Of a stretch of DNA of 58,011 nt, positions 1-58,011 are shown one piece after another. Where the stretch lies: positions 1 to 58,011 of IMG/VR virus record IMGVR_UViG_3300033141_002284; one strand, written 5' to 3'. The stretch's first letter is position 1. Every line of letters begins with the position of its first letter. The translations under genes and the position numbers were made by a program. The notes beneath the pieces are model-generated. The model made no database searches. It was not told the DNA's origin and was given only the letters and a program-made list of their open reading frames with translations. Origin of the DNA: a virus.

Positions 1-700
1 TTGCCTCTGGTGCAAACAAATCCCTTTTAGCAAACTCAATAGCAAAGCGAATCTTTTCTTTATATTTATTGGTTGCATCTAAGTATTCTTTTGCATATTT
101 CGGATTGCGTTTAACTTCCTTCTCAGTCGCTTTTTCTTTTTTCTCTGCTGCCCATTCGGCGGCTTTCGCCTGTCTTAATTCAGTATCAACAGCTCTTACG
201 GTTTCCTCACCCTTGATAATCTTTTCTACTCTTTCAGGTGCTTGTTCTTTTACCCGCTTGGCTCTTCTTACGCTTTTTCCTGATATTCCAAATTCTTTAG
301 CTACAGCATCAGTCGCTTGACGAGGATGAGGCCCTTTGGCCTCTACCTCACCAGTACGTCTATATTGAGATACTTTTTTCGCCTTGCTCTTTTTATATTG
401 TTCTTCAAACTCTGATAACATCTCAGTAGCCAACATAGCCCGCTGACTTGTATCAAGGTGTCGTCGCCGGATGTTCATAGAAATAACATAGCTTAAAGGA
501 TCATCGCCTTTATACTCTTCCATCAAAGACAATATCCCTAACTGCTCACAAGCTTTATAGCGATTCACACCATCAAGTATCTCGCCATTTACAGTAACAA
601 TCGGTTCAAGTTGTCCATGATCTTTTATATCCTGAACAAGCAGGTCAAACTCTTCCCCTTCGAGTATAGGGAAATACTTAGCTAATTTATGTATTTTCAT
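1..700 (-). CDS. ParB-like nuclease/DNA-binding protein (3' end continues across the genome junction)
   Basis: The reading frame starts at ATG 700 behind an AGGGGGCAG ribosome site and runs off base 1. It is completed by 57961-57894, giving 255 residues. The first 90 residues fit the ParB/Spo0J N-terminal fold, with ILDGVNRY at about 42-48 where ParB proteins usually have GxxR. A helix-turn-helix-like stretch lies at about 125-150 and a charged helical tail follows. It heads the replication operon and is preceded by promoter 822-850 and the pseudoknot leader 721-811. A plasmid-style partition role is not shown because no ParA gene is present, so it may act in replication or transcription control. 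Confidence 0.7.
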   Translation of the reverse strand, partial: MKIHKLAKYFPILEGEEFDLLVQDIKDHGQLEPIVTVNGEILDGVNRYKACEQLGILSLMEEYKGDDPLSYVISMNIRRRHLDTSQRAMLATEMLSEFEEQYKKSKAKKVSQYRRTGEVEAKGPHPRQATDAVAKEFGISGKSVRRAKRVKEQAPERVEKIIKGEETVRAVDTELRQAKAAEWAAEKKEKATEKEVKRNPKYAKEYLDATNKYKEKIRFAIEFAKRDLFAPEA

Positions 701-720
701 ATCTGCCCCCTAAATAAAAC

Positions 721-811
721 GAGCCTCTTTGAAATTGGCTGGACATCTGCTAAAGATACCAATCTCGCCGAGGCTCTAAATATTCTATACTTTAATTTAT
801 AGCAAATGTCC
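721..811 (-). promoter_or_regulatory. H-type pseudoknot 5' leader, copy 1
   Basis: On the minus strand four segments occur in the order A-B-A'-B'. A is at 811-800 (GGACATTTGCTA) and pairs over 12 bases, with one G-T, with A' at 752-741. B is at 776-770 (GAGCCTC) and pairs with B' at 727-721. The interleaved pairing makes a pseudoknot. The leader starts about 11 bases after the -10 box and ends about 10 bases before the ribosome site of the ParB-like gene. A second copy with the same order and a conserved loop lies at 6242-6324. Riboswitch or protein-bound leader are both possible; the ligand is unknown. Confidence 0.6.
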
Positions 812-821
812 ATCTTCGGCA

Positions 822-850
822 ATGTTACCACATATCCGATTCTTTGTAAA
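822..850 (-). promoter_or_regulatory. Promoter for the replication operon
   Basis: Read on the minus strand, -35 TTTACA (850-845) and -10 TAACAT (827-822) are separated by 17 bases. The start site should fall near 815, just before the pseudoknot leader. The spacer resembles that of the promoter at 6336-6364. Confidence 0.65.
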
Positions 851-877
851 GCGGATATGGGTTTTTTATCCGATTTT

Positions 878-900
878 AATTGTAAAGCCGGTTTACAATT
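878..900. promoter_or_regulatory. Palindromic operator-like site, perfect copy
   Basis: Arms AATTGTAAA and TTTACAATT flank a 5-base GCCGG centre, a perfect 9-base inverted repeat. It lies between the lipoprotein gene stop and promoter 822-850. Related palindromes recur at 7121, 14568, 20555, 50080 and elsewhere, suggesting the binding site of one phage regulator. Confidence 0.55.
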
Positions 901-903
901 AAT

Positions 904-1272
904 TTACCATGTAACGCTACCGGATGCCGTAGCTATAACATAAGCCCCGGTAGAAGTACTGGTTTTTAATAACGTTCCATCAACATAAATCTGTGCTGTC
1001 ACGGTGCCGCTACTCTGCTGATTTTGTGCCGATACATAAACAAATACATATCCATAAACTGGTTTATTAATTTCAAAAGAATAACTCCACGGTGTCGCCA
1101 TATCATCAAATTGTGAAACACCACCATTTTCGTTTTCAATAGTTAAATCAACTAGCCCGGTAGTGCAAGTTACTTTATATTCAACTTGTTTCGGCCCTGT
1201 ATTTATCTCTTCCAATTCGCATGACAAAATCAGTACCATTATAGATAACACAATAATAATTATCTTGCGCAT
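904..1272 (-). CDS. MmpS-like lipoprotein
   Basis: This 122-residue protein has a lysine/arginine start, a hydrophobic helix and a lipobox ending LILSC with Cys18, so it should be lipid-anchored and exported. The mature part follows the pattern of the MmpS C-terminal domain: a YKVT strand, a VDLTIENENGG strand, a PWSYSFEI strand and a VTAQIYVDG strand. MmpS proteins are known as small periplasmic partners of transporters in actinobacteria, but here it stands alone after a methyltransferase gene. A role as a phage conversion (surface) gene is inference. The ribosome site is AGGAGG before ATG 1272. Confidence 0.55.
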   Translation of the reverse strand: MRKIIIIVLSIMVLILSCELEEINTGPKQVEYKVTCTTGLVDLTIENENGGVSQFDDMATPWSYSFEINKPVYGYVFVYVSAQNQQSSGTVTAQIYVDGTLLKTSTSTGAYVIATASGSVTW

Positions 1273-1332
1273 AAACTACCTCCTATCACACATTATTTTT
1301 AAGTACCAATAGTACTTTTATTAACTCCCCTT

Positions 1333-2088
1333 TTAAACAAAAAGCTTTTTTTGCGATACTGAAAGTATTTTTTCTCTAGCATCTTTAACAAAGTTTTTTT
1401 TAATCTCAAATCCATAAGCCCGCCTATTTAGATTTTTTGCTGCTAATAAAGATACTCCTGATCCAGCAACCGGATCTATTACAACTTCATTCTCATCAGT
1501 AAAAATAGATATAATATCTTCAAGAAGTCCTATGGGTTTTTGAGTTGGATGCACCTTTGCTGTTTCAGTATCACGTTTCCAATCCATACAATTAAAAATC
1601 ATTCTGCCATTATTATTAAATTTGGGTAATTTATCTCGATAAAATAATAATCCGTATTCACAATTTCCGACAATTCGCATATTAGCTTTTAATACCTGGG
1701 CGGAAAAGTTTTTCCTAAACACAAGATTTATATAGTTAGGCAATCCGTGTTTTTTTGCTATTTCTATCAGTGTGAATTGCTGTTCAAAAGAACAAAACAC
1801 AAGCATAGCCGGAGCCATCCCTTTGCCCTTCGGTTCTTTTTTCAGCATTTTGCTACAAAAATGAAAAAATTCATATAAATTAAAATGTTCATCGGTATCA
1901 AAAAATGCTTTCCCAGCAAGTTTACTCTCCCCTTTTTTGTTATCGCCATCAATATACCATGATGGATTACTGCCATAGGCATTTTTGGCTATATTAAATG
2001 GGATGTCAGCCAAAACGAGTTGAGCCTTAGGAATGTTGTAGCGCTTATAATTTTGAAAATGATCATTGAACAATTCAATTCTATTCAT
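1333..2088 (-). CDS. DNA methyltransferase (N6-adenine/N4-cytosine type)
   Basis: The 251-residue protein carries an amino-methyltransferase catalytic motif near residue 28, here DIPF rather than DPPY, and HPTQKP at about 183. The SAM-binding motif DPVAGSG lies at about 205-211, followed by an AYGFEI strand. The order (catalytic motif first) fits the beta group. It probably methylates phage DNA, perhaps to evade host restriction, since no cognate endonuclease is adjacent. The isoleucine in the catalytic tetrad is unusual and leaves activity open. A good GGAGGG site lies about 30 bases upstream of the ATG, so the start is less certain than most here. Confidence 0.8.
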   Translation of the reverse strand: MNRIELFNDHFQNYKRYNIPKAQLVLADIPFNIAKNAYGSNPSWYIDGDNKKGESKLAGKAFFDTDEHFNLYEFFHFCSKMLKKEPKGKGMAPAMLVFCSFEQQFTLIEIAKKHGLPNYINLVFRKNFSAQVLKANMRIVGNCEYGLLFYRDKLPKFNNNGRMIFNCMDWKRDTETAKVHPTQKPIGLLEDIISIFTDENEVVIDPVAGSGVSLLAAKNLNRRAYGFEIKKNFVKDAREKILSVSQKKLFV

Positions 2089-2122
2089 CTATCAATCGCT
2101 TATTATTTGGCTTGCTGCCCTC

Positions 2123-2281
2123 CTATTTCTTATCATCTTTTTTCGGGTCATAAATAACTATTTGCCAGGCTTCTTGCTTGTAATAATCTTTATTCTCAGT
2201 AACATATGCTCTATCAATCCGAGTTGTTTTCCATCCGGGAAAAGCTTTCTCTACCCTTTTAGTAACTTCTTTAATGTCCAT
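2123..2281 (-). CDS. Small hypothetical protein (52 aa)
   Basis: ATG 2281 follows a clear AGGAGG site and overlaps the end of the upstream gene by 31 bases. The product is charged, with a central WKTTRIDRAYVTENKDYY segment and a lysine/aspartate-rich end. I do not recognise a family. The spacing and ribosome site support it as a real gene of the accessory operon. Confidence 0.5.
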   Translation of the reverse strand: MDIKEVTKRVEKAFPGWKTTRIDRAYVTENKDYYKQEAWQIVIYDPKKDDKK

Positions 2282-2646
2282 TTTGTCCTCCTGTTTTGTT
2301 TTCCCTTTATAAATAAAAGTGCTGGATTTAAAGTAGTACCCTTTTTGTTTGCCTTTCCGCCTTCATCGCCTATTTGTTGATCAATATTCCATTTCCGCCT
2401 GAACTCTTCGCCTCTTGAATGACACTGTCCAACCATAGATGCTACACATCCAGCCATAAAACCAGTTATCCCACCAGCTTTGCTTTCATCATCTGCTCGA
2501 CAAATAATTTTATGACAATCAAATTCGCCCGGTTCTTCATCGAGTATTTCCATAACTCGGTGAGCTACTCTAACGCAAGCCCCACCATAAGGATCATCAT
2601 TAATCTTAACATGTTTATCCCATTTTTCTTGTTCAATAATCGGCAT
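2251..2646 (-). CDS. Conserved phage protein of unknown function
   Basis: The 131-residue product has the recurrent phage pattern of an N-terminal QEKWDKHVKINDDPYGG, a middle GITGFMAGCVASMV and a C-terminal IGDEGGKANKKGTTLNPALL. I recall this architecture in many siphoviruses without an assigned role. ATG 2646 follows AGGGGGGAAG. Its leader (2664-2754) can form competing hairpins. Confidence 0.6.
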   Translation of the reverse strand: MPIIEQEKWDKHVKINDDPYGGACVRVAHRVMEILDEEPGEFDCHKIICRADDESKAGGITGFMAGCVASMVGQCHSRGEEFRRKWNIDQQIGDEGGKANKKGTTLNPALLFIKGKQNRRTKWTLKKLLKG

Positions 2647-2663
2647 CTTCCCCCCCTAAAAGC

Positions 2664-2754
2664 GCCGGGGCAGCAATCAATCACCTGGGAGACATTCCGC
2701 ACACCCCGGCATAAATATTATCTTACCTGGTATTGAGCCAACGGCTATGCCAGG
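2664..2754 (-). promoter_or_regulatory. Leader with mutually exclusive hairpins (possible attenuator)
   Basis: On the minus strand CCTGG (2754-2750) can pair with CCAGG (2730-2726). Alternatively CCTGGCATA (2754-2746) can pair over nine positions with TATGCCGGG (2713-2705). GCCGGGG (2710-2704) can also pair with CCCCGGC (2670-2664), a stem followed by GCTTTTAG like a terminator. The second pairing excludes both others, the usual logic of an attenuator. It sits between the broken zinc-ribbon gene and the next ribosome site. Confidence 0.35.
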
Positions 2755-2761
2755 ATTTTTC

Positions 2762-2999
2762 TTAATCATCCATAAGCCCCATACCCTTCTGATATGTTCG
2801 CTCAATCGCCTGCCGCTTCAACTTCCGCACCTGGCTGTTTGTCAGCCTTTTCCGGTTGCTCACTACATGAGTGAGCAGAATCCGTTTCCCGCACTTCGGG
2901 CATTTACCGAGCAGTTCCCCGGCCAGTGATAAAGCGGAAATTGCAGTCCTCGGAGTCGAACTCAGTTCTGCAATATTTATACGGGCAGGTTATCTTCAT
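2762..2999 (-). pseudogene. Zinc-ribbon protein split by a frameshift
   Basis: ATG 2999 overlaps the stop of the upstream gene as ATGA, as in a translationally coupled pair. The first frame gives 31 residues with CPYKYC and stops at 2904. The +1 frame, open from before the run of four G (fwd C 2917-2920) to 2762, continues with CPKCGKR and a basic helical tail ending in MGLMDD. Together the halves would make a normal two-knuckle zinc ribbon of about 78 residues. The break may be a real mutation, a sequencing error in the homopolymer, or a programmed shift. Confidence 0.45.
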
Positions 3000-3259
3000 G
3001 GTCTTTTCCAATTCGATTTATCCAGACATTCAATAGCGGCCACAACAACCGCAGCGACTTCAATAAGTTCTTTTCGATAATCCGAATAATCACCTGTTAT
3101 TCCATAGCCAGGAAAATGAGCTTCAAGAGCTCCCTTGCAAGCCTCTCCGTATTCCTCACCGAGAATTGCAAGCCATTCCATCGGGTGATGATTCTGCTCT
3201 CCCCATTTTTTATCTTGTCGATTTCGTTCGTTACGGATGTCCTGTAATATTTTTTCCAT
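2996..3259 (-). CDS. MazG-like nucleotide pyrophosphohydrolase (short form)
   Basis: The start at ATG 3259 is chosen because an AGGAGG site lies nine bases upstream, giving 87 residues. The pattern RNERNRQDKKWGEQ, then GEEYGEACKG and ELIEVAAVVVAAIE, matches small all-alpha NTP-PPase-like phage proteins where EExxE and a later acidic helix bind magnesium. The second ExxD position is not conserved (EVAAV), so catalysis is uncertain. A second, clearer MazG-like gene is at 56061-56438. Confidence 0.6.
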   Translation of the reverse strand: MEKILQDIRNERNRQDKKWGEQNHHPMEWLAILGEEYGEACKGALEAHFPGYGITGDYSDYRKELIEVAAVVVAAIECLDKSNWKRP

Positions 3260-3288
3260 CCCTCTACACCTCCTATAAAACATAATCT

Positions 3289-3365
3289 AGCAAAGGCCCG
3301 AATCGAACGGGCTTCTTCGAATACATAGTGCTATAAGACGTGGGAACCATTTCCACCACCCTGCT
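3289..3365 (-). ncRNA. tRNA-like element without a normal anticodon arm
   Basis: The minus strand shows a 7-base acceptor-like stem (AGCAGGG 3365-3359 with CTTTGCT 3295-3289, two G-T pairs). A D-arm GTGG/CCAC with GG in the loop is at 3356-3340, and a canonical T-arm GCCCG-TTCGATT-CGGGC at 3312-3296. The 27 bases between D and T arms form no 5+7+5 anticodon arm. It sits alone in the 150-base gap between two genes. It may be a decayed tRNA or a tRNA mimic. Confidence 0.45.
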
Positions 3366-3437
3366 ACCGGCAGTGCACCTATCACGTGCCTGTTTATATA
3401 CCGCCTGCCAACGGTTCAATCGCCAACGGCGACTGTT

Positions 3438-3752
3438 TTATTGCTTTTTATCAATCTCGCCTATTATTCTATTAAGCCTGTCCGCCAATATTCCACAAGG
3501 CATAGACCCCTCATGCCTTCTGCCAGAGTGTATTTCTATTGCCGTCTTTTCCGCTGTTCTGCATATCTCAAGCAAATCATCGCGTTGTTTCTCGACCTCA
3601 TCAAATTCTTTTAGTACCTGTTTCATTTCAGTTTCCAGCTCAGTTATTCGATTGTTGAAAACAATAAGAGCTTTATCTCTGTCGTTATATAGGCTTTTCC
3701 ATAACCATCTCTGCAAGTCAATAGCTATTTTCTTTGCATCTTTCAATTCCAT
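3438..3752 (-). CDS. Hypothetical coiled-coil protein
   Basis: The 104-residue product starts MELKDAKKIAIDL and has a heptad-like helix from about 30 to 75 (RITELETEMKQVLKEF). Its first 40 residues resemble those of the next upstream gene (3753-4139), including a shared RITELE, so the two are partial paralogues. ATG 3752 follows AAGGAGGAATAG. Function is not recognised. Confidence 0.5.
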   Translation of the reverse strand: MELKDAKKIAIDLQRWLWKSLYNDRDKALIVFNNRITELETEMKQVLKEFDEVEKQRDDLLEICRTAEKTAIEIHSGRRHEGSMPCGILADRLNRIIGEIDKKQ

Positions 3753-4139
3753 CTATTCCTCCTTGCCTCTATTTAGATGCTCAATCGCATTAAGATTGGC
3801 TTCCTTGCGTCTAATGGTTTGCGTTAAAGTCTTAACTTTTGCCTTAAGCTCGGTTACCTGTTTTTTCATGTGTGACAAAGGATGATGAGGACATTTTTCA
3901 ATATGTTGTTTTAATATATCAGCCATTGCTACGGGCGTATTTTTTCTTGGGCCATATCTATGTCCGCAATAAACACAATTGATATACATTCCGCTTTGCA
4001 AATCATTCACCCATGCCTCAAGCTCGGTTATTCGATCATCTAAAATGACGGCAGCTTCACATACGCTTGGCAGATATAAAGATATGATTTTTTCTGATCG
4101 TAAATCATTTGATAGTTTTCTTGCCTCTTTTAACTTCAT
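3753..4139 (-). CDS. Conserved phage zinc-binding coiled-coil protein
   Basis: The 128-residue product has an N-terminal helix shared with the next gene, then a zinc-knuckle pattern CVYCGHRYG ... HIEKCPHH around residues 55-88, and a C-terminal coiled coil. Phage proteins with this CxxCGHRYGP/PVAMADILKxHI block are common but have no proven role. ATG 4139 follows AAGGAGC, and its stop abuts the next start. Confidence 0.55.
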   Translation of the reverse strand: MKLKEARKLSNDLRSEKIISLYLPSVCEAAVILDDRITELEAWVNDLQSGMYINCVYCGHRYGPRKNTPVAMADILKQHIEKCPHHPLSHMKKQVTELKAKVKTLTQTIRRKEANLNAIEHLNRGKEE

Positions 4140-4151
4140 GCTATTGCTCCT

Positions 4152-4379
4152 TCATCCGTATTTTGGATTAAGATGCTGATCTCCTAACATTTCACGTACA
4201 ATAAACACATGATTCATGTCACAATCAGCACCGAGAATGTCGAACCTTTTACTGCCCATACGCCGATTAAATAACCCGGCAAAAGCATCAGCTTGGTCTT
4301 TGGTTCTAAAACCGCCGACAATATCAACTCCACAATAATCACAACCCGTGTCTATCAATATCCATCTGCTTTTTTCCAT
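4152..4379 (-). CDS. Hypothetical protein (75 aa)
   Basis: ATG 4379 follows AAAGGAGCAATAAC and lies one base after the stop of the upstream ORF. The product contains DYCGVDIVGGF, a phenylalanine-rich middle and no membrane segment. No family is recognised. Confidence 0.5.
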   Translation of the reverse strand: MEKSRWILIDTGCDYCGVDIVGGFRTKDQADAFAGLFNRRMGSKRFDILGADCDMNHVFIVREMLGDQHLNPKYG

Positions 4380-4380
4380 G

Positions 4381-4557
4381 TTATTGCTCCTTTGCTCTTT
4401 GGGCTATCATGGTATCGGCTATTTCAATTAAAGATTTATCTCCCGTGCCTGCCACTTCCCTAATAAATTCAGTCATACCAGTATCATACATTTCACGACA
4501 AAACGCCGCCCCACCTGTTTCTTTTCTGTCGTCTGTTTTATCTTCATAGTTATTCAT
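4381..4557 (-). CDS. Short paralogue of the neighbouring TGGAAF-type phage protein
   Basis: The 58-residue product has EDKT/TGGAAF near its start and ends IEIADTMIAQRAKEQ, matching the two ends of the next upstream gene (4570-4770) but lacking most of its GMSLRDYFAAKAMQ core. It looks like a duplicated and shortened copy. ATG 4557 lies 12 bases after the stop of that gene. Confidence 0.5.
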   Translation of the reverse strand: MNNYEDKTDDRKETGGAAFCREMYDTGMTEFIREVAGTGDKSLIEIADTMIAQRAKEQ

Positions 4558-4569
4558 CCCTTCATCCCT

Positions 4570-4770
4570 CTACCCTCTCTCTGCTATCATGGCATCAGCT
4601 ATGTTGTAGGCTACTCCAGCAATCTTTTTCCATTCACTCCAAACCGCATCCGGTACTAAACTCTGCATAGCCTTAGCTGCGAAATAGTCTCGTAGCGACA
4701 TACCCTCCCATTCCGGGCCTTCAACGAAACCCGGAAACGCCGCCCCACCTGTTTTGTCTTCTGTGTTCAT
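4570..4770 (-). CDS. Conserved small phage protein (GMSLRDYFAAKAM family)
   Basis: ATG 4770 is preferred over an upstream TTG because GGAG stands ten bases before it. This gives 66 residues: TGGAAFPGF, then GMSLRDYFAAKAMQ, then AYNIADAMIAERG. This arrangement is widespread in phage small proteins of unknown role. It follows the HTH protein gene 4802-5410. Confidence 0.6.
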   Translation of the reverse strand: MNTEDKTGGAAFPGFVEGPEWEGMSLRDYFAAKAMQSLVPDAVWSEWKKIAGVAYNIADAMIAERG

Positions 4771-4801
4771 CCCCTTATTCTCCTTCACCAATTTTACAAC
4801 A

Positions 4802-5410
4802 TTACTCCTCAATCCTGCTTAATGCCTTTTCCAATTCACTTCTTGCCTTGTCGATTTCACCATCGGCCAAATTCATAATAGCCTGCCGGATATATTTCTC
4901 AAATTGATTAAAATAATTAAACAACATTTTTATATCTTCTTTAGCAGTTTCATCTTCATAGCTATTTAAATCGATTTGTTCTTTTAGCGATAAGTAAAGT
5001 TCATTCTCAACCTTCTTGTTTTTTTTATCGGTATTATCCTGTATTAGTTTTTGCTGCCATTTTTCAACAGCCGCTTTTTTTGCATCCTTAATCCATTTGT
5101 TGAAATCTTCTTGAGTTTTACCAACTGCCATAACAAACTTAATCCATTTTGAAATAGTCGGTGTAGATCGGCCCGTAATGATAGCAACCCTATTCATGGA
5201 TACAACGGCTGGTTCATTCTTTTTCGGTCGGCCAGCCCTAGCTCCGCCGCCCTCAAGTTCAGGATACATTCCCAAAACAGCTAATCCCTTCTGCCACATT
5301 CCGCATCTTTCCAGTACAAATAAATCGGCCATCTTGCCGCCGCCTTCAGCCAGGGTATAAGTATCAATCTCATTTATTCGATTTAATAAATCTTGCTCAG
5401 TTTTTGTCAT
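4802..5410 (-). CDS. Helix-turn-helix protein of unknown role
   Basis: The 202-residue product has an HTH-like segment VAIITGRSTPTISKWIKF at about 74-91, a lysine-rich linker and a C-terminal pair of amphipathic helices. It is likely to bind DNA. Its gene directly abuts 5411-5554. It could be one candidate for the regulator of the dispersed palindromes, but nothing links them directly. Confidence 0.5.
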   Translation of the reverse strand: MTKTEQDLLNRINEIDTYTLAEGGGKMADLFVLERCGMWQKGLAVLGMYPELEGGGARAGRPKKNEPAVVSMNRVAIITGRSTPTISKWIKFVMAVGKTQEDFNKWIKDAKKAAVEKWQQKLIQDNTDKKNKKVENELYLSLKEQIDLNSYEDETAKEDIKMLFNYFNQFEKYIRQAIMNLADGEIDKARSELEKALSRIEE

Positions 5411-5554
5411 TCATTTTTCCCCTTTTCTTATTGCCTTGACAACATCCATATATTCAACACCTACCATATCAGCAGTCATTTGTATAAGCCAAACTGTTGA
5501 TTTATCCGAATATAATTTTGCATTATCTTTCCAAAGTTGATATAGTTTATTCAT
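5411..5554 (-). CDS. Small hypothetical protein (47 aa)
   Basis: ATG 5554 overlaps the stop of the upstream membrane peptide as ATGA and its own stop abuts the next ATG. The product reads as one helical segment with LWKDNAKLYSDKSTVWLIQM. No family is recognised. Confidence 0.45.
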   Translation of the reverse strand: MNKLYQLWKDNAKLYSDKSTVWLIQMTADMVGVEYMDVVKAIRKGEK

Positions 5555-5646
5555 CGGCTTTTTTTTTCATCCTGGAATTGGTCATAAATACAATAGGCAT
5601 AACTTAATCCTAGAAGTAAAATTATAATAATAACGGCTATTTCCAT
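5551..5646 (-). CDS. Single-pass membrane peptide (31 aa)
   Basis: A strong AGGAGG site precedes ATG 5646. Residues 2-20 form one hydrophobic helix (IAVIIIILLLGL) and the end is charged. It is coupled to the next gene by ATGA. Such peptides are often missed; the role is unknown. Confidence 0.5.
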   Translation of the reverse strand: MEIAVIIIILLLGLSYAYCIYDQFQDEKKSR

Positions 5647-5655
5647 AATCGCCTC

Positions 5656-5769
5656 CTATATCCAACCTATAACATTCAATATTATTAGCAATACGCAAAT
5701 AGATAATATAAATAAGGTTGTACAAGCGAAAATTCCGAATCCTATAGAAACTTTTTCAAACCAATCCAT
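5656..5769 (-). CDS. Single-pass membrane peptide (37 aa)
   Basis: GGAGG precedes ATG 5769. A hydrophobic helix occupies residues 8-35 (GFGIFACTTLFILSICVLLI). It is followed closely by another membrane peptide gene, making a small envelope cluster. Confidence 0.5.
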   Translation of the reverse strand: MDWFEKVSIGFGIFACTTLFILSICVLLIILNVIGWI

Positions 5770-5824
5770 TAAATCCTCCACTAAAAATCCAAAAACCGAA
5801 AAAATCCCAACTAATTGCTTTCAT
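5756..5824 (-). CDS. Possible tiny peptide (22 aa)
   Basis: ATG 5824 follows AGGAGAGG and the frame overlaps the start of the next ORF. The product is aromatic and hydrophobic (WDFFGFWIF). The good ribosome site is the main support; it could be only a leader for the next gene. Confidence 0.3.
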   Translation of the reverse strand: MKAISWDFFGFWIFSGGFNGLV

Positions 5825-5843
5825 TTCTACCTCTCCTATTATT

Positions 5844-6221
5844 TTATTCTATTACGAAATAAGGCATACTACCCGGTAGAAGACTCCACATTGGTTTTGG
5901 TAAACAGTATTTTACTTTATCTATTGCTATACCAAGCACAACTAATTGTTCCATTATTTGATGAAGACCAGTCCATTGATCTCCGTTTTTATTATCGCAT
6001 GCATTTAAAAAGCTCATTCCTCCTCCAGTTTCTTTTTGAAAAGCATCTGGTAATTGTTTGAGCATTTTATAAATATCGTCTTTGTATTTTTTTATTCTTT
6101 CTGGATGAAAGCCAAATATATTCACTATCCCTTCGGCTTTTATATAACTTTGAGTTGATTCTTCATTTTCACAAAGACAATTATTAAAAACAATCTCTAC
6201 ATTCCTAGCTGTCAATTCCAT
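5844..6221 (-). CDS. Conserved hypothetical protein (GMPYVV type)
   Basis: The 125-residue product has the pattern LTARNVEIVFNNCL, GFHPERI, GGGMSFLNAC, WTGLHQIMEQLVVLGIA and a C-terminal MWSLLPGSMPYFVI. I recognise this as a frequent conserved phage and plasmid protein without known function. ATG 6221 follows TAGGAGGG. It is the first gene after the promoter at 6336-6364 and the second pseudoknot leader, so its dose may be controlled by that leader. Confidence 0.6.
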   Translation of the reverse strand: MELTARNVEIVFNNCLCENEESTQSYIKAEGIVNIFGFHPERIKKYKDDIYKMLKQLPDAFQKETGGGMSFLNACDNKNGDQWTGLHQIMEQLVVLGIAIDKVKYCLPKPMWSLLPGSMPYFVIE

Positions 6222-6241
6222 ATCTATCCCTCCTATAAAAA

Positions 6242-6324
6242 AAGCTCTCGCAAATTCGGCTAAACGTCAGGCTAAAGACACCAAATCTTTGAGAGCTTCT
6301 TATTATCATTATTAAGCCTGACAT
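6242..6324 (-). promoter_or_regulatory. H-type pseudoknot 5' leader, copy 2
   Basis: Minus-strand order is A (6324-6315, ATGTCAGGCT), B (6298-6291, AAGCTCTC), A' (6273-6264, AGCCTGACGT) and B' (6249-6242, GAGAGCTT). A pairs with A' over ten bases and B with B' over eight. The stems differ in sequence from copy 1 but keep pairing, and the linker before A' (AGATTTGGTGTCTTTAGC here) matches copy 1 closely. Covarying stems and a conserved loop point to an RNA structure. Confidence 0.6.
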
Positions 6325-6335
6325 TCATAATTTGC

Positions 6336-6364
6336 ATTGTACCATATATCCGATTTATTGTAAA
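6336..6364 (-). promoter_or_regulatory. Promoter for the 6221-1333 accessory operon
   Basis: On the minus strand, -35 TTTACA (6364-6359) and -10 TACAAT (6341-6336) have a 17-base spacer. The predicted start near 6329 leads straight into the pseudoknot. The 17 bases TTGTAAAGTAGTTTTTA around the -35 are identical at 14508-14524. Confidence 0.7.
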
Positions 6365-6371
6365 GTAGTTT

Positions 6372-7103
6372 TTACATCGGATATTCTTGTATAAGTTCCT
6401 TCCCCCATATTTCTTTTAAACTGTCCTTGAGAAATACAGGAATATTTACAAACTGGCAATAATCAACAATCTCAGTTATACACTCTCGCTTAGGGATAAT
6501 CTTGCCTTTACGATTACCAGTTTCTGCGCCAATAATTACCCAGTCTGGACTAATATAGAATTCTATGCGTTCCAGCAATGGTTCAAAAGAAAGAAAGATT
6601 GTATAATCCTCATCGTCCCACGTTGTATCGAAGATCAAATCAGCAAATGCGTCCATCATAGATTGATCAGTGATTGTCGTTCCCAGCCAACAGTTTAATG
6701 GAAAAACATAACATGAATATATTGATGGTGTTTTGGTTAGAAACTGGAATATATGTTCAGGATGTTTTTTAATCTTATCCAATACCCTATGCATCCATTC
6801 TCTATCCCACCAGCAAATATCGCTCATACTATCAACAAATATTCGACTTGGTTTTTTAGGAAAGGCTCTATCAAAATTACTATAAAGAAATGTAGGCTCG
6901 AAGTTTTTCAATTTCTTATATAATTCCAACCATTCTTTAGGTCTTTCTTCTCCTGAATATAAATAATTGATTTCCTTATTTGCAATTTGTCGAGCAATTC
7001 TTTTTGCTATTTTTCGAGCATAACAGTAAGAACAGTTATTCCGACATCCCCATACTGGATTCCAAGTATAATCACACCAGTCGATTTTAGTTTTATTTAT
7101 CAT
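6372..7103 (-). CDS. DUF5131/Gp37-Gp68 family radical SAM-like protein
   Basis: The 243-residue protein opens with KIDWCDYTWNPVWGC and a CxxxCxxC cluster (Cys20, Cys24, Cys27; CRNNCSYCY) that should bind a 4Fe-4S cluster. Later DSMSD, FLTKTP, GTTI and the EPLLERI-WVIIGAETG pair are typical of this phage family. The reaction is unknown. Family members often neighbour the TcmP partner, but none is seen here. It overlaps the operator-like sequence at 6359-6374 with its stop codon. Confidence 0.8.
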   Translation of the reverse strand: MINKTKIDWCDYTWNPVWGCRNNCSYCYARKIAKRIARQIANKEINYLYSGEERPKEWLELYKKLKNFEPTFLYSNFDRAFPKKPSRIFVDSMSDICWWDREWMHRVLDKIKKHPEHIFQFLTKTPSIYSCYVFPLNCWLGTTITDQSMMDAFADLIFDTTWDDEDYTIFLSFEPLLERIEFYISPDWVIIGAETGNRKGKIIPKRECITEIVDYCQFVNIPVFLKDSLKEIWGKELIQEYPM

Positions 7104-7118
7104 TATTCCCTCGCATTA

Positions 7119-7140
7119 TTCGTAAACTGGCTTTACAATT
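7119..7140. promoter_or_regulatory. Palindromic operator-like site
   Basis: Arms CGTAAA and TTTACA flank CTGGC, the same 5-base spacing as the perfect copies. It lies between a terminator and the start of the DUF5131 gene, where a repressor could act. Confidence 0.45.
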
Positions 7141-7191
7141 AAAAAACGGCTGCCGACAGGGAAAAGGTAAGGATCGGAAAAGTCGACAGCC
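7141..7191 (-). terminator. Intrinsic terminator after the AbrB-like gene
   Basis: On the minus strand GGCTGTCGAC (7191-7182) pairs with GTCGGCAGCC (7157-7148), ten pairs with one T-G, across a 24-base loop. GTTTTTT follows. Confidence 0.6.
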
Positions 7192-7214
7192 ATAGGAGGT
7201 ACTTTAAACATACC

Positions 7215-7388
7215 CTATTTTTTTTCCGGTTTCAACGATAAAATTTTTGGATCTAGCGTATCGATCGATAATTGAATCTTATCGCCATACTCCAATTTGT
7301 TCTGCTCTATCCAGCTTTTCGGCAAGGTGATCTCATAACCGCGAGGCCCTCGCTGCCTCAAACTGAAGGTATTGATTGTATATTGCAT
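7215..7388 (-). CDS. AbrB/MazE-like swapped-hairpin DNA-binding protein
   Basis: The 57-residue product contains RGYEITLPKSWIEQNKLEYGDKIQL, the usual strand-PKxW-helix-GD pattern of the SpoVT/AbrB fold. These proteins bind DNA as dimers, often as antitoxins or transition regulators. No toxin gene abuts it. AAAGGAG precedes ATG 7388 and a terminator follows. It is one of two small regulators next to each other, and either might read the dispersed palindromes. Confidence 0.65.
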   Translation of the reverse strand: MQYTINTFSLRQRGPRGYEITLPKSWIEQNKLEYGDKIQLSIDTLDPKILSLKPEKK

Positions 7389-7419
7389 AATGCTTCTCCT
7401 TTAAAATATAAAATATCTA

Positions 7420-7441
7420 ACAGGCTTTAAAAATCGCCTGT
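7420..7441 (-). terminator. Weak hairpin between the RHH and AbrB genes
   Basis: ACAGGC (7441-7436) pairs with GCCTGT (7425-7420) on the minus strand, followed by a T-rich TAGATATTTTATATTTT. It may be a terminator or processing site. Confidence 0.3.
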
Positions 7442-7498
7442 ATAGTACCTGCATGTACCCATATTAAACTTTATTTCCAATCCTACCAATAGACTTGT

Positions 7499-7732
7499 TC
7501 ATGATAATTTAGCCTTAATTTCTTCATTTTCTTCTATCAATTTTCGCACTAATTTCTCTAATGTTAAAATACTTTCATGACTATATTCTATAGGTCTTTT
7601 CGGATACCGGCGCATCATTTGACCAAGCGATTCCTGGACTAATTCCGAAAAAGACCGGTTATCCAGCTTACAATAATCTATAGCCGTATTATATAAATCT
7701 TCATCTATTGAAATTCTTTTTCTAATCTTCAT
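7499..7732 (-). CDS. Ribbon-helix-helix (CopG-like) regulator
   Basis: From ATG 7732, which overlaps the HNH gene stop, the protein has 77 residues. It begins KIRKRISIDEDLYNTAIDYC and continues NRSFSELVQESL, the strand-helix-helix of RHH repressors, then a C-terminal coiled coil. Such dimers bind short palindromes, which makes it a candidate for the repeated TTGTAAA sites. That link is inference. Confidence 0.6.
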   Translation of the reverse strand: MKIRKRISIDEDLYNTAIDYCKLDNRSFSELVQESLGQMMRRYPKRPIEYSHESILTLEKLVRKLIEENEEIKAKLS

Positions 7733-8265
7733 ATAGCTTTCTTCCATATTTTATAATTAATAATATCTCCAATATTTGTATTGCTTATTCCGTAAATAAG
7801 TCCTAGCTCTTTTTTAGTTATCCCGCCATCTTTATATCTTTTTCTTATTTCATTGGCTTCTTTCATAGTTAATTTCGCACGTGATGAATTTTGACAATTT
7901 TCCGCATTAGTTACCCAATGGCAATTGGAAGGTTCATAGTTTCCATCATTATCTATCCTATCAATTTGAGCTTTCGCAAATGGTTTAGTACCCATATCTT
8001 TATAAAAATTTTTAAACGAATACAACCAACGATTACACATAGTAATCCCTCTACCGCCATATCTGTGGAATAAACAATAATTTTTATCATAACATCTTAT
8101 TTTTATATTTGCCCAAATTCTATATTCAGGCGTTGCTCGCATACCGTGCCGTTCATATTTTGATATTAATGGATCACCATACTTTTTAAATTTTTGATAA
8201 TGTTTGACACAAAATCCTTTTGCTAAATACTTATTTTCACAGCCTTCAATTGAACACGTTCTCAT
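7729..8265 (-). CDS. HNH homing-type endonuclease, copy 1
   Basis: The 178-residue protein has an N-terminal zinc knuckle (CSIEGCENKYLAKGFCVKH) and the core HRYGGRGITMCNRW ... DMGTKP ... IDRIDNDGNYEPSNCHW, the typical phage HNH nuclease with its catalytic His and Asn. A C-terminal helix-turn-helix-like segment follows (ITKKELGLIYGISNTNI). A paralogue is at 9688-10242. Such free-standing nucleases cut at related loci and spread between phages. It sits between SSB and the RHH gene. Confidence 0.8.
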   Translation of the reverse strand: MRTCSIEGCENKYLAKGFCVKHYQKFKKYGDPLISKYERHGMRATPEYRIWANIKIRCYDKNYCLFHRYGGRGITMCNRWLYSFKNFYKDMGTKPFAKAQIDRIDNDGNYEPSNCHWVTNAENCQNSSRAKLTMKEANEIRKRYKDGGITKKELGLIYGISNTNIGDIINYKIWKKAI

Positions 8266-8273
8266 GGTTCACC

Positions 8274-8705
8274 TCAAAACGGAATTTTATCATCTTCAAA
8301 ATCTTCTTCCGCCATAGGTGTAATATCGGGATCAGATGCCACGGACGGAGTATTGCTTGATACACTTTCTTGATTTCTTTTGCCACCAACAAATTGCAAT
8401 TTATCAACCATGATCTTGACTACGCTTCGATTATTTCCATCCTTATCAGTCCATCGATCCTGTTTTAATGATCCCGATATTACAACCTGTTTCCCTTTGA
8501 TCATATATTCAGCCAACGATTCAGCCCGCTTACCAAATATATTACATTGAAAAAACGATACTTCATCTTGCCATTCGTCATTTCTTTTTACGCTTCTGTT
8601 GTTTGCAATCGAAAAGTTAAGAATAGCATATCCATTAGCTGTATATTTAAGCTCAGCATCTCTTACCAATCTAGCCACCAAAATTACATTATTAATATCC
8701 TGCAC
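8274..8705 (-). CDS. ssb: Single-stranded DNA-binding protein
   Basis: The 143-residue protein starts at a GTG six bases after GGAGG. It has the OB-fold pattern NNVILVARLVRDAELKYTANG, FSIANNR, FFQCNIFGKRAE and GKQVVISGSLKQDRW, then a disordered linker and the acidic DDKIPF tail that recruits replication and repair partners. It should coat single-stranded DNA during phage replication and Erf-mediated recombination. Confidence 0.92.
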   Translation of the reverse strand: MQDINNVILVARLVRDAELKYTANGYAILNFSIANNRSVKRNDEWQDEVSFFQCNIFGKRAESLAEYMIKGKQVVISGSLKQDRWTDKDGNNRSVVKIMVDKLQFVGGKRNQESVSSNTPSVASDPDITPMAEEDFEDDKIPF

Positions 8706-8714
8706 AATATCCTC

Positions 8715-8909
8715 CTATAAATTAAATCTTGTAGCATTCATTTTATTTTCTTGTCTTACAGTCATAACTCCGTCAATACCATAGTCTTTATATCCTTTCT
8801 TTCGTAATCGCTCAGATACTATATATTCTGCTTGAGCAGGCGAATAAGCATGTACTACCGTATTACTTAATTTTACATGATGATAATATACAATATATGG
8901 TTCTTTCAT
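8715..8909 (-). CDS. Hypothetical protein (64 aa)
   Basis: The product reads as a small alpha/beta protein (PYIVYYHHVKLSNTVVHAYSPAQAEYIV). The start overlaps the upstream stop as ATGA. No family is recognised. Confidence 0.5.
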   Translation of the reverse strand: MKEPYIVYYHHVKLSNTVVHAYSPAQAEYIVSERLRKKGYKDYGIDGVMTVRQENKMNATRFNL

Positions 8910-9070
8910 GCTTCATCTATCCGTTTATATATCTCACCTAGTTTATACGATTGCTTAAGCGTCAAATCTTTTCCAGTTTCTAACAATCCATCAACAGATT
9001 CAATAAATCCGATTTCCCAATCATTCAATTTATCTTGCTGATCAATTAACCAATTAGTTTTTTTATCCAT
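8906..9070 (-). CDS. Hypothetical protein (54 aa)
   Basis: A charged helical product (TNWLIDQQDKLNDWEIGFIE) that ends YKLGEIYKRIDEA and overlaps the next start as ATGA. The ribosome site is weak (AAGAAAAAA), so coupling to a neighbour is likely. Confidence 0.45.
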   Translation of the reverse strand: MDKKTNWLIDQQDKLNDWEIGFIESVDGLLETGKDLTLKQSYKLGEIYKRIDEA

Positions 9071-9092
9071 TTTTTTCTTGTCTGTTCGCTAA

Positions 9093-9695
9093 TCATCTTC
9101 GTTCCTTAAGATACTTAAACCCATCTATGACCATTTCCCAATGGAGATGATTGCCGGAGCTAATCCCCGTAGAACCCACCAACCCAATGAGTTGTCCCAT
9201 TTTGATAGACTGCCCCTCTTTTACATAACTCTCACTCAAATGGCCGTAAATTGAATACAAACCATCTTCATGTTTTATCGTAATCATACATCCCATAACA
9301 GGATGACCTTTATAAAAAACATGGTTATGCCAGCCTGGCACTAAATAATGCTCTATAACTTCACCTGCTAATACTGCATAAACCGGAGTGCCTTTCGATG
9401 CAGCTAAATCAAGCCCACGGTGTAACCGCTCTGCGCCGCCGCCCATAGGATTGGTACGAATACCCGTAGCCGATGACACCCGGATTTGTTTAACAGGTTG
9501 CGAATAAGGAAGAGGCTTAAGCTGTGTCTTTAAATTAGCTACTACTTGCTCTTTGACTGCCAGCATAGCTTCAAGCTGGATTATCCGAATGCTGTCAGCC
9601 TGTTTGTCAGTCTCAATGTCAAATCGAATACCTAATCCACCAACTATTATTATAGAAAATACAATAATTGGTATTTCTATTTTTATTTTATCCAT
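9093..9695 (-). CDS. Membrane-anchored M23 (LytM) peptidase
   Basis: The 200-residue protein has an N-terminal membrane helix (residues 8-22), a short coiled coil and an M23 domain. Zinc ligands are visible as HxxxD (His92, Asp96 in HRGLD) and HxH (His183, His185 in GNHLHW), with GHLS between. It should cleave peptidoglycan cross-links and act in lysis or in DNA entry. It lies away from the NlpC/P60 lysis gene, between SSB and an HNH gene whose tail it overlaps. Confidence 0.85.
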   Translation of the reverse strand: MDKIKIEIPIIVFSIIIVGGLGIRFDIETDKQADSIRIIQLEAMLAVKEQVVANLKTQLKPLPYSQPVKQIRVSSATGIRTNPMGGGAERLHRGLDLAASKGTPVYAVLAGEVIEHYLVPGWHNHVFYKGHPVMGCMITIKHEDGLYSIYGHLSESYVKEGQSIKMGQLIGLVGSTGISSGNHLHWEMVIDGFKYLKERR

Positions 9696-10242
9696 GTTGT
9701 GCCTCTATTTGATTATCCTTCCATGTCTTATATGTTATTACATTTCCAATTGTCGAAAAATCAACTCCATAGATAAGGCTCAATTTTTTGTATGTTATAT
9801 TTCTTGTTTTATAACTTTCCCTTATTTCTTTGGCTTTTTGCATATTCAATTTAACACATTCTCTGTTTCTTCCATTTTCTGTTGCTGTAGCCCAATGGCA
9901 GTTCTCTTTATAATATCCTTTATTATTATCTATCCGATCAATTTGTGCTTTTGGAAAGGGTTTTGGCCCCATATCTTTAAAAAAAGCTATAAAACTATTC
10001 TTCCATTTATCACATACCATAATCCCACGCCCACCATAGCGACGATATAAATGATAATTACTATTATAACATCTTTGTTTTATACGAGCCCAAGCATAAT
10101 ATTCTGAAGTATCTTTCATGCCATGTTTTTCAGCTTTTTTAAAAAATGGATCGCCATGTTTCCATAGTCTCAAATAATGCTTTCTGCACAATCCTTTGGC
10201 TTTATGTTTATTTTCGCATCCTTCTATTTTGCAGATTCTCAT
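9688..10242 (-). CDS. HNH homing-type endonuclease, copy 2
   Basis: ATG 10242 follows AGGACGTATT and gives 184 residues that align along the whole length with copy 1: knuckle CKIEGCENKHKAKGLCRKH, core YRRYGGRGIMVCDKW, IDRIDNNKGYYKENCHW and a C-terminal HTH-like end. Its leader can fold to hide the ribosome site (10243-10304). That is reminiscent of homing endonuclease genes in T4, where hairpins block early translation. Confidence 0.8.
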   Translation of the reverse strand: MRICKIEGCENKHKAKGLCRKHYLRLWKHGDPFFKKAEKHGMKDTSEYYAWARIKQRCYNSNYHLYRRYGGRGIMVCDKWKNSFIAFFKDMGPKPFPKAQIDRIDNNKGYYKENCHWATATENGRNRECVKLNMQKAKEIRESYKTRNITYKKLSLIYGVDFSTIGNVITYKTWKDNQIEAQHG

Positions 10243-10304
10243 AATACGTCCTACGTCCTGTAGTTTAGTCGGTTTGGGGGAGAAGGACGTATTACTCCCC
10301 CCAA
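10243..10304 (-). promoter_or_regulatory. Pseudoknot-capable leader masking the HNH ribosome site
   Basis: On the minus strand a G-rich stem (10304-10295 with 10282-10274) holds AATACGTCCT (10293-10284) in its loop. That loop is fully complementary over ten bases to AGGACGTATT (10252-10243), the sequence directly before ATG 10242. Pairing would hide the ribosome site. Confidence 0.5.
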
Positions 10305-10341
10305 GCTGCCGCCTGCCGACTGTTATATTATGCATTATCTG

Positions 10342-10806
10342 TTATCCTTTGTCAAGCTCAGCCTTGAGCCGCTTTATCTCATCCAATCCATAATCCCTAT
10401 CACTCTCCATTAGTTTAAATCTGTCCTCACATTCGGAGTTGTTTTCTTTTAGCTCGGCTATCTCAGCCATCAGCCAATCAAACAGCACCCCTAGATCTGG
10501 TAGAGCATTATGATTACCGGTTGCCTCTTGCCACATTTTCTCTGCCCTTTTTGTACGTTTCCGCTGCATAGCAAAGAGAACGTTTAATTCCTTGTTCTCA
10601 GTTACCTTGAGCTGTTCAAAATCTTCTGATTGTGCTAATTGCATTTCCAGCATCGTATAATTATCATCAGCTATTTGTAGTTTTCGCTGTGCTATCTCAA
10701 TCTCTGATATGAGCCATGCTATATTATTTTTGACTGACCATTCAGCCTTTAATACATAGTTCCCTTTCAACCATTTTTTTATTTCTGCTATTCTATGTTC
10801 ACTCAT
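10342..10806 (-). CDS. Hypothetical coiled-coil protein
   Basis: The 154-residue product is almost all helical and charged, with heptads at both ends (IEIAQRKLQIADDNYTMLEMQL and the C-terminal EIKRLKAELDKG). It resembles the many small coiled-coil proteins of phage accessory operons and has no recognised catalytic motif. Confidence 0.5.
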   Translation of the reverse strand: MSEHRIAEIKKWLKGNYVLKAEWSVKNNIAWLISEIEIAQRKLQIADDNYTMLEMQLAQSEDFEQLKVTENKELNVLFAMQRKRTKRAEKMWQEATGNHNALPDLGVLFDWLMAEIAELKENNSECEDRFKLMESDRDYGLDEIKRLKAELDKG

Positions 10807-10966
10807 CTTTATTCTTCTCCCCTATTCCCCACCAACAATTACTACAGTAACGGCGACCATCTATTTCATGCGTATTTGACAAAGCCACTTCCTTTTTGCA
10901 TTTGTAACAGCGAATATCTACATATAAAATAGCATCTAATATATTTATCATTCGTTCTTCACTCAT
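10799..10966 (-). CDS. Small zinc-finger protein (55 aa)
   Basis: GGGAGGG precedes ATG 10966. Residues 20-44 hold CYKC and CSNC, one four-cysteine zinc site. The end overlaps the next gene start. Function unknown. Confidence 0.55.
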   Translation of the reverse strand: MSEERMINILDAILYVDIRCYKCKKEVALSNTHEIDGRRYCSNCWWGIGEKNKDE

Positions 10967-11081
10967 CTTCGCCCTCCCGAAATACTATTTCTGTTGTTTT
11001 AGATACAAATAAAAATATTGCTGGCAAAAACCAAAATGCAATTTCTCCAGAATCACAATCGCTATTCGCTCTAATCTTCAT
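10959..11081 (-). CDS. Small membrane peptide (40 aa)
   Basis: GGGGGAG precedes ATG 11081. Residues 14-26 (IAFWFLPAIFLFV) form one hydrophobic segment flanked by charged ends. It overlaps genes on both sides, as translationally coupled genes do. Confidence 0.4.
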   Translation of the reverse strand: MKIRANSDCDSGEIAFWFLPAIFLFVSKTTEIVFREGEDE

Positions 11082-11289
11082 ATTTTCTCCCCCACAGATT
11101 CAAGAAATTTATTGTTGCCTTATTTGCTATCTCATGTATGTCCTGTCTGTTTTTATAGCGTTTTATATTCCTTGCATATTCATCTTTGAACGCCATCGCT
11201 ATGTTTGCCTGATAGGCATAAAAAAGACTATCGTCATCTTTAATCGCCTTTGTTATTGTTTCTACCGCTTTTGCTATCTGATCACTCAT
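11071..11289 (-). CDS. Conserved small phage protein (72 aa)
   Basis: The pattern ITKAIKDDDSLFYAYQANIAMAFKDE followed by DIHEIANKATINFL is common in phage genomes without an assigned role. No membrane or metal motif is present. Confidence 0.55.
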   Translation of the reverse strand: MSDQIAKAVETITKAIKDDDSLFYAYQANIAMAFKDEYARNIKRYKNRQDIHEIANKATINFLNLWGRKYED

Positions 11290-11307
11290 CTCTATCCTCC
11301 AATGCTT

Positions 11308-11409
11308 TCATGTATTCATCTGCCTGCCAATCGTAAAAATACCATGAACAAGAAAACCTAAATTAAATGCCAGCACTGCTATTATTATAGCTATCCAAAT
11401 AGGGATCAT
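11308..11409 (-). CDS. Single-pass membrane peptide (33 aa)
   Basis: AAGGAG precedes ATG 11409, and a hydrophobic helix spans residues 2-21 (IPIWIAIIIAVLAFNLGFLV). It is coupled to the upstream ORF by ATGA. Confidence 0.45.
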   Translation of the reverse strand: MIPIWIAIIIAVLAFNLGFLVHGIFTIGRQMNT

Positions 11410-11528
11410 TTCTTTATCTCCTTTTTAGGATATAATATCGGCGGTGGCCCAGTGGATTGTTGTTCATCCAGTTTATCAATAAGAGCTTTCAAATATAAAT
11501 ATACTTCTCCGACGGCTTTTATTTTCAT
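11406..11528 (-). CDS. Small hypothetical protein (40 aa)
   Basis: AAGGAAAG precedes ATG 11528. The product has one helix (VYLYLKALIDKLDEQ) and a proline-rich end (TGPPPIL). The stop overlaps the next ATG. Confidence 0.4.
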   Translation of the reverse strand: MKIKAVGEVYLYLKALIDKLDEQQSTGPPPILYPKKEIKK

Positions 11529-11537
11529 AATCTTTCC

Positions 11538-12353
11538 TTAAAATAATCCGTAATCGCTATCTTCAGCTATATCCAGTCTTGCTTTTCCCCCTGATTCTCT
11601 CTGCGATAATTTTTCCTTTTTTTGCTCTAAACCAGATACTCCTGCCCGTTCCCATGCAGCCGTTACTTTCGGTTCTATAATTGGATATTCCTCAATCGTT
11701 TCTATCCATCCATTAGGATGTTGTGTCATAATATGTACTTCAGTGCTTAAACGCATACGGTTCCAATCTTCATCGCTTCCACCAGCACCAACTGATACGA
11801 TGTGTATCATCTGCCCTTCATCTGCTAATAACGGTTTTAAAGAAGCTTCACAATAAGGATGCGCTAATTTATAATCAGCCATATTTCGATAACTGCCTTC
11901 AAGCGGATCGGATTCCTGCTCATATCGCCATGTTGTCCAGAGACAATAAATATCTCTGACATCAACATCCTTTTCGTAACATTCAGAAATAGTATATTCA
12001 AGCACTTTTGACATTTCCCGAATACTTAAATCTGCACTACTTTTCATTCCATTATCAGGATAGCAATTGAATTTGATACCTTTATGAATATTATCTTTTC
12101 CGCAATTTTGTTTCATAGCTAATCGATTAATGAGTTCTTGATATAATCCCCATTGGCTGGTGGTTTTCTTTTTGTACCAAATCCCCATTTCAATTTCTAA
12201 TAGTTTTTCCTTGCCGGTTTTATCTTCATATTCTTTTTTCTTTTTTAAGAACTCGCTAACCCATTCTATTTCTTTTGGATCGACTAAATCTAAAATTACC
12301 CTACCGTTAACACCGCTCTTGATATGTGCTGCTATAAATTTAACCTTCATCAT
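11538..12353 (-). CDS. Putative recombination nuclease, NinB/HNHc-like
   Basis: The 271-residue protein sits in the recombination cluster after the exonuclease gene. An N-terminal half with an SADLSIREMSKVLEYTISEC helix precedes a block that looks like a degenerate HNH: MIHIVSVGAGGSDEDWNRMRLSTEVHIMTQHPNGW. Phage HNHc/DUF968-type proteins share GGSDEDWN and a spaced histidine pair, but cysteines seen in some relatives are missing here. Position beside Erf and a PD-(D/E)XK exonuclease fits a Holliday-junction or flap role; this is inference. Confidence 0.45.
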   Translation of the reverse strand: MMKVKFIAAHIKSGVNGRVILDLVDPKEIEWVSEFLKKKKEYEDKTGKEKLLEIEMGIWYKKKTTSQWGLYQELINRLAMKQNCGKDNIHKGIKFNCYPDNGMKSSADLSIREMSKVLEYTISECYEKDVDVRDIYCLWTTWRYEQESDPLEGSYRNMADYKLAHPYCEASLKPLLADEGQMIHIVSVGAGGSDEDWNRMRLSTEVHIMTQHPNGWIETIEEYPIIEPKVTAAWERAGVSGLEQKKEKLSQRESGGKARLDIAEDSDYGLF

Positions 12354-12910
12354 CCGCCTTTCCAGTGATAAATGCTCAGTGCTGCTAAAAAAGCATTTCG
12401 ATCTGTTGGCTGATTCTGTTCAACCAGCTTCGGCATACTCCCATCCTTTTTTAAGTATAAGTCATAAAGTTTATATTTTTCCGGCTTATCCTGTAATAGT
12501 TGATAGCCGTATAAAGCCACCCCGTCGATTTTAGTAGGCACTCCCGATTTAAGATCTAGAATAAAAGCCTGTTTACCTATAAATCCAAGCCGATCTGGAG
12601 TACCGCAATAATCGTACTTTTCGTTATATTGTCTTTGTTCAATCTGATAATAAAACGGATTATATAGTTCCAAATATTTGATATAAGAATTAAAGTATCC
12701 CTGGTATTCTGGTTTGACTTCTCCTAATCGATTTTCGTCATAAAATTGACAGATCAAATGAATATTTGTTCCCCTTATTCCGTATTTCGCAGGCCCCCGG
12801 AACGGGCGTATTAAACCCGCTCCGGTTATAATCTCATTAACTCCAGGCTTTTTTTTGCCATCGACTTTATAAATATGTTCTTCTTCTTCAAATTCAATGA
12901 TGTGTTTCAT
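12350..12910 (-). CDS. PD-(D/E)XK exonuclease of the recombination set
   Basis: The 186-residue protein has GTNIHLICQ (about 47-55), then GTPDR with Asp106, then FILDLKSG with Asp119 and Lys121, the GxxD...DxK core of phage and Cas4-like nucleases. Lying just after Erf and a coiled-coil protein, it should resect DNA ends to expose single strands for annealing. It overlaps both neighbours by four bases. Confidence 0.75.
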   Translation of the reverse strand: MKHIIEFEEEEHIYKVDGKKKPGVNEIITGAGLIRPFRGPAKYGIRGTNIHLICQFYDENRLGEVKPEYQGYFNSYIKYLELYNPFYYQIEQRQYNEKYDYCGTPDRLGFIGKQAFILDLKSGVPTKIDGVALYGYQLLQDKPEKYKLYDLYLKKDGSMPKLVEQNQPTDRNAFLAALSIYHWKGG

Positions 12911-13617
12911 ATTGCTTTAGTATCCGCATAAGCTTCAATTCCGCCGACCACCTCATTGGCGTCTTTTTTTAATGCGGTTACTGTCCGATTAATCTTGACC
13001 ACATCCAGCATTAAGAATTCCCGCTTGACTTTTAATGGATTAATAACCCGATATTTCCAGGTTGTCCGCATCTGCACACCGCTTTTTTTCATTTCTTTAG
13101 CGATGTTTCTTTCCGGTATTATGATCTCTTGCGCTCTTACTTCTTCGGCCATATTGAGAGATTGTTCTGCACCTTCTATATCACCGGCTTTTTCCAATCT
13201 TTCGGCTTCTCGAAGTCTTGCAGCTTCTTCTTTTGCTCTACGCTCTTCCTCTTCTTTACGGAGTTTAGCCTGGCGTTTTCTTTCCTCTTCTTCTTTCTTG
13301 CGCTTTTCGGCCAACATATAATCAGTAAGTTTTTTCTGAATTATCGACTTATTATTTTCAAAAGGCGCAAGATTCTCTTTCAGTTTTGCAACCGCTTTTT
13401 TATGCAATTGGTGCGCATCGCTTACCAGTTCATCAAAAGCCTCATGTACCAATACAATAAACTTTTGATTTTCCTGCTTTAAAACAATAGCGGCTTCTTG
13501 TGTTATTTCATCGGTAATTTTTATAGCTTGGATTTCTTGTGTTATGCTATCGCCCTTACCAATCAATCCCTGTTCTGCGCTTACAATGTCTTTAGATGCA
13601 ATCATTAAATTATTCAT
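12907..13617 (-). CDS. Coiled-coil protein of the Erf-exonuclease cluster
   Basis: The 236-residue protein has a long charged coiled coil from about 80 to 170 (EKRKKEEEERKRQAKLRKEE and on). The C-terminal globular part carries TWKYRVINPLKVKREFL and a final GGIEAYADTKAI. This C-terminal pattern recurs in phage proteins next to single-strand annealing genes. It probably helps recombination or organises DNA; no enzyme motif is visible. Confidence 0.6.
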   Translation of the reverse strand: MNNLMIASKDIVSAEQGLIGKGDSITQEIQAIKITDEITQEAAIVLKQENQKFIVLVHEAFDELVSDAHQLHKKAVAKLKENLAPFENNKSIIQKKLTDYMLAEKRKKEEEERKRQAKLRKEEEERRAKEEAARLREAERLEKAGDIEGAEQSLNMAEEVRAQEIIIPERNIAKEMKKSGVQMRTTWKYRVINPLKVKREFLMLDVVKINRTVTALKKDANEVVGGIEAYADTKAI

Positions 13618-13620
13618 TCT

Positions 13621-14466
13621 TTATTCTCCTTTATTTGTTTTTTTGATTAATGTTTTAGCCTGCCGCTCTATACTTTCAAGTAAAGCTTTTAAAGCCGCAA
13701 CATTTCCAGATTTATTTAATTCCGCTACTTTGTTTGTCAATATATTCCGCTGATTCGACGGAAAAAGATTCGCTCTATTCAGCCAGTTCAAAGCCTCGTC
13801 CACCATGGTATCAATAGATTTCTCTTCTTTTGGCGGTTTAATTTTCGGCTTTGGCGGAGCAGTCAGCCTTTCGCCTTCCGGCATACCCTCATCTATTTCT
13901 CTACCATCGATATCTTCTTCGCCAGTCATAATCCCAAAAGCATTACAAAAAGCATAGCGCTTTGAATATGTTTGTGCTGTCGCTACTTTTTGTGCTGCAT
14001 TCATATAGGCTTTGGGATCAATTGGAACCATAAAATCTGTTGACTCAGAATGTCCAGAAACATGATGAACTTCACAAATTGCTTTAAATGCTAAGTCTGT
14101 TTGCTCTGTTTTAATAATATATGAAAAACCGCACTCTTCTAATGGTTCCTGGACGGCTTTTACAATCGTATCTAAAGAAGCGTATCGATATCGTAATTCT
14201 CCATCTCTATCCCTTACATCTCGACTTTTAATAATTATCGGACATAATTTTTGAAACTTTGCTAAAGCCATGAAATAATCATCTCTGGCCGCTTCCGCTT
14301 TAAGTTCCCGCCTCATAGCTAACAGCTTCTCCATAGTTTCAACTGGCAATCCGTTTTCAATAGCCTTTGTTATCAACATTTCAGGATTAACCGAAACTAT
14401 GTTTTTTTTCTGCTTGACAATTCCTTTTTTATTTGGCGCTAATTTTTTAACTTTACCCTCTTCCAT
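13621..14466 (-). CDS. erf: Erf-family single-strand annealing protein
   Basis: ATG 14466 is chosen because GGAGG lies just upstream and the longer frame would start inside the -10 box. The 281-residue product has the Erf core: FMALAKFQKLCPIIIKSRDV, YRYASLDTIVKAVQEPLEECGFSY, a VHHVSGHSESTDF strand, and AAQKVATAQTYSKRYAFCNAFGI. Erf promotes annealing of complementary strands. It is the first gene after promoter 14486-14514. Confidence 0.88.
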   Translation of the reverse strand: MEEGKVKKLAPNKKGIVKQKKNIVSVNPEMLITKAIENGLPVETMEKLLAMRRELKAEAARDDYFMALAKFQKLCPIIIKSRDVRDRDGELRYRYASLDTIVKAVQEPLEECGFSYIIKTEQTDLAFKAICEVHHVSGHSESTDFMVPIDPKAYMNAAQKVATAQTYSKRYAFCNAFGIMTGEEDIDGREIDEGMPEGERLTAPPKPKIKPPKEEKSIDTMVDEALNWLNRANLFPSNQRNILTNKVAELNKSGNVAALKALLESIERQAKTLIKKTNKGE

Positions 14467-14485
14467 GATTACCTCCATAAAATGC

Positions 14486-14514
14486 ATTGTAACATAAACT
14501 CAAATATTTGTAAA
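14486..14514 (-). promoter_or_regulatory. Promoter for the erf recombination operon
   Basis: On the minus strand TTTACA (14514-14509), a 17-base spacer and TACAAT (14491-14486) are present. The transcript would begin close to the ribosome site of erf. The -35 flank is identical over 17 bases to that of promoter 6336-6364. Confidence 0.7.
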
Positions 14515-14538
14515 GTAGTTTTTAACTATATTCGCAAA

Positions 14539-14566
14539 TAAAAAAGCCCTGGATTTCTCCAGAGCT
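14539..14566 (-). terminator. Intrinsic terminator before the erf promoter
   Basis: Minus strand AGCTCTGGA-GAAA-TCCAGGGCT is a nine-base stem (one T-G) with a GNRA loop, followed by TTTTTT. It ends the operon that reaches 14590. Confidence 0.8.
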
Positions 14567-14567
14567 T

Positions 14568-14590
14568 AATTGTAAACAGATTTTACAATT
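14568..14590. promoter_or_regulatory. Palindromic operator-like site, perfect copy
   Basis: Nine-base arms AATTGTAAA and TTTACAATT flank CAGAT. It overlaps the last base of the upstream stop codon and precedes the terminator and promoter of erf. Confidence 0.5.
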
Positions 14591-14760
14591 TAACAATACC
14601 TTGAATTGGTTGCTGTTATCGGCACATAATCTTTAAGCGTACTGTCAAGTCCATCTAACATGCTGATAGAATTTTCCAATTCAATTCTATCGACAACATC
14701 AACCGTGCGCTGTAATCTGCTTTTTAAGATATTTTTATTTATCTCAATGGAATTCATCAT
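14590..14760 (-). CDS. Small hypothetical protein (56 aa)
   Basis: The start overlaps the upstream stop as ATGA, and GGGAG lies upstream. The product (QRTVDVVDRIELENSISMLD) is mixed charged with no recognised motif. It is the last gene before a terminator. Confidence 0.45.
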   Translation of the reverse strand: MMNSIEINKNILKSRLQRTVDVVDRIELENSISMLDGLDSTLKDYVPITATNSRYC

Positions 14761-14945
14761 ATTTTGTTTATCTCCCTTTTGTTAATTTCTAAAAATGTTG
14801 CCCAGATAAAAGACAATCCTAAATCGGAATAAACATTATCGCCGATATGAATGAGAATATTCTTTACTGCCCATTCATGCCGTCTTTCTGTAGCCCGGGC
14901 ATAATGAATAAAAACGCCATTTCTACGAATTGTTATTATCTTCAT
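14757..14945 (-). CDS. Small hypothetical protein (62 aa)
   Basis: ATG 14945 is chosen over upstream starts because the frame before it lies inside the preceding gene. The basic product begins KIITIRRNGVFIHYARATERRHEW and ends FLEINKREINKI. No family is recognised. Confidence 0.45.
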   Translation of the reverse strand: MKIITIRRNGVFIHYARATERRHEWAVKNILIHIGDNVYSDLGLSFIWATFLEINKREINKI

Positions 14946-15279
14946 TTTGTCCGCCTTCTGCCTTTGCAATAGCTTTTTCATTTGTATAAATAGCACCATC
15001 AAGCATATCAATCGCCATGCTGCCTATAGTAGTTCTCAATCCATAAAATGTAGATATATGTTTCATTATATCTAGGGCAGTTTTACACGCTGCAATCAAC
15101 TCAGGTACTGCCGCTATTGCATTAGCATCAGCCATTACAGTTTTTTCTATTTCGGGATTCAATCCATCAGTCCAGCGCATTACACATATTTGAGAAAAAG
15201 GATTATCCCATCTTATTACTAATCCTATAGAATCTTGTTTTTCCACAATCCACGGCCCTGGTGTATGTTTCGTTTTCAT
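14923..15279 (-). CDS. Conserved phage protein (HTPGPW family)
   Basis: The 118-residue protein starts with TPGPWIVEKQ and contains ADANAIAAVPELIAACKTAL, the hallmark of a very common small phage family of unknown function. The start overlaps the upstream stop as ATGA. Confidence 0.65.
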   Translation of the reverse strand: MKTKHTPGPWIVEKQDSIGLVIRWDNPFSQICVMRWTDGLNPEIEKTVMADANAIAAVPELIAACKTALDIMKHISTFYGLRTTIGSMAIDMLDGAIYTNEKAIAKAEGGQNEDNNNS

Positions 15280-15473
15280 TTTACCCTCCCCGGCAAATCA
15301 ATAAATCCATGATCTGGCCCTTGAATGCTGATGACCCTACCATCAGGAAATCTGCGATTTATTCCGATTTTAGCGGCCTTAATAGCGGCATCATTACTCG
15401 ATGCATACAGAAAGAACGATCTCATTTTTCGACTTCTTTTAGTCGGCAAAAAACTTACCTTGTATTTTTCCAT
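15276..15473 (-). CDS. Small hypothetical protein (65 aa)
   Basis: ATG 15473 follows AAGGAGAAGAAA, so earlier in-frame ATGs are rejected. The basic product reads KYKVSFLPTKRSRKMRSFFL and later RVISIQGPDHGFIDL. No family is recognised. Confidence 0.5.
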   Translation of the reverse strand: MEKYKVSFLPTKRSRKMRSFFLYASSNDAAIKAAKIGINRRFPDGRVISIQGPDHGFIDLPGRVK

Positions 15474-15483
15474 TTTCTTCTCC

Positions 15484-15654
15484 TTACAAATTTTTCGTAA
15501 TAACTCTGGTACTGCCAGACTTATCATTATACCAGAAAATCAATGCCCCTTCTTCTTCAGTAAAACAATTCTTAAATTGCATCCCATCGCAAGAAAATAT
15601 ATTACCATGCTTTTTAATAGCTTCATCTATCAGGGTCTGTTTAATTTCTTCCAA
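15484..15654 (-). CDS. Small hypothetical protein with TTG start (56 aa)
   Basis: AGGAGG lies seven bases before TTG 15654, the only fitting start. The product reads EEIKQTLIDEAIKKHGN, then SCDGMQFKNCFTEE and an aromatic strand LIFWYNDKSG. No family is recognised. Confidence 0.45.
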   Translation of the reverse strand: MEEIKQTLIDEAIKKHGNIFSCDGMQFKNCFTEEEGALIFWYNDKSGSTRVITKNL

Positions 15655-15681
15655 TTTTTAACCTCCTTTTATTTAATCAAG

Positions 15682-15822
15682 TTACTTCCAATATTTGATA
15701 CAATAAATTAATGTACCACCAGCTACATAACGATATGTATGTATGCAAAACCCATGTTGACTAAACCATGCTATTGCATGATCCCTTTTTAACTCATTAA
15801 AAAAGTATTTAATTAATTCCAT
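15682..15822 (-). CDS. Small hypothetical protein (46 aa)
   Basis: AGGGGGG precedes ATG 15822. The product is aromatic (LIKYFFNELKRDHAIAWFSQHGF) and basic. No family is recognised. Confidence 0.4.
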   Translation of the reverse strand: MELIKYFFNELKRDHAIAWFSQHGFCIHTYRYVAGGTLIYCIKYWK

Positions 15823-15864
15823 TTCAATCCCCCTATAATTTATTAAAGCTTAAAAGATTTACTC

Positions 15865-15886
15865 GACGCCTAGTTGCCTAGGCGCC
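15865..15886. other. GNRA-capped hairpin in the gap 15823-15926
   Basis: On the minus strand GGCGCCTAG-GCAA-CTAGGCGTC is a nine-base stem (one G-T) with a GCAA tetraloop. No T-tract follows, so it is more likely an RNA stability or processing structure than a terminator. Confidence 0.4.
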
Positions 15887-15926
15887 AATAAAACCATTAA
15901 TCTTTCGACATCGATTTGATACGATA

Positions 15927-16121
15927 TTAGCTGTTGCAAAACATTTCCCAGTAATGATTAGTGATCTCATGCCCGTTTTCATCAAACAATCCACCACCGA
16001 CACCAGAGACCTGTTCCTGCCAATCAAGTTCAACATCATCAGGTAGATTTTCTGATAACCATTCCCGATATTCTGCTGCCTCATCTCCACAATTTCCATC
16101 CAATACTACTAATGTTTTCAT
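15927..16121 (-). CDS. Small acidic hypothetical protein (64 aa)
   Basis: ATG 16121 follows AGGAGGGAATTGT and is preferred over an upstream frame that reads through the leader repeat. The product (TLVVLDGNCGDEAAEYREWL, then VELDWQEQVSGVGGGLFDENGHEI) is acidic. It is preceded by hairpin leader copy 1. Confidence 0.5.
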   Translation of the reverse strand: MKTLVVLDGNCGDEAAEYREWLSENLPDDVELDWQEQVSGVGGGLFDENGHEITNHYWEMFCNS

Positions 16122-16149
16122 ACAATTCCCTCCTAATATTTTCTCAGGT

Positions 16150-16201
16150 CTAACAGACCGCCAAACGGCTCCAATTGGGGAGCCGTCCAGTAGGATGTTA
16201 G
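16150..16201 (-). promoter_or_regulatory. Conserved two-stem leader, copy 1
   Basis: On the minus strand an outer CTAACA/TGTTAG stem and an inner ACGGCTCC/GGAGCCGT stem (16186-16179 with 16172-16165) are joined by an internal loop. Its sides, TCCTACTGG and TTTGGCGG, are also conserved in copy 2. TCCTA of the loop could pair with TAGGA of the downstream ribosome site. The inner-stem loop differs between copies while pairing is kept. Confidence 0.5.
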
Positions 16202-16494
16202 CAAATCGCCGGAGAATTGATTGCCTCCATCGGGGATTGTGCCACCAATGTATTTCTGAGAATATATCCATAATTACCGCCTAATTTCTCAGACAGAAAA
16301 TTGGTAAATGGTGCAGTATCCTCTGGGTCAAACCAAACGGATTTTTCTATATCGAGTACTGCTATGCAACTATTATGGTTTTTTGCATATTGATAAACAG
16401 CATCAAATTCAAATGGCTTCCCCATTGATACCCCCGCATACATAGCGTGGATGTAAAAATCCTCATCTTGTTCTAGATCATGATATTTAATCAT
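16198..16494 (-). CDS. Hypothetical protein (98 aa)
   Basis: ATG 16494 follows TTAGGAGGAAAGGGA. The product has a DEDFYIHAMYAGVSMGKPFEF start, a IAVLDIEKSVWFD strand and a C-terminal helix with SEKLGGNYG. No family is recognised. Its stop lies inside the first bases of leader copy 1 and it is itself preceded by leader copy 2. Confidence 0.5.
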   Translation of the reverse strand: MIKYHDLEQDEDFYIHAMYAGVSMGKPFEFDAVYQYAKNHNSCIAVLDIEKSVWFDPEDTAPFTNFLSEKLGGNYGYILRNTLVAQSPMEAINSPAIC

Positions 16495-16524
16495 TCCCTT
16501 TCCTCCTAATTTTTTTCATCAGAC

Positions 16525-16577
16525 CTAACAGGCCCGCCAAACGGCTCTGACTTGAGAGCCGTCCAGTAGGATGTTAG
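16525..16577 (-). promoter_or_regulatory. Conserved two-stem leader, copy 2
   Basis: This has the same outer CTAACA/TGTTAG stem, inner ACGGCTCT/AGAGCCGT stem (16562-16555 with 16548-16541) and internal loop TCCTACTGG as copy 1. It begins eight bases after the stop of the zinc protein gene and ends about 20 bases before an AGGAGG site. Confidence 0.5.
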
Positions 16578-16584
16578 ATGATCC

Positions 16585-16788
16585 TCAATATGAATCCTGA
16601 TGCCGTGCACATAGATATGATCCTGCACCACATATCCATACGGCTCCAGCGACGCCACATATGGCGCATTTGCCACGATGTTCTGGATCGGCGTCTGGTT
16701 TATATATTTCTCCATCAACCACTTTCCCGCCAGCCAAAACCGGATCAATTCCATATTTTGCTAAAATATCCTTTTGTCTTTCGGTCAT
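16585..16788 (-). CDS. Small zinc-binding protein (67 aa)
   Basis: ATG 16788 follows AAGGAGGACAGA. The product ends in a cysteine-rich block CAICGVAGAVWICGAGSYLC with a final CARH, which looks like a treble-clef or cross-brace zinc site. An overlapping frame (16506-16754) is rejected because it lacks a ribosome site and reads through the leader repeat. This is the first gene after the strong promoter 16822-16850. Confidence 0.55.
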   Translation of the reverse strand: MTERQKDILAKYGIDPVLAGGKVVDGEIYKPDADPEHRGKCAICGVAGAVWICGAGSYLCARHQDSY

Positions 16789-16821
16789 TCTGTCCTCCTT
16801 GTTAATCTTGATCATACCTTA

Positions 16822-16850
16822 AATATAGCATATCCAATATTACCTGTCAA
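16822..16850 (-). promoter_or_regulatory. Strong consensus promoter
   Basis: On the minus strand TTGACA (16850-16845), 17 bases and TATATT (16827-16822) match the housekeeping sigma consensus almost fully. It drives the small-gene operon 16788-14590. Confidence 0.8.
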
Positions 16851-16859
16851 GTATTTTTT

Positions 16860-17282
16860 ACCTATCAAAGTAAAAAAGTGAGAAAAAATGAAAAAATATC
16901 GAATTTATACTAAACATATTGATAGTATTATGTGCTTATCACTATAAAATTAAATATATCTTTTTGCATGTCTACATATCCTGCTATTATCCAAATTTTG
17001 AGTCCATATCCGCCCTATACATTGCCTGAGGATCGCCATACAGCCTTCTTTGATAAGCACTTGATACTAATATACCTTGCCTATTTCGGCCGTTTTTAGA
17101 GTATGATTGTATCTATTTATGGTATATAGAGATAGATAGCAGCTTTTTTGAAAGTTCTTATTACAGCCTGTTTTTCGCCTATGCTTTGTATCTCTATACA
17201 TGGTAAGTAGATAGGGCTATAGGTATTTTGCAGTTTTATTGTAAACTACCACTTTACGATTTAAAGAGCCCGTATATCGCCG
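16860..17282. other. Longest non-coding stretch apart from the Y RNA locus
   Basis: No ORF with a ribosome site is visible. On the minus strand two imperfect direct repeats lie around 17217-17190 and 17150-17110. Both begin CTATCTA, contain ACCAT and end TAGAGATACA or TAGATACA. An open but startless frame of about 36 codons near 17110-17000 (ending YRADMDSKFG) could be a gene remnant. The region is AT-rich and could hold an origin, but nothing proves it. Confidence 0.35.
17238..17262. promoter_or_regulatory. Palindromic operator-like site with 7-base spacing
   Basis: Arms TTGTAAA and TTTACGA flank CTACCAC, two bases wider than the perfect copies. It lies just after the stop of the last lysis gene, at the upstream edge of the non-coding stretch. 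Confidence 0.4.
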
Positions 17283-17717
17283 TTATTTGACTATCCAAAC
17301 TATCGATATTATACCGGCACCAATCAAAACTCCGGCACCGAATTTATACCAGCCCTTAATCTGCGCCTGGATCATATCCTGGATATGTGCTGCCCTGATT
17401 TCTTTAAGAGCTGCCTCATACTTTTCTTCATTGTCCTTGACAGTCTGCTTTGAGGCTTCTAACAATAATGAGAGATCGTCCAATTGATTCTGCAATAGCT
17501 CGATTCTCTTCTTCTGCCTCTCCGGTAATTTTTGAGCCTCGATCAATAATTTCTTTAAGCTTATTATTTTCTCGCTCAAATTCTTCGAGTGTGCCCTTGA
17601 GATTAACAATTCTTTCTCTAACAGATTCAAGTTCTCCAGTAAGCTGTTCGTTATCTGCCCGTAGATCGGCAATATGATCATTAAGATGGTCAACAGTATC
17701 ATCAGTAATTTTTTCAT
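17283..17717 (-). CDS. Exported coiled-coil protein with C-terminal membrane segment (spanin-like)
   Basis: The 144-residue product has a signal-like N-terminus (LLMILLTILMIILPIYGQ), a coiled coil over about 25-110 and a hydrophobic helix near 122-142 (FGAGVLIGAGIISIVWIV). No lipobox cysteine is present. It overlaps the next upstream gene by 290 bases in another frame, as Rz/Rz1 spanin pairs do. A role in bridging inner and outer membranes at lysis is inferred from topology and position. Confidence 0.5.
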   Translation of the reverse strand: MKKLLMILLTILMIILPIYGQITNSLLENLNLLEKELLISRAHSKNLSEKIISLKKLLIEAQKLPERQKKRIELLQNQLDDLSLLLEASKQTVKDNEEKYEAALKEIRAAHIQDMIQAQIKGWYKFGAGVLIGAGIISIVWIVK

Positions 17718-17790
17718 AAATCAAAATCCCTACAATTATAATTGCTATAATCAGTATACTATAAAAGATTATTCTTTCCAGATTTTTCAC
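17428..17790 (-). CDS. Inner-membrane spanin-like protein (Rz topology)
   Basis: A GTG start at 17790 overlaps the holin-like gene stop. The 120-residue product has an N-terminal membrane helix (about 7-24) and a long charged coiled coil (VDHLNDHIADLRADNEQLTG and on). This is the layout of an i-spanin. Most of it overlaps 17283-17717 in a different frame. Sequence similarity to known Rz is not evident to me. Confidence 0.5.
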   Translation of the reverse strand: MKNLERIIFYSILIIAIIIVGILIYEKITDDTVDHLNDHIADLRADNEQLTGELESVRERIVNLKGTLEEFERENNKLKEIIDRGSKITGEAEEENRAIAESIGRSLIIVRSLKADCQGQ

Positions 17791-18026
17791 TTTTTTAAAT
17801 CCTTCAAAAATTTGAGTCCTTCAATCCCGAACAAAACCAATAAAACAATAAATCCAAATATGTATGGTTCCGATCCTTCAGGGAAAGTATCACTTTTTAT
17901 TAGCCATACTGTCAAAGCCAACACTATTCCTTTCCTGGAGAGCAGTTTCCAAATCAATCTAAGCAGCCGAGCAGGAATATCTTTTATAACTTCCCATGCG
18001 GTTTTTTCTTTAATGTCTTTCATCAT
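17787..18026 (-). CDS. Small membrane protein, possible holin
   Basis: The 79-residue product has an amphipathic start (KDIKEKTAWEVIKDIPARLL) and two hydrophobic stretches, about 32-44 and 55-69 (YIFGFIVLLVLFGIEGL), then a lysine-rich end. It lies between the NlpC/P60 endopeptidase and the spanin-like genes, where a holin is expected. Confidence 0.5.
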   Translation of the reverse strand: MMKDIKEKTAWEVIKDIPARLLRLIWKLLSRKGIVLALTVWLIKSDTFPEGSEPYIFGFIVLLVLFGIEGLKFLKDLKK

Positions 18027-18541
18027 ACACCTCTCAATAATTTCAATGCAGGATCGACATCCCAGCTACTCTTATCCAGCTTAGAAAGTTCTTTTATTTT
18101 ATCCCATTCTATTTGCCGCCATTCCGTTTTATATCCTCTTTGCTCATACCATTCCCGCACGCTTTTAGTAGTTTTTAATCTTGCCGGATCATTAATATTG
18201 ACAGCATCTAATATAACATATCTACCGACTACCGGCGTTACATGGGTCATTTTGTTTTGACCATAAAAAACGGCCATAGTTGCCTGGTTATCCGAATAAT
18301 CGTTAACCGGCTTTACGAATATTTGCTCATATAATCCTTGCGCATTAAGTCGAATATTAAATCCCAACATCCATAAGGAAAAACAAATAGTTCCAGAACA
18401 ATCAACTCCGAATAAATTTTCGGCTCCCCATATATAAGGTACATCTACAAGCTTTAAACACCAATACCGAAACTTTTCAGCAGCCGACATTCTGTCCAGT
18501 CTTGCAATATCCGCTTTTATTACCTGGAGCCATTCAATCAT
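18023..18541 (-). CDS. NlpC/P60 endopeptidase (endolysin candidate)
   Basis: The 172-residue protein contains YIWGAENLFGVDCSG with the catalytic Cys48 and a conserved THVTPVVG with His100, the core of NlpC/P60 cysteine peptidases that cut peptide stems of peptidoglycan. No signal peptide is visible, so release would need the holin. It lies downstream of a small membrane gene and upstream of the holin-like gene. Confidence 0.8.
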   Translation of the reverse strand: MIEWLQVIKADIARLDRMSAAEKFRYWCLKLVDVPYIWGAENLFGVDCSGTICFSLWMLGFNIRLNAQGLYEQIFVKPVNDYSDNQATMAVFYGQNKMTHVTPVVGRYVILDAVNINDPARLKTTKSVREWYEQRGYKTEWRQIEWDKIKELSKLDKSSWDVDPALKLLRGV

Positions 18542-18550
18542 ATCATCACC

Positions 18551-18784
18551 TCAAAAAAACAATAATTTTAATCCACAGCTCACCAAAGTTACAATAACGG
18601 CAGTGATGAATACTTTGCAAAATAGCCTTACCCTCTTTGCCATCTGTTGATCAAGATAATCGGTAATACCTTTAATGATTTTCTCTGATAACCCGTTATT
18701 GAGAAAATAATCGATCTTATCCAGCTTGCCTTCAAGAATATCGTCCCTTTTATCTGAATGATCTTGCAGTTCCTTTATTGTCAT
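18551..18784 (-). CDS. Small protein with C-terminal membrane helix (XhlA-like)
   Basis: The 77-residue product has an N-terminal helical domain (IKELQDHSDKRDDILEGKLD) and a C-terminal hydrophobic helix (FITAVIVTLVSCGLKLLFF). This arrangement resembles haemolysin XhlA-type lysis accessory proteins. It overlaps the upstream stop as ATGA. Confidence 0.5.
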   Translation of the reverse strand: MTIKELQDHSDKRDDILEGKLDKIDYFLNNGLSEKIIKGITDYLDQQMAKRVRLFCKVFITAVIVTLVSCGLKLLFF

Positions 18785-19110
18785 TTTGCAATCTCCTTAG
18801 TTGTTTTTATTTTTTCTTCAAGTACCTGCACTTTAGCTTGTAGTTCTTTTACAATATCTGGCATGGCATCTATATAATTTGCTTTATCTTCCTGCTCTTG
18901 TTTCGCCGTCAATTCCACCGTGCTTAACGGATATGGTTTTTCAATAATCTTTTTTAATTCATCATCCCAATGGACATCTGCTTTGCGATAACCTTTCCAA
19001 TCTGCATCGTTTATTTCAATTATAGCTTGATTGGCGTTTACCTTGTAGGTTGAATAACCAGCACTGATTATTCGTTTATATCTTTCCATTCCTTCAACTA
19101 CTAGTTTCAT
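18781..19110 (-). CDS. Hypothetical tail-associated protein
   Basis: The 109-residue product lies right after a fibre-like gene, with which it overlaps by four bases. It has a beta-rich start (ISAGYSTYKVNANQAIIEIND) and a C-terminal coiled coil (KELQAKVQVLEEKIKTT). A fibre chaperone or assembly role is possible but unproven. Confidence 0.45.
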   Translation of the reverse strand: MKLVVEGMERYKRIISAGYSTYKVNANQAIIEINDADWKGYRKADVHWDDELKKIIEKPYPLSTVELTAKQEQEDKANYIDAMPDIVKELQAKVQVLEEKIKTTKEIAK

Positions 19111-19889
19111 ATAATTCTCTTTACTACTATTTTGTAATAGTAATTATCTGTGTCCAGTATATTTGTAGTTCCATTATCAAGCATTAACGACATTCCCCCG
19201 GATCCTGTTTGAACTATTATATTATCATTATCTACTGCAATAATACCGTGTCCATATCTGGAGTCATTACCAGGAAAAATAAAACCCATATCTACTTCAT
19301 TGCTATTGGCATCTATCCCATCGGTACTGATTAAAACCTTCACCAACAAATCAGATAACGGCACACCAAGATTATGAGCAACGTTGCTATCGGTATTCTT
19401 TGTGGTTACGCTGCCAAGATGTACATTTGTCCAATCGCTTCTATTGATCCATCCAGTTTCATAAGTTGCCTGTAATCCAATTAAAAACCATTCGGTACCG
19501 TTACAAATTATTTTTAATCTATCATATTTGCTTGGCAATTTTACAGTTAATGCACCACTAATAGTTTCAGCATTTTCACCGTCTATTGTTACAGTTCCGC
19601 TTGCAGCAGCATTTACAATTTCCAATTCTCTAGTCGGATTTATTGATGCTGTCGGTAAGGTTATTGTAGCCGATGCCGTAACCCAAATAACCTTATATCC
19701 ATCATCATCCAATACAGTATAGTCAACAGCCGTTGTTTTTATCGCATTTGCGATAAGATCATAATTACCTTTAACCGTTTCCGTAGTTCTTCCGCTACCT
19801 GCCAGATCGATAATATTATCCATCAGCCGGTCATAATCCGATTTTCGAGTAGGTGTGCCTAAATTAACAGTGCTGGTATCCCAAGGCAT
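19107..19889 (-). CDS. Tail fibre or receptor-binding-like protein
   Basis: The 260-residue product is threonine- and glycine-rich and beta-dominated. Its N-terminal RKSDYDRLMDNIIDL matches RKADYDNLLEN in 20577-21200, so both share an attachment module. The middle repeats pattern such as ASATITLPTAS and GTVTIDG, common in fibre shafts. The C-terminal domain may bind the receptor. Position after the tail tip gene supports the call. Confidence 0.55.
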   Translation of the reverse strand: MPWDTSTVNLGTPTRKSDYDRLMDNIIDLAGSGRTTETVKGNYDLIANAIKTTAVDYTVLDDDGYKVIWVTASATITLPTASINPTRELEIVNAAASGTVTIDGENAETISGALTVKLPSKYDRLKIICNGTEWFLIGLQATYETGWINRSDWTNVHLGSVTTKNTDSNVAHNLGVPLSDLLVKVLISTDGIDANSNEVDMGFIFPGNDSRYGHGIIAVDNDNIIVQTGSGGMSLMLDNGTTNILDTDNYYYKIVVKRII

Positions 19890-20503
19890 TAACTTTCAAG
19901 CCCCTTCCCGTTTTCCGACCATAACAAAAAGATAGAAACCGTCGATGAATCCACAGCCTTGTTTACTGACCGTATCACATAAGTCGTCGAAGTATCTAGA
20001 ATATATGACGCCCTTGCGAGCCCGGTGTCTCCGCCAAGATCAGATGCTCCAATTGTACCACCGCCAAATATTTTTTGATTGATTTGTGTCGCTGCCCCGA
20101 TTGTCACTGTGCCAGAAGTTTCTATCTTCACTCCCGACACACCATTTGATAACCGATTTCTATTAATTGGAGTAAAAGATGTATCGCTGGTTGCTGTCGT
20201 TGGTGATTCGTAGATTTGTAATCTGCATTGACCACCGTCAGTCCAACCTTCAAGTTTTAAAATGTGAACATATGCTGTAGTACTTGCCGGAGTTCTAAGA
20301 ATTATGTCATAAGTGCCATCGGCTGCTAAGTTAGTAATTTGTCCCCAAGCAACAAATAATTTGCCATTATGTATCATATTTTCTGTATGGCTTACTGTTT
20401 TTAGTGATTCACTTACATAATCAAATGGCAATAGATGTTCATATCCGTCCTCGTCTGTATAATGTACAAGGTCATGAATTGATTTTAAATTACTTTTAGT
20501 CAT
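19889..20503 (-). CDS. Tail fibre-like protein
   Basis: AGGAGA precedes ATG 20503. The 204-residue product begins KSNLKSIHDLVHYTDEDGYEH and is mostly beta strands with serine/threonine-rich loops (GVSGVKIETSGTVTIGAATQ). It lies between two fibre-like genes. No enzymatic motif is visible. Confidence 0.5.
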   Translation of the reverse strand: MTKSNLKSIHDLVHYTDEDGYEHLLPFDYVSESLKTVSHTENMIHNGKLFVAWGQITNLAADGTYDIILRTPASTTAYVHILKLEGWTDGGQCRLQIYESPTTATSDTSFTPINRNRLSNGVSGVKIETSGTVTIGAATQINQKIFGGGTIGASDLGGDTGLARASYILDTSTTYVIRSVNKAVDSSTVSIFLLWSENGKGLES

Positions 20504-20523
20504 TGTTTTCTCCTATATTATCT

Positions 20524-20543
20524 TAATGCAATTTGTTGCATTA
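20524..20543. promoter_or_regulatory. Second-type palindrome over a TATAAT box
   Basis: TAATGCAACAAATTGCATTA on the minus strand is an eight-base inverted repeat with a four-base centre. TATAAT overlaps its first bases. It lies just upstream of the 20503 gene and just downstream of a TTGTAAA-type palindrome. Confidence 0.4.
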
Positions 20544-20553
20544 TAAAAGCCTA

Positions 20554-20577
20554 AATTGTAAAGCCGGTTTACGATTT
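20554..20577. promoter_or_regulatory. Palindromic operator-like site
   Basis: ATTGTAAA and TTTACGAT flank GCCGG, the same centre as the perfect copy at 878. It touches the stop of the 20577-21200 gene and lies upstream of a TATAAT box. Confidence 0.5.
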
Positions 20578-21200
20578 TATTCTTCATATTGTATTGTTAT
20601 CCATCCTCTATTATAAGAAGTTGAATCAAAAACCAATGAATCAAAAAACCCACCCAATCTTCTAGTTAAATATATATTTAGTCCATCAGAAGATATTGCA
20701 TTTATTCCACCATGTACAGTTGAATCATTTTCATTTGTTTTATAACTATCGAGTTCATAAAGAGCATTATTATCATCATTCCGTATCATTACGGTTATTT
20801 TCCTAATTTTCATATTATCAACAATACCATGTAGCACATATTTATAAGGAGTTGTGTCCATATTCCAATCGCCAATCTCTATTATTTTTGTATATAATCT
20901 TCTTAAGCTTACCGTACCCGAAATATCATAACCTACCTGTATAGATACCCCGCTAGTTGAAGTGTTGCTATCTATCCCTGGTAATTCAGGATGAACAGAG
21001 AGTGTTGCTGTTTCCGCAATCGTTATTGTACTACTCAAAACTACTGCATCACTAAATGTCTTAGCCCCCGCAAAAGTATTTGTCCCACTATATACCGTAT
21101 CCAGTCGGCCTTTATTATATTGTGTATTTTCAAGGAGATTATCGTAATCTGCCTTACGAGTTGAAGCACCGATCGAAACTGTACTGCTTGTAAATTCCAT
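20577..21200 (-). CDS. Tail fibre-like protein with shared N-terminal module
   Basis: AAGGAGGAAAT precedes ATG 21200. The 207-residue product starts STVSIGASTRKADYDNLLEN, matching the start of 19107-19889, and continues with a beta-rich body including FAGAKTFSDAVVLSSTITI. Two proteins with the same base and different tips suggest alternate or stacked fibres. Confidence 0.5.
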   Translation of the reverse strand: MEFTSSTVSIGASTRKADYDNLLENTQYNKGRLDTVYSGTNTFAGAKTFSDAVVLSSTITIAETATLSVHPELPGIDSNTSTSGVSIQVGYDISGTVSLRRLYTKIIEIGDWNMDTTPYKYVLHGIVDNMKIRKITVMIRNDDNNALYELDSYKTNENDSTVHGGINAISSDGLNIYLTRRLGGFFDSLVFDSTSYNRGWITIQYEE

Positions 21201-21209
21201 ATTTCCTCC

Positions 21210-23075
21210 TTACCAAAACAATGAAAAACCCAAAGTCGTAATATCATCAGATATTATACCATCGTCGTCTGTCCAGAATCCGCCCTGTGAGAGAGCCCAG
21301 CTTTTTTGTGATTCATTCCAATCATTATCCCATTCTGTTATTGTACCGCCACCCAACAGTTCAGGAAAAGCCCAATCATCTGCAACCCAGTGAGCCACCC
21401 GTTGCCCCACATTTTTGAGATCATCGACTATGATCTTAAATTCCGATTTGTCAAAATCTTTCTCGATCTTTTGTATCTCGACATTTTTCGAATCTATCCA
21501 TTCATAATTACTATCTGACCGTCGCCGCCTGAAAGACAATACAAATCTATCGCCAATATTTTTTTCCGCCAATAAAAGCTTGCTGGTAAACGATATTAGA
21601 TTTGTCGCATTTCGATATAACAATTCCATGTGGCTTAAAAATAAATTAACCCCGGCCTGCGAACACAACAAAGTATTTATTGTCCTGGTCTTTTTTATAT
21701 CATAAATATATTCTGTTTGCGCTGTTGTATTTTGGTCATAAGAATAAGTATCTTTGGCCCAATTTTTACGCCATCCGCATCTTATAACTTTCCGTATCTC
21801 ATCGGTTTCCGCCCAAGCTTTTATATTTTTTATTTCTATATCGCTAACCAGGGTTGGCGATGCAGGCATATCCACATTCCAAACTGATATGGCATATTTG
21901 CCCTCATTATTGGAATAGAAATTCCCCATGATAGATTTCATAATATCAGCCATTAATTCAAGACCGGAAATATATTCTCCAACAAACAAACCAATAGCTG
22001 CATGATTCGCCTCTGCCTCTGCTCTTGCTGCCGCCCTTGCTGTAGTATCCCAATCGCTATCAGTGATTCCTAATAGCTCGGTTATTTCCTGTGCTATATC
22101 GATCGGATTTGTTATTACTGTCCCGCTCATATATCCTATAATATCCGCCGTTACTTCATCACCTGGTGTATAACTGCTTGTATGCAAATTAAAAGTTGCC
22201 GCCGTTAAGCTTGTAGATGTTGCTGTTACTTCATTTTCTGCCACATACACAGTGGATATGGCATTAATCGAATGGGTTGAAGTATCGCAAATTTTAAAAC
22301 TATACGTGCTGGTGGTTTCCGCCCTGTTTGTGCAAACAACCGGCACATTATAACAGGTGCTCCATAAATACGGTATTGGTTTCCCGACATCTTCAGAATC
22401 TAAATTCGGATAATCGGTTTTATTGAATCTGTTTAATGGCAGACTGTTTTCTATTTCTCTTTTTCTATCTTCATAATCAAATACTATTTCCCCGGTAGTC
22501 ATGTTTTTCTTGACAATCTTGCCGTCGAACATAGTTGCATATTCTGTATATGGTAAATCTTCACCACCGATCTTGACAGTAATCGTTGCATTTTCCCAAG
22601 CATAACTTTCAAAGATATTGTCGAAATGCCCATAATGATTATAAAGCCGGACAGTTCCGTTACTGACAATAGAAACGCCCCAATATAACTCCGGCTTGCT
22701 TTGTACAATTTTAGGAATACCCGCAACAAAAGGCTGATAATAATAGTCATTAAAAGTCTTCCCTTCTGTCCCGTAATAAACTTTATAATTAGCAACTATT
22801 ATATTCTGGTAAGGTGTGCCGGATGTAGATTGCAAATAAATATAAGTTCCGTCATAATACCATGATCCCGCAGTAATGGCAGCAATAGATGACTTTTCTG
22901 TTAAGGTATCACCATCTTCAGTAACCGACTGAACATGGATAGTACCGACTTCATACCGATAAATACTACCGGAATATAAAGCCCATCCGGATATTCTTTG
23001 CGCCGGTTGAATTTCAACTAAGAATATCTTCTTAGTTCCTGGAGTAGTTATTAATTTAGCAAAAGTCGTTATCAT
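21210..23075 (-). CDS. Tail tip / baseplate hub protein
   Basis: The 621-residue protein follows the tape measure and distal tail genes in order. It has a beta-rich N-terminal half with ISGWALYSGSIYRY and a KTFNDYYYQPFVAGIPKI segment, a helical middle (WDTTARAAARAEAEANHAAI) and a C-terminal part with KNVEIQKIEKDFDKSEFKIIV. This fits a tail hub protein that joins the tube to the fibres. Family assignment rests mainly on position and size. Confidence 0.55.
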   Translation of the reverse strand: MITTFAKLITTPGTKKIFLVEIQPAQRISGWALYSGSIYRYEVGTIHVQSVTEDGDTLTEKSSIAAITAGSWYYDGTYIYLQSTSGTPYQNIIVANYKVYYGTEGKTFNDYYYQPFVAGIPKIVQSKPELYWGVSIVSNGTVRLYNHYGHFDNIFESYAWENATITVKIGGEDLPYTEYATMFDGKIVKKNMTTGEIVFDYEDRKREIENSLPLNRFNKTDYPNLDSEDVGKPIPYLWSTCYNVPVVCTNRAETTSTYSFKICDTSTHSINAISTVYVAENEVTATSTSLTAATFNLHTSSYTPGDEVTADIIGYMSGTVITNPIDIAQEITELLGITDSDWDTTARAAARAEAEANHAAIGLFVGEYISGLELMADIMKSIMGNFYSNNEGKYAISVWNVDMPASPTLVSDIEIKNIKAWAETDEIRKVIRCGWRKNWAKDTYSYDQNTTAQTEYIYDIKKTRTINTLLCSQAGVNLFLSHMELLYRNATNLISFTSKLLLAEKNIGDRFVLSFRRRRSDSNYEWIDSKNVEIQKIEKDFDKSEFKIIVDDLKNVGQRVAHWVADDWAFPELLGGGTITEWDNDWNESQKSWALSQGGFWTDDDGIISDDITTLGFSLFW

Positions 23076-24199
23076 TTCTGCTGCCTAAACCTTAAATCGC
23101 CTAAATTAAATATAGTCGTATTTTTTAATCTTTTAAAATTCGGATCGCCAAGCAAATAAACATAAACCGTACTGGTATCAACATTATGATCTAGAGAAAT
23201 ATAAAAAGATTTATCATTTCCAATATCATCCAGCATAGTTTCAAATCCGGTCTTTGTCGCCGCATCATAATATTGGTCTAATGGCGGAGTCGGTATTGTA
23301 TATTCCAATAGCCGATCTTTTTTGTCAAAGAAAGAAGCACCTGCCTGGCTTACAAATACAGTCGATCTATGGTCAAGTTTTTTGCTGCTAAATGATATGG
23401 TATTAGTAGCCTGATGGGTTGGCGCAAAATAAACACCTGCCCACAACCGGCCTATATCAGAATAGCTATTATCCCGATCATAAAAATATAACTGTAGAGC
23501 TTTATAGTTTGCTTCTGTAAATTCAACTGATATTCTATCCGCATTATAAGATACTGTTGAACTCAATGATATTGTCGATGTTTCATTCCAGCCGCCATTA
23601 AAATCAGTAGCCGTTGAATTCGTTCCCCTTAATCTTATTGTTACCGTACTGCTAAATTTATGATTATCGATTATAAAACATGAAATAGAACAAGTACTTG
23701 TTAAATTAACTATAATCTCATGCTCATTACCCAGAGTGGAAGAAGTACTAGTATAGTTTGCCGCTCCGGTTAAATTTGTACCATGCCCGAATCCGGTTAT
23801 AACAGCAACAGTAGTATCTTTATAAGTTGTATCACCAAACATTAAAGAAAAGGTTCCGCTTGCCCGGCCGATATTAAAAGTGTGAGTTGCTGTATCATAA
23901 GTTGCTATATGATTAGATTCTCCAACACTATTTAATCCTGATTGCATTTTAGCTGCTAATAGAATTCCTGTATAAGTAGCCGACGGAATGGAATAATTTA
24001 AAACGGTTCCCGTAGAAGTATCCCGGAAAGGTAAATTATCATTATAGGCAGTTATTACAAAATTAGAATCAGTCCGCCATATTTTCGATAATATTTCATT
24101 CTGAATATTAGCTGCCGGTAAACTTGCAAGTTGAGAACTATATCGATATACTGTACCTTCGTCGATTTGATTTCTGTATTTATAATGTATTATGCTCAT
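23072..24199 (-). CDS. Distal tail protein candidate
   Basis: The 375-residue protein overlaps the tape measure gene stop. It is rich in threonine and serine and in predicted strands (ISVEFTEANYKALQLYFYDR). It lies where siphoviruses usually place the distal tail protein. No signature motif is visible. Confidence 0.5.
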   Translation of the reverse strand: MSIIHYKYRNQIDEGTVYRYSSQLASLPAANIQNEILSKIWRTDSNFVITAYNDNLPFRDTSTGTVLNYSIPSATYTGILLAAKMQSGLNSVGESNHIATYDTATHTFNIGRASGTFSLMFGDTTYKDTTVAVITGFGHGTNLTGAANYTSTSSTLGNEHEIIVNLTSTCSISCFIIDNHKFSSTVTIRLRGTNSTATDFNGGWNETSTISLSSTVSYNADRISVEFTEANYKALQLYFYDRDNSYSDIGRLWAGVYFAPTHQATNTISFSSKKLDHRSTVFVSQAGASFFDKKDRLLEYTIPTPPLDQYYDAATKTGFETMLDDIGNDKSFYISLDHNVDTSTVYVYLLGDPNFKRLKNTTIFNLGDLRFRQQK

Positions 24200-26901
24200 A
24201 TATTTGACCTTACCACTTTCGGATTAATCCGAAAACTACCCCGATCCGATTCCTCGGTAAGAAATTCTATTACCCCTCTGCCGACCTCTCTACCATCTAT
24301 TGAAATCATAACTGGAGCCGGGATTATAGATATACCGCCGCTCTCCCCGGCATTTATCGCTTCCAGGGTATCAAGATTTTTAGCAGTTGCATCTTTGTTA
24401 ACGACATATTCCCCGCTTGTTAATGCTACTACATTTGTATCAATTCCAGGCTTCCCTTCAAATAATCCACCAGCGGCTTTTTTTTCAATTCCTTTATATT
24501 TATCTCCTACCAACCCTCCCTTTTCTAATCCCTCGATAAACGATGCTCCAATAAATGCTAATGCGCTAGTAGCAGCAGCTAATGCGGCTTTTCCCCATTG
24601 TAATGTCAAGGCATATCCGGCAGCAGCTACTATAAGTTGTTTCCCAATAGCACGTAACAAATCAGCAAACAAACCTTTTACCGCATCTTTTATTTGTCCA
24701 GCGAAATCTTTTGTAGTAGACCATGCTGATTCCCAAGCAGACGTAAAAGATGTTGCTAAAAAATCGCTCCAATCAGCAGCACTCATTTTAAGTTTTTTGA
24801 ATGATTTCTCTAAATCAAAATTAACATCTGTAGCATCTTCATTTGCTTCAGTTTCTTTTTTTGTTGCTTTAGTTAATTTTACTGTGCCATCTGCTAATTC
24901 TAGTTTTGCTATTAATAATGCTTCTTGTTTTTCTCTTTGTCTATCTGCTCTTTCTATTGCCTCGTCTTCTGCTTCTTCTATCTTTTTATAATAATCAGCG
25001 TATTCGATTTTTAAAGTTTTAATTATATCTACTTCAGCAATTCCCAACTTTCTTAAATATTTTGCTCTTGCTTTTATCCGTTCTTCATCGGTCATTTCGG
25101 CTTCACGGATTTTATCCATTATTTTAAGTTTTGCTGCTAATCTTTGCGCTTCTGCTCTTGCCGCATCTCTGGCCGCCTGCTCTCTGGTCTCATCCGCTGC
25201 TATTTCCGCCTGTATTCTTTTTTGTTCCTCTATATAGGCTTTCATTTCAGCATCGGCTTTTTGCTTCATTGCCAATTCAGCCTGGCCGTCTGCTCTTGCT
25301 CTTGCTTCTCGGTTGGCTTCTATTTCTGCCTTCTGCGCCTTTAATGTTTCTATTTCTTTTTCGTTTATTTTATTCAAAGATCGTCCAAAAGATATACCGC
25401 TTCCTTTTTGTGCTGCTAATTTTTCATATTCTGTTGTTTGCTCTTCAATCCGTCTGTTTAATATTTCAAGAGCTTCATCATAATCTTCAACCGATCTTGC
25501 CGATCCGCTCATGGCAGAATCAACCAATTCCTGATCATCTTTTAATTGCCTAGAATGTTTGGCTACTTTTAAAAACAAATATACTAATGTACTCAATCCT
25601 GCTATTACCAATCCAATCGGCCCAGCACCAGCCGCAAAGGCCGCATTTAATGCTATAATAACTCCTGCGACTTTTTGCGCTACCATTAATCCGCCAATAG
25701 CAATGCCAGCAGCAATAATAACCTCTTTCCATTCACCGATAGTAGTTACTAGATTTGTAATCAAATCCAATAAGTCTTCCGCAAATTTAATAAATCTATC
25801 CTGGTTTTCATCAAGCCATTGTCGGAAAGCATCTATAATATCTTTGACTGTCGGCAATAACTTATCACCCATATTAATGCTGACAGCTTTAAAAGTCGCT
25901 TTAAGTCGATCCCATGCCACCTGCATAGTACCGGATTGTTTTTCCCAGGCTTCCATTGTCGGACTACCATCAGCCATAATATCTGTAAAGGTCTGCATCT
26001 CATCGCCCATACTATCAGCAGCCGTTATAATAGCAGTCAAACCTCTCACGTTTGGAAATAATTTTGTCAATACATCTGCCGGTAATCCAGCTAGATCTTT
26101 CATCACTCCTTCAAAGCCATGTGCTTTTATTGCCGATAAGCCGAATTCGATTCCCAACTCCCTGGCTGTATCAACTGCCTCTTCAGATGGTTTTAATAAT
26201 CCGGTTAATGCGCCTCTTAAAGCAGTAGACGCTATTGAACTATCTAAACCATTCCTGGTTAAAATAGCCATCATGGCGCCTAGTTCTTGTACACTGACTC
26301 CAGCTTTGGCTCCCAAGGTTGCTACCGTACCTATTGATGATGCTAATTCTCCAAAAGTAATTTTTCCTCTCTTAACCGTCGTGAATAAAACATCTGAATA
26401 ATAATTTGCATTTTCCGCTGAATCTCCGAAAGCATTTATTAAAGTTGTTATAACATCAGCCGCTACCCCCGTATCTGTCATGCCTGCTTTAGCGGCCAAT
26501 AGAGAAACTTTTAAAACATCAATCGCTTTCTCGGCCGGTATACTTGCAGATAAAATATCATACAATCCTTTGGTTAGTGTTTTAGTTCCTTCACCAAAAC
26601 TTTTACTAGCAGTTAATATATCTTTCTTAAATTGGTCCAACATCGGCATGGTACGTTTATCAAGCATGGTTGCAACATTAGCCATTTGTGCTTCAAATTT
26701 AGTTGCATCAATTACTGATTTGACAACAACAGCACTTACAGCAGCAAAAGCAATTTTTGCGGCTTTAGCTATCAATCCAAAAGTTTTATCAGTGGCTTTT
26801 TGCAGAGTGGAAGCTTCACTTCCTGCATCTTTAAGACCAGCAGTATAACCACTTTTATCGAGTCCTAATGTTGCGAATAATTCACCGACCTTTATAGCCA
26901 T
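24196..26901 (-). CDS. Tape measure protein
   Basis: The 901-residue protein is the longest in the genome. Its first 350 residues match the TP901-type tape measure core (ATKFEAQMANVATMLDKRT, LLAAKAGMTDTGVAADVITT, LGAKAGVSVQELGAMMAIL). Hydrophobic helices follow at about 390-445 and a long charged coiled coil at about 500-700. It sets tail length and passes into the cell envelope on injection. By the usual rule of about 1.5 angstrom per residue it implies a tail near 135 nm. Confidence 0.9.
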   Translation of the reverse strand: MAIKVGELFATLGLDKSGYTAGLKDAGSEASTLQKATDKTFGLIAKAAKIAFAAVSAVVVKSVIDATKFEAQMANVATMLDKRTMPMLDQFKKDILTASKSFGEGTKTLTKGLYDILSASIPAEKAIDVLKVSLLAAKAGMTDTGVAADVITTLINAFGDSAENANYYSDVLFTTVKRGKITFGELASSIGTVATLGAKAGVSVQELGAMMAILTRNGLDSSIASTALRGALTGLLKPSEEAVDTARELGIEFGLSAIKAHGFEGVMKDLAGLPADVLTKLFPNVRGLTAIITAADSMGDEMQTFTDIMADGSPTMEAWEKQSGTMQVAWDRLKATFKAVSINMGDKLLPTVKDIIDAFRQWLDENQDRFIKFAEDLLDLITNLVTTIGEWKEVIIAAGIAIGGLMVAQKVAGVIIALNAAFAAGAGPIGLVIAGLSTLVYLFLKVAKHSRQLKDDQELVDSAMSGSARSVEDYDEALEILNRRIEEQTTEYEKLAAQKGSGISFGRSLNKINEKEIETLKAQKAEIEANREARARADGQAELAMKQKADAEMKAYIEEQKRIQAEIAADETREQAARDAARAEAQRLAAKLKIMDKIREAEMTDEERIKARAKYLRKLGIAEVDIIKTLKIEYADYYKKIEEAEDEAIERADRQREKQEALLIAKLELADGTVKLTKATKKETEANEDATDVNFDLEKSFKKLKMSAADWSDFLATSFTSAWESAWSTTKDFAGQIKDAVKGLFADLLRAIGKQLIVAAAGYALTLQWGKAALAAATSALAFIGASFIEGLEKGGLVGDKYKGIEKKAAGGLFEGKPGIDTNVVALTSGEYVVNKDATAKNLDTLEAINAGESGGISIIPAPVMISIDGREVGRGVIEFLTEESDRGSFRINPKVVRSNI

Positions 26902-26911
26902 CTTGTCCTCT

Positions 26912-27207
26912 TTATGATAGCCATCCCATTCCCTTTAAGGTGTTTATCAAGGTTTTGTCATCCTGGATTCTATCTTCAAAGGTAAATCCCAAATATTTTG
27001 ACACCATTATTTCCAGCCTGGCAATTCGAGTATTTGTTGATATTTTATTATTACTTATTTCCATCAATTTTTTCACCTCTCGCCAGGATAATTCATCCTC
27101 TATTTTTTTGACAGAATAAGCAGGATAGATTTGCATGAAAACATGGTAGACTTCATAAACGTCTACATCCGTCGTTACTTCATCAGTACCTCGCTGAACT
27201 TCGATTG
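26912..27207 (-). CDS. Tail assembly chaperone T domain, reached by -1 frameshift
   Basis: This frame is open from base 27208 to its stop at 26912 and overlaps the end of the G gene. After a -1 slip on T TTT TTT (fwd A 27208-27214) the product would add about 98 residues (SIEVQRGTDEVTTDVDVYEV onward) to the 141-residue G part. An internal ATG at 27136 exists but has no good ribosome site. G and GT products normally coat the tape measure, whose gene follows at once. Confidence 0.7.
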
Positions 27208-27630
27208 AAAAAAAGGGGGCAACCAGCTCATTTGATTCTGCTTTGCCACCTCCAATAATATTTCCTTCAATATTCTAAAAGACATATTATCTTCCACCCA
27301 TTCAACTGTTAATGCCTCATAATTATCATTTCTGTATTCAAACAGAAAGTTCAGAACCGCAGTTAATTCTTTAAAAACAATTTCCCCGCCTTCATCAATC
27401 AAAGATTGTAAGGTTATCTTGTCCCATTTGACATTACCTTTCCGATCAGTCGGCAGATTTAATTTTTCCTTTAATCCTTCAACTGTCTGGGTTATCAGTA
27501 TGACAAACTTTTTCGCTCTTCCGATTGCCATTTCGTTCATGTTTATTTTTTTCGATCCTACTGTAAAAATCGTCAGCGACTCTGATAATCTCTGGATCAG
27601 TTCTGTATTGTTTTTCAAATCCTTTTCCAT
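27175..27630 (-). CDS. Tail assembly chaperone G protein
   Basis: The 151-residue product is helical and acidic (MNEMAIGRAKKFVILITQTVEG, VFKELTAVLNFLFEYRNDNY) and ends with WLPPFFQSKFSEVLMK. It lies just before the tape measure gene. The PPFF codons carry the slippery run CCC CCT TTT TTT CAA, which allows the GT fusion. Its start overlaps the DUF115 gene end by about 150 bases. Confidence 0.65.
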   Translation of the reverse strand: MEKDLKNNTELIQRLSESLTIFTVGSKKINMNEMAIGRAKKFVILITQTVEGLKEKLNLPTDRKGNVKWDKITLQSLIDEGGEIVFKELTAVLNFLFEYRNDNYEALTVEWVEDNMSFRILKEILLEVAKQNQMSWLPPFFQSKFSEVLMK

Positions 27631-28618
27631 CTCTTTTTACAACCTCTCTAAAATCAGCTTTGGGGAATTCTGTTATTATTCCTTCGCTGCAATCAAACAA
27701 CTGCGGTCTGTCTATTTTATAAATGCTCATTAATGCAATTTTATATTCTATCTGCTCTTCCGTCGTCTGAATACCATTGTCAGCCATATGCAATGGTCTA
27801 TTTAATTTATCAATACAAACACATTCATTTTCTATCCATCTTTTTTTCCATAACCATCTTGGCTCAAACGGAAAACGCCACGGGATTTTGTATTCATTTG
27901 TTCTATTTATCCCCCAAGGATAACCGAAATCACAACCAACCATAAACAGAGGATCATAGCCCATAAAATGCGCAGTCTGAACCATATTATTAACAACACA
28001 GCCAGCATTTAAAATTCTTGCCGTAATATAAGGAAATAAGATCGGATTTATAAAACTGAAAAACTCCGATCCAAAAGCCTGTCCCTTTACATATTCTACC
28101 AATTCCTGCATAGTCCAGTTGCCCTCAATTCCCGTTGTTTCAACTTTCGGCACGTGCATCATTAAATAATATATTTTTGCCCATTTCCACCATTTAAGCA
28201 TTGTCGAATCAACCGCCGGATGCGTTAATAAAACCGAACCTTTCCAATTATAATTTTGCAAATAAAGTTTCGCGGCACCACCATCATAGGCGGCTATATA
28301 TTCCGGTTGCCTGTCATGATAAACAAAAGCCGACGCCATTGTTTCCGGCACAAAAAAAGGAAGCTTACAATCTTTTAAAATAGACAAATATTTAATCAAG
28401 CTTGGCCCTGCGCCTACAATTACCGCTGGCCCTTTATATTTTTGTTTAAAACTACTTAAATCATATTCTTTGCCAGATTCAAATTCTTTTTTGACCAAAT
28501 TGAAATTCGACGCAGTAGACCATGCCCACTTAGGTAACCACGCTGCTAATACGCCTCTATTTCTTTGTTCCTGAGTTTGTGTTATAAATTCACCCCGATT
28601 GTTTTCCGTTTTTACCAT
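27479..28618 (-). CDS. DUF115 / MAF-type glycosyltransferase-like protein
   Basis: ATG 28618 overlaps the tail tube gene stop and follows GGAG. The 379-residue protein contains GPAVIVGAGPSLIKYLSIL, a Rossmann-like glycine loop, then FVPETMASAFVYH, PEYIAAYDGG and MVGCDFGYPW, the pattern of DUF115 (motility accessory glycosyltransferase and MptE-like proteins). Its place inside the tail operon suggests it may modify a tail protein or the cell surface. This is inference. Confidence 0.6.
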   Translation of the reverse strand: MVKTENNRGEFITQTQEQRNRGVLAAWLPKWAWSTASNFNLVKKEFESGKEYDLSSFKQKYKGPAVIVGAGPSLIKYLSILKDCKLPFFVPETMASAFVYHDRQPEYIAAYDGGAAKLYLQNYNWKGSVLLTHPAVDSTMLKWWKWAKIYYLMMHVPKVETTGIEGNWTMQELVEYVKGQAFGSEFFSFINPILFPYITARILNAGCVVNNMVQTAHFMGYDPLFMVGCDFGYPWGINRTNEYKIPWRFPFEPRWLWKKRWIENECVCIDKLNRPLHMADNGIQTTEEQIEYKIALMSIYKIDRPQLFDCSEGIITEFPKADFREVVKRDGKGFEKQYRTDPEIIRVADDFYSRIEKNKHERNGNRKSEKVCHTDNPDS

Positions 28619-29391
28619 TAAGTCTCCAAGCTCCATTCAAATAATTGTTTCCCTGGATTTTTTGACAAATCACCTAACAGATGGAATGTCATGGGAATAC
28701 CCGAAAATTCTGCCGCCATAGAAATAGCAGCATCCGATGAACCTATATGCTTTGCCCTAAAGCCTTTGAACTGTAGTGCTTTGCCGCCATCAAGAATGTG
28801 TACTAATTTTAATTCGGCTTCAAAATCGGCAAGTTGGCCACCGCCCGACAATATAGAAACTGTAGATGTTTTATTATATTCGACAATAACTGTATCGCCA
28901 TCACCGATGGTGGTTCCTGTTATTCTTGCAATTGTTCCGCTTGCTGCCGTAGAAGTAAAATCTGTTCCTCTCACATAAGCAGTCGCAAAACCCGGACTCC
29001 AAACATTAATTGTGCCAGAAATATATCCAGCTCGATCTAGCGTGTTTGAAGCATATCCTGCTAAAGTTTGTTCTTCCCGATATCGTTGTATCGAGCTTGA
29101 TGTTGCACTGTAAGCCGTTGTCGATATGGTCCCGACTGCATCAAACCCTGTTGCAGCATCATATACATATCTCATGTTGGCAAGATCAAAATCGGCAATA
29201 ACAACATCTATCTCCATTACTTCTTTGGTTTTTCGTGATATAACATTCACGCCATGATCTTCTAATCCGGCCTGAACGGTTTCTTTTGAATAACGAAAAC
29301 TCGCCTGACTTTTCGGGCTTCCCATCCGGACATCATTCCAATAAATTTGAACGGGCCCTATGGGGATTTTCTTCGCTACTGTTGTACTCAT
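28618..29391 (-). CDS. Major tail tube protein
   Basis: The 257-residue protein starts KKIPIGPVQIYWNDVRMGSP and has the beta-rich pattern of tail tube proteins, with SRKTKEVMEIDVVIADFDLA and a C-terminal AISMAAEFSGIPMTFHLLGD strand pair. A threonine-rich insert around 95-170 could be a surface domain. Position between the tail terminator and the tail chaperone genes supports the call. Confidence 0.7.
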   Translation of the reverse strand: MSTTVAKKIPIGPVQIYWNDVRMGSPKSQASFRYSKETVQAGLEDHGVNVISRKTKEVMEIDVVIADFDLANMRYVYDAATGFDAVGTISTTAYSATSSSIQRYREEQTLAGYASNTLDRAGYISGTINVWSPGFATAYVRGTDFTSTAASGTIARITGTTIGDGDTVIVEYNKTSTVSILSGGGQLADFEAELKLVHILDGGKALQFKGFRAKHIGSSDAAISMAAEFSGIPMTFHLLGDLSKNPGKQLFEWSLET

Positions 29392-29798
29392 ATTCTTTCC
29401 CTCCGATAGAATACCTGGAAAATAATTGCTCTTCCAAAAGCATTCAAATCTTCATCGTATAATTCTTCGGTCATGGTATCTACTATAATCCGTATACCAT
29501 AACTGTCATTGTTTGGCATTTGATTCAATAACCGGATTATTCTTTCAGCTATCGTTTCATAGCTGGTATCCCGTGTCCATATTGTAACAGTCAAAGACAC
29601 TCTCATTATCCGACAATCAAAATCCTCTTGTGATATTACCACATTACCAAACCGATATATTACTTCTGGCAAATCTGGTTTCTCCGGCGGTTGGATATAA
29701 AAAGTTCTGTAGGGATCAGCAGCAGGATCACCAAGCAATCCTAAATAAGTCGAATCACCCGTTAATATATTATAAACCTGATCCTTTAAATCATTCAC
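29388..29798 (-). CDS. Tail terminator/completion protein candidate
   Basis: The 136-residue protein (DLKDQVYNILTGDSTYLGLL, YIQPPEKPDLPEVIYRFG, MRVSLTVTIWTRDTSYETIA) has the alpha-beta layout of tail terminators that cap the tube. It lies between the neck protein and the tail tube gene, as expected. Confidence 0.6.
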   Translation of the reverse strand: MNDLKDQVYNILTGDSTYLGLLGDPAADPYRTFYIQPPEKPDLPEVIYRFGNVVISQEDFDCRIMRVSLTVTIWTRDTSYETIAERIIRLLNQMPNNDSYGIRIIVDTMTEELYDEDLNAFGRAIIFQVFYRRERI

Positions 29799-30211
29799 CC
29801 AAACACCCTCGACAATTCATTTGCCATTATTCTAATGTTTTCTCCTTGCGTATCCTCCAGCCCAGGCACTAAAAAAGGATAAGCCCGTCTGTTCGGCCCT
29901 CCCAGTTCAACCAGAGCCCCATAATCCATCCCAACTCTGATTTCTATTTCAGCTCCATTTCTAAAAACCTTGACCTTGCTTCTATGAATCGAATTTATCA
30001 AATCCTGCGACCACACATAAAAATGTTTATGTGGATGCGCCTTCACTGTTTTCTTGTCCAGAGATTTTCCCCAAAGATGCTCCTGCTTCGTCTTGATATG
30101 ATTTATCGTATTTCCGGCTGCGTCTTCCAGTGCTCTTTTTATCGCCGGATTCGTCCAGTTGTCTACTCTCCGCAGGTTTTTTTGTAATTCTTCTAATCCC
30201 TGCAAGGCCAT
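29795..30211 (-). CDS. HK97 gp10-like neck protein
   Basis: GGAGG precedes ATG 30211. The 138-residue product contains GLEELQKNLRRVDNWTNPAI at the start, a middle with a SLINSIHRSKV-like strand and a final GALVELGGPNRRAYPFLVPG, the usual signature of gp10-type head-tail joining proteins. Confidence 0.7.
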   Translation of the reverse strand: MALQGLEELQKNLRRVDNWTNPAIKRALEDAAGNTINHIKTKQEHLWGKSLDKKTVKAHPHKHFYVWSQDLINSIHRSKVKVFRNGAEIEIRVGMDYGALVELGGPNRRAYPFLVPGLEDTQGENIRIMANELSRVFG

Positions 30212-30314
30212 ATAATTCCTCCAAAGTATATACCTGCCGCATATACCTGATTGTTTTTTCTCCTCTAGCCTCGGCTGCTCTGATATGTCCTATTGTTAAT
30301 TTTCCTGGCAGCAT
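30027..30314 (-). CDS. Small head-tail region protein overlapping the gp10 gene
   Basis: ATG 30314 follows GGAGAATAGATA. The 95-residue frame starts LPGKLTIGHIRAAEARGEKT and TLEELYGLAGI, then overlaps the gp10-like gene by 185 bases in another frame, where it becomes serine- and lysine-rich. The first third fills the gap between two genes and looks translated. The overlapped tail may be real or may mark a mutation. Confidence 0.45.
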   Translation of the reverse strand: MLPGKLTIGHIRAAEARGEKTIRYMRQVYTLEELYGLAGIRRITKKPAESRQLDESGDKKSTGRRSRKYDKSYQDEAGASLGKISGQENSEGAST

Positions 30315-30670
30315 TATCTATTCTCCACTTTCTTGGCATATATTTCTTTATGATCTTCGAATACATCAATCTGTAATACCTCATAATAATCGGTCGGTGC
30401 AGCATTTTTTCTAATTCGATGCATGGTTGATACGGTCGATGTCCACGGGAACATAATCAAATCGGTTGCTTCGGAAATAATTCCTTTACCTTCCCGATCC
30501 GATCTTCCCCGATATGGAAAAAACATCACGGTGCTCGATGATACCACCGTACTTGTACTTTCAACATGCGGCCTTGATTCGTAATCAATAGTAGCCGAAT
30601 ATACTGTTACCGCTACCGCTCCCTCGGGATCATCGCTAATAATATTGACTGTATCTTCCCTCCGAATCAT
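30314..30670 (-). CDS. Head-tail connector/adaptor protein
   Basis: The 118-residue protein (REDTVNIISDDPEGAVAVTV, YRGRSDREGKGIISEATDLI, YYEVLQIDVFEDHKEIYAKK) has the beta-barrel pattern of stopper proteins such as gp16/Spp1-like adaptors. Position after a short helical adaptor supports this. Confidence 0.55.
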   Translation of the reverse strand: MIRREDTVNIISDDPEGAVAVTVYSATIDYESRPHVESTSTVVSSSTVMFFPYRGRSDREGKGIISEATDLIMFPWTSTVSTMHRIRKNAAPTDYYEVLQIDVFEDHKEIYAKKVENR

Positions 30671-30927
30671 GCAATTGTCTCTCCGATATATTCGGATATA
30701 TCAACGCCAAATTCATCGACACCCAACGCAACATGCCGGATGTCTTCATACGGCTCTACCTCGGCAAGGGCCTGATATTGAGCCCTTGCCTTCAGTAAAG
30801 TATTTAAAATCTCGCTTTTATTAACCGATTTCTGGCCCAATTTATAAGATGCAATGTCATTAGGACTTGCTATAATAGTAGCAATTTTTGCATCAAGAGT
30901 AGCCAGCATATCAGTTACAGTACTCAT
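30667..30927 (-). CDS. Small head-tail adaptor-like protein
   Basis: The 86-residue product is helical (TDMLATLDAKIATIIASPND, LNTLLKARAQYQALAEVEPY) and follows the major capsid gene. It may be part of the connector. No clear family. Confidence 0.5.
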   Translation of the reverse strand: MSTVTDMLATLDAKIATIIASPNDIASYKLGQKSVNKSEILNTLLKARAQYQALAEVEPYEDIRHVALGVDEFGVDISEYIGETIA

Positions 30928-30937
30928 TTATAACCTC

Positions 30938-32083
30938 TTAACTCGCGCCGGTGGAGGCAAACACATAGCGATTTGTTATCGCTCCGCAGCCGCCCATGAA
31001 CCGGGCTTTAAAGCGAAAAAGAACATCTCTCTCGAATTCCTGATCATTCCCTTTCTTAGCCTGAAAAGTCCTAAGAGGAAATACTTCAGTATAAACAAAT
31101 TGTTTTTTTGGATCGCCATAATACCAATATTTAGCACCCTTCAGACTATCCACATACGGACTGTAAAGATGCTTAATTCCCATTTCTTGAGAATACACAT
31201 TGAAATTGCCCGCAGGCGCAGTCAATATAACATTCTGTTTCGATCTGGTAATTGTCCTTCCGACACCCATAAGGGCCATCGAAGTAAATAAAACTTTCGG
31301 TACTAATGCCAGTAAAGTTCCATTCTCATCCGTATAACTAGCCATAGCCGCAGTTGCTGCATCAAGATCGGTTTCATCGGCAAGCGTATTGGTTCCCAAG
31401 TTGTTTAGCGTATCGCTGGTATAGGGATCAGCTGATGCTGAATTATATAATGTAGTTGCTGTTCCGCCCGGCCGCCATGAGGCATATTCACCAGTAGAAA
31501 CATATTCCGTAACTGCACTTATGATGATTTCCTCTTGTTTCGCTTTTGCCATTTCCCCAACACGCCTTGCTCTGTTTACAATCTGGTGTGTCTTGTCGAA
31601 TTTTACCATTTCTTCAGACACCGAAATAATCCGACCCCATTTTCTGTTTTTAACTTTATGATATTTCTCAGTAACCGAACCTTCCTGATAAGGCATCAGT
31701 TCCGGCACTTCTTGCATGGTATCATCGTCAGCAAAACCGACAATAACATCATCTTTTTGAGTAGATGGTATTTTTGTAACCAACTGAAAACCTATGCCAT
31801 ATTCCAGATCATAGGCTTCCTGCACCACTTTGTTAATTAGTGCTCCAGTTATTTTCGGGAAAGTCGAGCTATCCACGGCCTCTTTAAATTCTGCCTCGGT
31901 TACCGCTCTGTCTAAGATGTTTCTATCTCTTGCAAAATCCGGTCTTCCCATTGCTTCCCACAGTCCCTTGAGTGAAAAATTCTCGGCGTTGAGTTTCCCC
32001 TCATGGATCATGTTAAGCATATTGACAGCGAACCTTTTTTCTCCGTCGCTCTCGTATAATTCTTTAAGTCTTGTATAATTCAT
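30938..32083 (-). CDS. Major capsid protein
   Basis: The 381-residue protein lies after a decoration-like gene and a protease/scaffold gene. It has an N-terminal helical arm, then EVPELMPYQEGSVTEKYHKV, GRIISVSEEMVKFDKTHQIV and a C-terminal RDVLFRFKARFMGGCGAITN, typical of HK97-fold (Mu gpT-like) capsid proteins. It should form the icosahedral shell. Confidence 0.75.
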   Translation of the reverse strand: MNYTRLKELYESDGEKRFAVNMLNMIHEGKLNAENFSLKGLWEAMGRPDFARDRNILDRAVTEAEFKEAVDSSTFPKITGALINKVVQEAYDLEYGIGFQLVTKIPSTQKDDVIVGFADDDTMQEVPELMPYQEGSVTEKYHKVKNRKWGRIISVSEEMVKFDKTHQIVNRARRVGEMAKAKQEEIIISAVTEYVSTGEYASWRPGGTATTLYNSASADPYTSDTLNNLGTNTLADETDLDAATAAMASYTDENGTLLALVPKVLFTSMALMGVGRTITRSKQNVILTAPAGNFNVYSQEMGIKHLYSPYVDSLKGAKYWYYGDPKKQFVYTEVFPLRTFQAKKGNDQEFERDVLFRFKARFMGGCGAITNRYVFASTGAS

Positions 32084-32093
32084 TAGATAATCC

Positions 32094-32549
32094 TTATAAC
32101 GCCAATATTTCAGCCTGGAATTTTCCAGGTAAGAACTGCACTAGAACCTCTGTTCCTGCTGTTCCCAATTCCTGGATGCTTACCGCCACCGCATTAGTCG
32201 CTGAAGAAGAAATGGTAGTCATTTCTCCCATCGAATCAAGCGTCTGATTTCCGGTAATTTTAAAATATGTGCCAACAGTATATGTTGAACTATCGTCAAC
32301 GGTCATTTCAAAAACCGTACCATGCCCGATTTCTGCCATTCTTACACTCTGGCCACTCGCATCACTTGTCGGGGATGCACTCATAGCAATCCCAACCAGA
32401 TTTTTTGAATCAGCAGATGTAGTACATGGAGTTACTGTTCCACCAGCAACCCATTTCAGCATATCGCCCTGTTCAACATCTACAGTTGCAGATTTATCAA
32501 CCCACTTCAAAACAAGCGGGCCCCATCTGTATCGCATTTTGTTACTCAT
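32094..32549 (-). CDS. Capsid decoration or stabilising protein (DUF2190-like)
   Basis: The 151-residue protein is beta-rich, with GDMLKWVAGGTVTPCTTSAD, NLVGIAMSASPTSDASGQSV and VEMTVDDSSTYTVG-like strands. It lies directly between scaffold/protease and capsid genes. Such small beta proteins bind the shell exterior. Confidence 0.6.
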   Translation of the reverse strand: MSNKMRYRWGPLVLKWVDKSATVDVEQGDMLKWVAGGTVTPCTTSADSKNLVGIAMSASPTSDASGQSVRMAEIGHGTVFEMTVDDSSTYTVGTYFKITGNQTLDSMGEMTTISSSATNAVAVSIQELGTAGTEVLVQFLPGKFQAEILAL

Positions 32550-33945
32550 TTATAACTGCCTCGTACTCTTTCTTTTTTGCCTCAAGGACTTCTTGGGTCT
32601 GCTCACCATCAGTATTGGTTTCATCGCCCATGCCATTGACGCCTTCTCGTGACTTTTCGATCAATTTTACTCGATCCTCGATGAGAGCCTTTATATCCGC
32701 CTCATCTTTTCCATCTCTCAAAGATTCCATAAACCTTGGTGTTACAAATTCTTTATTATCTTTTAGCTTTGACACCTCGATAAATTCAAGAATTTTCACC
32801 TCTCGATTTCTGGCAGCTTCTTTAACCTCGGCTTCATCAACCTTTTTTTTCAAGTCGATATTTTCTTTGGTTAAAGTTTCATTAGATTCTTTGAGTTTTT
32901 TTAATTCCTCGTCATTCTGCATATTCTCTTTTACCTCGCTCTGCACAGCCTCTATAATATCAGGCCGTGATTCTTTTAGCTCTTTTAATTCGATTTTTGT
33001 ATAATCCATTTCCTCAATCTCTTCCTCTCCATGTTTAGATTCAAATAGATTTATTGTTGATCCTGTCTCGGTTACAAGATCGGCGGATGCTAATTTGCTA
33101 ATGCTTTCCGTAACGCCAACATTATTATCTCGATCTATACTCATCGGCCCGAAAGCATGTATTGATAATCCCACTTTATCGGCCATGTTGTCAACTAGAT
33201 CTTCAAGCCTTTCTGCATTTGTTTTTAAATAATGAATATCAGCTCTTACAACATTGTTTTCTAATCGGCCATTTTCAAAATATCCAGCTAAATCGCTTGT
33301 TTTCCGAACGCCTCTATTATCTCGATCCTCACTTTCACTCGCATGATCTATATAAAATTTCTTTCCAGTTATCAATTTTGCAATATCTTTTAATGCCTGT
33401 TCTGAAAATTTTGTGCCTTTAGTACCCTTAATATATGTGTTAGAAGATGTTGGCCGTAAGATAGCAACATTTTTTATTATTCGTGCTTCTTTATCAATAC
33501 TGTTTTCTACAAACTGTCTATCAATTATAGCTTCTCTAATTTCAATATCCACTTTATCCCCCTGCTTGTTTTCTTTGTATTCGCCTATATTATATCTTTG
33601 GAGTAATTTCTTGATTTTTGATCTTATTTCAGAAGGTACTTTCATTGGCGTGCCGGTTCTTGCCCCGCCCAAAGCAGCAGCAATAGCTCGTAGAGCGCCA
33701 AGGTTAACCGGCCCTGCGCTGCGATACATTTTTGTATCGGGATCTAGTCCGCCCGTGCCTTCCCGATACGGTAAATGCCATGTTGCTTTTTTATTAGGGT
33801 CTTCTATCCACAGAAAGCACGATCTAGGTAGTTTACTTTTATCTACATCAGCCCATGCTCGCTGACTTGAGTCTTGTTCTAATATTTTCTGAACTTGCTG
33901 GTCTAAATAAACAGCATATAAAACATTATTTGTTACTTTATCCAC
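32542..33945 (-). CDS. Prohead protease/scaffold fusion-like protein
   Basis: The 467-residue protein has three parts. Residues 25-110 carry RAWADVDKSKLPRSCFLWIE and GGARTGTPMKVPSEI. Residues 115-330 resemble Mu-type prohead proteases (FYIDHASES, DLAGYFENGRL, VGLSIHAFGPMSID, SISKLASADLVTETGS). Residues 335-467 form a charged coiled coil like a scaffold. The catalytic residues cannot be assigned with certainty by eye. Confidence 0.6.
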   Translation of the reverse strand: MDKVTNNVLYAVYLDQQVQKILEQDSSQRAWADVDKSKLPRSCFLWIEDPNKKATWHLPYREGTGGLDPDTKMYRSAGPVNLGALRAIAAALGGARTGTPMKVPSEIRSKIKKLLQRYNIGEYKENKQGDKVDIEIREAIIDRQFVENSIDKEARIIKNVAILRPTSSNTYIKGTKGTKFSEQALKDIAKLITGKKFYIDHASESEDRDNRGVRKTSDLAGYFENGRLENNVVRADIHYLKTNAERLEDLVDNMADKVGLSIHAFGPMSIDRDNNVGVTESISKLASADLVTETGSTINLFESKHGEEEIEEMDYTKIELKELKESRPDIIEAVQSEVKENMQNDEELKKLKESNETLTKENIDLKKKVDEAEVKEAARNREVKILEFIEVSKLKDNKEFVTPRFMESLRDGKDEADIKALIEDRVKLIEKSREGVNGMGDETNTDGEQTQEVLEAKKKEYEAVINE

Positions 33946-34392
33946 TTACCATAATTTATGCAGATGCCTGTTTTTATCTATCTCTATCCGGTCTCCATAA
34001 CCAACTAATCTGCTATTTGGTTCATTTATGATTTCCCGCCGTTCTTCACCATAATTTTCTTTTATGTAAGCAATTACAATTTTCAAATATTTATGGTTTT
34101 CTTTTCTTCTTAATTCTTCCGCATCTTTGCGTGCATTTCTTGCTTTTAATAAAGCCGCCTTAATCTGTTCTTCTCCAACTAATCTTTTTTCACTAATCCT
34201 GACCTTTGTGTCTGAATCAAGATTCCCTGCATCATCCATGGCCTTTTTCCAACCGCCAAACTTTAATGCAAGATTAGCTCCCAGTTCATTCATCATCACG
34301 CCACCAGATAGAGATAACCCTTGTTCAATATGATTAACATATTTTTGTTCAACTTTAACCCTACCCATTTCTTTCGTAGTGGTTTTTCCCAT
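33946..34392 (-). CDS. Hypothetical head-region protein
   Basis: The 148-residue product has GGVMMNELGANLALKFGGWK, a lysine-rich helix (LLKARNARKDAEELRRKENH) and NSRLVGYGDRIEIDKNRHLH. No family is recognised. It lies between the head morphogenesis and protease genes. Confidence 0.5.
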   Translation of the reverse strand: MGKTTTKEMGRVKVEQKYVNHIEQGLSLSGGVMMNELGANLALKFGGWKKAMDDAGNLDSDTKVRISEKRLVGEEQIKAALLKARNARKDAEELRRKENHKYLKIVIAYIKENYGEERREIINEPNSRLVGYGDRIEIDKNRHLHKLW

Positions 34393-34440
34393 TATAAAAA
34401 CTCCTTACTATATATAGTCTTTCTATTTATTATATTTTTG

Positions 34441-35373
34441 TCAAGTGCTTTTTGTAACATTTACAGTTGCTCCACTTTTTAAAATATCTCTTCTTATAAC
34501 ATCGGTCAAGTAACATAAGCACTGAGGATGCGATATTGGTATTTCTCCACCAGGATAAATACCGCTTCCCAATCCATATAAATCCTGTGATGCGTAAGTA
34601 TCGCATTCCCCGCATTCTATTGCCCCGGCTACTCTATTCCACTTAACTCCGGTAATCCATGCCCGGCTTTTTGCATATTCACTTTGCGCTAATCTGAAAG
34701 CATTATTTGTTTCTGTCCGCATAATTCTTTCAGTATTTTTATAAGCAGACTTATAAACTCCCCGACCCGGAGGATGCTCTTTAAAAAAAGCTTTCCATTT
34801 TTTTGTTCTCATATCCGAATCGGATATTAATAACATTCGCCTTACTTGTTGCGCAATAGAATAACTCGGCTCGCCATATAAATAACCTTTAGCTATTAAT
34901 CGTCTTATTTGAGTTATAGTTGTTTTATGGACATCCCATACTCTTTCACTTAATTCAATACCATCAAGCGGTCTGCGAAATAATGCTCTTATTGCATCAT
35001 GGTAAATACTATTAAATACTGAAGATGTCGGATCAATAACAAAAGTAGCCGGCATAAAATCTCTGTATACTGATAACCGATCTATCGAGTTATCTATTCC
35101 CATTTTAACCGATTTATTTATTGCAACATTAATAGAATTTAATACTCGATTATCTAACCGTTTTATTTCATTATCTATGCTATTTAATAATACTCTTAAT
35201 TTCGCTTTTGGTATCGGCGCTTCTTCAAGCATTATTTTAGTGCCGATCTTCCCGGCAGCCTTTTTATATGTCCGCCATAATTGTTTTTCACTTACCTCCT
35301 GATAAGATAGATGCACTTTACGGCCTTTTAATATAGCGGCTTTATTTTTTTTATCGGCTTCATCTATTGTCAT
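34441..35373 (-). CDS. Mu gpF-like head morphogenesis protein
   Basis: The 310-residue protein has a helical first half and a C-terminal domain with RIMRTETNNAFRLAQSEYAK, GAIECGECDTYASQDLYGLG and ISHPQCLCYL. This RTE-N plus CxxC...HPxCxC layout defines the minor head protein family related to Mu gpF and SPP1 gp7. It joins portal and capsid during assembly. Its start overlaps the portal stop. Confidence 0.75.
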   Translation of the reverse strand: MTIDEADKKNKAAILKGRKVHLSYQEVSEKQLWRTYKKAAGKIGTKIMLEEAPIPKAKLRVLLNSIDNEIKRLDNRVLNSINVAINKSVKMGIDNSIDRLSVYRDFMPATFVIDPTSSVFNSIYHDAIRALFRRPLDGIELSERVWDVHKTTITQIRRLIAKGYLYGEPSYSIAQQVRRMLLISDSDMRTKKWKAFFKEHPPGRGVYKSAYKNTERIMRTETNNAFRLAQSEYAKSRAWITGVKWNRVAGAIECGECDTYASQDLYGLGSGIYPGGEIPISHPQCLCYLTDVIRRDILKSGATVNVTKST

Positions 35374-36872
35374 TCTTTTGGTAATTCTTCTTTTGCTGCT
35401 TTCCTGAATGCCTCATCTTCTTTGTCTTCTGGTAATGGTGCCTCACCGCCCGTTTCGTTTTCTTCTTCTTGCCGGATTAATTCCTGTTCTGCTTCATAGT
35501 CCCGGTCAAGATCGGCGGCCGCGGTATGGTCTGAAATCCAACCTTCGTTTCTTTGCAACACCAAAGCTTCACATAGTTTTTTTATATCCCTGGCTACAAT
35601 CTCAGGAAATATTATATTGCATTCTGTACTGACAGGCTCTCTTACCTCTTCCTCTACTGTTATAGTTGTGCCGTTTTTTTCTTTTGGCATTTTCTTCTTA
35701 TATATTTCATGGGTCGGCAGTTTGCCTCTGTCTATAGCATGTTTAATAACTCTCTCAAAAATATTTTCAAATACTATCGAAAAATAATCTTGCCAATCCT
35801 CAATCTCCATTACTGCCGGGCCCTCAGCAATCAGCGAACTCGCATAATTGGCATTAGAGCTGTCAGCGCTAATCATACATTCAGACATCCCTACTCCTGT
35901 GGCTATCGCTAATAAAATAGCCCTACCATCATATCTCACATCGCTCGCTTGTAATTTAGGTGCCATCATATCATATTCAACACCCTTGTTTGTAGTGAAA
36001 ACACTTACCCCTTCCGGTGCTCTATGATAAGATGTTTTATCAGGTGCCAACTGTTTGCTGGTTTTAATCCTGTCTGCCATTGCTATGTTGGCCGCTTGTG
36101 TCGGCGTGCCTGTTACTTTTTTTACTAATCCAACCGCCGCTCTAACCTTATTTAATCTCATCCGATCTTTGAGCCAATCATTATACATCTTTACTAATGG
36201 TGCAATTATTTCTAAAAATGATCGGCCTCGCTTGACATCAAAATCAACCATTATTTTATTATGATCTACTTCTTCGGCAGGTATCCTGTTGCCCTTGTAC
36301 CAATATGCCAATACATTCTCAATATCATCTTTATCGGTTTCAATCCCATGTGTACAAATCCCAACTATTCCATCTTCTTTATCGGGATCATTTATTTTAT
36401 CTGGATTCATAAAGCGTACAGCTATTATCCCACCATCATCAAAATATCGAATGAATATTTCACCATCTCGCATAAGCCGTCGTACAATTTCTTTTTTGCG
36501 CAAATCCATCCTGTTGTGTTTCCAGAATTCTTTCCAAACATCAACCACCGATTCAAGGGTAGACATTGGCGATATTTGAAATCCCCGGCCCACAACATAT
36601 TTCTCAATTAATCGAATAATATTTCTTGCATGGGGTTCTTTATAATAAAATTTAGTAGCTTGTTGCCGGAGGGTTGTACTATCTGTCTCACTTAATTCTT
36701 TTTCGCTGGAAGCTCCCAATTCGATCCACTGATCTTCATCTTTGTCTTTCAGACTATCCAGCGATTTTAATGTTTCCGCTTCCAATTGCTCAATATATTT
36801 AATTGCTAATTCTGTTTGCTTGATTCCTAATATTTGATCAAGTCGGCGTCTTTTTAATCCTTCAAACATCAA
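35370..36872 (-). CDS. Portal protein
   Basis: The 500-residue protein lies after terminase and matches phage portal layout: YKEPHARNIIRLIEKYVVGR, KKEIVRRLMRDGEIFIRYFD, RGRSFLEIIAPLVKMYNDWL, AILLAIATGVGMSECMISAD and a C-terminal acidic tail. It forms the dodecameric DNA gate at one capsid vertex. Confidence 0.88.
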   Translation of the reverse strand: MMFEGLKRRRLDQILGIKQTELAIKYIEQLEAETLKSLDSLKDKDEDQWIELGASSEKELSETDSTTLRQQATKFYYKEPHARNIIRLIEKYVVGRGFQISPMSTLESVVDVWKEFWKHNRMDLRKKEIVRRLMRDGEIFIRYFDDGGIIAVRFMNPDKINDPDKEDGIVGICTHGIETDKDDIENVLAYWYKGNRIPAEEVDHNKIMVDFDVKRGRSFLEIIAPLVKMYNDWLKDRMRLNKVRAAVGLVKKVTGTPTQAANIAMADRIKTSKQLAPDKTSYHRAPEGVSVFTTNKGVEYDMMAPKLQASDVRYDGRAILLAIATGVGMSECMISADSSNANYASSLIAEGPAVMEIEDWQDYFSIVFENIFERVIKHAIDRGKLPTHEIYKKKMPKEKNGTTITVEEEVREPVSTECNIIFPEIVARDIKKLCEALVLQRNEGWISDHTAAADLDRDYEAEQELIRQEEENETGGEAPLPEDKEDEAFRKAAKEELPKE

Positions 36873-37141
36873 TATTCACCATTTGCATAAAACTCTGCTA
36901 TTATCTCGGCTACCTCTTTACTATATCCATCTGAAATTAATTGTCCAGTATTGGCAAGAATAATGTCACCGCTTGCACCTTGTTTTAAACTTTCTTTTAT
37001 TCCTTTACTTTTCCGCCATTGGCTGTAACATATACCAGCTCTTACTTTTTGCTCATATTCTGCAACCATAGTAGGATCAGATAGACAACGGGCAATAAAT
37101 TTCTTTTCTTGTTCATTAGGTCTTACAGTTGGGATCGGCAT
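36869..37141 (-). CDS. Small conserved phage protein near the portal (90 aa)
   Basis: GAGGAG precedes ATG 37141. The product starts MPIPTVRPNEQEKKFIARCL and has VRAGICYSQWRK, a pattern seen in small proteins next to portal genes. Function unknown. It overlaps the portal start by four bases. Confidence 0.55.
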   Translation of the reverse strand: MPIPTVRPNEQEKKFIARCLSDPTMVAEYEQKVRAGICYSQWRKSKGIKESLKQGASGDIILANTGQLISDGYSKEVAEIIAEFYANGEY

Positions 37142-37295
37142 TTAAAACTCCTCTTCTGATTGGTTTTTCTCCTCTTAGTTTAGCTTCCTTTTCAAACAAT
37201 TTTGCTCCGATTAAACATAATTCTTTATAATTTAAAATAGAAAGTTTTAATAGTAATTCTATAAATCGCTTTTTAAATCCTATTCTTTTTTTCAT
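37116..37295 (-). CDS. Small basic protein (59 aa)
   Basis: AGGAGG stands six bases before ATG 37295. The product (KKRIGFKKRFIELLLKLSIL) is basic and amphipathic, with no recognised family. A 12-base inverted repeat lies just upstream. Confidence 0.4.
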   Translation of the reverse strand: MKKRIGFKKRFIELLLKLSILNYKELCLIGAKLFEKEAKLRGEKPIRRGVLNADPNCKT

Positions 37296-37306
37296 CTCCA
37301 ACCTCC

Positions 37307-37334
37307 TTTTATTATAAATCTTTTTATAATAAAA
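37307..37334. promoter_or_regulatory. Perfect 12-base inverted repeat
   Basis: TTTTATTATAAA and TTTATAATAAAA flank TCTT. It is an AT-only variant of the dispersed palindrome and lies upstream of the 37295 gene; it could be an operator or a weak bidirectional terminator. Confidence 0.4.
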
Positions 37335-37365
37335 TATGACAATGAGCGTGTTCTTTGTTTTGGCG

Positions 37366-37530
37366 TTACTCCCAACGTATTTTTCTACCTACGAATATCT
37401 TCTGAATTAATTCTTTTTCTGCATTTGAAAACTCCGGTTTATGAATTGTTGAAACTATTAATGGTATCCCGCATGTACTACAAATTGTTAGTTTAAACGG
37501 ACAACCTTTCAATTCACATAAATCACACAT
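37366..37530 (-). CDS. Small cysteine-rich protein (54 aa)
   Basis: ATG 37530 follows AGAGG. The product starts MCDLCELKGCPFKLTICSTCG, with five cysteines that likely bind zinc, then a helical tail. The leader holds a TTATAAA/TTTATGA palindrome. Confidence 0.45.
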   Translation of the reverse strand: MCDLCELKGCPFKLTICSTCGIPLIVSTIHKPEFSNAEKELIQKIFVGRKIRWE

Positions 37531-37533
37531 TAT

Positions 37534-37725
37534 TTATAAATCCTCTTTATGATTAAATACTTTTTCGAATTCACTATTAATTAAGTGCATTTCTATTGAT
37601 ACCCCGCATAATTTGTTTAATAACCACTCGCTACAACAAAGAATAAGCGTTTTTATTTTATTCACTCTTTTGTGAGAATTAATCCTGTATTTCAATCTAT
37701 AAACAATACGACTTTGCATTTTCAT
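37534..37725 (-). CDS. Small hypothetical protein (63 aa)
   Basis: AGAGGG precedes ATG 37725. The basic product (RIVYRLKYRINSHKRVNKIK, then a CCSEWLLNKLCG helix) has no recognised family. Its leader palindrome (37728-37748) resembles the one before 37530. Confidence 0.4.
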   Translation of the reverse strand: MKMQSRIVYRLKYRINSHKRVNKIKTLILCCSEWLLNKLCGVSIEMHLINSEFEKVFNHKEDL

Positions 37726-37727
37726 AA

Positions 37728-37748
37728 TTATAAACCCTCTTTACGATT
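37728..37748. promoter_or_regulatory. Palindromic operator-like site
   Basis: TTATAAA and TTTACGA flank CCCTC, matching the 5-base spacing of the genome-wide palindrome. The AGAGGG ribosome site of the 37725 gene lies in its centre. Confidence 0.4.
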
Positions 37749-37797
37749 TAGCATCTTTCACTTCTATCTTTTAATAAAATAGCCAAGTAAACTATTT

Positions 37798-38115
37798 TTA
37801 TAATGTTTCTATCATTTTACCATCGTTGTTTAGTAAATATACATCTGCTCGTGGATCAAATGCTATTGCTAACTCTATTCCATTTCGCTTACAAAAGCAA
37901 ACAGTTATACCAGTATTGGCTGTAGGAATAGATATAAAATTCATATCTATTTCTACCCGCTCTCCTGATTCTTTTGATTCCTTTTTTCCTGTTGTATGAA
38001 AAACATCTCCATCCTCATTTACATAATATTGATCTTTACCAACCGCAATTTCGCTAATATTCTCATAATATTCCCACCGGTTTTTCCATTTTGGATTCTT
38101 AATCTTCAAAATCAT
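37798..38115 (-). CDS. Hypothetical protein (105 aa)
   Basis: The product is beta-rich (NPKWKNRWEYYENISEIAVG, VDIDMNFISIPT-like strand, NGIELAIAFDPRADVYLL). No family is recognised. Confidence 0.45.
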   Translation of the reverse strand: MILKIKNPKWKNRWEYYENISEIAVGKDQYYVNEDGDVFHTTGKKESKESGERVEIDMNFISIPTANTGITVCFCKRNGIELAIAFDPRADVYLLNNDGKMIETL

Positions 38116-38183
38116 ATCTATCTCCTATCTATTTTCTGTCTGTCTGTTTCTCTGCCTGCTTAGCTATTATAAATAAATTTATT

Positions 38184-38420
38184 TTACGATTTAACCATCC
38201 TTATAATATCCTTAACCAGAGTTTCCGGCGTTATGCTATACTTCCGTCCAGCCCGATAATTTCTTTTAACACAAGCGCAAACAATCGGCGAACCATCAGA
38301 ATGTCCTCCCCTATATCCTCTACCATAACATTTTTTACAACTTCGGTCAGCATATTCCCGTAAATTTATTTCTTTAGTATTTTGATAGCTTCTTTCTGGT
38401 TTATTGGTTTCTGTTTGCAT
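38184..38420 (-). CDS. Zinc-finger protein, DnaJ-type knuckle (78 aa)
   Basis: The product contains CKKCYGRGYRGG and CACVKRNY, a DnaJ-like CxxCxGxG zinc motif, followed by a helical end. It overlaps the upstream gene by 55 bases. The stop lies in an operator-like TTTACGATTT flank (38165-38192). Confidence 0.5.
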   Translation of the reverse strand: MQTETNKPERSYQNTKEINLREYADRSCKKCYGRGYRGGHSDGSPIVCACVKRNYRAGRKYSITPETLVKDIIRMVKS

Positions 38421-38818
38421 GGTATCTCCATCTCGATTAATGCCGGTTCTTTATTATTCCCTAAAAGTTTTTGTAAATCAAAATATTTAAACTTCCATTT
38501 TTTTATGTCTTTAATATATTTTATCGGCTTTTTATACCAGCATGATTTTAACCATGTAATTATTATTTTGTTTTTATATCGCCATAATTGCCCCACAAGT
38601 TGTGTTTGCACTTCATCATTAATTTTCTTAATAGATAATATATCGCAATAGCCCATTATTTTATTATCATGTTGGAAATACATTTTATCTCCTGGTGCCG
38701 TTTTTTTAGGCCGTTTATAGCATACATGAAAATGGTATCCTGGCTGTTTATTAAAATCTCTTTTATCATTTATTAATGCCTGGTATTCGCCTTCTTCAAT
38801 ATTTATTACTATATCCAT
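38366..38818 (-). CDS. Hypothetical PUA/ASCH-like protein
   Basis: The 150-residue product (GYHFHVCYKRPKKTAPGDKM, YFQHDNKIMGYCDILSIKK) has the beta-barrel feel of ASCH or EVE RNA-binding domains, with PGDKMYF near the typical position. This is a weak resemblance. A basic helical end follows. Confidence 0.35.
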   Translation of the reverse strand: MDIVINIEEGEYQALINDKRDFNKQPGYHFHVCYKRPKKTAPGDKMYFQHDNKIMGYCDILSIKKINDEVQTQLVGQLWRYKNKIIITWLKSCWYKKPIKYIKDIKKWKFKYFDLQKLLGNNKEPALIEMEIPCKQKPINQKEAIKILKK

Positions 38819-38821
38819 ATT

Positions 38822-39037
38822 TTACCCCTTAATCTCTTTTGAATTTTCTTTATCCCATGCGCCAATTATCTCAAATTCCGTTTTAGGATTATGCACCGAA
38901 TCTAATCCCGATCCCTTACAACATGGACAAATAATATTTATCCCAGTTAATTTATTATATTGATATTTTTTGCCACCACAACACGGGCAGAGAACTTGAA
39001 AATAATCTTCATTATTTGCTCTTATATCTTTTTTCAT
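38822..39037 (-). CDS. Small zinc-ribbon protein (71 aa)
   Basis: ATG 39037 follows AAGGAGTATTGTT, so the longer frame is rejected. The product has CPCCGGKKYQY and CPCCKGSG, a four-cysteine zinc ribbon of DnaJ type. It overlaps the terminase stop. Confidence 0.5.
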   Translation of the reverse strand: MKKDIRANNEDYFQVLCPCCGGKKYQYNKLTGINIICPCCKGSGLDSVHNPKTEFEIIGAWDKENSKEIKG

Positions 39038-40590
39038 AACAATACTCCTTCCCCTTCTCTTGCCTCTTCGTAATCCTCTTCGATCAACGTCTCTACCGGC
39101 GCAATACAATATATAAAAGAATCCCCTTTATCTGGTGATCTACCCAATCGCTTTTTATAATCTTCTTTTAACTCCGCCTTTTCCCGACCATCACTATGAA
39201 TTTTATATTTCATTCCGCCAAGCTCTTCTATAAGCTCATCATCATCAGGAATTGAAATAACATTCCCCTCTTCAAATTGCCGCTTGAATATCGCCCTGGC
39301 ATGAAACCACATTTCCGATCTGAAATTATAAAACCTCTCATTATTTGCAGCGTTTTTAGCGCTCATCAATCCATAACAAGCATATCCCAATTCAGCCAAT
39401 CTGTCAAATACTCCACTACCAACCCCATCTGCATCAACCTTAATAACTGCCTGCACTACTGTCCGATCCGGCGTTATATTTCGCTCTAACATTTCATTAG
39501 CAATAATACCGACTGTCTCCATGGTATCTTTCTTGCCCCATACTTTTTGCGGATATACTGTCTTGCCCTTTAACTCGGTCAACACGCTTCTATCATCCCC
39601 AAATCTAGCTACATCCTGCCCAAATTCCCAAGGCCCTATATCATCTACCTCAGCATTAACAGCCGACATTATCCATGCCAATGGTATAATATTATCAGTA
39701 CCTTGCTCCCAAAAATTGCCAACAACCTTACATGACCACAAATCTAGCCGGTCTTCTTTCCATGCCTTCTCTCGGCCATTAATCCATTCATCATCGGCTA
39801 TTTGTATTTGTTTTTTTAATACCGCTGGCCATTCGGCTTTATTTTCAAACTTGCCATATTCATACAGTTTTTTATTGAGATATTTTTTATATTCTTTTTT
39901 GACTTTAGCAGGATTTATAAAAGGCGAATCCCAGGCCGACATATTAATGCACTTCCATTCTCTTCTTTTATCAGTGTGATGCTTCCGAAAAGGTGCCTGC
40001 TGATCTGCCCCATCGGTGGTTGATATTTCCAGCATTTTAGCCTGTCCGCCCATACTACCTTCAAGCGCATCATAAACCCATTGTGGGATTCCCTTTGCTT
40101 CATCTAAAATAAAAAGAATATGTGCACTATGCCAACCTTCTATTCTTGTGGCATTATCCGTAGCAAATCCAATCATATAGCTTTCAGGATTACATTTTAC
40201 TTCTACCTGAAGGCAGGTTCCCCGAAGCTGATTACCAACCCGCATATAAATTTCTCTGATCTCTTTCCATAAAAGTTTTTCTACTTGTCGAGTACCTGGG
40301 GCTGTGGTTACAACAATCGCATCTTCATGAAGATTAAGATATGTCACAGCAATAGCCGCTGCACATTTTGTTTTACTCATACTGTGAGCTGCTCTTATGC
40401 TTACTCTTTTATTATTCCATACAGCATCTATCGCCATCCGCATTCCAGACCATAATCTAATTCCAAGTTTATGCTCTATAAAAAAATCAGGATGTTGAAA
40501 ATAGGTATATTCTAGATCCGCTTGAGCTTTTGCTGTATCGGAAATTTGTTCTTCTTTAATTATTGGACGCAATAATGTCTTTTGGGACAT
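39034..40590 (-). CDS. terL: Terminase large subunit
   Basis: The 518-residue protein has an ATPase half with a Walker-A-like RAAHSMSKTK (Ser70-Thr74), Walker B ILFILDEAKG (Asp163-Glu164), and a nuclease half with GQDVARFGDD (Asp326), VIKVDADGVG (Asp386) and a late KGDSF. It cuts and pumps DNA into the prohead. The Walker A loop is short of the usual GxxxxGK, as in other phage terminases. Confidence 0.9.
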   Translation of the reverse strand: MSQKTLLRPIIKEEQISDTAKAQADLEYTYFQHPDFFIEHKLGIRLWSGMRMAIDAVWNNKRVSIRAAHSMSKTKCAAAIAVTYLNLHEDAIVVTTAPGTRQVEKLLWKEIREIYMRVGNQLRGTCLQVEVKCNPESYMIGFATDNATRIEGWHSAHILFILDEAKGIPQWVYDALEGSMGGQAKMLEISTTDGADQQAPFRKHHTDKRREWKCINMSAWDSPFINPAKVKKEYKKYLNKKLYEYGKFENKAEWPAVLKKQIQIADDEWINGREKAWKEDRLDLWSCKVVGNFWEQGTDNIIPLAWIMSAVNAEVDDIGPWEFGQDVARFGDDRSVLTELKGKTVYPQKVWGKKDTMETVGIIANEMLERNITPDRTVVQAVIKVDADGVGSGVFDRLAELGYACYGLMSAKNAANNERFYNFRSEMWFHARAIFKRQFEEGNVISIPDDDELIEELGGMKYKIHSDGREKAELKEDYKKRLGRSPDKGDSFIYCIAPVETLIEEDYEEAREGEGVLL

Positions 40591-41083
40591 ATCCTAACTC
40601 TTTAGCCTTTTTGGCGGCATTTAACATTTCATCTATCGGCGAGGCTTTCTTGACTGTCATATCAATATCCTGTTTTATAGTCTCCCTCTTGCCATATATT
40701 TTGGGCTCCATCCTCTCAAGGAACCATGCGGCAGCAAACCAGTTGGTTTTTGCCGCCTCTTCGATAAGCAATACATTTCTTAAAATAGCCGCATGCCTAC
40801 CCCTTTTTACAATATCCAGGAAGTTTAAAAGCAGTTCTGCTTCATGTTTCTTTTTTAATGTCGCAAATTTAACTTCCCTTTTTTCCGATAGATCACTAGC
40901 TAAATTTTCAGCTTTGGTTTTCCAGTAATACCAGGTACTTCGGGGGATTCCTAATGTACCATATATTGTTTTATCGTAAAGTCCGACTTTACAATATTTG
41001 TCTATTTCTTTTAATAGAGTCTCGGTTAAGCATACTTTACGAGTTTTATATTTGATTGTTTTATTCTTTCCATTTTTTACCAT
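40556..41083 (-). CDS. terS: Terminase small subunit
   Basis: The 175-residue protein lies just before TerL and overlaps it. Residues 35-55 form a helix-turn-helix (YDKTIYGTLGIPRSTWYYW). A helical oligomerisation region and a C-terminal AKKAKELGYVPKDI follow. It recognises the packaging site. An operator-like palindrome (40973-40997) lies inside the HTH-coding part. Confidence 0.75.
   Translation of the reverse strand: MVKNGKNKTIKYKTRKVCLTETLLKEIDKYCKVGLYDKTIYGTLGIPRSTWYYWKTKAENLASDLSEKREVKFATLKKKHEAELLLNFLDIVKRGRHAAILRNVLLIEEAAKTNWFAAAWFLERMEPKIYGKRETIKQDIDMTVKKASPIDEMLNAAKKAKELGYVPKDIIASNN
40973..40997. promoter_or_regulatory. Intragenic palindrome in terS
   Basis: GTAAAGTC and GACTTTAC meet across one base, extending to ATCG/CAAT flanks. 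It belongs to the dispersed GTAAA/TTTAC group although it lies inside a gene. It could be a packaging or stoperator site. Confidence 0.4.
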
Positions 41084-42329
41084 TTAATTTAATATTAATC
41101 TCCCTTTTGTTTTGTTTACACCAATCTTTATATCGCTGAACTGTTACATTGCAATAGTGCGGCTCGATCTCCATGCCATAACATATCCGGTTGGTTTTCT
41201 CACAGGCTATGAGAGTGGAGCCTGAACCGAGGAAAGGATCAAGGATTGTTTTATAGGAATTAAATCGTCTGAAAATATTCTCAAAAAGGCCGACTGGTTT
41301 TTGAGTTGGATGCACTCTCTTCAACAGTTCATCAGTTCTATTTCCTTCACGGGAGAGGCCATTCCAGAGATATTTAAAAACCTTAATCCCGCCCTTTTGA
41401 AAAGAAGTCCAGGCCATTTCCGCTTCTGAGAAATTACCGGTCATTTCCTTATCCCAGATAAACCAACATCGGGAGATAGGAAGAAAATCGGTATAATAAT
41501 TCCCGCCCCATAGAACTATGTTTTTATATTTCAGATTTTTACAGATTTGATAAAAACGTTTTGTCGTTTCTGTAGAATCATCTCCTCTTATTTCGTAATA
41601 TTCTTTTGAATCAACTATATTCACACCACCAATCTTGCCCTTGAATTTTGTTTCACCACCTCCGCCTGTCTTTTTTGTCTTTACATTTACAGCATTAATC
41701 CCATAAGGCGGATCAGTGAATACCATATCCGCCTTCTGCCTCGCCATTAGCTTTTCAATCTGCTTTGCATCGGTGCTATCTCCACATAATACCCGATGTT
41801 TCCCAAGTTCCCATAAATCACCCATTTTGGTTATTGTTTTAACTTTTTCCGGTATTTCATCGTCATCAACGGTTTCTTCTTCTGGAAACACAATGTCAAC
41901 ATTAGGTATTTCTACTGTATTTAATAAAGAATCTACATCTAAATCGGCTTCATCAATAAAATCCATTAATCCTGCCTCGGTTATTATTCCGTATTGGCTG
42001 GCGATTCCCAACAGTTTTTCTTTTGCTTCTTTTTTATTGATTGCTTTTATATAATCAATTGGCAATTTTGCCGGTATTTTATATCCTTCCTTCTGCAATT
42101 CCAATAATGCCTTGACTCGACTATGTCCATCAAGAATATATGCCTTACTTTTATCAGATTTTTTCCAAATAAATATCGGTGCGCTGAAGTTGTTTTTGAT
42201 AATATTATTCTTTAGCTTTTGCATATTCTCAGGAGTTATCTTTTTTAGATCGCCCTGAAAGTTTATCAATTTATCAATCGGCAATAAATCAGCTCCTTTA
42301 CAAGCTGTCTTGATTTCCTTTACCATCAC
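41061..42329 (-). CDS. ParB domain - DNA methyltransferase fusion
   Basis: The 422-residue protein joins a ParB/Srx-like N-terminal domain (AYILDGHSRVKALLELQ, GHSR near 68-71) to a methyltransferase with FTDPPYG (206-210), HPTQKPVGLFE and LDPFLGSGSTLIACE near 370, then YGMEIEPHYC. Such fusions are common in phages. They probably methylate phage DNA, with the ParB part guiding DNA binding. It lies between a RecU-like gene and the terminase, so it may mark DNA before packaging. Confidence 0.85.
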   Translation of the reverse strand: MMVKEIKTACKGADLLPIDKLINFQGDLKKITPENMQKLKNNIIKNNFSAPIFIWKKSDKSKAYILDGHSRVKALLELQKEGYKIPAKLPIDYIKAINKKEAKEKLLGIASQYGIITEAGLMDFIDEADLDVDSLLNTVEIPNVDIVFPEEETVDDDEIPEKVKTITKMGDLWELGKHRVLCGDSTDAKQIEKLMARQKADMVFTDPPYGINAVNVKTKKTGGGGETKFKGKIGGVNIVDSKEYYEIRGDDSTETTKRFYQICKNLKYKNIVLWGGNYYTDFLPISRCWFIWDKEMTGNFSEAEMAWTSFQKGGIKVFKYLWNGLSREGNRTDELLKRVHPTQKPVGLFENIFRRFNSYKTILDPFLGSGSTLIACEKTNRICYGMEIEPHYCNVTVQRYKDWCKQNKREINIKLNGKKWKE

Positions 42330-42523
42330 CTCGCCCTTGGTCTTAACGGTATTACTATCGGTATTCCTAATATTTGCAAATCTATAACAAATCCGTTTAT
42401 ATGAAATCTAAATATACGGAATTTATATCCAATCTCTTTCCAGCCAATCTCTAATAAATTAATTGTAAAGTGCCCTTTACGAATAATTATATCGAATATA
42501 CTAATCCAATATTGATTCTGCAT
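42326..42523 (-). CDS. Small hypothetical protein (65 aa)
   Basis: ATG 42523 is chosen because GGAGG stands six bases upstream. The product (QYWISIFDIIIRKGHFTINL, then RIFRFHINGFVIDLQILGIP) is hydrophobic and beta-rich. An operator-like GTAAAG/CTTTAC palindrome (42465-42480) lies inside the gene. Confidence 0.4.
   Translation of the reverse strand: MQNQYWISIFDIIIRKGHFTINLLEIGWKEIGYKFRIFRFHINGFVIDLQILGIPIVIPLRPRAR
42465..42480. promoter_or_regulatory. Intragenic palindrome
   Basis: GTAAAG and CTTTAC flank TGCC inside a small gene. It is a shorter relative of the dispersed palindrome. Confidence 0.3.
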
Positions 42524-43058
42524 AATCATCCTCCTCTTCATCCAGAACCATTGCTACTCTCGGCTTTCCATTAAGTTTATATGGCCGAACTTCTATGATC
42601 CTGGATGGTATTTTAAAAACCTCAAATTTTTGCTTTCTTAACGGTAAATATAATCCTTCATTCCTTAATTCTTCAAGTTGGCTTTTTAATATTGAGCAGC
42701 GCATTTCCCATGCCTTCATGTTTGGCTGGATAAAAAACAAATCAAATCCTATCCGATATAAATATATCCCAACTATTATCATTGGTGTAGTAAAAACCGA
42801 ATTTTTATTTATTAGACATAGATTGGTTATTTGATGTTCACTTAACTTCCGGAATGGGAAAGCTTGATAATTTTTAAGCATTTTTGTTTCATAAAAATAA
42901 GTAAATCCGTTTGCAACAGCAATTCCATCAAATGGCCGCCTAAGATTAAATCTCTGGTTTTCATCATTAGTAAATTGTGGATCGATTATTTTATAACTAA
43001 ATCCACCGGCATCTTTGAAATTCTTTACTATCAGACTATTAAGATTGCTCTCTTTCAT
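42501..43058 (-). CDS. RecU-like PD-(D/E)XK nuclease
   Basis: The 185-residue protein has RPFDGIAV (Asp44), YFYETK (Glu57, Lys59) and FPFRKLSEHQITNL (His75-Gln76), the core pattern of RecU-type Holliday junction resolvases. It should resolve branched DNA before packaging, which fits its place just ahead of the terminase genes. Confidence 0.65.
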   Translation of the reverse strand: MKESNLNSLIVKNFKDAGGFSYKIIDPQFTNDENQRFNLRRPFDGIAVANGFTYFYETKMLKNYQAFPFRKLSEHQITNLCLINKNSVFTTPMIIVGIYLYRIGFDLFFIQPNMKAWEMRCSILKSQLEELRNEGLYLPLRKQKFEVFKIPSRIIEVRPYKLNGKPRVAMVLDEEEDDYAESILD

Positions 43059-43060
43059 GA

Positions 43061-43438
43061 TTAATCCTTTAAAAGTTCCGGATTTTCATAAAAATTACCA
43101 ATAACAATACCATAAAAATCATAAAACATGGTTTCCAAAAAACTTCCTTTTGTTGGCCCTGGTCGATATAGGGCAAAATAGGGCGGACTCCATTCAACTA
43201 TATAAATAGTTCCATTAACATCTTTAACAATATCTTTTTCATATATCTCTTTGCTATTCTTGTCCTCGAGGCCGGTATAGAATGAGATTTCCAGATGATT
43301 CATGCCCCGCATATAATGATCATATCCACATTCAGTAAAACACCATGCCTCTCCGTCTTGGTCTATGTAAATATCATCATAATCCGTTTCCCAGCGCTTT
43401 TGTTTATCATTCCATACCCTAAACTTACTCTCTTTCAT
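43061..43438 (-). CDS. YopX family protein, copy 1
   Basis: The 125-residue protein starts KESKFRVWNDKQKRWE, has LEISFYTGLEDKNSKEIYEK, DIVKDVNGTIYIVEW and ends IGNFYENPELL, the YopX signature. Its function is unknown although it is very common in phages. A second copy is at 54474-54920. Confidence 0.8.
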   Translation of the reverse strand: MKESKFRVWNDKQKRWETDYDDIYIDQDGEAWCFTECGYDHYMRGMNHLEISFYTGLEDKNSKEIYEKDIVKDVNGTIYIVEWSPPYFALYRPGPTKGSFLETMFYDFYGIVIGNFYENPELLKD

Positions 43439-43703
43439 TCCTTTGCTCTCCGTATGCTTTTATTCTATGAGCTATCAAGTGATCTATTGTTGCATCAAGT
43501 CTCCGCATAGTCATTTCAGAATAAAATAAAAACATTAATTCTTCGCTTTCTGTTATTTTGTCAGGATGCTCAATTCCTAAAGATAATACAATATTATTAT
43601 AACCGGCATCTTTTAAAAAAATCATTATACTTTCTACTTTTATTTGTGCAGCTTTTTTAGTATTTTCTGGAACAAATCGATTTGTTAATAATTCAATTTT
43701 CAT
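43425..43703 (-). CDS. Hypothetical protein (92 aa)
   Basis: The product is alpha/beta (NTKKAAQIKVESIMIFLKDA, ELMFLFYSEMTMRRLDATID) with no recognised family. Its stop overlaps the YopX start. Confidence 0.45.
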   Translation of the reverse strand: MKIELLTNRFVPENTKKAAQIKVESIMIFLKDAGYNNIVLSLGIEHPDKITESEELMFLFYSEMTMRRLDATIDHLIAHRIKAYGEQRNERE

Positions 43704-44846
43704 TTATTCCTTCGCTTTATATCCTGGATTCTCAAATTCAAAAGAACCGTATACTAAACCATAATCATCAGATTGCTTTAATTCTCTTCCTTTATGTGGC
43801 TGTACAGAATCCCATTGTGTACTCACATATAATTTAGTTGACGTTTTTTTTATACATGGTAGATAACCATATTCAATATCATCATTTAATTCTGGCAGAC
43901 GACGTCCTGTTGTATAATTCTCAATATAGCCATATCCAGTATGCATCGGCCATAATCTATTTAACATAGAAGGACAATAAATTGAATTTTGATTTATTAT
44001 TAGATCATCAACCAAATCTTCCTTTATCCATTTTCGCCAATCTAATTTCGTATTACCTATTGGCGGCCCCAATATCTCACCAGTAGGAATACCAATCGCT
44101 AAAGATTTATTTGCTTTATTAAGCTCTGGTCTTATTTCTTTGATAAATTTGGTTAAATATGAGCCAAGCAGACGGCGCCAACTAACCAAATCAAAATCGT
44201 CAATATAGATATCTTTACCGTAAAGCTCATAATATTCTTTTCTTACTGGCTCATTAAATCCAAACTGATCTGCAAATTCGGCCGGTTTTGATTGCGATCT
44301 TAAACAGATAAACAATCCATCAAAATCCGTATTTTCTATTGAGCTTAAAAAATATTCTCTGAAATATTTGCGGACTTCCGGATAAGATAAACTTAAAACA
44401 CCCCACTGTCTTTTCGTTCCGCTTCTATCTACCCTGGCATATTCAGGATGTTCATAAGAGAATCTACTCATACGAGTATTATATTGTGCTGTATCAGCAG
44501 AATGATAACTGACTTTCCGTTCTTTTAACGGCGGCAATGGCCAACCTTCGTCAAACAGGTGGACATACAAATAGATTTTCATTCCCACCCTATGAGCTAT
44601 TGCCGGTATTTCATGGTCTTCCCAATCTATAGGAATGGCTTTTTTCTTTTTACGGATTATATTATAGATTGAATTAAAATATTTGTTTTCCGCTTTTCTT
44701 GTTCCCCGCCAAAATATTTTATCAGCATTCAGTCTTTCTTTCCAAATTGCCATTCTCTGCTCAATAGCATCTAGGGTAATTAATTGTCCATCTCCATTTC
44801 CTCCATAAGTGCGATGATCCCCCCAAGATACATTTACTATATTCAT
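43704..44846 (-). CDS. TIM-barrel glycosidase-like protein
   Basis: The 380-residue protein resembles family-10-like glycosyl hydrolase folds: RMAIWKERLNADKIFWRGTR, a helix-strand MKIYLYVHLFDEGWPLPP, the LSLSYPEVRKYFREYFLSSI step and FDGLFICLRSQ. Catalytic acids cannot be assigned by eye. It follows two nucleotidyltransferase genes and the sugar transporter, so a role in processing a surface or imported glycan is plausible. Confidence 0.5.
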   Translation of the reverse strand: MNIVNVSWGDHRTYGGNGDGQLITLDAIEQRMAIWKERLNADKIFWRGTRKAENKYFNSIYNIIRKKKKAIPIDWEDHEIPAIAHRVGMKIYLYVHLFDEGWPLPPLKERKVSYHSADTAQYNTRMSRFSYEHPEYARVDRSGTKRQWGVLSLSYPEVRKYFREYFLSSIENTDFDGLFICLRSQSKPAEFADQFGFNEPVRKEYYELYGKDIYIDDFDLVSWRRLLGSYLTKFIKEIRPELNKANKSLAIGIPTGEILGPPIGNTKLDWRKWIKEDLVDDLIINQNSIYCPSMLNRLWPMHTGYGYIENYTTGRRLPELNDDIEYGYLPCIKKTSTKLYVSTQWDSVQPHKGRELKQSDDYGLVYGSFEFENPGYKAKE

Positions 44847-45556
44847 ATTTCAATTATCTCTTTGTAAGCTCTTTCAATATCGGAATATCTCTCTGGGAAA
44901 AACCCTAAGTAATCGATTACCATATTCATTATTGCCATTTCGAGCGGATAATCAATGTCAATCTTAATTGCTGTTTTTCCCGGCGGCATAATATCACTAC
45001 AATCAACCAATTTGATTAATGGATCACCTTCCTTAAGCACATAGCAACACCAATATTGTTCTTCCATTTTTGCTGGATCGGAACATTTTTTCATAGCCGC
45101 TATTTGTGATTCCATATATATTTTTTTTATACCGCCAGTATTATGCCCGCTTATTGGTGATCCCCAAGGACTATAACTACCATAAGTCCAATAGTCCGGT
45201 TCTCTCCTCATTGCATCAATAAGTCTTTGTGCTATTTCCAAATCAAAAAAAGGGCTATCTCCCGAAACTGTTAAAGCATGGGTAATGCCATATTCATTCC
45301 AAGTTTCCAAATGTCTACTTGCCAAATTGTGAACATCACCCCGGTAACATTCGACTTGATTATCATCACAAATATTTTGAATGACATCATCTGAAGTTAA
45401 ATAAGAGGTTGACACAACTATCCCATCAAGATTTTTAAGATTTTTGCACTTTACAATTATTTGTTCCAACATCGGTTTTCCGCCCAACATGGAAATAACC
45501 TTATTCGGAAATCTTTCTGAAGAACAACGTGCTGTTATTAATGCAAATAATTTCAT
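44843..45556 (-). CDS. SpsF-like nucleotidyltransferase, copy 1
   Basis: The 237-residue protein starts LFALITARCSSERFPNKVIS, the nucleotide-binding loop of CMP-sugar synthetases, then has GKPMLEQIIVK, VVSTSYLTSDDVIQN and VSGDSPFFDLEIAQRLID with the metal-binding Asp pair. It should activate a sugar as CMP- or similar, for glycan synthesis. It is coupled to a diverged copy upstream. Confidence 0.7.
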   Translation of the reverse strand: MKLFALITARCSSERFPNKVISMLGGKPMLEQIIVKCKNLKNLDGIVVSTSYLTSDDVIQNICDDNQVECYRGDVHNLASRHLETWNEYGITHALTVSGDSPFFDLEIAQRLIDAMRREPDYWTYGSYSPWGSPISGHNTGGIKKIYMESQIAAMKKCSDPAKMEEQYWCCYVLKEGDPLIKLVDCSDIMPPGKTAIKIDIDYPLEMAIMNMVIDYLGFFPERYSDIERAYKEIIEI

Positions 45557-46230
45557 AATTTTTCCATCTCCATAAATGCTTTTTCTATTTCCTCATATTT
45601 TTCTGGATAATGGCCGATATATTCAATTACTTTATTTAATATTGCAACATGCAAAGGATAAGCGATATTCAAATCTATTAAGTATTTATTTCGTAAATTA
45701 GGTTCCTTCCAATCATGCAGAATAAAACCATCTTTTTTGGATTGTTTGGATTGCCACCATAGTTCTTGATCGGTTCCAGTCTTTTTATATTCTTCTATTA
45801 TTTCCCTAGAAGGTATAGAATGCATAATGCCCTCCGAATGAACATAGGCATATCTATAATATGCATACCCTGGTTTTTTTCTTATTTCTCGAATCACTTC
45901 GTTCATTATTTTTATCTCAAATAATGGCCAATTAGCAGGCATCGGAATAAAATAATCAAGATCATATTTCACAACAGCTTCGTAATATCTTAATCCTCGA
46001 TCATCCGGCGGGCCCGTAATATATTGAATTCCATATCGCCCCGCAAGATTCATCAACCATTTGTCTTCTGGATAATAAGTAGTTGATAAAATTATTTCAT
46101 CAAGGCCCTTTAGTTTTACCAATCTTTCAATCACTCTTTCAATAATTGGTACTCCTCCCAGTTTGGCTTTAATCTTATCCGGCCATCGACCATAATTAGA
46201 CCTTGCTAATACTACAGCTCCTATTCTCAT
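45553..46230 (-). CDS. SpsF-like nucleotidyltransferase, diverged copy 2
   Basis: The 225-residue protein begins IGAVVLARSNYGRWPDKIKA and keeps GGVPIIERVIERL and EIILSTTYYPEDKWL. The usual GDSPxxD metal site reads MPANWPLFEIKI, so the catalytic aspartates are lost. It may be a regulatory or inactive partner of copy 1. Both end in similar HVAILNKVIEYIGHYPEKYE-type tails. Confidence 0.65.
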   Translation of the reverse strand: MRIGAVVLARSNYGRWPDKIKAKLGGVPIIERVIERLVKLKGLDEIILSTTYYPEDKWLMNLAGRYGIQYITGPPDDRGLRYYEAVVKYDLDYFIPMPANWPLFEIKIMNEVIREIRKKPGYAYYRYAYVHSEGIMHSIPSREIIEEYKKTGTDQELWWQSKQSKKDGFILHDWKEPNLRNKYLIDLNIAYPLHVAILNKVIEYIGHYPEKYEEIEKAFMEMEKL

Positions 46231-46472
46231 TTCTTTCTCCCCTCTGCAAAATCTTTTAATATTTTCCGCACTTGCTTTTTATAGTTTAAATATTCTTTTA
46301 AAACACCTCCACCAGTTATTATCAGTTTTATTAAATAAAATGGTATTGCCATAATTAAAACTGCCAAAAAACCTATTGCTATCGCAAACATCCCCACAAA
46401 TAAAAACGGCGATAATATTATAAAGGCTATTATCTCTTCTGTTTTAGATAATTTTTTATCTTCATTATCCAT
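46227..46472 (-). CDS. Small membrane protein, copy 1 of a pair
   Basis: The 81-residue product has two membrane helices (about 14-30 and 33-52) and a basic tail EYLNYKKQVRKILKDFAEG. The tail matches EYINFRKQRHKILKDFEKN of the next gene, so the two are tandem paralogues. Confidence 0.55.
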   Translation of the reverse strand: MDNEDKKLSKTEEIIAFIILSPFLFVGMFAIAIGFLAVLIMAIPFYLIKLIITGGGVLKEYLNYKKQVRKILKDFAEGRKK

Positions 46473-46728
46473 TGTTTATTCCCTTGTTTTTTTCAAAATC
46501 TTTTAATATTTTGTGTCTCTGTTTTCTAAAATTTATATATTCTATTATAAAATCAACTCCGTCTTTTGTTAATATTATAATCGCTTTTGGTATCGTTATT
46601 ATTAAACACACAAAAATCATTGTTATCGCAATAATTAGAATAAATGGCAGTGCTATCGGCATCGGCACTAACAATATCCAAGCGACTAATGGGTAAGCTA
46701 ATGATATTTTATTTTTTTTATCTGTCAT
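46465..46728 (-). CDS. Small membrane protein, copy 2 of a pair
   Basis: ATG 46728 follows AAAGGGG. The 87-residue product has hydrophobic segments (LAYPLVAWILLVPMPIALPF, IIAITMIFVCLIITIPK) and the tail shared with 46227-46472. It lies directly after the permease gene. A regulatory subunit role is speculative. Confidence 0.5.
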   Translation of the reverse strand: MTDKKNKISLAYPLVAWILLVPMPIALPFILIIAITMIFVCLIITIPKAIIILTKDGVDFIIEYINFRKQRHKILKDFEKNKGINNG

Positions 46729-46730
46729 AA

Positions 46731-47558
46731 TTACCCCTTTGTTACTCCCGAAAAAATATTCTTTAAAAAATGCTTTTGGAACATTGCAAATATTACTAAT
46801 GGCGGTAAAAAAGCGAATGTAGCACAAGCATTTTTCAATCCATAATGCTCAAGCCCGGATTTAAAAAGTATCTCTGCACTGGTTACTATTTTCAATATGC
46901 CGACCGGTAAAGTATATATATTTTCTGATTGTGCTATTATTAGCTGCCACATTAAGGCATTCCATCCGCCTATAAATCCGATTAAAAACATAGCCGCTGC
47001 CGGAGCCATCGATAAAGGTATTACTATTTTTATCAATTTTGTTATTTCTCCGGCTCCATCGATCTCTGCAATATCTAATAATTCATTCGGAAATGATTTT
47101 AAAAATTGCCGATAAAAAAATATATAAACTGGTGAAGCTAATCCTGGTATTACCATTCCTGCTAAAGAATCATATAGTCCCATTTTTTTAATCATTAGAA
47201 ATAACGGTATCATTTTACTCTGCATTGGCACCATTAAGGAAGCTAGAAATAACATAAAAATAGTTTCTTTGTAAGGTATTTGTTTTTTTGCGAAAGCATA
47301 TCCACTTAATATACTAAATGATGTTGCTCCGAAAGCCCCGGCAGCCGATACAATAAAACTATTAAAAGTCCATCTTAAAACCGGCCATTTAAACAAAGTT
47401 ATATAGTTATTGATTGTCGGCTTTCTTGGTAGTAATGTCGGCGGCATAGCAACGGCGCCCAATGCTGATTTAAAAGAGCCGCTTATCATCCATATGACTG
47501 GAAATAAAAGAATTAGTGCTAATAATATTATTATTGTTTGATTAATTGTTTTTAACAT
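46731..47558 (-). CDS. ABC sugar transporter permease, MalG/CUT1 type
   Basis: The 275-residue protein has about six membrane helices and the EAA loop LDIAEIDGAGEITKLIKIVIPLS near residue 175-197, which docks on the ATPase. NNYITLFKWPVLRWTFNS near 50-67 is typical of the second CUT1 permease. It should form, with 47863-48789, the membrane channel for the sugar delivered by 48722-50053. Confidence 0.88.
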   Translation of the reverse strand: MLKTINQTIIILLALILLFPVIWMISGSFKSALGAVAMPPTLLPRKPTINNYITLFKWPVLRWTFNSFIVSAAGAFGATSFSILSGYAFAKKQIPYKETIFMLFLASLMVPMQSKMIPLFLMIKKMGLYDSLAGMVIPGLASPVYIFFYRQFLKSFPNELLDIAEIDGAGEITKLIKIVIPLSMAPAAAMFLIGFIGGWNALMWQLIIAQSENIYTLPVGILKIVTSAEILFKSGLEHYGLKNACATFAFLPPLVIFAMFQKHFLKNIFSGVTKG

Positions 47559-47745
47559 CTATTTTTCTTCTACTGTGAAACTGTTTGGATGCTAAAATCA
47601 TCATATATGCCATAGGATAAAAACCGACTATTTTATCAAATTTATCTTTTATTCTTTTCTTATCCCCATCTGAACTAAAATAATAATATGACAATAACGT
47701 AAACACACATCCCGCCCCTAATATAATACCTGGTATTATTCCCAT
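47542..47745 (-). CDS. Small membrane-associated protein (67 aa)
   Basis: ATG 47745 follows GGGAGG. A short hydrophobic start (IPGIILGAGCVFTLLSYYYF) is followed by a basic region. It is sandwiched between the two permease genes. Unknown function. Confidence 0.45.
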   Translation of the reverse strand: MGIIPGIILGAGCVFTLLSYYYFSSDGDKKRIKDKFDKIVGFYPMAYMMILASKQFHSRRKIDVKNN

Positions 47746-47876
47746 AATGTGCCTCCCGTAAAAATTGTTTCTTCTTTTTCTTGCTCAAGAAAGTTTTCAT
47801 ATTCCCTTTGATTCATTTTCTTTAAATATTTTATACCGCAATTAGGACAATATAAATCATATTTATTTCCTATCAA
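47736..47876 (-). CDS. Possible small zinc-knuckle protein (46 aa)
   Basis: A TTG start at 47876 lies within the permease gene end. The product has CPNCGIKYLKKM and then an acidic-basic helix. No strong ribosome site is visible, so it is uncertain. Confidence 0.3.
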   Translation of the reverse strand: MIGNKYDLYCPNCGIKYLKKMNQREYENFLEQEKEETIFTGGTLWE

Positions 47877-48789
47877 TCAATATTTTTTTCTGTATTACGG
47901 TTAATGCGATAATTATTGTAAATACCACCAGGCTTTCTGCCGCTCCCAGTCCATATTTGCCGCTTTGAAAAGCCCGTACAAAAATCTGATATACCAATGT
48001 AGTTGTCGCATAATATGGCCCGCCGCCTGTCAATACATATGGTATCTCCCAGATCATCATAACTCCGATTGTTTGCATGATTAAAATAAATGCTATTATC
48101 GGCAGCATTAACGGCATTGTAATATAGAGAGCTTTTTGTCTATCGCTACAACCATCTAATTCAGCGGCATCATATAGTTGTGTATCGATAGTCGATAAAG
48201 CCGACATATATAAAATAACATTTAATCCCATCCCTGAAGTTATCATAACAATGCAAATTGAAAAAAAAGCCGCTGGCATAGTTCCTGTCCAGATCACTGG
48301 TTCAATCCCGATTAATCCTATTATATAATTTAGCAAGCCATGCTGTGGATTAAAAATCCAGCTCCAAGTAATTGAAATAATCATCCCCGCCGATATTAGC
48401 GGAACATAATAGGCAAATCGTATAAATGATTGCATTTTTCTTGACATATCATGCGCTATCAATGAAACAAAAAACGAAACAAACACCAGTAAGGGAACAC
48501 TGAAAGCTACAATGCTTATAGTGGTTTTCATAGACTTCCAAAATATGTCATCGTTTATCAAATAGATGAAATTATCAAATCCTATGAATCGACTCACTCT
48601 GGCATTAGCTTTAAAAAAAGCAAGAGCAACACCTTGGATTGTAGGGATTGCTGTGAAGAGAATAAATATGAAGAGGGCTGGCGAAATCAACGCCAACCCT
48701 ACCATATAGTTTTTTATTTTTTTATTCTGAAAGAAGCTTATTTGCACGACGGTCAAATTCCGCTGCCGCTTCGGCAGGTGTAATCTCAT
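47863..48789 (-). CDS. ABC sugar transporter permease, MalF/CUT1 type
   Basis: The protein (308 residues from ATG 48789; a GTG at 48747 would shorten it to 294) has about six membrane helices. Near residue 200 the EAA loop TQLYDAAELDGCSDRQKALY is visible. LVYQIFVRAFQSGKYGLGAA near the end is typical of the first CUT1 permease. It overlaps the solute-binding gene stop. Neither start has a strong ribosome site. Confidence 0.88.
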   Translation of the reverse strand: MRLHLPKRQRNLTVVQISFFQNKKIKNYMVGLALISPALFIFILFTAIPTIQGVALAFFKANARVSRFIGFDNFIYLINDDIFWKSMKTTISIVAFSVPLLVFVSFFVSLIAHDMSRKMQSFIRFAYYVPLISAGMIISITWSWIFNPQHGLLNYIIGLIGIEPVIWTGTMPAAFFSICIVMITSGMGLNVILYMSALSTIDTQLYDAAELDGCSDRQKALYITMPLMLPIIAFILIMQTIGVMMIWEIPYVLTGGGPYYATTTLVYQIFVRAFQSGKYGLGAAESLVVFTIIIALTVIQKKILIDRK

Positions 48790-50053
48790 TTATTAACATG
48801 CCCTGGAGTACAGCCAACCAAATTTGGCGCAGCTCATTATATACCGGAAACCCTATGCCCATGTCGTAAATACCCCGATCTTTTATAATCTGTGACATCT
48901 GTTTCATCGCCATGCCAATAGTTCCTGAACTTGTCGGCATTCCGGCAGTTTTTAAAGGACTGAATTTTGAATAGACTTTTTGTAAAATTGTCTGTACTTC
49001 GGCCCCGGTTATATATTGTAAAAACTTTAATGCCTTTTCTAACTGAACAGGATCGCCATTATCAATAACCATAGCCAGATCTGGCCCGAAACATGGTGCT
49101 ACTCCATCAACTCCTTCAACGTGCGGATATTCCATTAATACACATTCGAATTCCGCCTCTACAACTCCGTCTTTTACGGCATATTTCCCTACCTCTATAC
49201 CAGCAGGAACGTAACCCCGCATTCCTAATTTGCCGGAATTGAACAACATAGCCATATCGCCATCATACAGTCCAGAGGCTCCATAAGGTACATAACCATT
49301 TTCATGCAGATAATGAATATATTCCATTCCTTTTATGCCTTCGGGAGTATTAAGAATCGCCTTGCCGTTTTCATAAAGATTAGCGCCAAATCCACCCAGC
49401 ATATTCAATACCCAATAATCACCGCCGCATTCTTTTGCAATAATATAGTAACCATAGTACTCATCGCCCAAGGCAGTAATAGCCTTAACTGCTCGATCAA
49501 ATTCCGCTACTGTCCATGATCTATCGGGATCATCGTCGACCGGTAATACATCCGCAACCCCCGCCTGTTCAAATAAATTTCTATTAGCCATTAAACAAAC
49601 AGCCCATCCAGGCATCGGCAAAGCATACAATTTACCATCTCGCTCAAATTGTGATAATGCCGACTTTTTAAATTGATCAATAAACTCTTTCGGCAATGCC
49701 TCATAAAGATTAACCCCAAAATCAGCATTGGCAAATTTATTGACTCGCCCACCATAACTCCAGATAACATCGGAAGGTTCACCGCTCGCTAAATCCATAT
49801 CAAGACTTTTCGTAGTATTGTCTATAGCATCTGAATATTTCCGTAATTCTATCTTAATTCCTGTTTCCTCTTCAAATTTAGGAATAATATTGTCTTTCCA
49901 TAGATACCCTGTAAAATCACGATTTGGATATTGCTCTTCGGAAACATCCGATACAATAGCGAAAATCAGCGGTTTTTCGACTTCCGGTTGACCTGTGGCA
50001 AATACCGAAAAAACCAACATAAATACCATTAAAACTAAAACAATTCTTTTCAT
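48722..50053 (-). CDS. Sugar ABC transporter solute-binding protein (CUT1)
   Basis: The 443-residue protein has a signal peptide MKRIVLVLMVFMLVFSVFAT followed by GQPEVEKP, then the family 1 solute-binding fold: FEEETGIKIELRKY, LASGEPSDVIWSYG, GKLYALPMPGW, ANRNLFEQAG, MAMLFNSGKLGMRG and a C-terminal helix set. It should bind a carbohydrate in the periplasm and pass it to the two permeases. The leader AAGAGAAGAGGTAAAAGA is shared with the gene upstream. Confidence 0.9.
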   Translation of the reverse strand: MKRIVLVLMVFMLVFSVFATGQPEVEKPLIFAIVSDVSEEQYPNRDFTGYLWKDNIIPKFEEETGIKIELRKYSDAIDNTTKSLDMDLASGEPSDVIWSYGGRVNKFANADFGVNLYEALPKEFIDQFKKSALSQFERDGKLYALPMPGWAVCLMANRNLFEQAGVADVLPVDDDPDRSWTVAEFDRAVKAITALGDEYYGYYIIAKECGGDYWVLNMLGGFGANLYENGKAILNTPEGIKGMEYIHYLHENGYVPYGASGLYDGDMAMLFNSGKLGMRGYVPAGIEVGKYAVKDGVVEAEFECVLMEYPHVEGVDGVAPCFGPDLAMVIDNGDPVQLEKALKFLQYITGAEVQTILQKVYSKFSPLKTAGMPTSSGTIGMAMKQMSQIIKDRGIYDMGIGFPVYNELRQIWLAVLQGMLINEITPAEAAAEFDRRANKLLSE

Positions 50054-50078
50054 TCTTTTACCTCTTCTCTTTAATTTA

Positions 50079-50099
50079 ATTGTAAACTCACTTTACAAA
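50079..50099. promoter_or_regulatory. Palindromic operator-like site before the transporter genes
   Basis: TTGTAAA and TTTACAA flank CTCAC, the standard 5-base spacing. It is 30 bases upstream of the solute-binding gene and just after a hairpin, so transport genes may be regulated separately from ro60. Confidence 0.5.
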
Positions 50100-50131
50100 T
50101 ATTCCTGACAAATATTAATCTGCCAGGAATA
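50100..50131 (-). terminator. Hairpin after the barrel-like gene
   Basis: TATTCCTGGCA (50131-50121) pairs with TGTCAGGAATA (50110-50100) on the minus strand, eleven pairs with one G-T. TTTGT follows. The weak T-tract makes partial termination likely. Confidence 0.45.
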
Positions 50132-50153
50132 CATTTTTTCCACTACCTATTTG

Positions 50154-50693
50154 CTAATAATTAACTAACACTTTTGCATAGACACCGCCATTCAACGGTT
50201 CGGACGGTGCCACCTCAGCAATCTCGGCTCCGCAATCTGTCAACAAATAGCCTACGGTAAACTCAAACGGATCCGGTTTATAAGTTGCGGAGAATTCCGC
50301 ACCCTGCCAATCTTCCTGTTCGGGATCAAGTAAAGTACACGTAGTAACATTAAAGCCGAAATTCTCATAGATAAAATCTACCCAACTTTTATTTTTTCTC
50401 AGCTCTAAATCTTTCTCTCCATATATTTTGGAACCGAATACGAATCCTGCTACTGAATACTTAGCAGCAAAATCATATTCCCAAAATTTCTCATCGGCTT
50501 CCAGATCAATGTTATATTCACCGTTTGCATCAAACCGCAAAGGCCCGACTTCCAGGTAAGCTCCCTGGTTAAACCAAACTTTTTGATACTCGTCTCCCTG
50601 CATCCCAGATGTGGAAGTACTACCCCCAACATCAACTGCATAAATACCTACTGCTAATAGCAGTATCATCAAAAACAGTAAAACCCTCTTCAT
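50154..50693 (-). CDS. Secreted beta-rich outer-membrane-like protein
   Basis: ATG 50693 follows AGAAGAGGTATTGAG. The 179-residue product has a signal peptide (RVLLFLMILLLAVGIYA) and alternating hydrophobic strands (AAKYSVAGFVFGSKIYGE, FSATYKPDPFEFTVGYLL), ending GGVYAKVLVNY with an aromatic last residue. This resembles small outer-membrane barrels, though it is short. It lies between ro60 and the solute-binding protein, so a pore for the same sugar is plausible inference. Confidence 0.5.
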   Translation of the reverse strand: MKRVLLFLMILLLAVGIYAVDVGGSTSTSGMQGDEYQKVWFNQGAYLEVGPLRFDANGEYNIDLEADEKFWEYDFAAKYSVAGFVFGSKIYGEKDLELRKNKSWVDFIYENFGFNVTTCTLLDPEQEDWQGAEFSATYKPDPFEFTVGYLLTDCGAEIAEVAPSEPLNGGVYAKVLVNY

Positions 50694-50733
50694 CTCAATA
50701 CCTCTTCTCTTTTTATTTAAATAAGCCAACGGC

Positions 50734-52311
50734 TTATATTTCTTCTTTTATAATCATATTTATTAACTTTGGCGTTTCCGCTGTAAATCCCATAATATCG
50801 TACATCTTCGGATTAGCAGGATCAGACAAACTCAAGGTTTCTCCATAAGGAACTAAATAGTTAATAATTATTTTACAATTAGGATATTTTTTCTGATATT
50901 TTTTTGCTACTTCCGAAACATGCTCTTTTCCATACCATGATTGTCCATCAGTCCACATTATAATAGCATCATATTCTTGTTCAGTATCCATGGCATATTT
51001 TATCGGCAACGCACAATCAGTTGCATTATGAGTTGCATCTTTATAAACCAGTGATTGTGGATTTAATATATTCCTGAAAGCGGTTTTTTTAGTTAAATAA
51101 ATCGGATATAAACTTCCATCAAAACCAATTAAGTTATAATATGGTTCTCTGGCTATTGAAGCTCTTGCCATTACAGCTCCGATAATTCCAGGAGTAAGCC
51201 AAAGCGGTTGTAAATTTTGTGACCACATAGAACCAGAAGCATCTAGGCCATGCAAAATTCTTTTATTAATCGGTTCTATAATATCAAAACAATCCTCAAT
51301 CGCAGTTTCTAAAATATCACAAATAGCCTCTTCAGCTTTCCATGTAAGTTTAGTTTTTCCTAGTTGCCCGCCATTAGAATAAATATAATAAGCCGATGCT
51401 AAAACAACAGGATGGATATAAGCCCTTTGCAAATTTTCTCTCTTTAATTTATTTCGCAATATTTCTATATTCGCTATTTTATTAAATAATCCTTTTTCAG
51501 TTAATTGGCCTAAATTACGAATAGCAGCACCTACTGGCATTTTAATAAACAATGCTTCCCATATTGCCTTGGTTCTTTTAATATTTGCCGGTATCATTTC
51601 ATGAGTTAAATTGAGACCACTAATAGCTTTTATTACATCGACTTCATTAAGATCGGTTTTCATTTGTTCGTATGCTCTTATTCTCAATAAAGAATCATTG
51701 GCTTCTTTTTTTTCAGTAAAATATCCATAGAGATTGTCTTTTAAATCATTTTTTTTACCGACTGGTTTTATAATTCTTAATATGTCTCTTGCCGCAAAAC
51801 CATAACGATTCTGATATTTTAAAAATTGATATTCTAATTCTTGTACAGATTTATTATCTAGCCAACCCTTAACCGCTTTATGTATAACAGTGCCCTTTCC
51901 CCGCACTCCTTTAAGATAGGAAAAAAACTCATATAAATGAGAAGCAGTTCTGATAACTGCATTGAATATTTTCCTAAATGCTGGTTTCCCTCTTGTTGAT
52001 AGCCAAACCAGGGCATAAATCGGAGTATGAACAGAAATACCTTTTTTTGAAGCATAAAGGATAAGATCACCAACCTTGTCAGGATCGCTTTTGGCACATT
52101 CCAGAAATATTTTAACATTCTCTTCTGTCATTTCCTGTTTGCCTTGATAAAAAGCATTGCCCATGCTGCCGGTTAATAGCCATCTTTTTAATGCTTGAAA
52201 TGGATCCGTTTTAAAAGCAAATCCACCAGCCAAAAGTTTGGCCATTACCTTTTCTCTTCCAAGAATCAATTTACTCTGCGGTGCAGACACATTCATAAAT
52301 TTATAATCCAC
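50734..52311 (-). CDS. rsr: Ro60-like TROVE/vWA RNA-binding protein (Rsr homologue)
   Basis: GTG 52311 is chosen because GGAGGT stands just upstream. The 525-residue protein has an N-terminal start with PQSKLILGREKVMAKLLAGG, then the TROVE HEAT-like repeats (KRWLLTGSMGNAFYQGKQEM, FLECAKSDPDKVGDLILYAS, VIRTASHLYEFFSYLKGVRG). The C-terminal vWA domain carries the MIDAS motif DASGS at 357-361, a TDCALPI loop and a late MWTDGQ. Ro60 is known to bind misfolded RNAs and Y RNAs and, in bacteria, to pair with exoribonuclease PNPase. Three Y-type RNAs lie just upstream, which strongly supports this call. Confidence 0.9.
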   Translation of the reverse strand: MDYKFMNVSAPQSKLILGREKVMAKLLAGGFAFKTDPFQALKRWLLTGSMGNAFYQGKQEMTEENVKIFLECAKSDPDKVGDLILYASKKGISVHTPIYALVWLSTRGKPAFRKIFNAVIRTASHLYEFFSYLKGVRGKGTVIHKAVKGWLDNKSVQELEYQFLKYQNRYGFAARDILRIIKPVGKKNDLKDNLYGYFTEKKEANDSLLRIRAYEQMKTDLNEVDVIKAISGLNLTHEMIPANIKRTKAIWEALFIKMPVGAAIRNLGQLTEKGLFNKIANIEILRNKLKRENLQRAYIHPVVLASAYYIYSNGGQLGKTKLTWKAEEAICDILETAIEDCFDIIEPINKRILHGLDASGSMWSQNLQPLWLTPGIIGAVMARASIAREPYYNLIGFDGSLYPIYLTKKTAFRNILNPQSLVYKDATHNATDCALPIKYAMDTEQEYDAIIMWTDGQSWYGKEHVSEVAKKYQKKYPNCKIIINYLVPYGETLSLSDPANPKMYDIMGFTAETPKLINMIIKEEI

Positions 52312-52342
52312 TTTTACCTCCAATCTAATCAAATATCCTTCT

Positions 52343-52507
52343 TTAAATATGATTTTTCTTTTTTTTCCTATTATTGTTTTCAGTTAATTTATTTTCTAAA
52401 GTATTTATTCGTGTTGCAACATCTTTTATGGTTTTATTTGCATTCCATAATTTTTTTTGCATTTTTTTAAATGTTTCTATTACTTGTAATCGTTCATCTT
52501 CTTTCAT
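52343..52507 (-). CDS. Small coiled-coil protein between Y RNAs and ro60 (54 aa)
   Basis: AGGAGG stands six bases before ATG 52507. The product (KEDERLQVIETFKKMQKKLW, then INTLENKLTENNNRKKKKNH) is a basic coiled coil. It is the first ORF after the Y RNAs and may bind RNA or Ro60. This is untested. Confidence 0.5.
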   Translation of the reverse strand: MKEDERLQVIETFKKMQKKLWNANKTIKDVATRINTLENKLTENNNRKKKKNHI

Positions 52508-52526
52508 CTATTCCTCCTAAAAAATT

Positions 52527-52592
52527 GGAGACAAGATTTTAGCAAAAGGAGTTCATATCAAAGTTACGATAACCTTTCACAATTCAGTCTCC
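52527..52592 (-). ncRNA. Y RNA-like element 3
   Basis: Outer stem GGAGAC/GTCTCC (52592-52587 with 52532-52527) encloses TGAATTGTG, an inner AAAGG/CCTTT stem (one mismatch region) with GGTTATCG after it, and AAAATCTTG on the return strand. The same pieces occur in elements 1 and 2. AATTTTTTAG follows, which could end transcription. Confidence 0.7.
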
Positions 52593-52607
52593 ATCGTTTT
52601 TTAATAA

Positions 52608-52749
52608 TAGGAGCAAGGAATGAGAAACGGAATGGGTTTCCCCAAGCGCTCTCCCAGACTGAGCTATCTACTTAATGAAAAATAGAATTGGATTCGAACC
52701 AATGACCTCTCGATTAAAATTCGATAACCGTTTTACTCTTCAGCTCCTA
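52608..52749 (-). ncRNA. yrlA: YrlA-like Y RNA with permuted tRNA-like domain (element 2)
   Basis: Outer stem TAGGAGC/GCTCCTA (52749-52743 with 52614-52608) and inner stem AAACGG/CCGTTT (52733-52728 with 52630-52625) carry GGTTATCG and CTTG as in the other Y RNAs. Between them lies a T-arm ATTGG-TTCGAAT-CCAAT (52703-52687). Next is a 7-base acceptor stem TCTATTT/AAGTAGA closed by a 6-base loop (52686-52667). Then comes a D-arm GCTCAGTCTGGGAGAGC (52664-52648). T-arm before D-arm is the circular permutation known for bacterial YrlA. Confidence 0.8.
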
Positions 52750-52769
52750 ATCTTTTTCCTTTTCTAAAT

Positions 52770-52830
52770 AAGAGGCAAGATTTTATGAAACGGATACACA
52801 TTGCCGATAACCGTTTCAATTCAGCCTCTT
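52770..52830 (-). ncRNA. Y RNA-like element 1
   Basis: Outer stem AAGAGGC/GCCTCTT (52830-52824 with 52776-52770) and inner stem AAACGG/CCGTTT (52816-52811 with 52793-52788) hold TGAATTG, GGTTATCG and TCATAAAATCTTG. It starts about six bases after the predicted transcription start. Confidence 0.7.
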
Positions 52831-52841
52831 TAACTTTTTGC

Positions 52842-52870
52842 ATTGTAACATGTATCTTTATATCTGTCAA
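52842..52870 (-). promoter_or_regulatory. Strong promoter for the Y RNA-ro60 unit
   Basis: On the minus strand TTGACA (52870-52865), a 17-base spacer and TACAAT (52847-52842) match the consensus. The start site falls at about 52835, at the first Y RNA. All three RNAs and then the 52507 and ro60 genes lie downstream. Confidence 0.8.
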
Positions 52871-52877
52871 GCTCTTT

Positions 52878-53111
52878 TTACTGTATGTTTTCCGCTATTA
52901 CAAACCCATCATTTATTATTAATCGCATTGGTTCTAATATACGTATCATTTTACCATTGCTATTTCTGATATACATTCCCCCTTGCTTCATTAGCCGCCT
53001 TGCTTCATTTCTGGACGTGCATAGTTTTGCTTCACAAAATAAGTCCAGGATATCTATGCCCTTTTTTATATCTTCCATTTTTAATATCGCAGTCGGCATT
53101 TCCCCGGTCAT
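52878..53111 (-). CDS. S4-domain RNA-binding protein (TyrRS C-terminal-like)
   Basis: The 77-residue protein has DILDLFCEAKLCTSRNEARRL then MKQGGMYIRNSNGKMIR and a final INDGFVI, the S4 fold as in the C-terminus of tyrosyl-tRNA synthetases. It should bind structured RNA. It is the last gene before the Y RNA promoter, and one of its possible targets is the tRNA-like Y RNA. That link is inference. The start overlaps the upstream stop. Confidence 0.65.
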   Translation of the reverse strand: MTGEMPTAILKMEDIKKGIDILDLFCEAKLCTSRNEARRLMKQGGMYIRNSNGKMIRILEPMRLIINDGFVIAENIQ

Positions 53112-53404
53112 TTATCCGCTCCGAAAAATCGGCCCGCTCGCTCTTCCATGTTTATCATCGGCTGTACTATCCGGCAAACATTACTTACCATTTTTCCTCT
53201 TTCGCATCGCCGATTTATAATATCAGCCAATTTAACAATAAAATTCTTTCCGCTTTCTGCTCGCTTTACAGCAATAAACTTTCCATAATTTTTATCGAAT
53301 TTATCTTTTGGATTACACAAACTATAGCCGATTTTTTTAGAACTCAAGGCTACTACAACACCTACTTTTTTGCCGCTTTCGCTTTTTACATAGTGTATTA
53401 ACAT
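53108..53404 (-). CDS. Conserved phage protein (GYSLCNPKDKFDK type)
   Basis: The 98-residue product has KKVGVVVALSSKKIGYSLCN, PKDKFDKNYGKFIAVKRAES, which I recall as a widespread phage pattern of unknown role, then a basic C-terminal half. Confidence 0.55.
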   Translation of the reverse strand: MLIHYVKSESGKKVGVVVALSSKKIGYSLCNPKDKFDKNYGKFIAVKRAESGKNFIVKLADIINRRCERGKMVSNVCRIVQPMINMEERAGRFFGADK

Positions 53405-53417
53405 TGTTTATCTCCTT

Positions 53418-53606
53418 TTATCTGCTACATCTCTCAATTGCATCAATCAAATCATCTGCACGAAATGTATATTGCTCATTGCCAATATGAATATATACTA
53501 AACAATCATAATTCCAATGAGAACAAATTTTTAACTTCACATATTCACTACCAGTTGAACCATCACCTGTTTGCCCTTGCACTTCCACTGTTATTTCATT
53601 TTTCAT
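53418..53606 (-). CDS. Small hypothetical protein (62 aa)
   Basis: A good AGGAGGAAGAT precedes ATG 53606. The product (CSHWNYDCLVYIHIGNEQYT, then FRADDLIDAIERCSR) resembles small phage proteins with an SHWN motif. Function unknown. Confidence 0.5.
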   Translation of the reverse strand: MKNEITVEVQGQTGDGSTGSEYVKLKICSHWNYDCLVYIHIGNEQYTFRADDLIDAIERCSR

Positions 53607-53618
53607 ATCTTCCTCCTT

Positions 53619-54014
53619 TTATCCTGATGAATCATAAGCCTGGTCTTTACCGCAAAGCTTGCATACTTGCACATGATAGCAGGCTCCAGCATGATAAATA
53701 CCGATCGCTTTTGCCGTTTCTTTTGAAATCTCCACCCAATCATGTTGTTTGCATTCTTTTTGTTTTTGTTTGTTTTCAATAAATAAAACTGTAATTAATT
53801 TTCTTCTGCGATTATCATAAACAACATTCATTTTTTTGCTGCCGACCTTGACTCTATATACGCTCCTTGCGCAGGATGTTTTACTAATTCTTTCACATTC
53901 ATTATTTTGGATAGCCCTGACAATAGCTCGCCTTAAAAACCGATTGCATTCAATATCAAATCGCTGTTTAAATCGCTTCTTGACATGCTTTGTTATCGCT
54001 TCTTTTTTGTTCAT
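53619..54014 (-). CDS. RelE/DUF4258-like small protein with zinc tail
   Basis: AGGAGG stands before ATG 54014. The 131-residue product has ITKHVKKRFKQRFDIECNRF and VYRVKVGSKKMNVVYDNRRR with ITVLFI, which resembles RelE/DUF4258-type small nuclease folds. A C-terminal HVQVCKLCGKDQ follows. No antitoxin is obvious. The match is weak. Confidence 0.4.
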   Translation of the reverse strand: MNKKEAITKHVKKRFKQRFDIECNRFLRRAIVRAIQNNECERISKTSCARSVYRVKVGSKKMNVVYDNRRRKLITVLFIENKQKQKECKQHDWVEISKETAKAIGIYHAGACYHVQVCKLCGKDQAYDSSG

Positions 54015-54038
54015 AATTACCTCCTTTTTTAAAATCAA

Positions 54039-54269
54039 TCATTTTTTTAATCCTATAATTAATTTTCCATTCACTCCTGCTAAATAATCCTTACCTGTTA
54101 TAGGACAACTATAAAAACTTAATGTATCTGACTCTTCACCTGTCTTTGCGTCTGTTCCATATTCAAGTTTATGTAATTGGCCACAATGAGGACAAATAAT
54201 TTCCATCCCCTTTTTAGCTTCGGGTTGGTTTTTTAACTCTTCATTACCATAAGCTACATACGGTGTCAT
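54039..54269 (-). CDS. Small zinc-binding protein (76 aa)
   Basis: TGGAGGTATAAA precedes ATG 54269. The product contains IICPHCGQLHKLEYG and later FYSCPITGKDYLAG, a possible zinc ribbon. Function unknown. Confidence 0.5.
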   Translation of the reverse strand: MTPYVAYGNEELKNQPEAKKGMEIICPHCGQLHKLEYGTDAKTGEESDTLSFYSCPITGKDYLAGVNGKLIIGLKK

Positions 54270-54270
54270 T

Positions 54271-54468
54271 TTATACCTCCACTCTTTTATTCCATGCTTC
54301 AATTGCCTTTTCTTTCGATGTAAAAAACTCATTCGGGTCACCCGGCATTACAACACATCCCTCAACACAAAATACTTTCCAGCTATGCTTATTTGTTATT
54401 GAGTCGTTGTGTGTAAAAGCGTTACCATTGCAAAATGGACACGGTTTCAAATTATATCTGCTTATCAT
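54271..54468 (-). CDS. Lar-like restriction alleviation protein
   Basis: The 65-residue protein has LKPCPFCNGNAFTHND, WKVFCVEGC and KEKAIEAWNKR, the Lar/ral-type zinc pattern. Relatives are thought to lower type I restriction, though many are untested. It is next to YopX and zinc genes. Confidence 0.7.
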   Translation of the reverse strand: MISRYNLKPCPFCNGNAFTHNDSITNKHSWKVFCVEGCVVMPGDPNEFFTSKEKAIEAWNKRVEV

Positions 54469-54473
54469 TTTAT

Positions 54474-54920
54474 CTACCCCCTACCTTCAAATAGCTTTGG
54501 ATTCTTCCAGATATTGCCAATCTTTTTCATGTCTGTATGCCAAATATCTGACGATAAAAAATTATCAAAATTTCTGCATTCAAACCTAGCAGATTTTTCA
54601 TTCCATACGATAATATATAAATCATGATCTCCATATAATATTTTTCCGCAATGAGGACATTTATCCCCATCATATTCCAAAATATCATTTTCATATAATC
54701 TTATATTATCTTTATCATTAAGATTAGTATATTGGTCTGGTTTCGCAAGTTCAACAGAGCTATGATATGCCGGTTCATCTTGTGTCCCAAATGATTCTAC
54801 AATTACCCATGCTTTAAGTTTTCCATCTTCAAATCCCCATATATAAGAATCGTTTTCTTGGTCGGAATAAGCAAAACAATCAGCATCTTTATCCCATGCC
54901 CGAAATATATATTCTTTCAT
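54474..54920 (-). CDS. YopX family protein, copy 2
   Basis: The 148-residue protein has KEYIFRAWDKDADCFAYSDQ, DKDNIRLYENDILEYDGDKC, FECRNFDNF and a final IGNIWKNPKLF, the YopX pattern with an extra CPHCG. Copy 1 lies at 43061-43438. Confidence 0.75.
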   Translation of the reverse strand: MKEYIFRAWDKDADCFAYSDQENDSYIWGFEDGKLKAWVIVESFGTQDEPAYHSSVELAKPDQYTNLNDKDNIRLYENDILEYDGDKCPHCGKILYGDHDLYIIVWNEKSARFECRNFDNFLSSDIWHTDMKKIGNIWKNPKLFEGRG

Positions 54921-54961
54921 TTTCTCTACCCCCTATCCTTTTGTTTTTTCTATAATAGTAA

Positions 54962-55204
54962 TCAGCAAAAAAACCGCCACCATTTCTTTTTGGTTTTTAT
55001 TTCTTTTTGTTCAAAAAATTGACAATTACAATCTCTATTTTCTTGTTTACAATCAGATGTTCTTGTTTTTGTCGGCCCTTCAATTGGATCATATATGGTA
55101 GTAAAACAAACAGGATTTTGACAAGATTTACAACCCTCATAATCCTCGATCCCTTCCTCTAAATATTTACAATCTTTACAATAAACTTTGTCTTTCGTTT
55201 CCAT
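54962..55204 (-). CDS. Cysteine-rich protein (80 aa)
   Basis: The product has about ten cysteines (YCKDCKYLEEG, GCKSCQNPVCF, DCNCQFFEQ) and a WWRFFC end. It likely binds zinc. Its stop lies near a leader with no obvious features. Confidence 0.5.
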   Translation of the reverse strand: METKDKVYCKDCKYLEEGIEDYEGCKSCQNPVCFTTIYDPIEGPTKTRTSDCKQENRDCNCQFFEQKEIKTKKKWWRFFC

Positions 55205-55206
55205 TT

Positions 55207-56061
55207 TTATCCTCCATTTTTTAATTTTTTTCTATAATCATCGCCGCTAAATTCAATAATTGTACAATATGAGATCAACCGGCTGGTTATAGCCTGCCCG
55301 AATTTATCAACAAAATCCGATCCTTTCAAAAAGTTTGTTGTAGCTATTATTATTTTCTGCTCATTAATCAGATTATTAAATAGACTGAATATCCGCTCTC
55401 TTACCCATTCATTTTGAGTAGTTATCTTATCAATATCATCAAACATTATTAAATCATAGTTGCGCATCAGGTAAGAAATTAAATCTAATCCTGCCTGTTT
55501 GTTAATAAATCTGGAAGTTATATCTGACATATTTATATATTTTAATGCCAGCGGTTTAGCACTTGCTTCCCACATCAAAGAAATAGCACAATGCGTTTTA
55601 CCAGTCCCGACATCGCCATATAAAATAATCCCACTGTTTAAATATTCTTCATTCTTGCAAATATCGTATACATTTCTAAAAGCTTCATTTGTTTTATCTT
55701 TTACTCCGTAATCCCAATCTTTAAATCGGCATTTTCTTAAACCAGCTGGAATCCCGGCAGATTCCATTTTCTTTTCTCTGTATTGTTGTTTCTTTGTTTC
55801 ACCGCCAACTTTTAATAAACATTCGCATTTTGCCCGATACCAAATATAATCTGATATAATACTTTTCTCTTCTACCTTTTCGAATTCAGTTCCGCAGTTA
55901 GGACATTTGCCGCCCCTCCATTCCAGCAATAATAAATCAGTTTCCTCTTGTGGTATATTTTGTTCATAACATTTATCAAGAGATAGCTGCATCCTGTCAT
56001 CGAATCTTTTTTGATCAATAAGTAATTCAGGTATAATTTCAGCAGCTTTTTGTATTGTCAT
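55207..56061 (-). CDS. DnaC-like helicase loader
   Basis: The 284-residue protein has an N-terminal zinc site (CPNCG at 53-57 and CEC near 79-81) and an AAA+ core: GDVGTGKT (149-156), Walker B LIMFDDID (about 204-211) and the IIATTNF sensor. It should load the host or phage helicase at the replication origin. It is coupled to the MazG gene upstream. Confidence 0.85.
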   Translation of the reverse strand: MTIQKAAEIIPELLIDQKRFDDRMQLSLDKCYEQNIPQEETDLLLLEWRGGKCPNCGTEFEKVEEKSIISDYIWYRAKCECLLKVGGETKKQQYREKKMESAGIPAGLRKCRFKDWDYGVKDKTNEAFRNVYDICKNEEYLNSGIILYGDVGTGKTHCAISLMWEASAKPLALKYINMSDITSRFINKQAGLDLISYLMRNYDLIMFDDIDKITTQNEWVRERIFSLFNNLINEQKIIIATTNFLKGSDFVDKFGQAITSRLISYCTIIEFSGDDYRKKLKNGG

Positions 56062-56438
56062 TAATATGCCTTCCCATGTTTCTCTGGCCGAGTTTTATTA
56101 TATTCTAGTTTCGCTTTGATATGTTTCTCAATATCTAATTTTAAATATCCGCATAAATCAGCTAATCGAATAAAAGTATCTGCTATTTCATCTTCAAAAG
56201 TATCTTTTATGCAACTTTCAAAAAAACTATACCTGGTTATATTTTCAATCGTAAAGTATTCTATTAAATTCGCAGGTTTTATAGTATGATTATTATTTCT
56301 ATGCGCCTCTAATGCTTCTCCCAGTTCTGATACAACTAGCATTAAAAGCTCACCGATGTTTTTATTTTTGCCTTCTGGATAAAATCCTTTATCAACTGCT
56401 GCTTTATGTGCTTTTTTTACTAAATTGTTAATATCCAT
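56061..56438 (-). CDS. MazG-like NTP pyrophosphohydrolase
   Basis: The 125-residue protein has KNIGELLMLVVSELGEALEA (ELGEALE) and DEIADTFIRLADLCGYLKLD, the EExxE/ExxD magnesium pattern of all-alpha NTP-PPases. It probably cleans nucleotide pools or resets host (p)ppGpp levels. It lies within the replication operon. Confidence 0.75.
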   Translation of the reverse strand: MDINNLVKKAHKAAVDKGFYPEGKNKNIGELLMLVVSELGEALEAHRNNNHTIKPANLIEYFTIENITRYSFFESCIKDTFEDEIADTFIRLADLCGYLKLDIEKHIKAKLEYNKTRPEKHGKAY

Positions 56439-56441
56439 ATT

Positions 56442-56627
56442 CTATCTCCTTATCGCATCTCTTATAGCCCCTGCGGACTTTGTCTTTAGTTTATACGGTA
56501 TCGAAAACATAACCTTATACACCTGGCATTTGGCATTATTGCACCATTCTGTTTTATCCTCAAAGTTTCGTTTTAATGGTCTGCCGCATACATGACAATT
56601 CTTTTTTTTCAAATTAAACCTATTCAT
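56442..56627 (-). CDS. Small zinc-knuckle protein (61 aa)
   Basis: The product has NCHVCGRPLKRNF and WCNNAKCQVY, four cysteines for zinc, plus a basic tail. It overlaps the replication initiator gene stop by four bases. Confidence 0.5.
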   Translation of the reverse strand: MNRFNLKKKNCHVCGRPLKRNFEDKTEWCNNAKCQVYKVMFSIPYKLKTKSAGAIRDAIRR

Positions 56628-57451
56628 TTACTCCCCCCAAAAAATTCATCATAGCTATGCAGCTCTTTATCGGTACCTTTAAAACCGCCAGGCTTTTTGC
56701 CTTCTTGCTTCATCTGCAATAGCAGCTTCGGAAACTGCAATCTTAGCTTTTTGCCCGACATTATATTTACAAACCAAAAGTTACCTTCTGTTTTTACCCA
56801 TTTTATAACCTGTTCAACTTCTTCTATTGTCCGGCCATCCCTTTCAACCAGCAGCCGGATGTCGTTTGCCCAATTTTTTAAAACATCGGAAACAACCTTA
56901 CCTCTTAAATATTTGCTATCTACTTTTTTATGTTCATAATAAAGAAGTTCAGAAAGAGGAAGATACGGCTTTAGCCGGTCTTTCTTGTCTTTGTCTAAGT
57001 CTTTGTCTCTAGTCTTAGTCTGGTGCATTAATTCATCATTACGTAATGGCGCTGTAATCATTACATGCTTTGTTTTCTCCCTATGCCTTGCTACCCTCTC
57101 TCTATTAAGCTGATTATTACGTTCTATTTTCCCAAGCTGTTGATGTTTTTCAAAGTTTACCAAATAGATTTCTTCATTCTCAAAATATTCTATCATCTTG
57201 AATTTTTTAAATATCTCCAATCCCATTCTTATAACTGGTAAATCTATATCAAGTTCTATTGCTAAAGTTTCATCATTAAAAGGTATTCCATCGCCGATCT
57301 CTAATACTCCTGATCTGCCCGATTTCATGGCTAAACATAATATTCCGATCCATAATTCAAACATTTTTGCACCGTCCGGCATTTTCCGAATCAGCTTTAT
57401 TTTTGTATCATTCATGATATTAATATCAAGCTTGATAAAAGATAGGCTCAT
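56624..57451 (-). CDS. DnaD/replisome-organizer-like replication initiator
   Basis: ATG 57451 follows TTAGGAATATTG. The 275-residue protein begins SLSFIKLDINIMNDTKIKLI and has GAKMFELWIGILCLAMKSGR, a winged-helix N-terminal domain (Phage_rep_org_N type). A basic linker and a DnaD-like C-terminus with WFVNIMSGKKLRLQFPKLLL follow. It should bind the phage origin and recruit the DnaC-type loader two genes downstream. Confidence 0.75.
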   Translation of the reverse strand: MSLSFIKLDINIMNDTKIKLIRKMPDGAKMFELWIGILCLAMKSGRSGVLEIGDGIPFNDETLAIELDIDLPVIRMGLEIFKKFKMIEYFENEEIYLVNFEKHQQLGKIERNNQLNRERVARHREKTKHVMITAPLRNDELMHQTKTRDKDLDKDKKDRLKPYLPLSELLYYEHKKVDSKYLRGKVVSDVLKNWANDIRLLVERDGRTIEEVEQVIKWVKTEGNFWFVNIMSGKKLRLQFPKLLLQMKQEGKKPGGFKGTDKELHSYDEFFGGSK

Positions 57452-57459
57452 CAATATTC

Positions 57460-57897
57460 CTAATTCGTAAGTAATGGAACTTCTTTAATATGTGGTATGT
57501 CTAATTGCCATTTACTTTCATCAAGTCGCTGGTTATACCCGCCAGTTCTTGTTGCGACATCTGAATATTCTCTCTCTAGTGTTGCTTTGTATTCTGCTTT
57601 AGTACAAAATTGCCACATACCCTTGAAGCTTCCCCATTCTCTGTAATAACAGAAATGTTTTTTTCTTTTGTTTGCCAAATAGGAAGCAATTTCTCTGATA
57701 TGTCGCCTCCAATAATCCTTGGTCGGGCGCCAGATATAATCCAATTCCTTAAGATCATCCGCATGTCCATCTTGTTTGAAATACTCCATCATCGTTTTTG
57801 TTAAACGATGCACATTAGGCAGGGGAAGGTCTTCGTTTTTTTGCATAGCTTCTAATATCTCTGCCCCGATTACCATTCTGGTTTCTTTAGCATTCAT
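57460..57897 (-). CDS. Hypothetical replication-operon protein
   Basis: The 145-residue protein overlaps the ParB-like stop as ATGA. It is helical (RMVIGAEILEAMQKNEDLPL), with aromatic DYWRRHIREIASYLANKRKK and FCYYREWGSFKGMWQF. No family is recognised. Confidence 0.5.
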   Translation of the reverse strand: MNAKETRMVIGAEILEAMQKNEDLPLPNVHRLTKTMMEYFKQDGHADDLKELDYIWRPTKDYWRRHIREIASYLANKRKKHFCYYREWGSFKGMWQFCTKAEYKATLEREYSDVATRTGGYNQRLDESKWQLDIPHIKEVPLLTN

Positions 57898-58011
57898 ATT
57901 GTTTCCTCCAATTTAATCATTAATTCTTTAATCTGGTTGTGTCTGGTTGCGATGAATTGTTTTGCCTCTGGTGCAAACAAATCCCTTTTAGCAAACTCAA
58001 TAGCAAAGCGA
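57894..58011 (-). CDS. C-terminal end of the ParB-like gene across the junction
   Basis: Bases 57961-57894 complete the reading frame that enters from 1-700 and end in a TGA stop. Bases 57962-58011 duplicate 1-50, so this part repeats the frame from the start of the window. The joined protein is 255 residues. Confidence 0.85.
   Translation of the reverse strand, partial: RFAIEFAKRDLFAPEAKQFIATRHNQIKELMIKLEETI
57962..58011. repeat. Exact 50-base terminal repeat of bases 1-50
   Basis: The last 50 bases are identical to the first 50. The repeat lies inside the ParB-like gene, so it marks a circular assembly overlap rather than a physical genome end. Confidence 0.95.

Follow-up and report, generated by a model that had tools for sequence, protein, structure and literature searches.

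The window, i.e., the whole stretch of 58,011 nucleotides that was analyzed, is a 58-kb phage contig that is circular as judged from a 50-bp end repeat, and its gene content includes a terminase, a portal, a tape measure protein, an Erf-like protein and replisome genes. Two structured leaders, here called copy 1 and copy 2, are located in intergenic DNA of its minus strand (Table 1). The initial annotation, made from the sequence of the window, placed copy 2 at 6242-6364, and these coordinates are correct for an element on the minus strand. The gene directly 3' of copy 2 is functionally uncharacterized. Immediately upstream of copy 2 is a DUF5131 gene (phage Gp37/Gp68-like, radical-SAM-like; 6372-7103, minus strand). 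Copy 1 leads a replication operon, as had been proposed, with the gene order ParB-like, Phage_rep_org_N and DnaC-like ATPase; because the contig is circular, the operon continues over the contig join.

Table 1. Coordinates of the two leaders, their parts and the neighboring features in the window.
Feature	Position	Strand	Evidence or remark
Copy 1 promoter, TTTACA-17-TAACAT, spacer also with ATCGGATAT	822..850	-	
Copy 1 leader	711..813	-	followed by GGGGG and the ATG of the ParB-like gene
Copy 1 P1a	812-800	-	
Copy 1 P2 outer arms	776-770/727-721	-	
Copy 1 P2 inner arms	766-759/738-731	-	
Copy 1 P1b	752-740	-	
Copy 1 U-rich tail	720-712	-	
Gene directly 3' of copy 1, ParB-like, first in the replication operon	2..700	-	phrog_4715 ParB-like, phrog_21315
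Phage replisome organiser (Phage_rep_org_N), copy 1 operon, beyond the contig join	56624..57454	-	PF09681, E=1.1e-31
Second ATCGGATAT site, inverted, 5' of the copy 2 promoter; candidate operator half-site	6376..6384	+	
Copy 2 promoter, TTTACA (6364-6359), 17-nt spacer with ATCGGATAT, TACAAT (6341-6336)	6336..6364	-	
Copy 2 leader	~6328-6235	-	between promoter and Shine-Dalgarno site
Copy 2 P1a, 5' arm of the putative pre-emptor helix	6315..6327	-	13 bp with P1b, -18.5 kcal/mol
Copy 2 P2 outer 5' arm AAGAAGCUCUC	6291..6301	-	fold
Copy 2 P2 inner 5' arm AGAUUUGG	6281..6288	-	fold
Copy 2 loop UGGUGUCUUUAGC, common to copy 1	6271..6283	-	3' end belongs to P1b
Copy 2 P1b, 3' arm of P1 within the P2 loop	6261..6273	-	
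Copy 2 P2 inner 3' arm CCGAAUUU, one nt past P1b	6252..6259	-	fold
Copy 2 P2 outer 3' arm GAGAGC and U-run (terminator-like)	6237..6249	-	
Copy 2 Shine-Dalgarno AGGAGGG and start codon (ATG)	6219..6234	-	
Gene directly 3' of copy 2, phrog_26039, 125 aa	5844..6221	-	E=1.7e-34
TGTAAA-N5-TTTACA sites	881-897, 7121-7137, 14571-14587, 20557-20573, 50081-50097		

The promoters of the two leaders have the same 17-nt spacing (850-822 in copy 1 and 6364-6336 in copy 2), as noted earlier, and their 29-bp core is near-identical between the copies, with 0 such matches expected by chance. The pattern ATCGGATAT has five matches in the window (at 822-850, 6336-6364, 6376-6384, 34819 and 51101) compared to 0.73 expected; three of the five are found at the two leader promoters, including two in inverted orientation around the -35 box of copy 2. 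We regard ATCGGATAT as a candidate operator of a phage regulator, and the two promoters are probably co-regulated via this shared operator-like DNA site. A different pattern, the palindrome TGTAAA-N5-TTTACA, is found five times in the window with at most one mismatch (0.46 expected), in several cases just upstream of genes or promoters, and these sites are candidates for a second operator set.

In both copies the order of elements from 5' to 3' is P1a, an A/U-rich linker, P2a (outer, then inner), a loop, P1b, a single G, P2b (inner, then outer), a U-rich run and the Shine-Dalgarno site. The stem arms are interleaved in the order P1a, P2a, P1b, P2b while the stem sequences differ, as the annotation had it; the arms of P1 are UGAAUGUCAGGCU/AGCCUGACGUUUA in copy 2 and UGGACAUUUGCUA/UAGCAGAUGUCCA in copy 1. 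The extent of the stems had been understated: P1 comprises 13 bp in each copy and begins at the U of an AUG, 7-8 nt past the -10 box and 0-3 nt from the predicted +1, and P2 is a long hairpin consisting of an outer and an inner part, with its U-run end at the Shine-Dalgarno site. The loops, TGGTGTCTTTAGC in copy 2 (6283-6271) and TGGTATCTTTAGC in copy 1 (761-749), have the consensus UGGURUCUUUAGC, and their reported similarity is significant in that 0.12 matches to the 13-mer with at most one mismatch are expected in the window and it is present in both leaders. P1 and P2 interleave because P1b is located in the P2 loop. P1 and inner P2 are mutually exclusive since a single nucleotide separates P1b from inner P2b, so the earlier term pseudoknot does not apply to this combination; P1 together with outer P2 could make a true pseudoknot, which is topologically possible.

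The significance of the pairings was assessed against dinucleotide shuffles, and none of the 2000 shuffles of each window leader matches both its 5'-end pairing and its P2 hairpin energy. The observed 5'-end pairing is -19.8 and -20.5 kcal/mol in the two leaders, and the shuffle mean is about -6.7 kcal/mol. Neither P1 nor P2 pairing is due to chance in copies 1 and 2, which upholds the view that a structured leader is duplicated before two operons. Cross-pairing between the two leaders is absent: the 5' end of copy 1 pairs with the body of copy 2 at -6.7 kcal/mol and the reverse combination yields -12.4 kcal/mol, versus about -20 kcal/mol for each leader on its own. The stems thus give no support to the suggestion that a single signal acts on both operons via the RNA. 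Because both promoters carry the ATCGGATAT site, joint control is more likely exerted at the DNA, where a common DNA-binding regulator would be the simpler route.

The same layout in unrelated sequence is found in at least eight further leaders from five other viral contigs. The set considered here comprises ten leaders from six viral genomes, namely copies 1 and 2, G001_1, G001_2, G006, G007_1, G007_2, G007_3, G008 and G011, and in five of the ten the downstream gene is ParB-like. The ParB-like gene of G001, 62-67% identical to that of the window, is preceded by the same layout in a different sequence, and the second leader of this genome (G001_2) directly follows a primase gene. When 2.18 Mb of unrelated viral DNA was scanned for the structure alone, two strong leaders emerged, L193 (G006) and L241 (G011); the gene after the former, which was not used in the scan, is another ParB-like one (42% identity across the N-terminal part), and the latter is upstream of a replication-like gene. 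A ParB profile search returned 28 loci, among which those of contigs G007/G012 and G008 are likewise preceded by a leader. G007 holds three, of which the two extra ones precede an HNH/primase unit and a replication initiator. Weaker candidates are L269, L270, L287 and L294. Among 35 regions upstream of ParB-like genes, which include those of copy 1, G001_1 and G006, seven score 40 or more, compared to 0 of 2100 shuffles; L296, which is among the scores, is a probable coding-region artefact. Most leaders from other phages were found via structure or the ParB link, and the extent of the class and its bias towards ParB or other genes are therefore uncertain.

Several properties are constant across these leaders. 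The gap between the -10 box and P1a is 5-9 nt in all ten, and most of them were first picked up by a scan blind to promoters. P1 is 9-15 nt long, P2 abuts the Shine-Dalgarno site in ten of ten, and a U-rich stretch follows P2 in nine; the U-run is strong in copy 2, G001_1, G001_2 and G011, weak in copy 1, G007_1 and G008, and absent in G007_2. In copies 1 and 2 and in both G001 leaders, P1b and inner P2b are separated by a single nucleotide. The 5' end of a leader pairs with its own body at a mean of -20.9 kcal/mol and with the bodies of other leaders at -9.8 kcal/mol (sd 3.0), in a set where the G006-G011 leaders were partly chosen by P1 pairing and copies 1, 2 and G001_1 were not. In G007_2, G007_3 and G008 an additional helix crosses the other two, giving the order a b c a' b' c'. 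In the G007 leaders of this kind (L311, 1830-1925 and 3350-3442), the three helices all cross one another, so that there are three competing alternative pairings.

The controls define how far individual matches can be trusted. Matches in a reversed-sequence control were as numerous as in the forward scan, and scrambled-promoter controls indicate that loose matches scoring up to about 47 can arise by chance, so lower-scoring promoter-anchored leaders (e.g., G007_3, with a score of 42) rest on context. Scans of viral contigs for the loop sequence recovered the window's own phage and G001, all other matches being without the structure; scans of viral contigs with the c2 gene and marker genes brought up G001 and otherwise nothing but near-identical contigs. 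No relatives were revealed when genome contigs were scanned for ParB and lysis genes, and distant DNA searches with the G011 leader gave no matches. By structure descriptors, no such leader is present in Leptospira phage LE1, in phage MW202426 or in an Agathobacter phage; the ParB-like gene of LE1 is located inside an operon.

In all nine leaders analyzed, P1 is the predicted fold once P1b has emerged (nt 54-69). In eight of them P2 takes over as the predicted fold, but not before nt 86-94; G001_2 keeps P1 as its best fold. The energies of the P1-enforced and P1a-blocked states are within 1.6-9.4 kcal/mol of each other, as computed for nested folds. Direct refolding barriers in the nine leaders range from 16.6 to 30.7 kcal/mol and are upper bounds because they refer to nested direct paths. 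The predicted order of folding would suit a kinetic pre-emptor.

The interpretation that we favor, tentatively and with somewhat less than even confidence, is that these are cis-acting leader RNAs of phage replication and early operons that form a folding switch, with P1 as the pre-emptor and P2 as the attenuator. According to the folding predictions, the 5' end of the nascent transcript (P1a, at about +1) would pair with P1b immediately after synthesis of the latter, and the 3' arm of P2, which adjoins the U-rich stretch and the Shine-Dalgarno site, would be made last. As long as P1 is held, inner P2 would be blocked and P2 would have to fold as a slow pseudoknot, and for these reasons read-through by RNA polymerase would become more likely. 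If P1a is occupied or folding is late, P2 would form at once and the transcript would be terminated or poorly expressed; a trans RNA, a protein or the speed of elongation could tip the balance. To the observed pairings, with their order, position and recurrence, this model would add an effect on termination and a trigger. Copy 2 has strong features of an intrinsic terminator (GC-rich stem and U-run), which are weak in copy 1 and absent in G007_2; a simple terminator scan finds none in copies 1 and 2 because the loop is long. Since the U-run is missing in G007_2 and weak in several leaders, termination may not be the common step, and the true target may instead be stability or translation. Outer P2 could also form beside P1, which counts against this model.

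No known riboswitch class could be assigned, in agreement with the initial annotation: Rfam 15 has no family match in the whole window at the gathering cutoff, and copies 1, 2 and G001_1 have none up to E=5. Among other relatives, the single match is an int-alpA RNA (RF02996, 37 bits) at L295 1416-1483, directly upstream of another ParB-like gene, that of phage MW202426. It resembles the leaders in its slot before a ParB-like gene and in the U-run and Shine-Dalgarno site at its end; it differs in having a nested outer stem from the 5' arm and no interleaved P1/P2, and the leaders themselves do not match RF02996. To our knowledge, the put RNA of HK022, a two-hairpin fold that suppresses termination, has neither a terminator-like hairpin at the ribosome site nor interleaved pairing, and would be set apart by this description. 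What it shares with the leaders is its place: put is an RNA element with which early phage transcripts begin, and it influences elongation (PMC9378689). A known mobile or DNA element, which the annotation had named as the finding that would speak against an RNA, was not found, and this explanation was dropped. HDV-like ribozymes have the interleaved order P1a-P2a-P3-P1b-P2b with P1 at the RNA 5' end, as here. This candidate was also rejected: the leaders have no Rfam match, and since their P1 begins where transcription is initiated from the promoter, no upstream RNA would be left to cleave.

By analogy, the best reading is that the leaders are functionally closest to the attenuation systems of phage P4 and plasmid pIP501, matching neither in its defining features. 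In P4, the CI RNA keeps the replication genes silent by causing premature termination; it is made from the leader itself and is complementary to seqA, located upstream of it (PMC4825925, PMC10111431). Like the CI RNA/seqA system and its C4 and IsrK relatives, the leaders would control replication genes by leader termination, and an upstream segment is complementary to a later one; here, in contrast, a single leader of about 100 nt holds the target, the complement and a terminator-like hairpin by the Shine-Dalgarno site, and action in trans is putative. An RNA immunity of the P4 kind, in which the leader, once terminated or processed, builds up as a small RNA in a lysogen, pairs through its P1b loop with P1a of new transcripts, blocks P1 and keeps the replication operons terminated, is unlikely but deserves attention. 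The target P1a is upstream of its complement, which is in a hairpin loop before replication genes as in P4, and P1 is specific to each leader, as immunity groups would require. However, P1a and P1b are on the same RNA, so cis pairing is favored, and the leaders match nothing in the Rfam library, the C4 (RF01695) and isrK models included. In pIP501, RNAIII causes premature termination in the repR leader (PMC4981023). The leaders resemble that system in the attenuation proposed for a replication-gene leader, in competing leader pairings and, as modeled, in the trait of pIP501/pT181 attenuators that an upstream pre-emptor (P1) is exclusive with a terminator-like part (inner P2), and the G011 leader precedes a replication-like gene. 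Attenuation in pT181 and pAMbeta1 is similar to that in pIP501. Nevertheless, we consider it very improbable that an opposite-strand RNA covers P1a: there is no antisense promoter-like site in eight of the ten leaders, copy 1 among them, the sites in copy 2 (9/12 sites) and G011 are weak, the leaders measure about 100 nt compared to about 300 in pIP501, and their pre-emptor is at the 5' end of the transcript.

A compact fold could also act without switching, hiding the 5' end while the ribosome site stays free and thereby sparing early mRNAs from decay. The chances of such a protector or insulator are low but real. It would explain why each leader has P1 starting from the predicted +1 and P2 reaching as far as the Shine-Dalgarno site, and it needs neither sequence conservation nor a U-run, which is weak or absent in some leaders; with outer P2 alone counted, L3 is 11-21 nt across the ten leaders, and 11 nt is enough to cross P1. 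On the other hand, a plain 5' hairpin would suffice for protection, the exclusion of P1 by inner P2 recurs in nearly all leaders, which suggests selected competition, and four leaders have strong U-runs. A riboswitch or protein-binding attenuator, where a ligand or a phage protein shifts P1 versus P2, seems improbable. The loop UGRURUCUUUAG is common to copies 1, 2 and G001_2 despite different stems, and offers a clue to a possible factor restricted to this phage lineage; the other leaders lack the conserved sequence that an aptamer needs, there is no Rfam match, and a common small-molecule aptamer is unlikely because no loop sequence is common to the related leaders of other phages. Attenuation by a leader peptide starting from an AUG at +1 is scarcely credible and was dropped. 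Such an AUG is found at or near +1 in six of the ten leaders (copies 1 and 2, both G001 leaders, G007_1 and G011), and the reading frame in copy 1 overlaps the ParB start, but it is missing in G006, G007_3 and G008, G007_2 has only a GUG with an early stop, and the peptides, of 7-39 codons, have nothing in common.

Returning to the folding switch, replication genes of several unrelated phages begin with this layout in different letters, and the leaders therefore appear to form a phage RNA switch class that has not been described and is absent from Rfam. RNA leaders that keep their shape and almost no sequence are missed by homology searches. A leader that recurs at replication and early operons of unrelated phages, with up to three per genome (G007), would constitute a general control layer of early expression. 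We think it doubtful that this uncatalogued, widespread class gives unrelated phages a P4-like RNA immunity with P1 as a private code of 9-15 nt, the leader's own terminated product silencing the replication genes and repelling superinfection; if trans-active, the leader would explain superinfection immunity outside the P4 and P1 groups.

Some further observations concern the same genomes. In G001, the second leader is directly followed by a stretch of about 300 nt (L034, ~6615-6915) in which GAGCGAGCCA and GAGAAAACCA decamers alternate at intervals of about 20 nt; this stretch precedes a sigma-factor-like gene and has no Rfam match. The window phage encodes a Ro60/TROVE protein (50734-52332, minus strand; PF05731 and a Ro60 vWA domain, phrog_850). 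It also carries, at 43704-50053 on the minus strand, genes for an ABC-type sugar-binding protein (PF01547) and a permease along with a weak GHL10 glycosyl-hydrolase match, and these are possible auxiliary metabolic genes.
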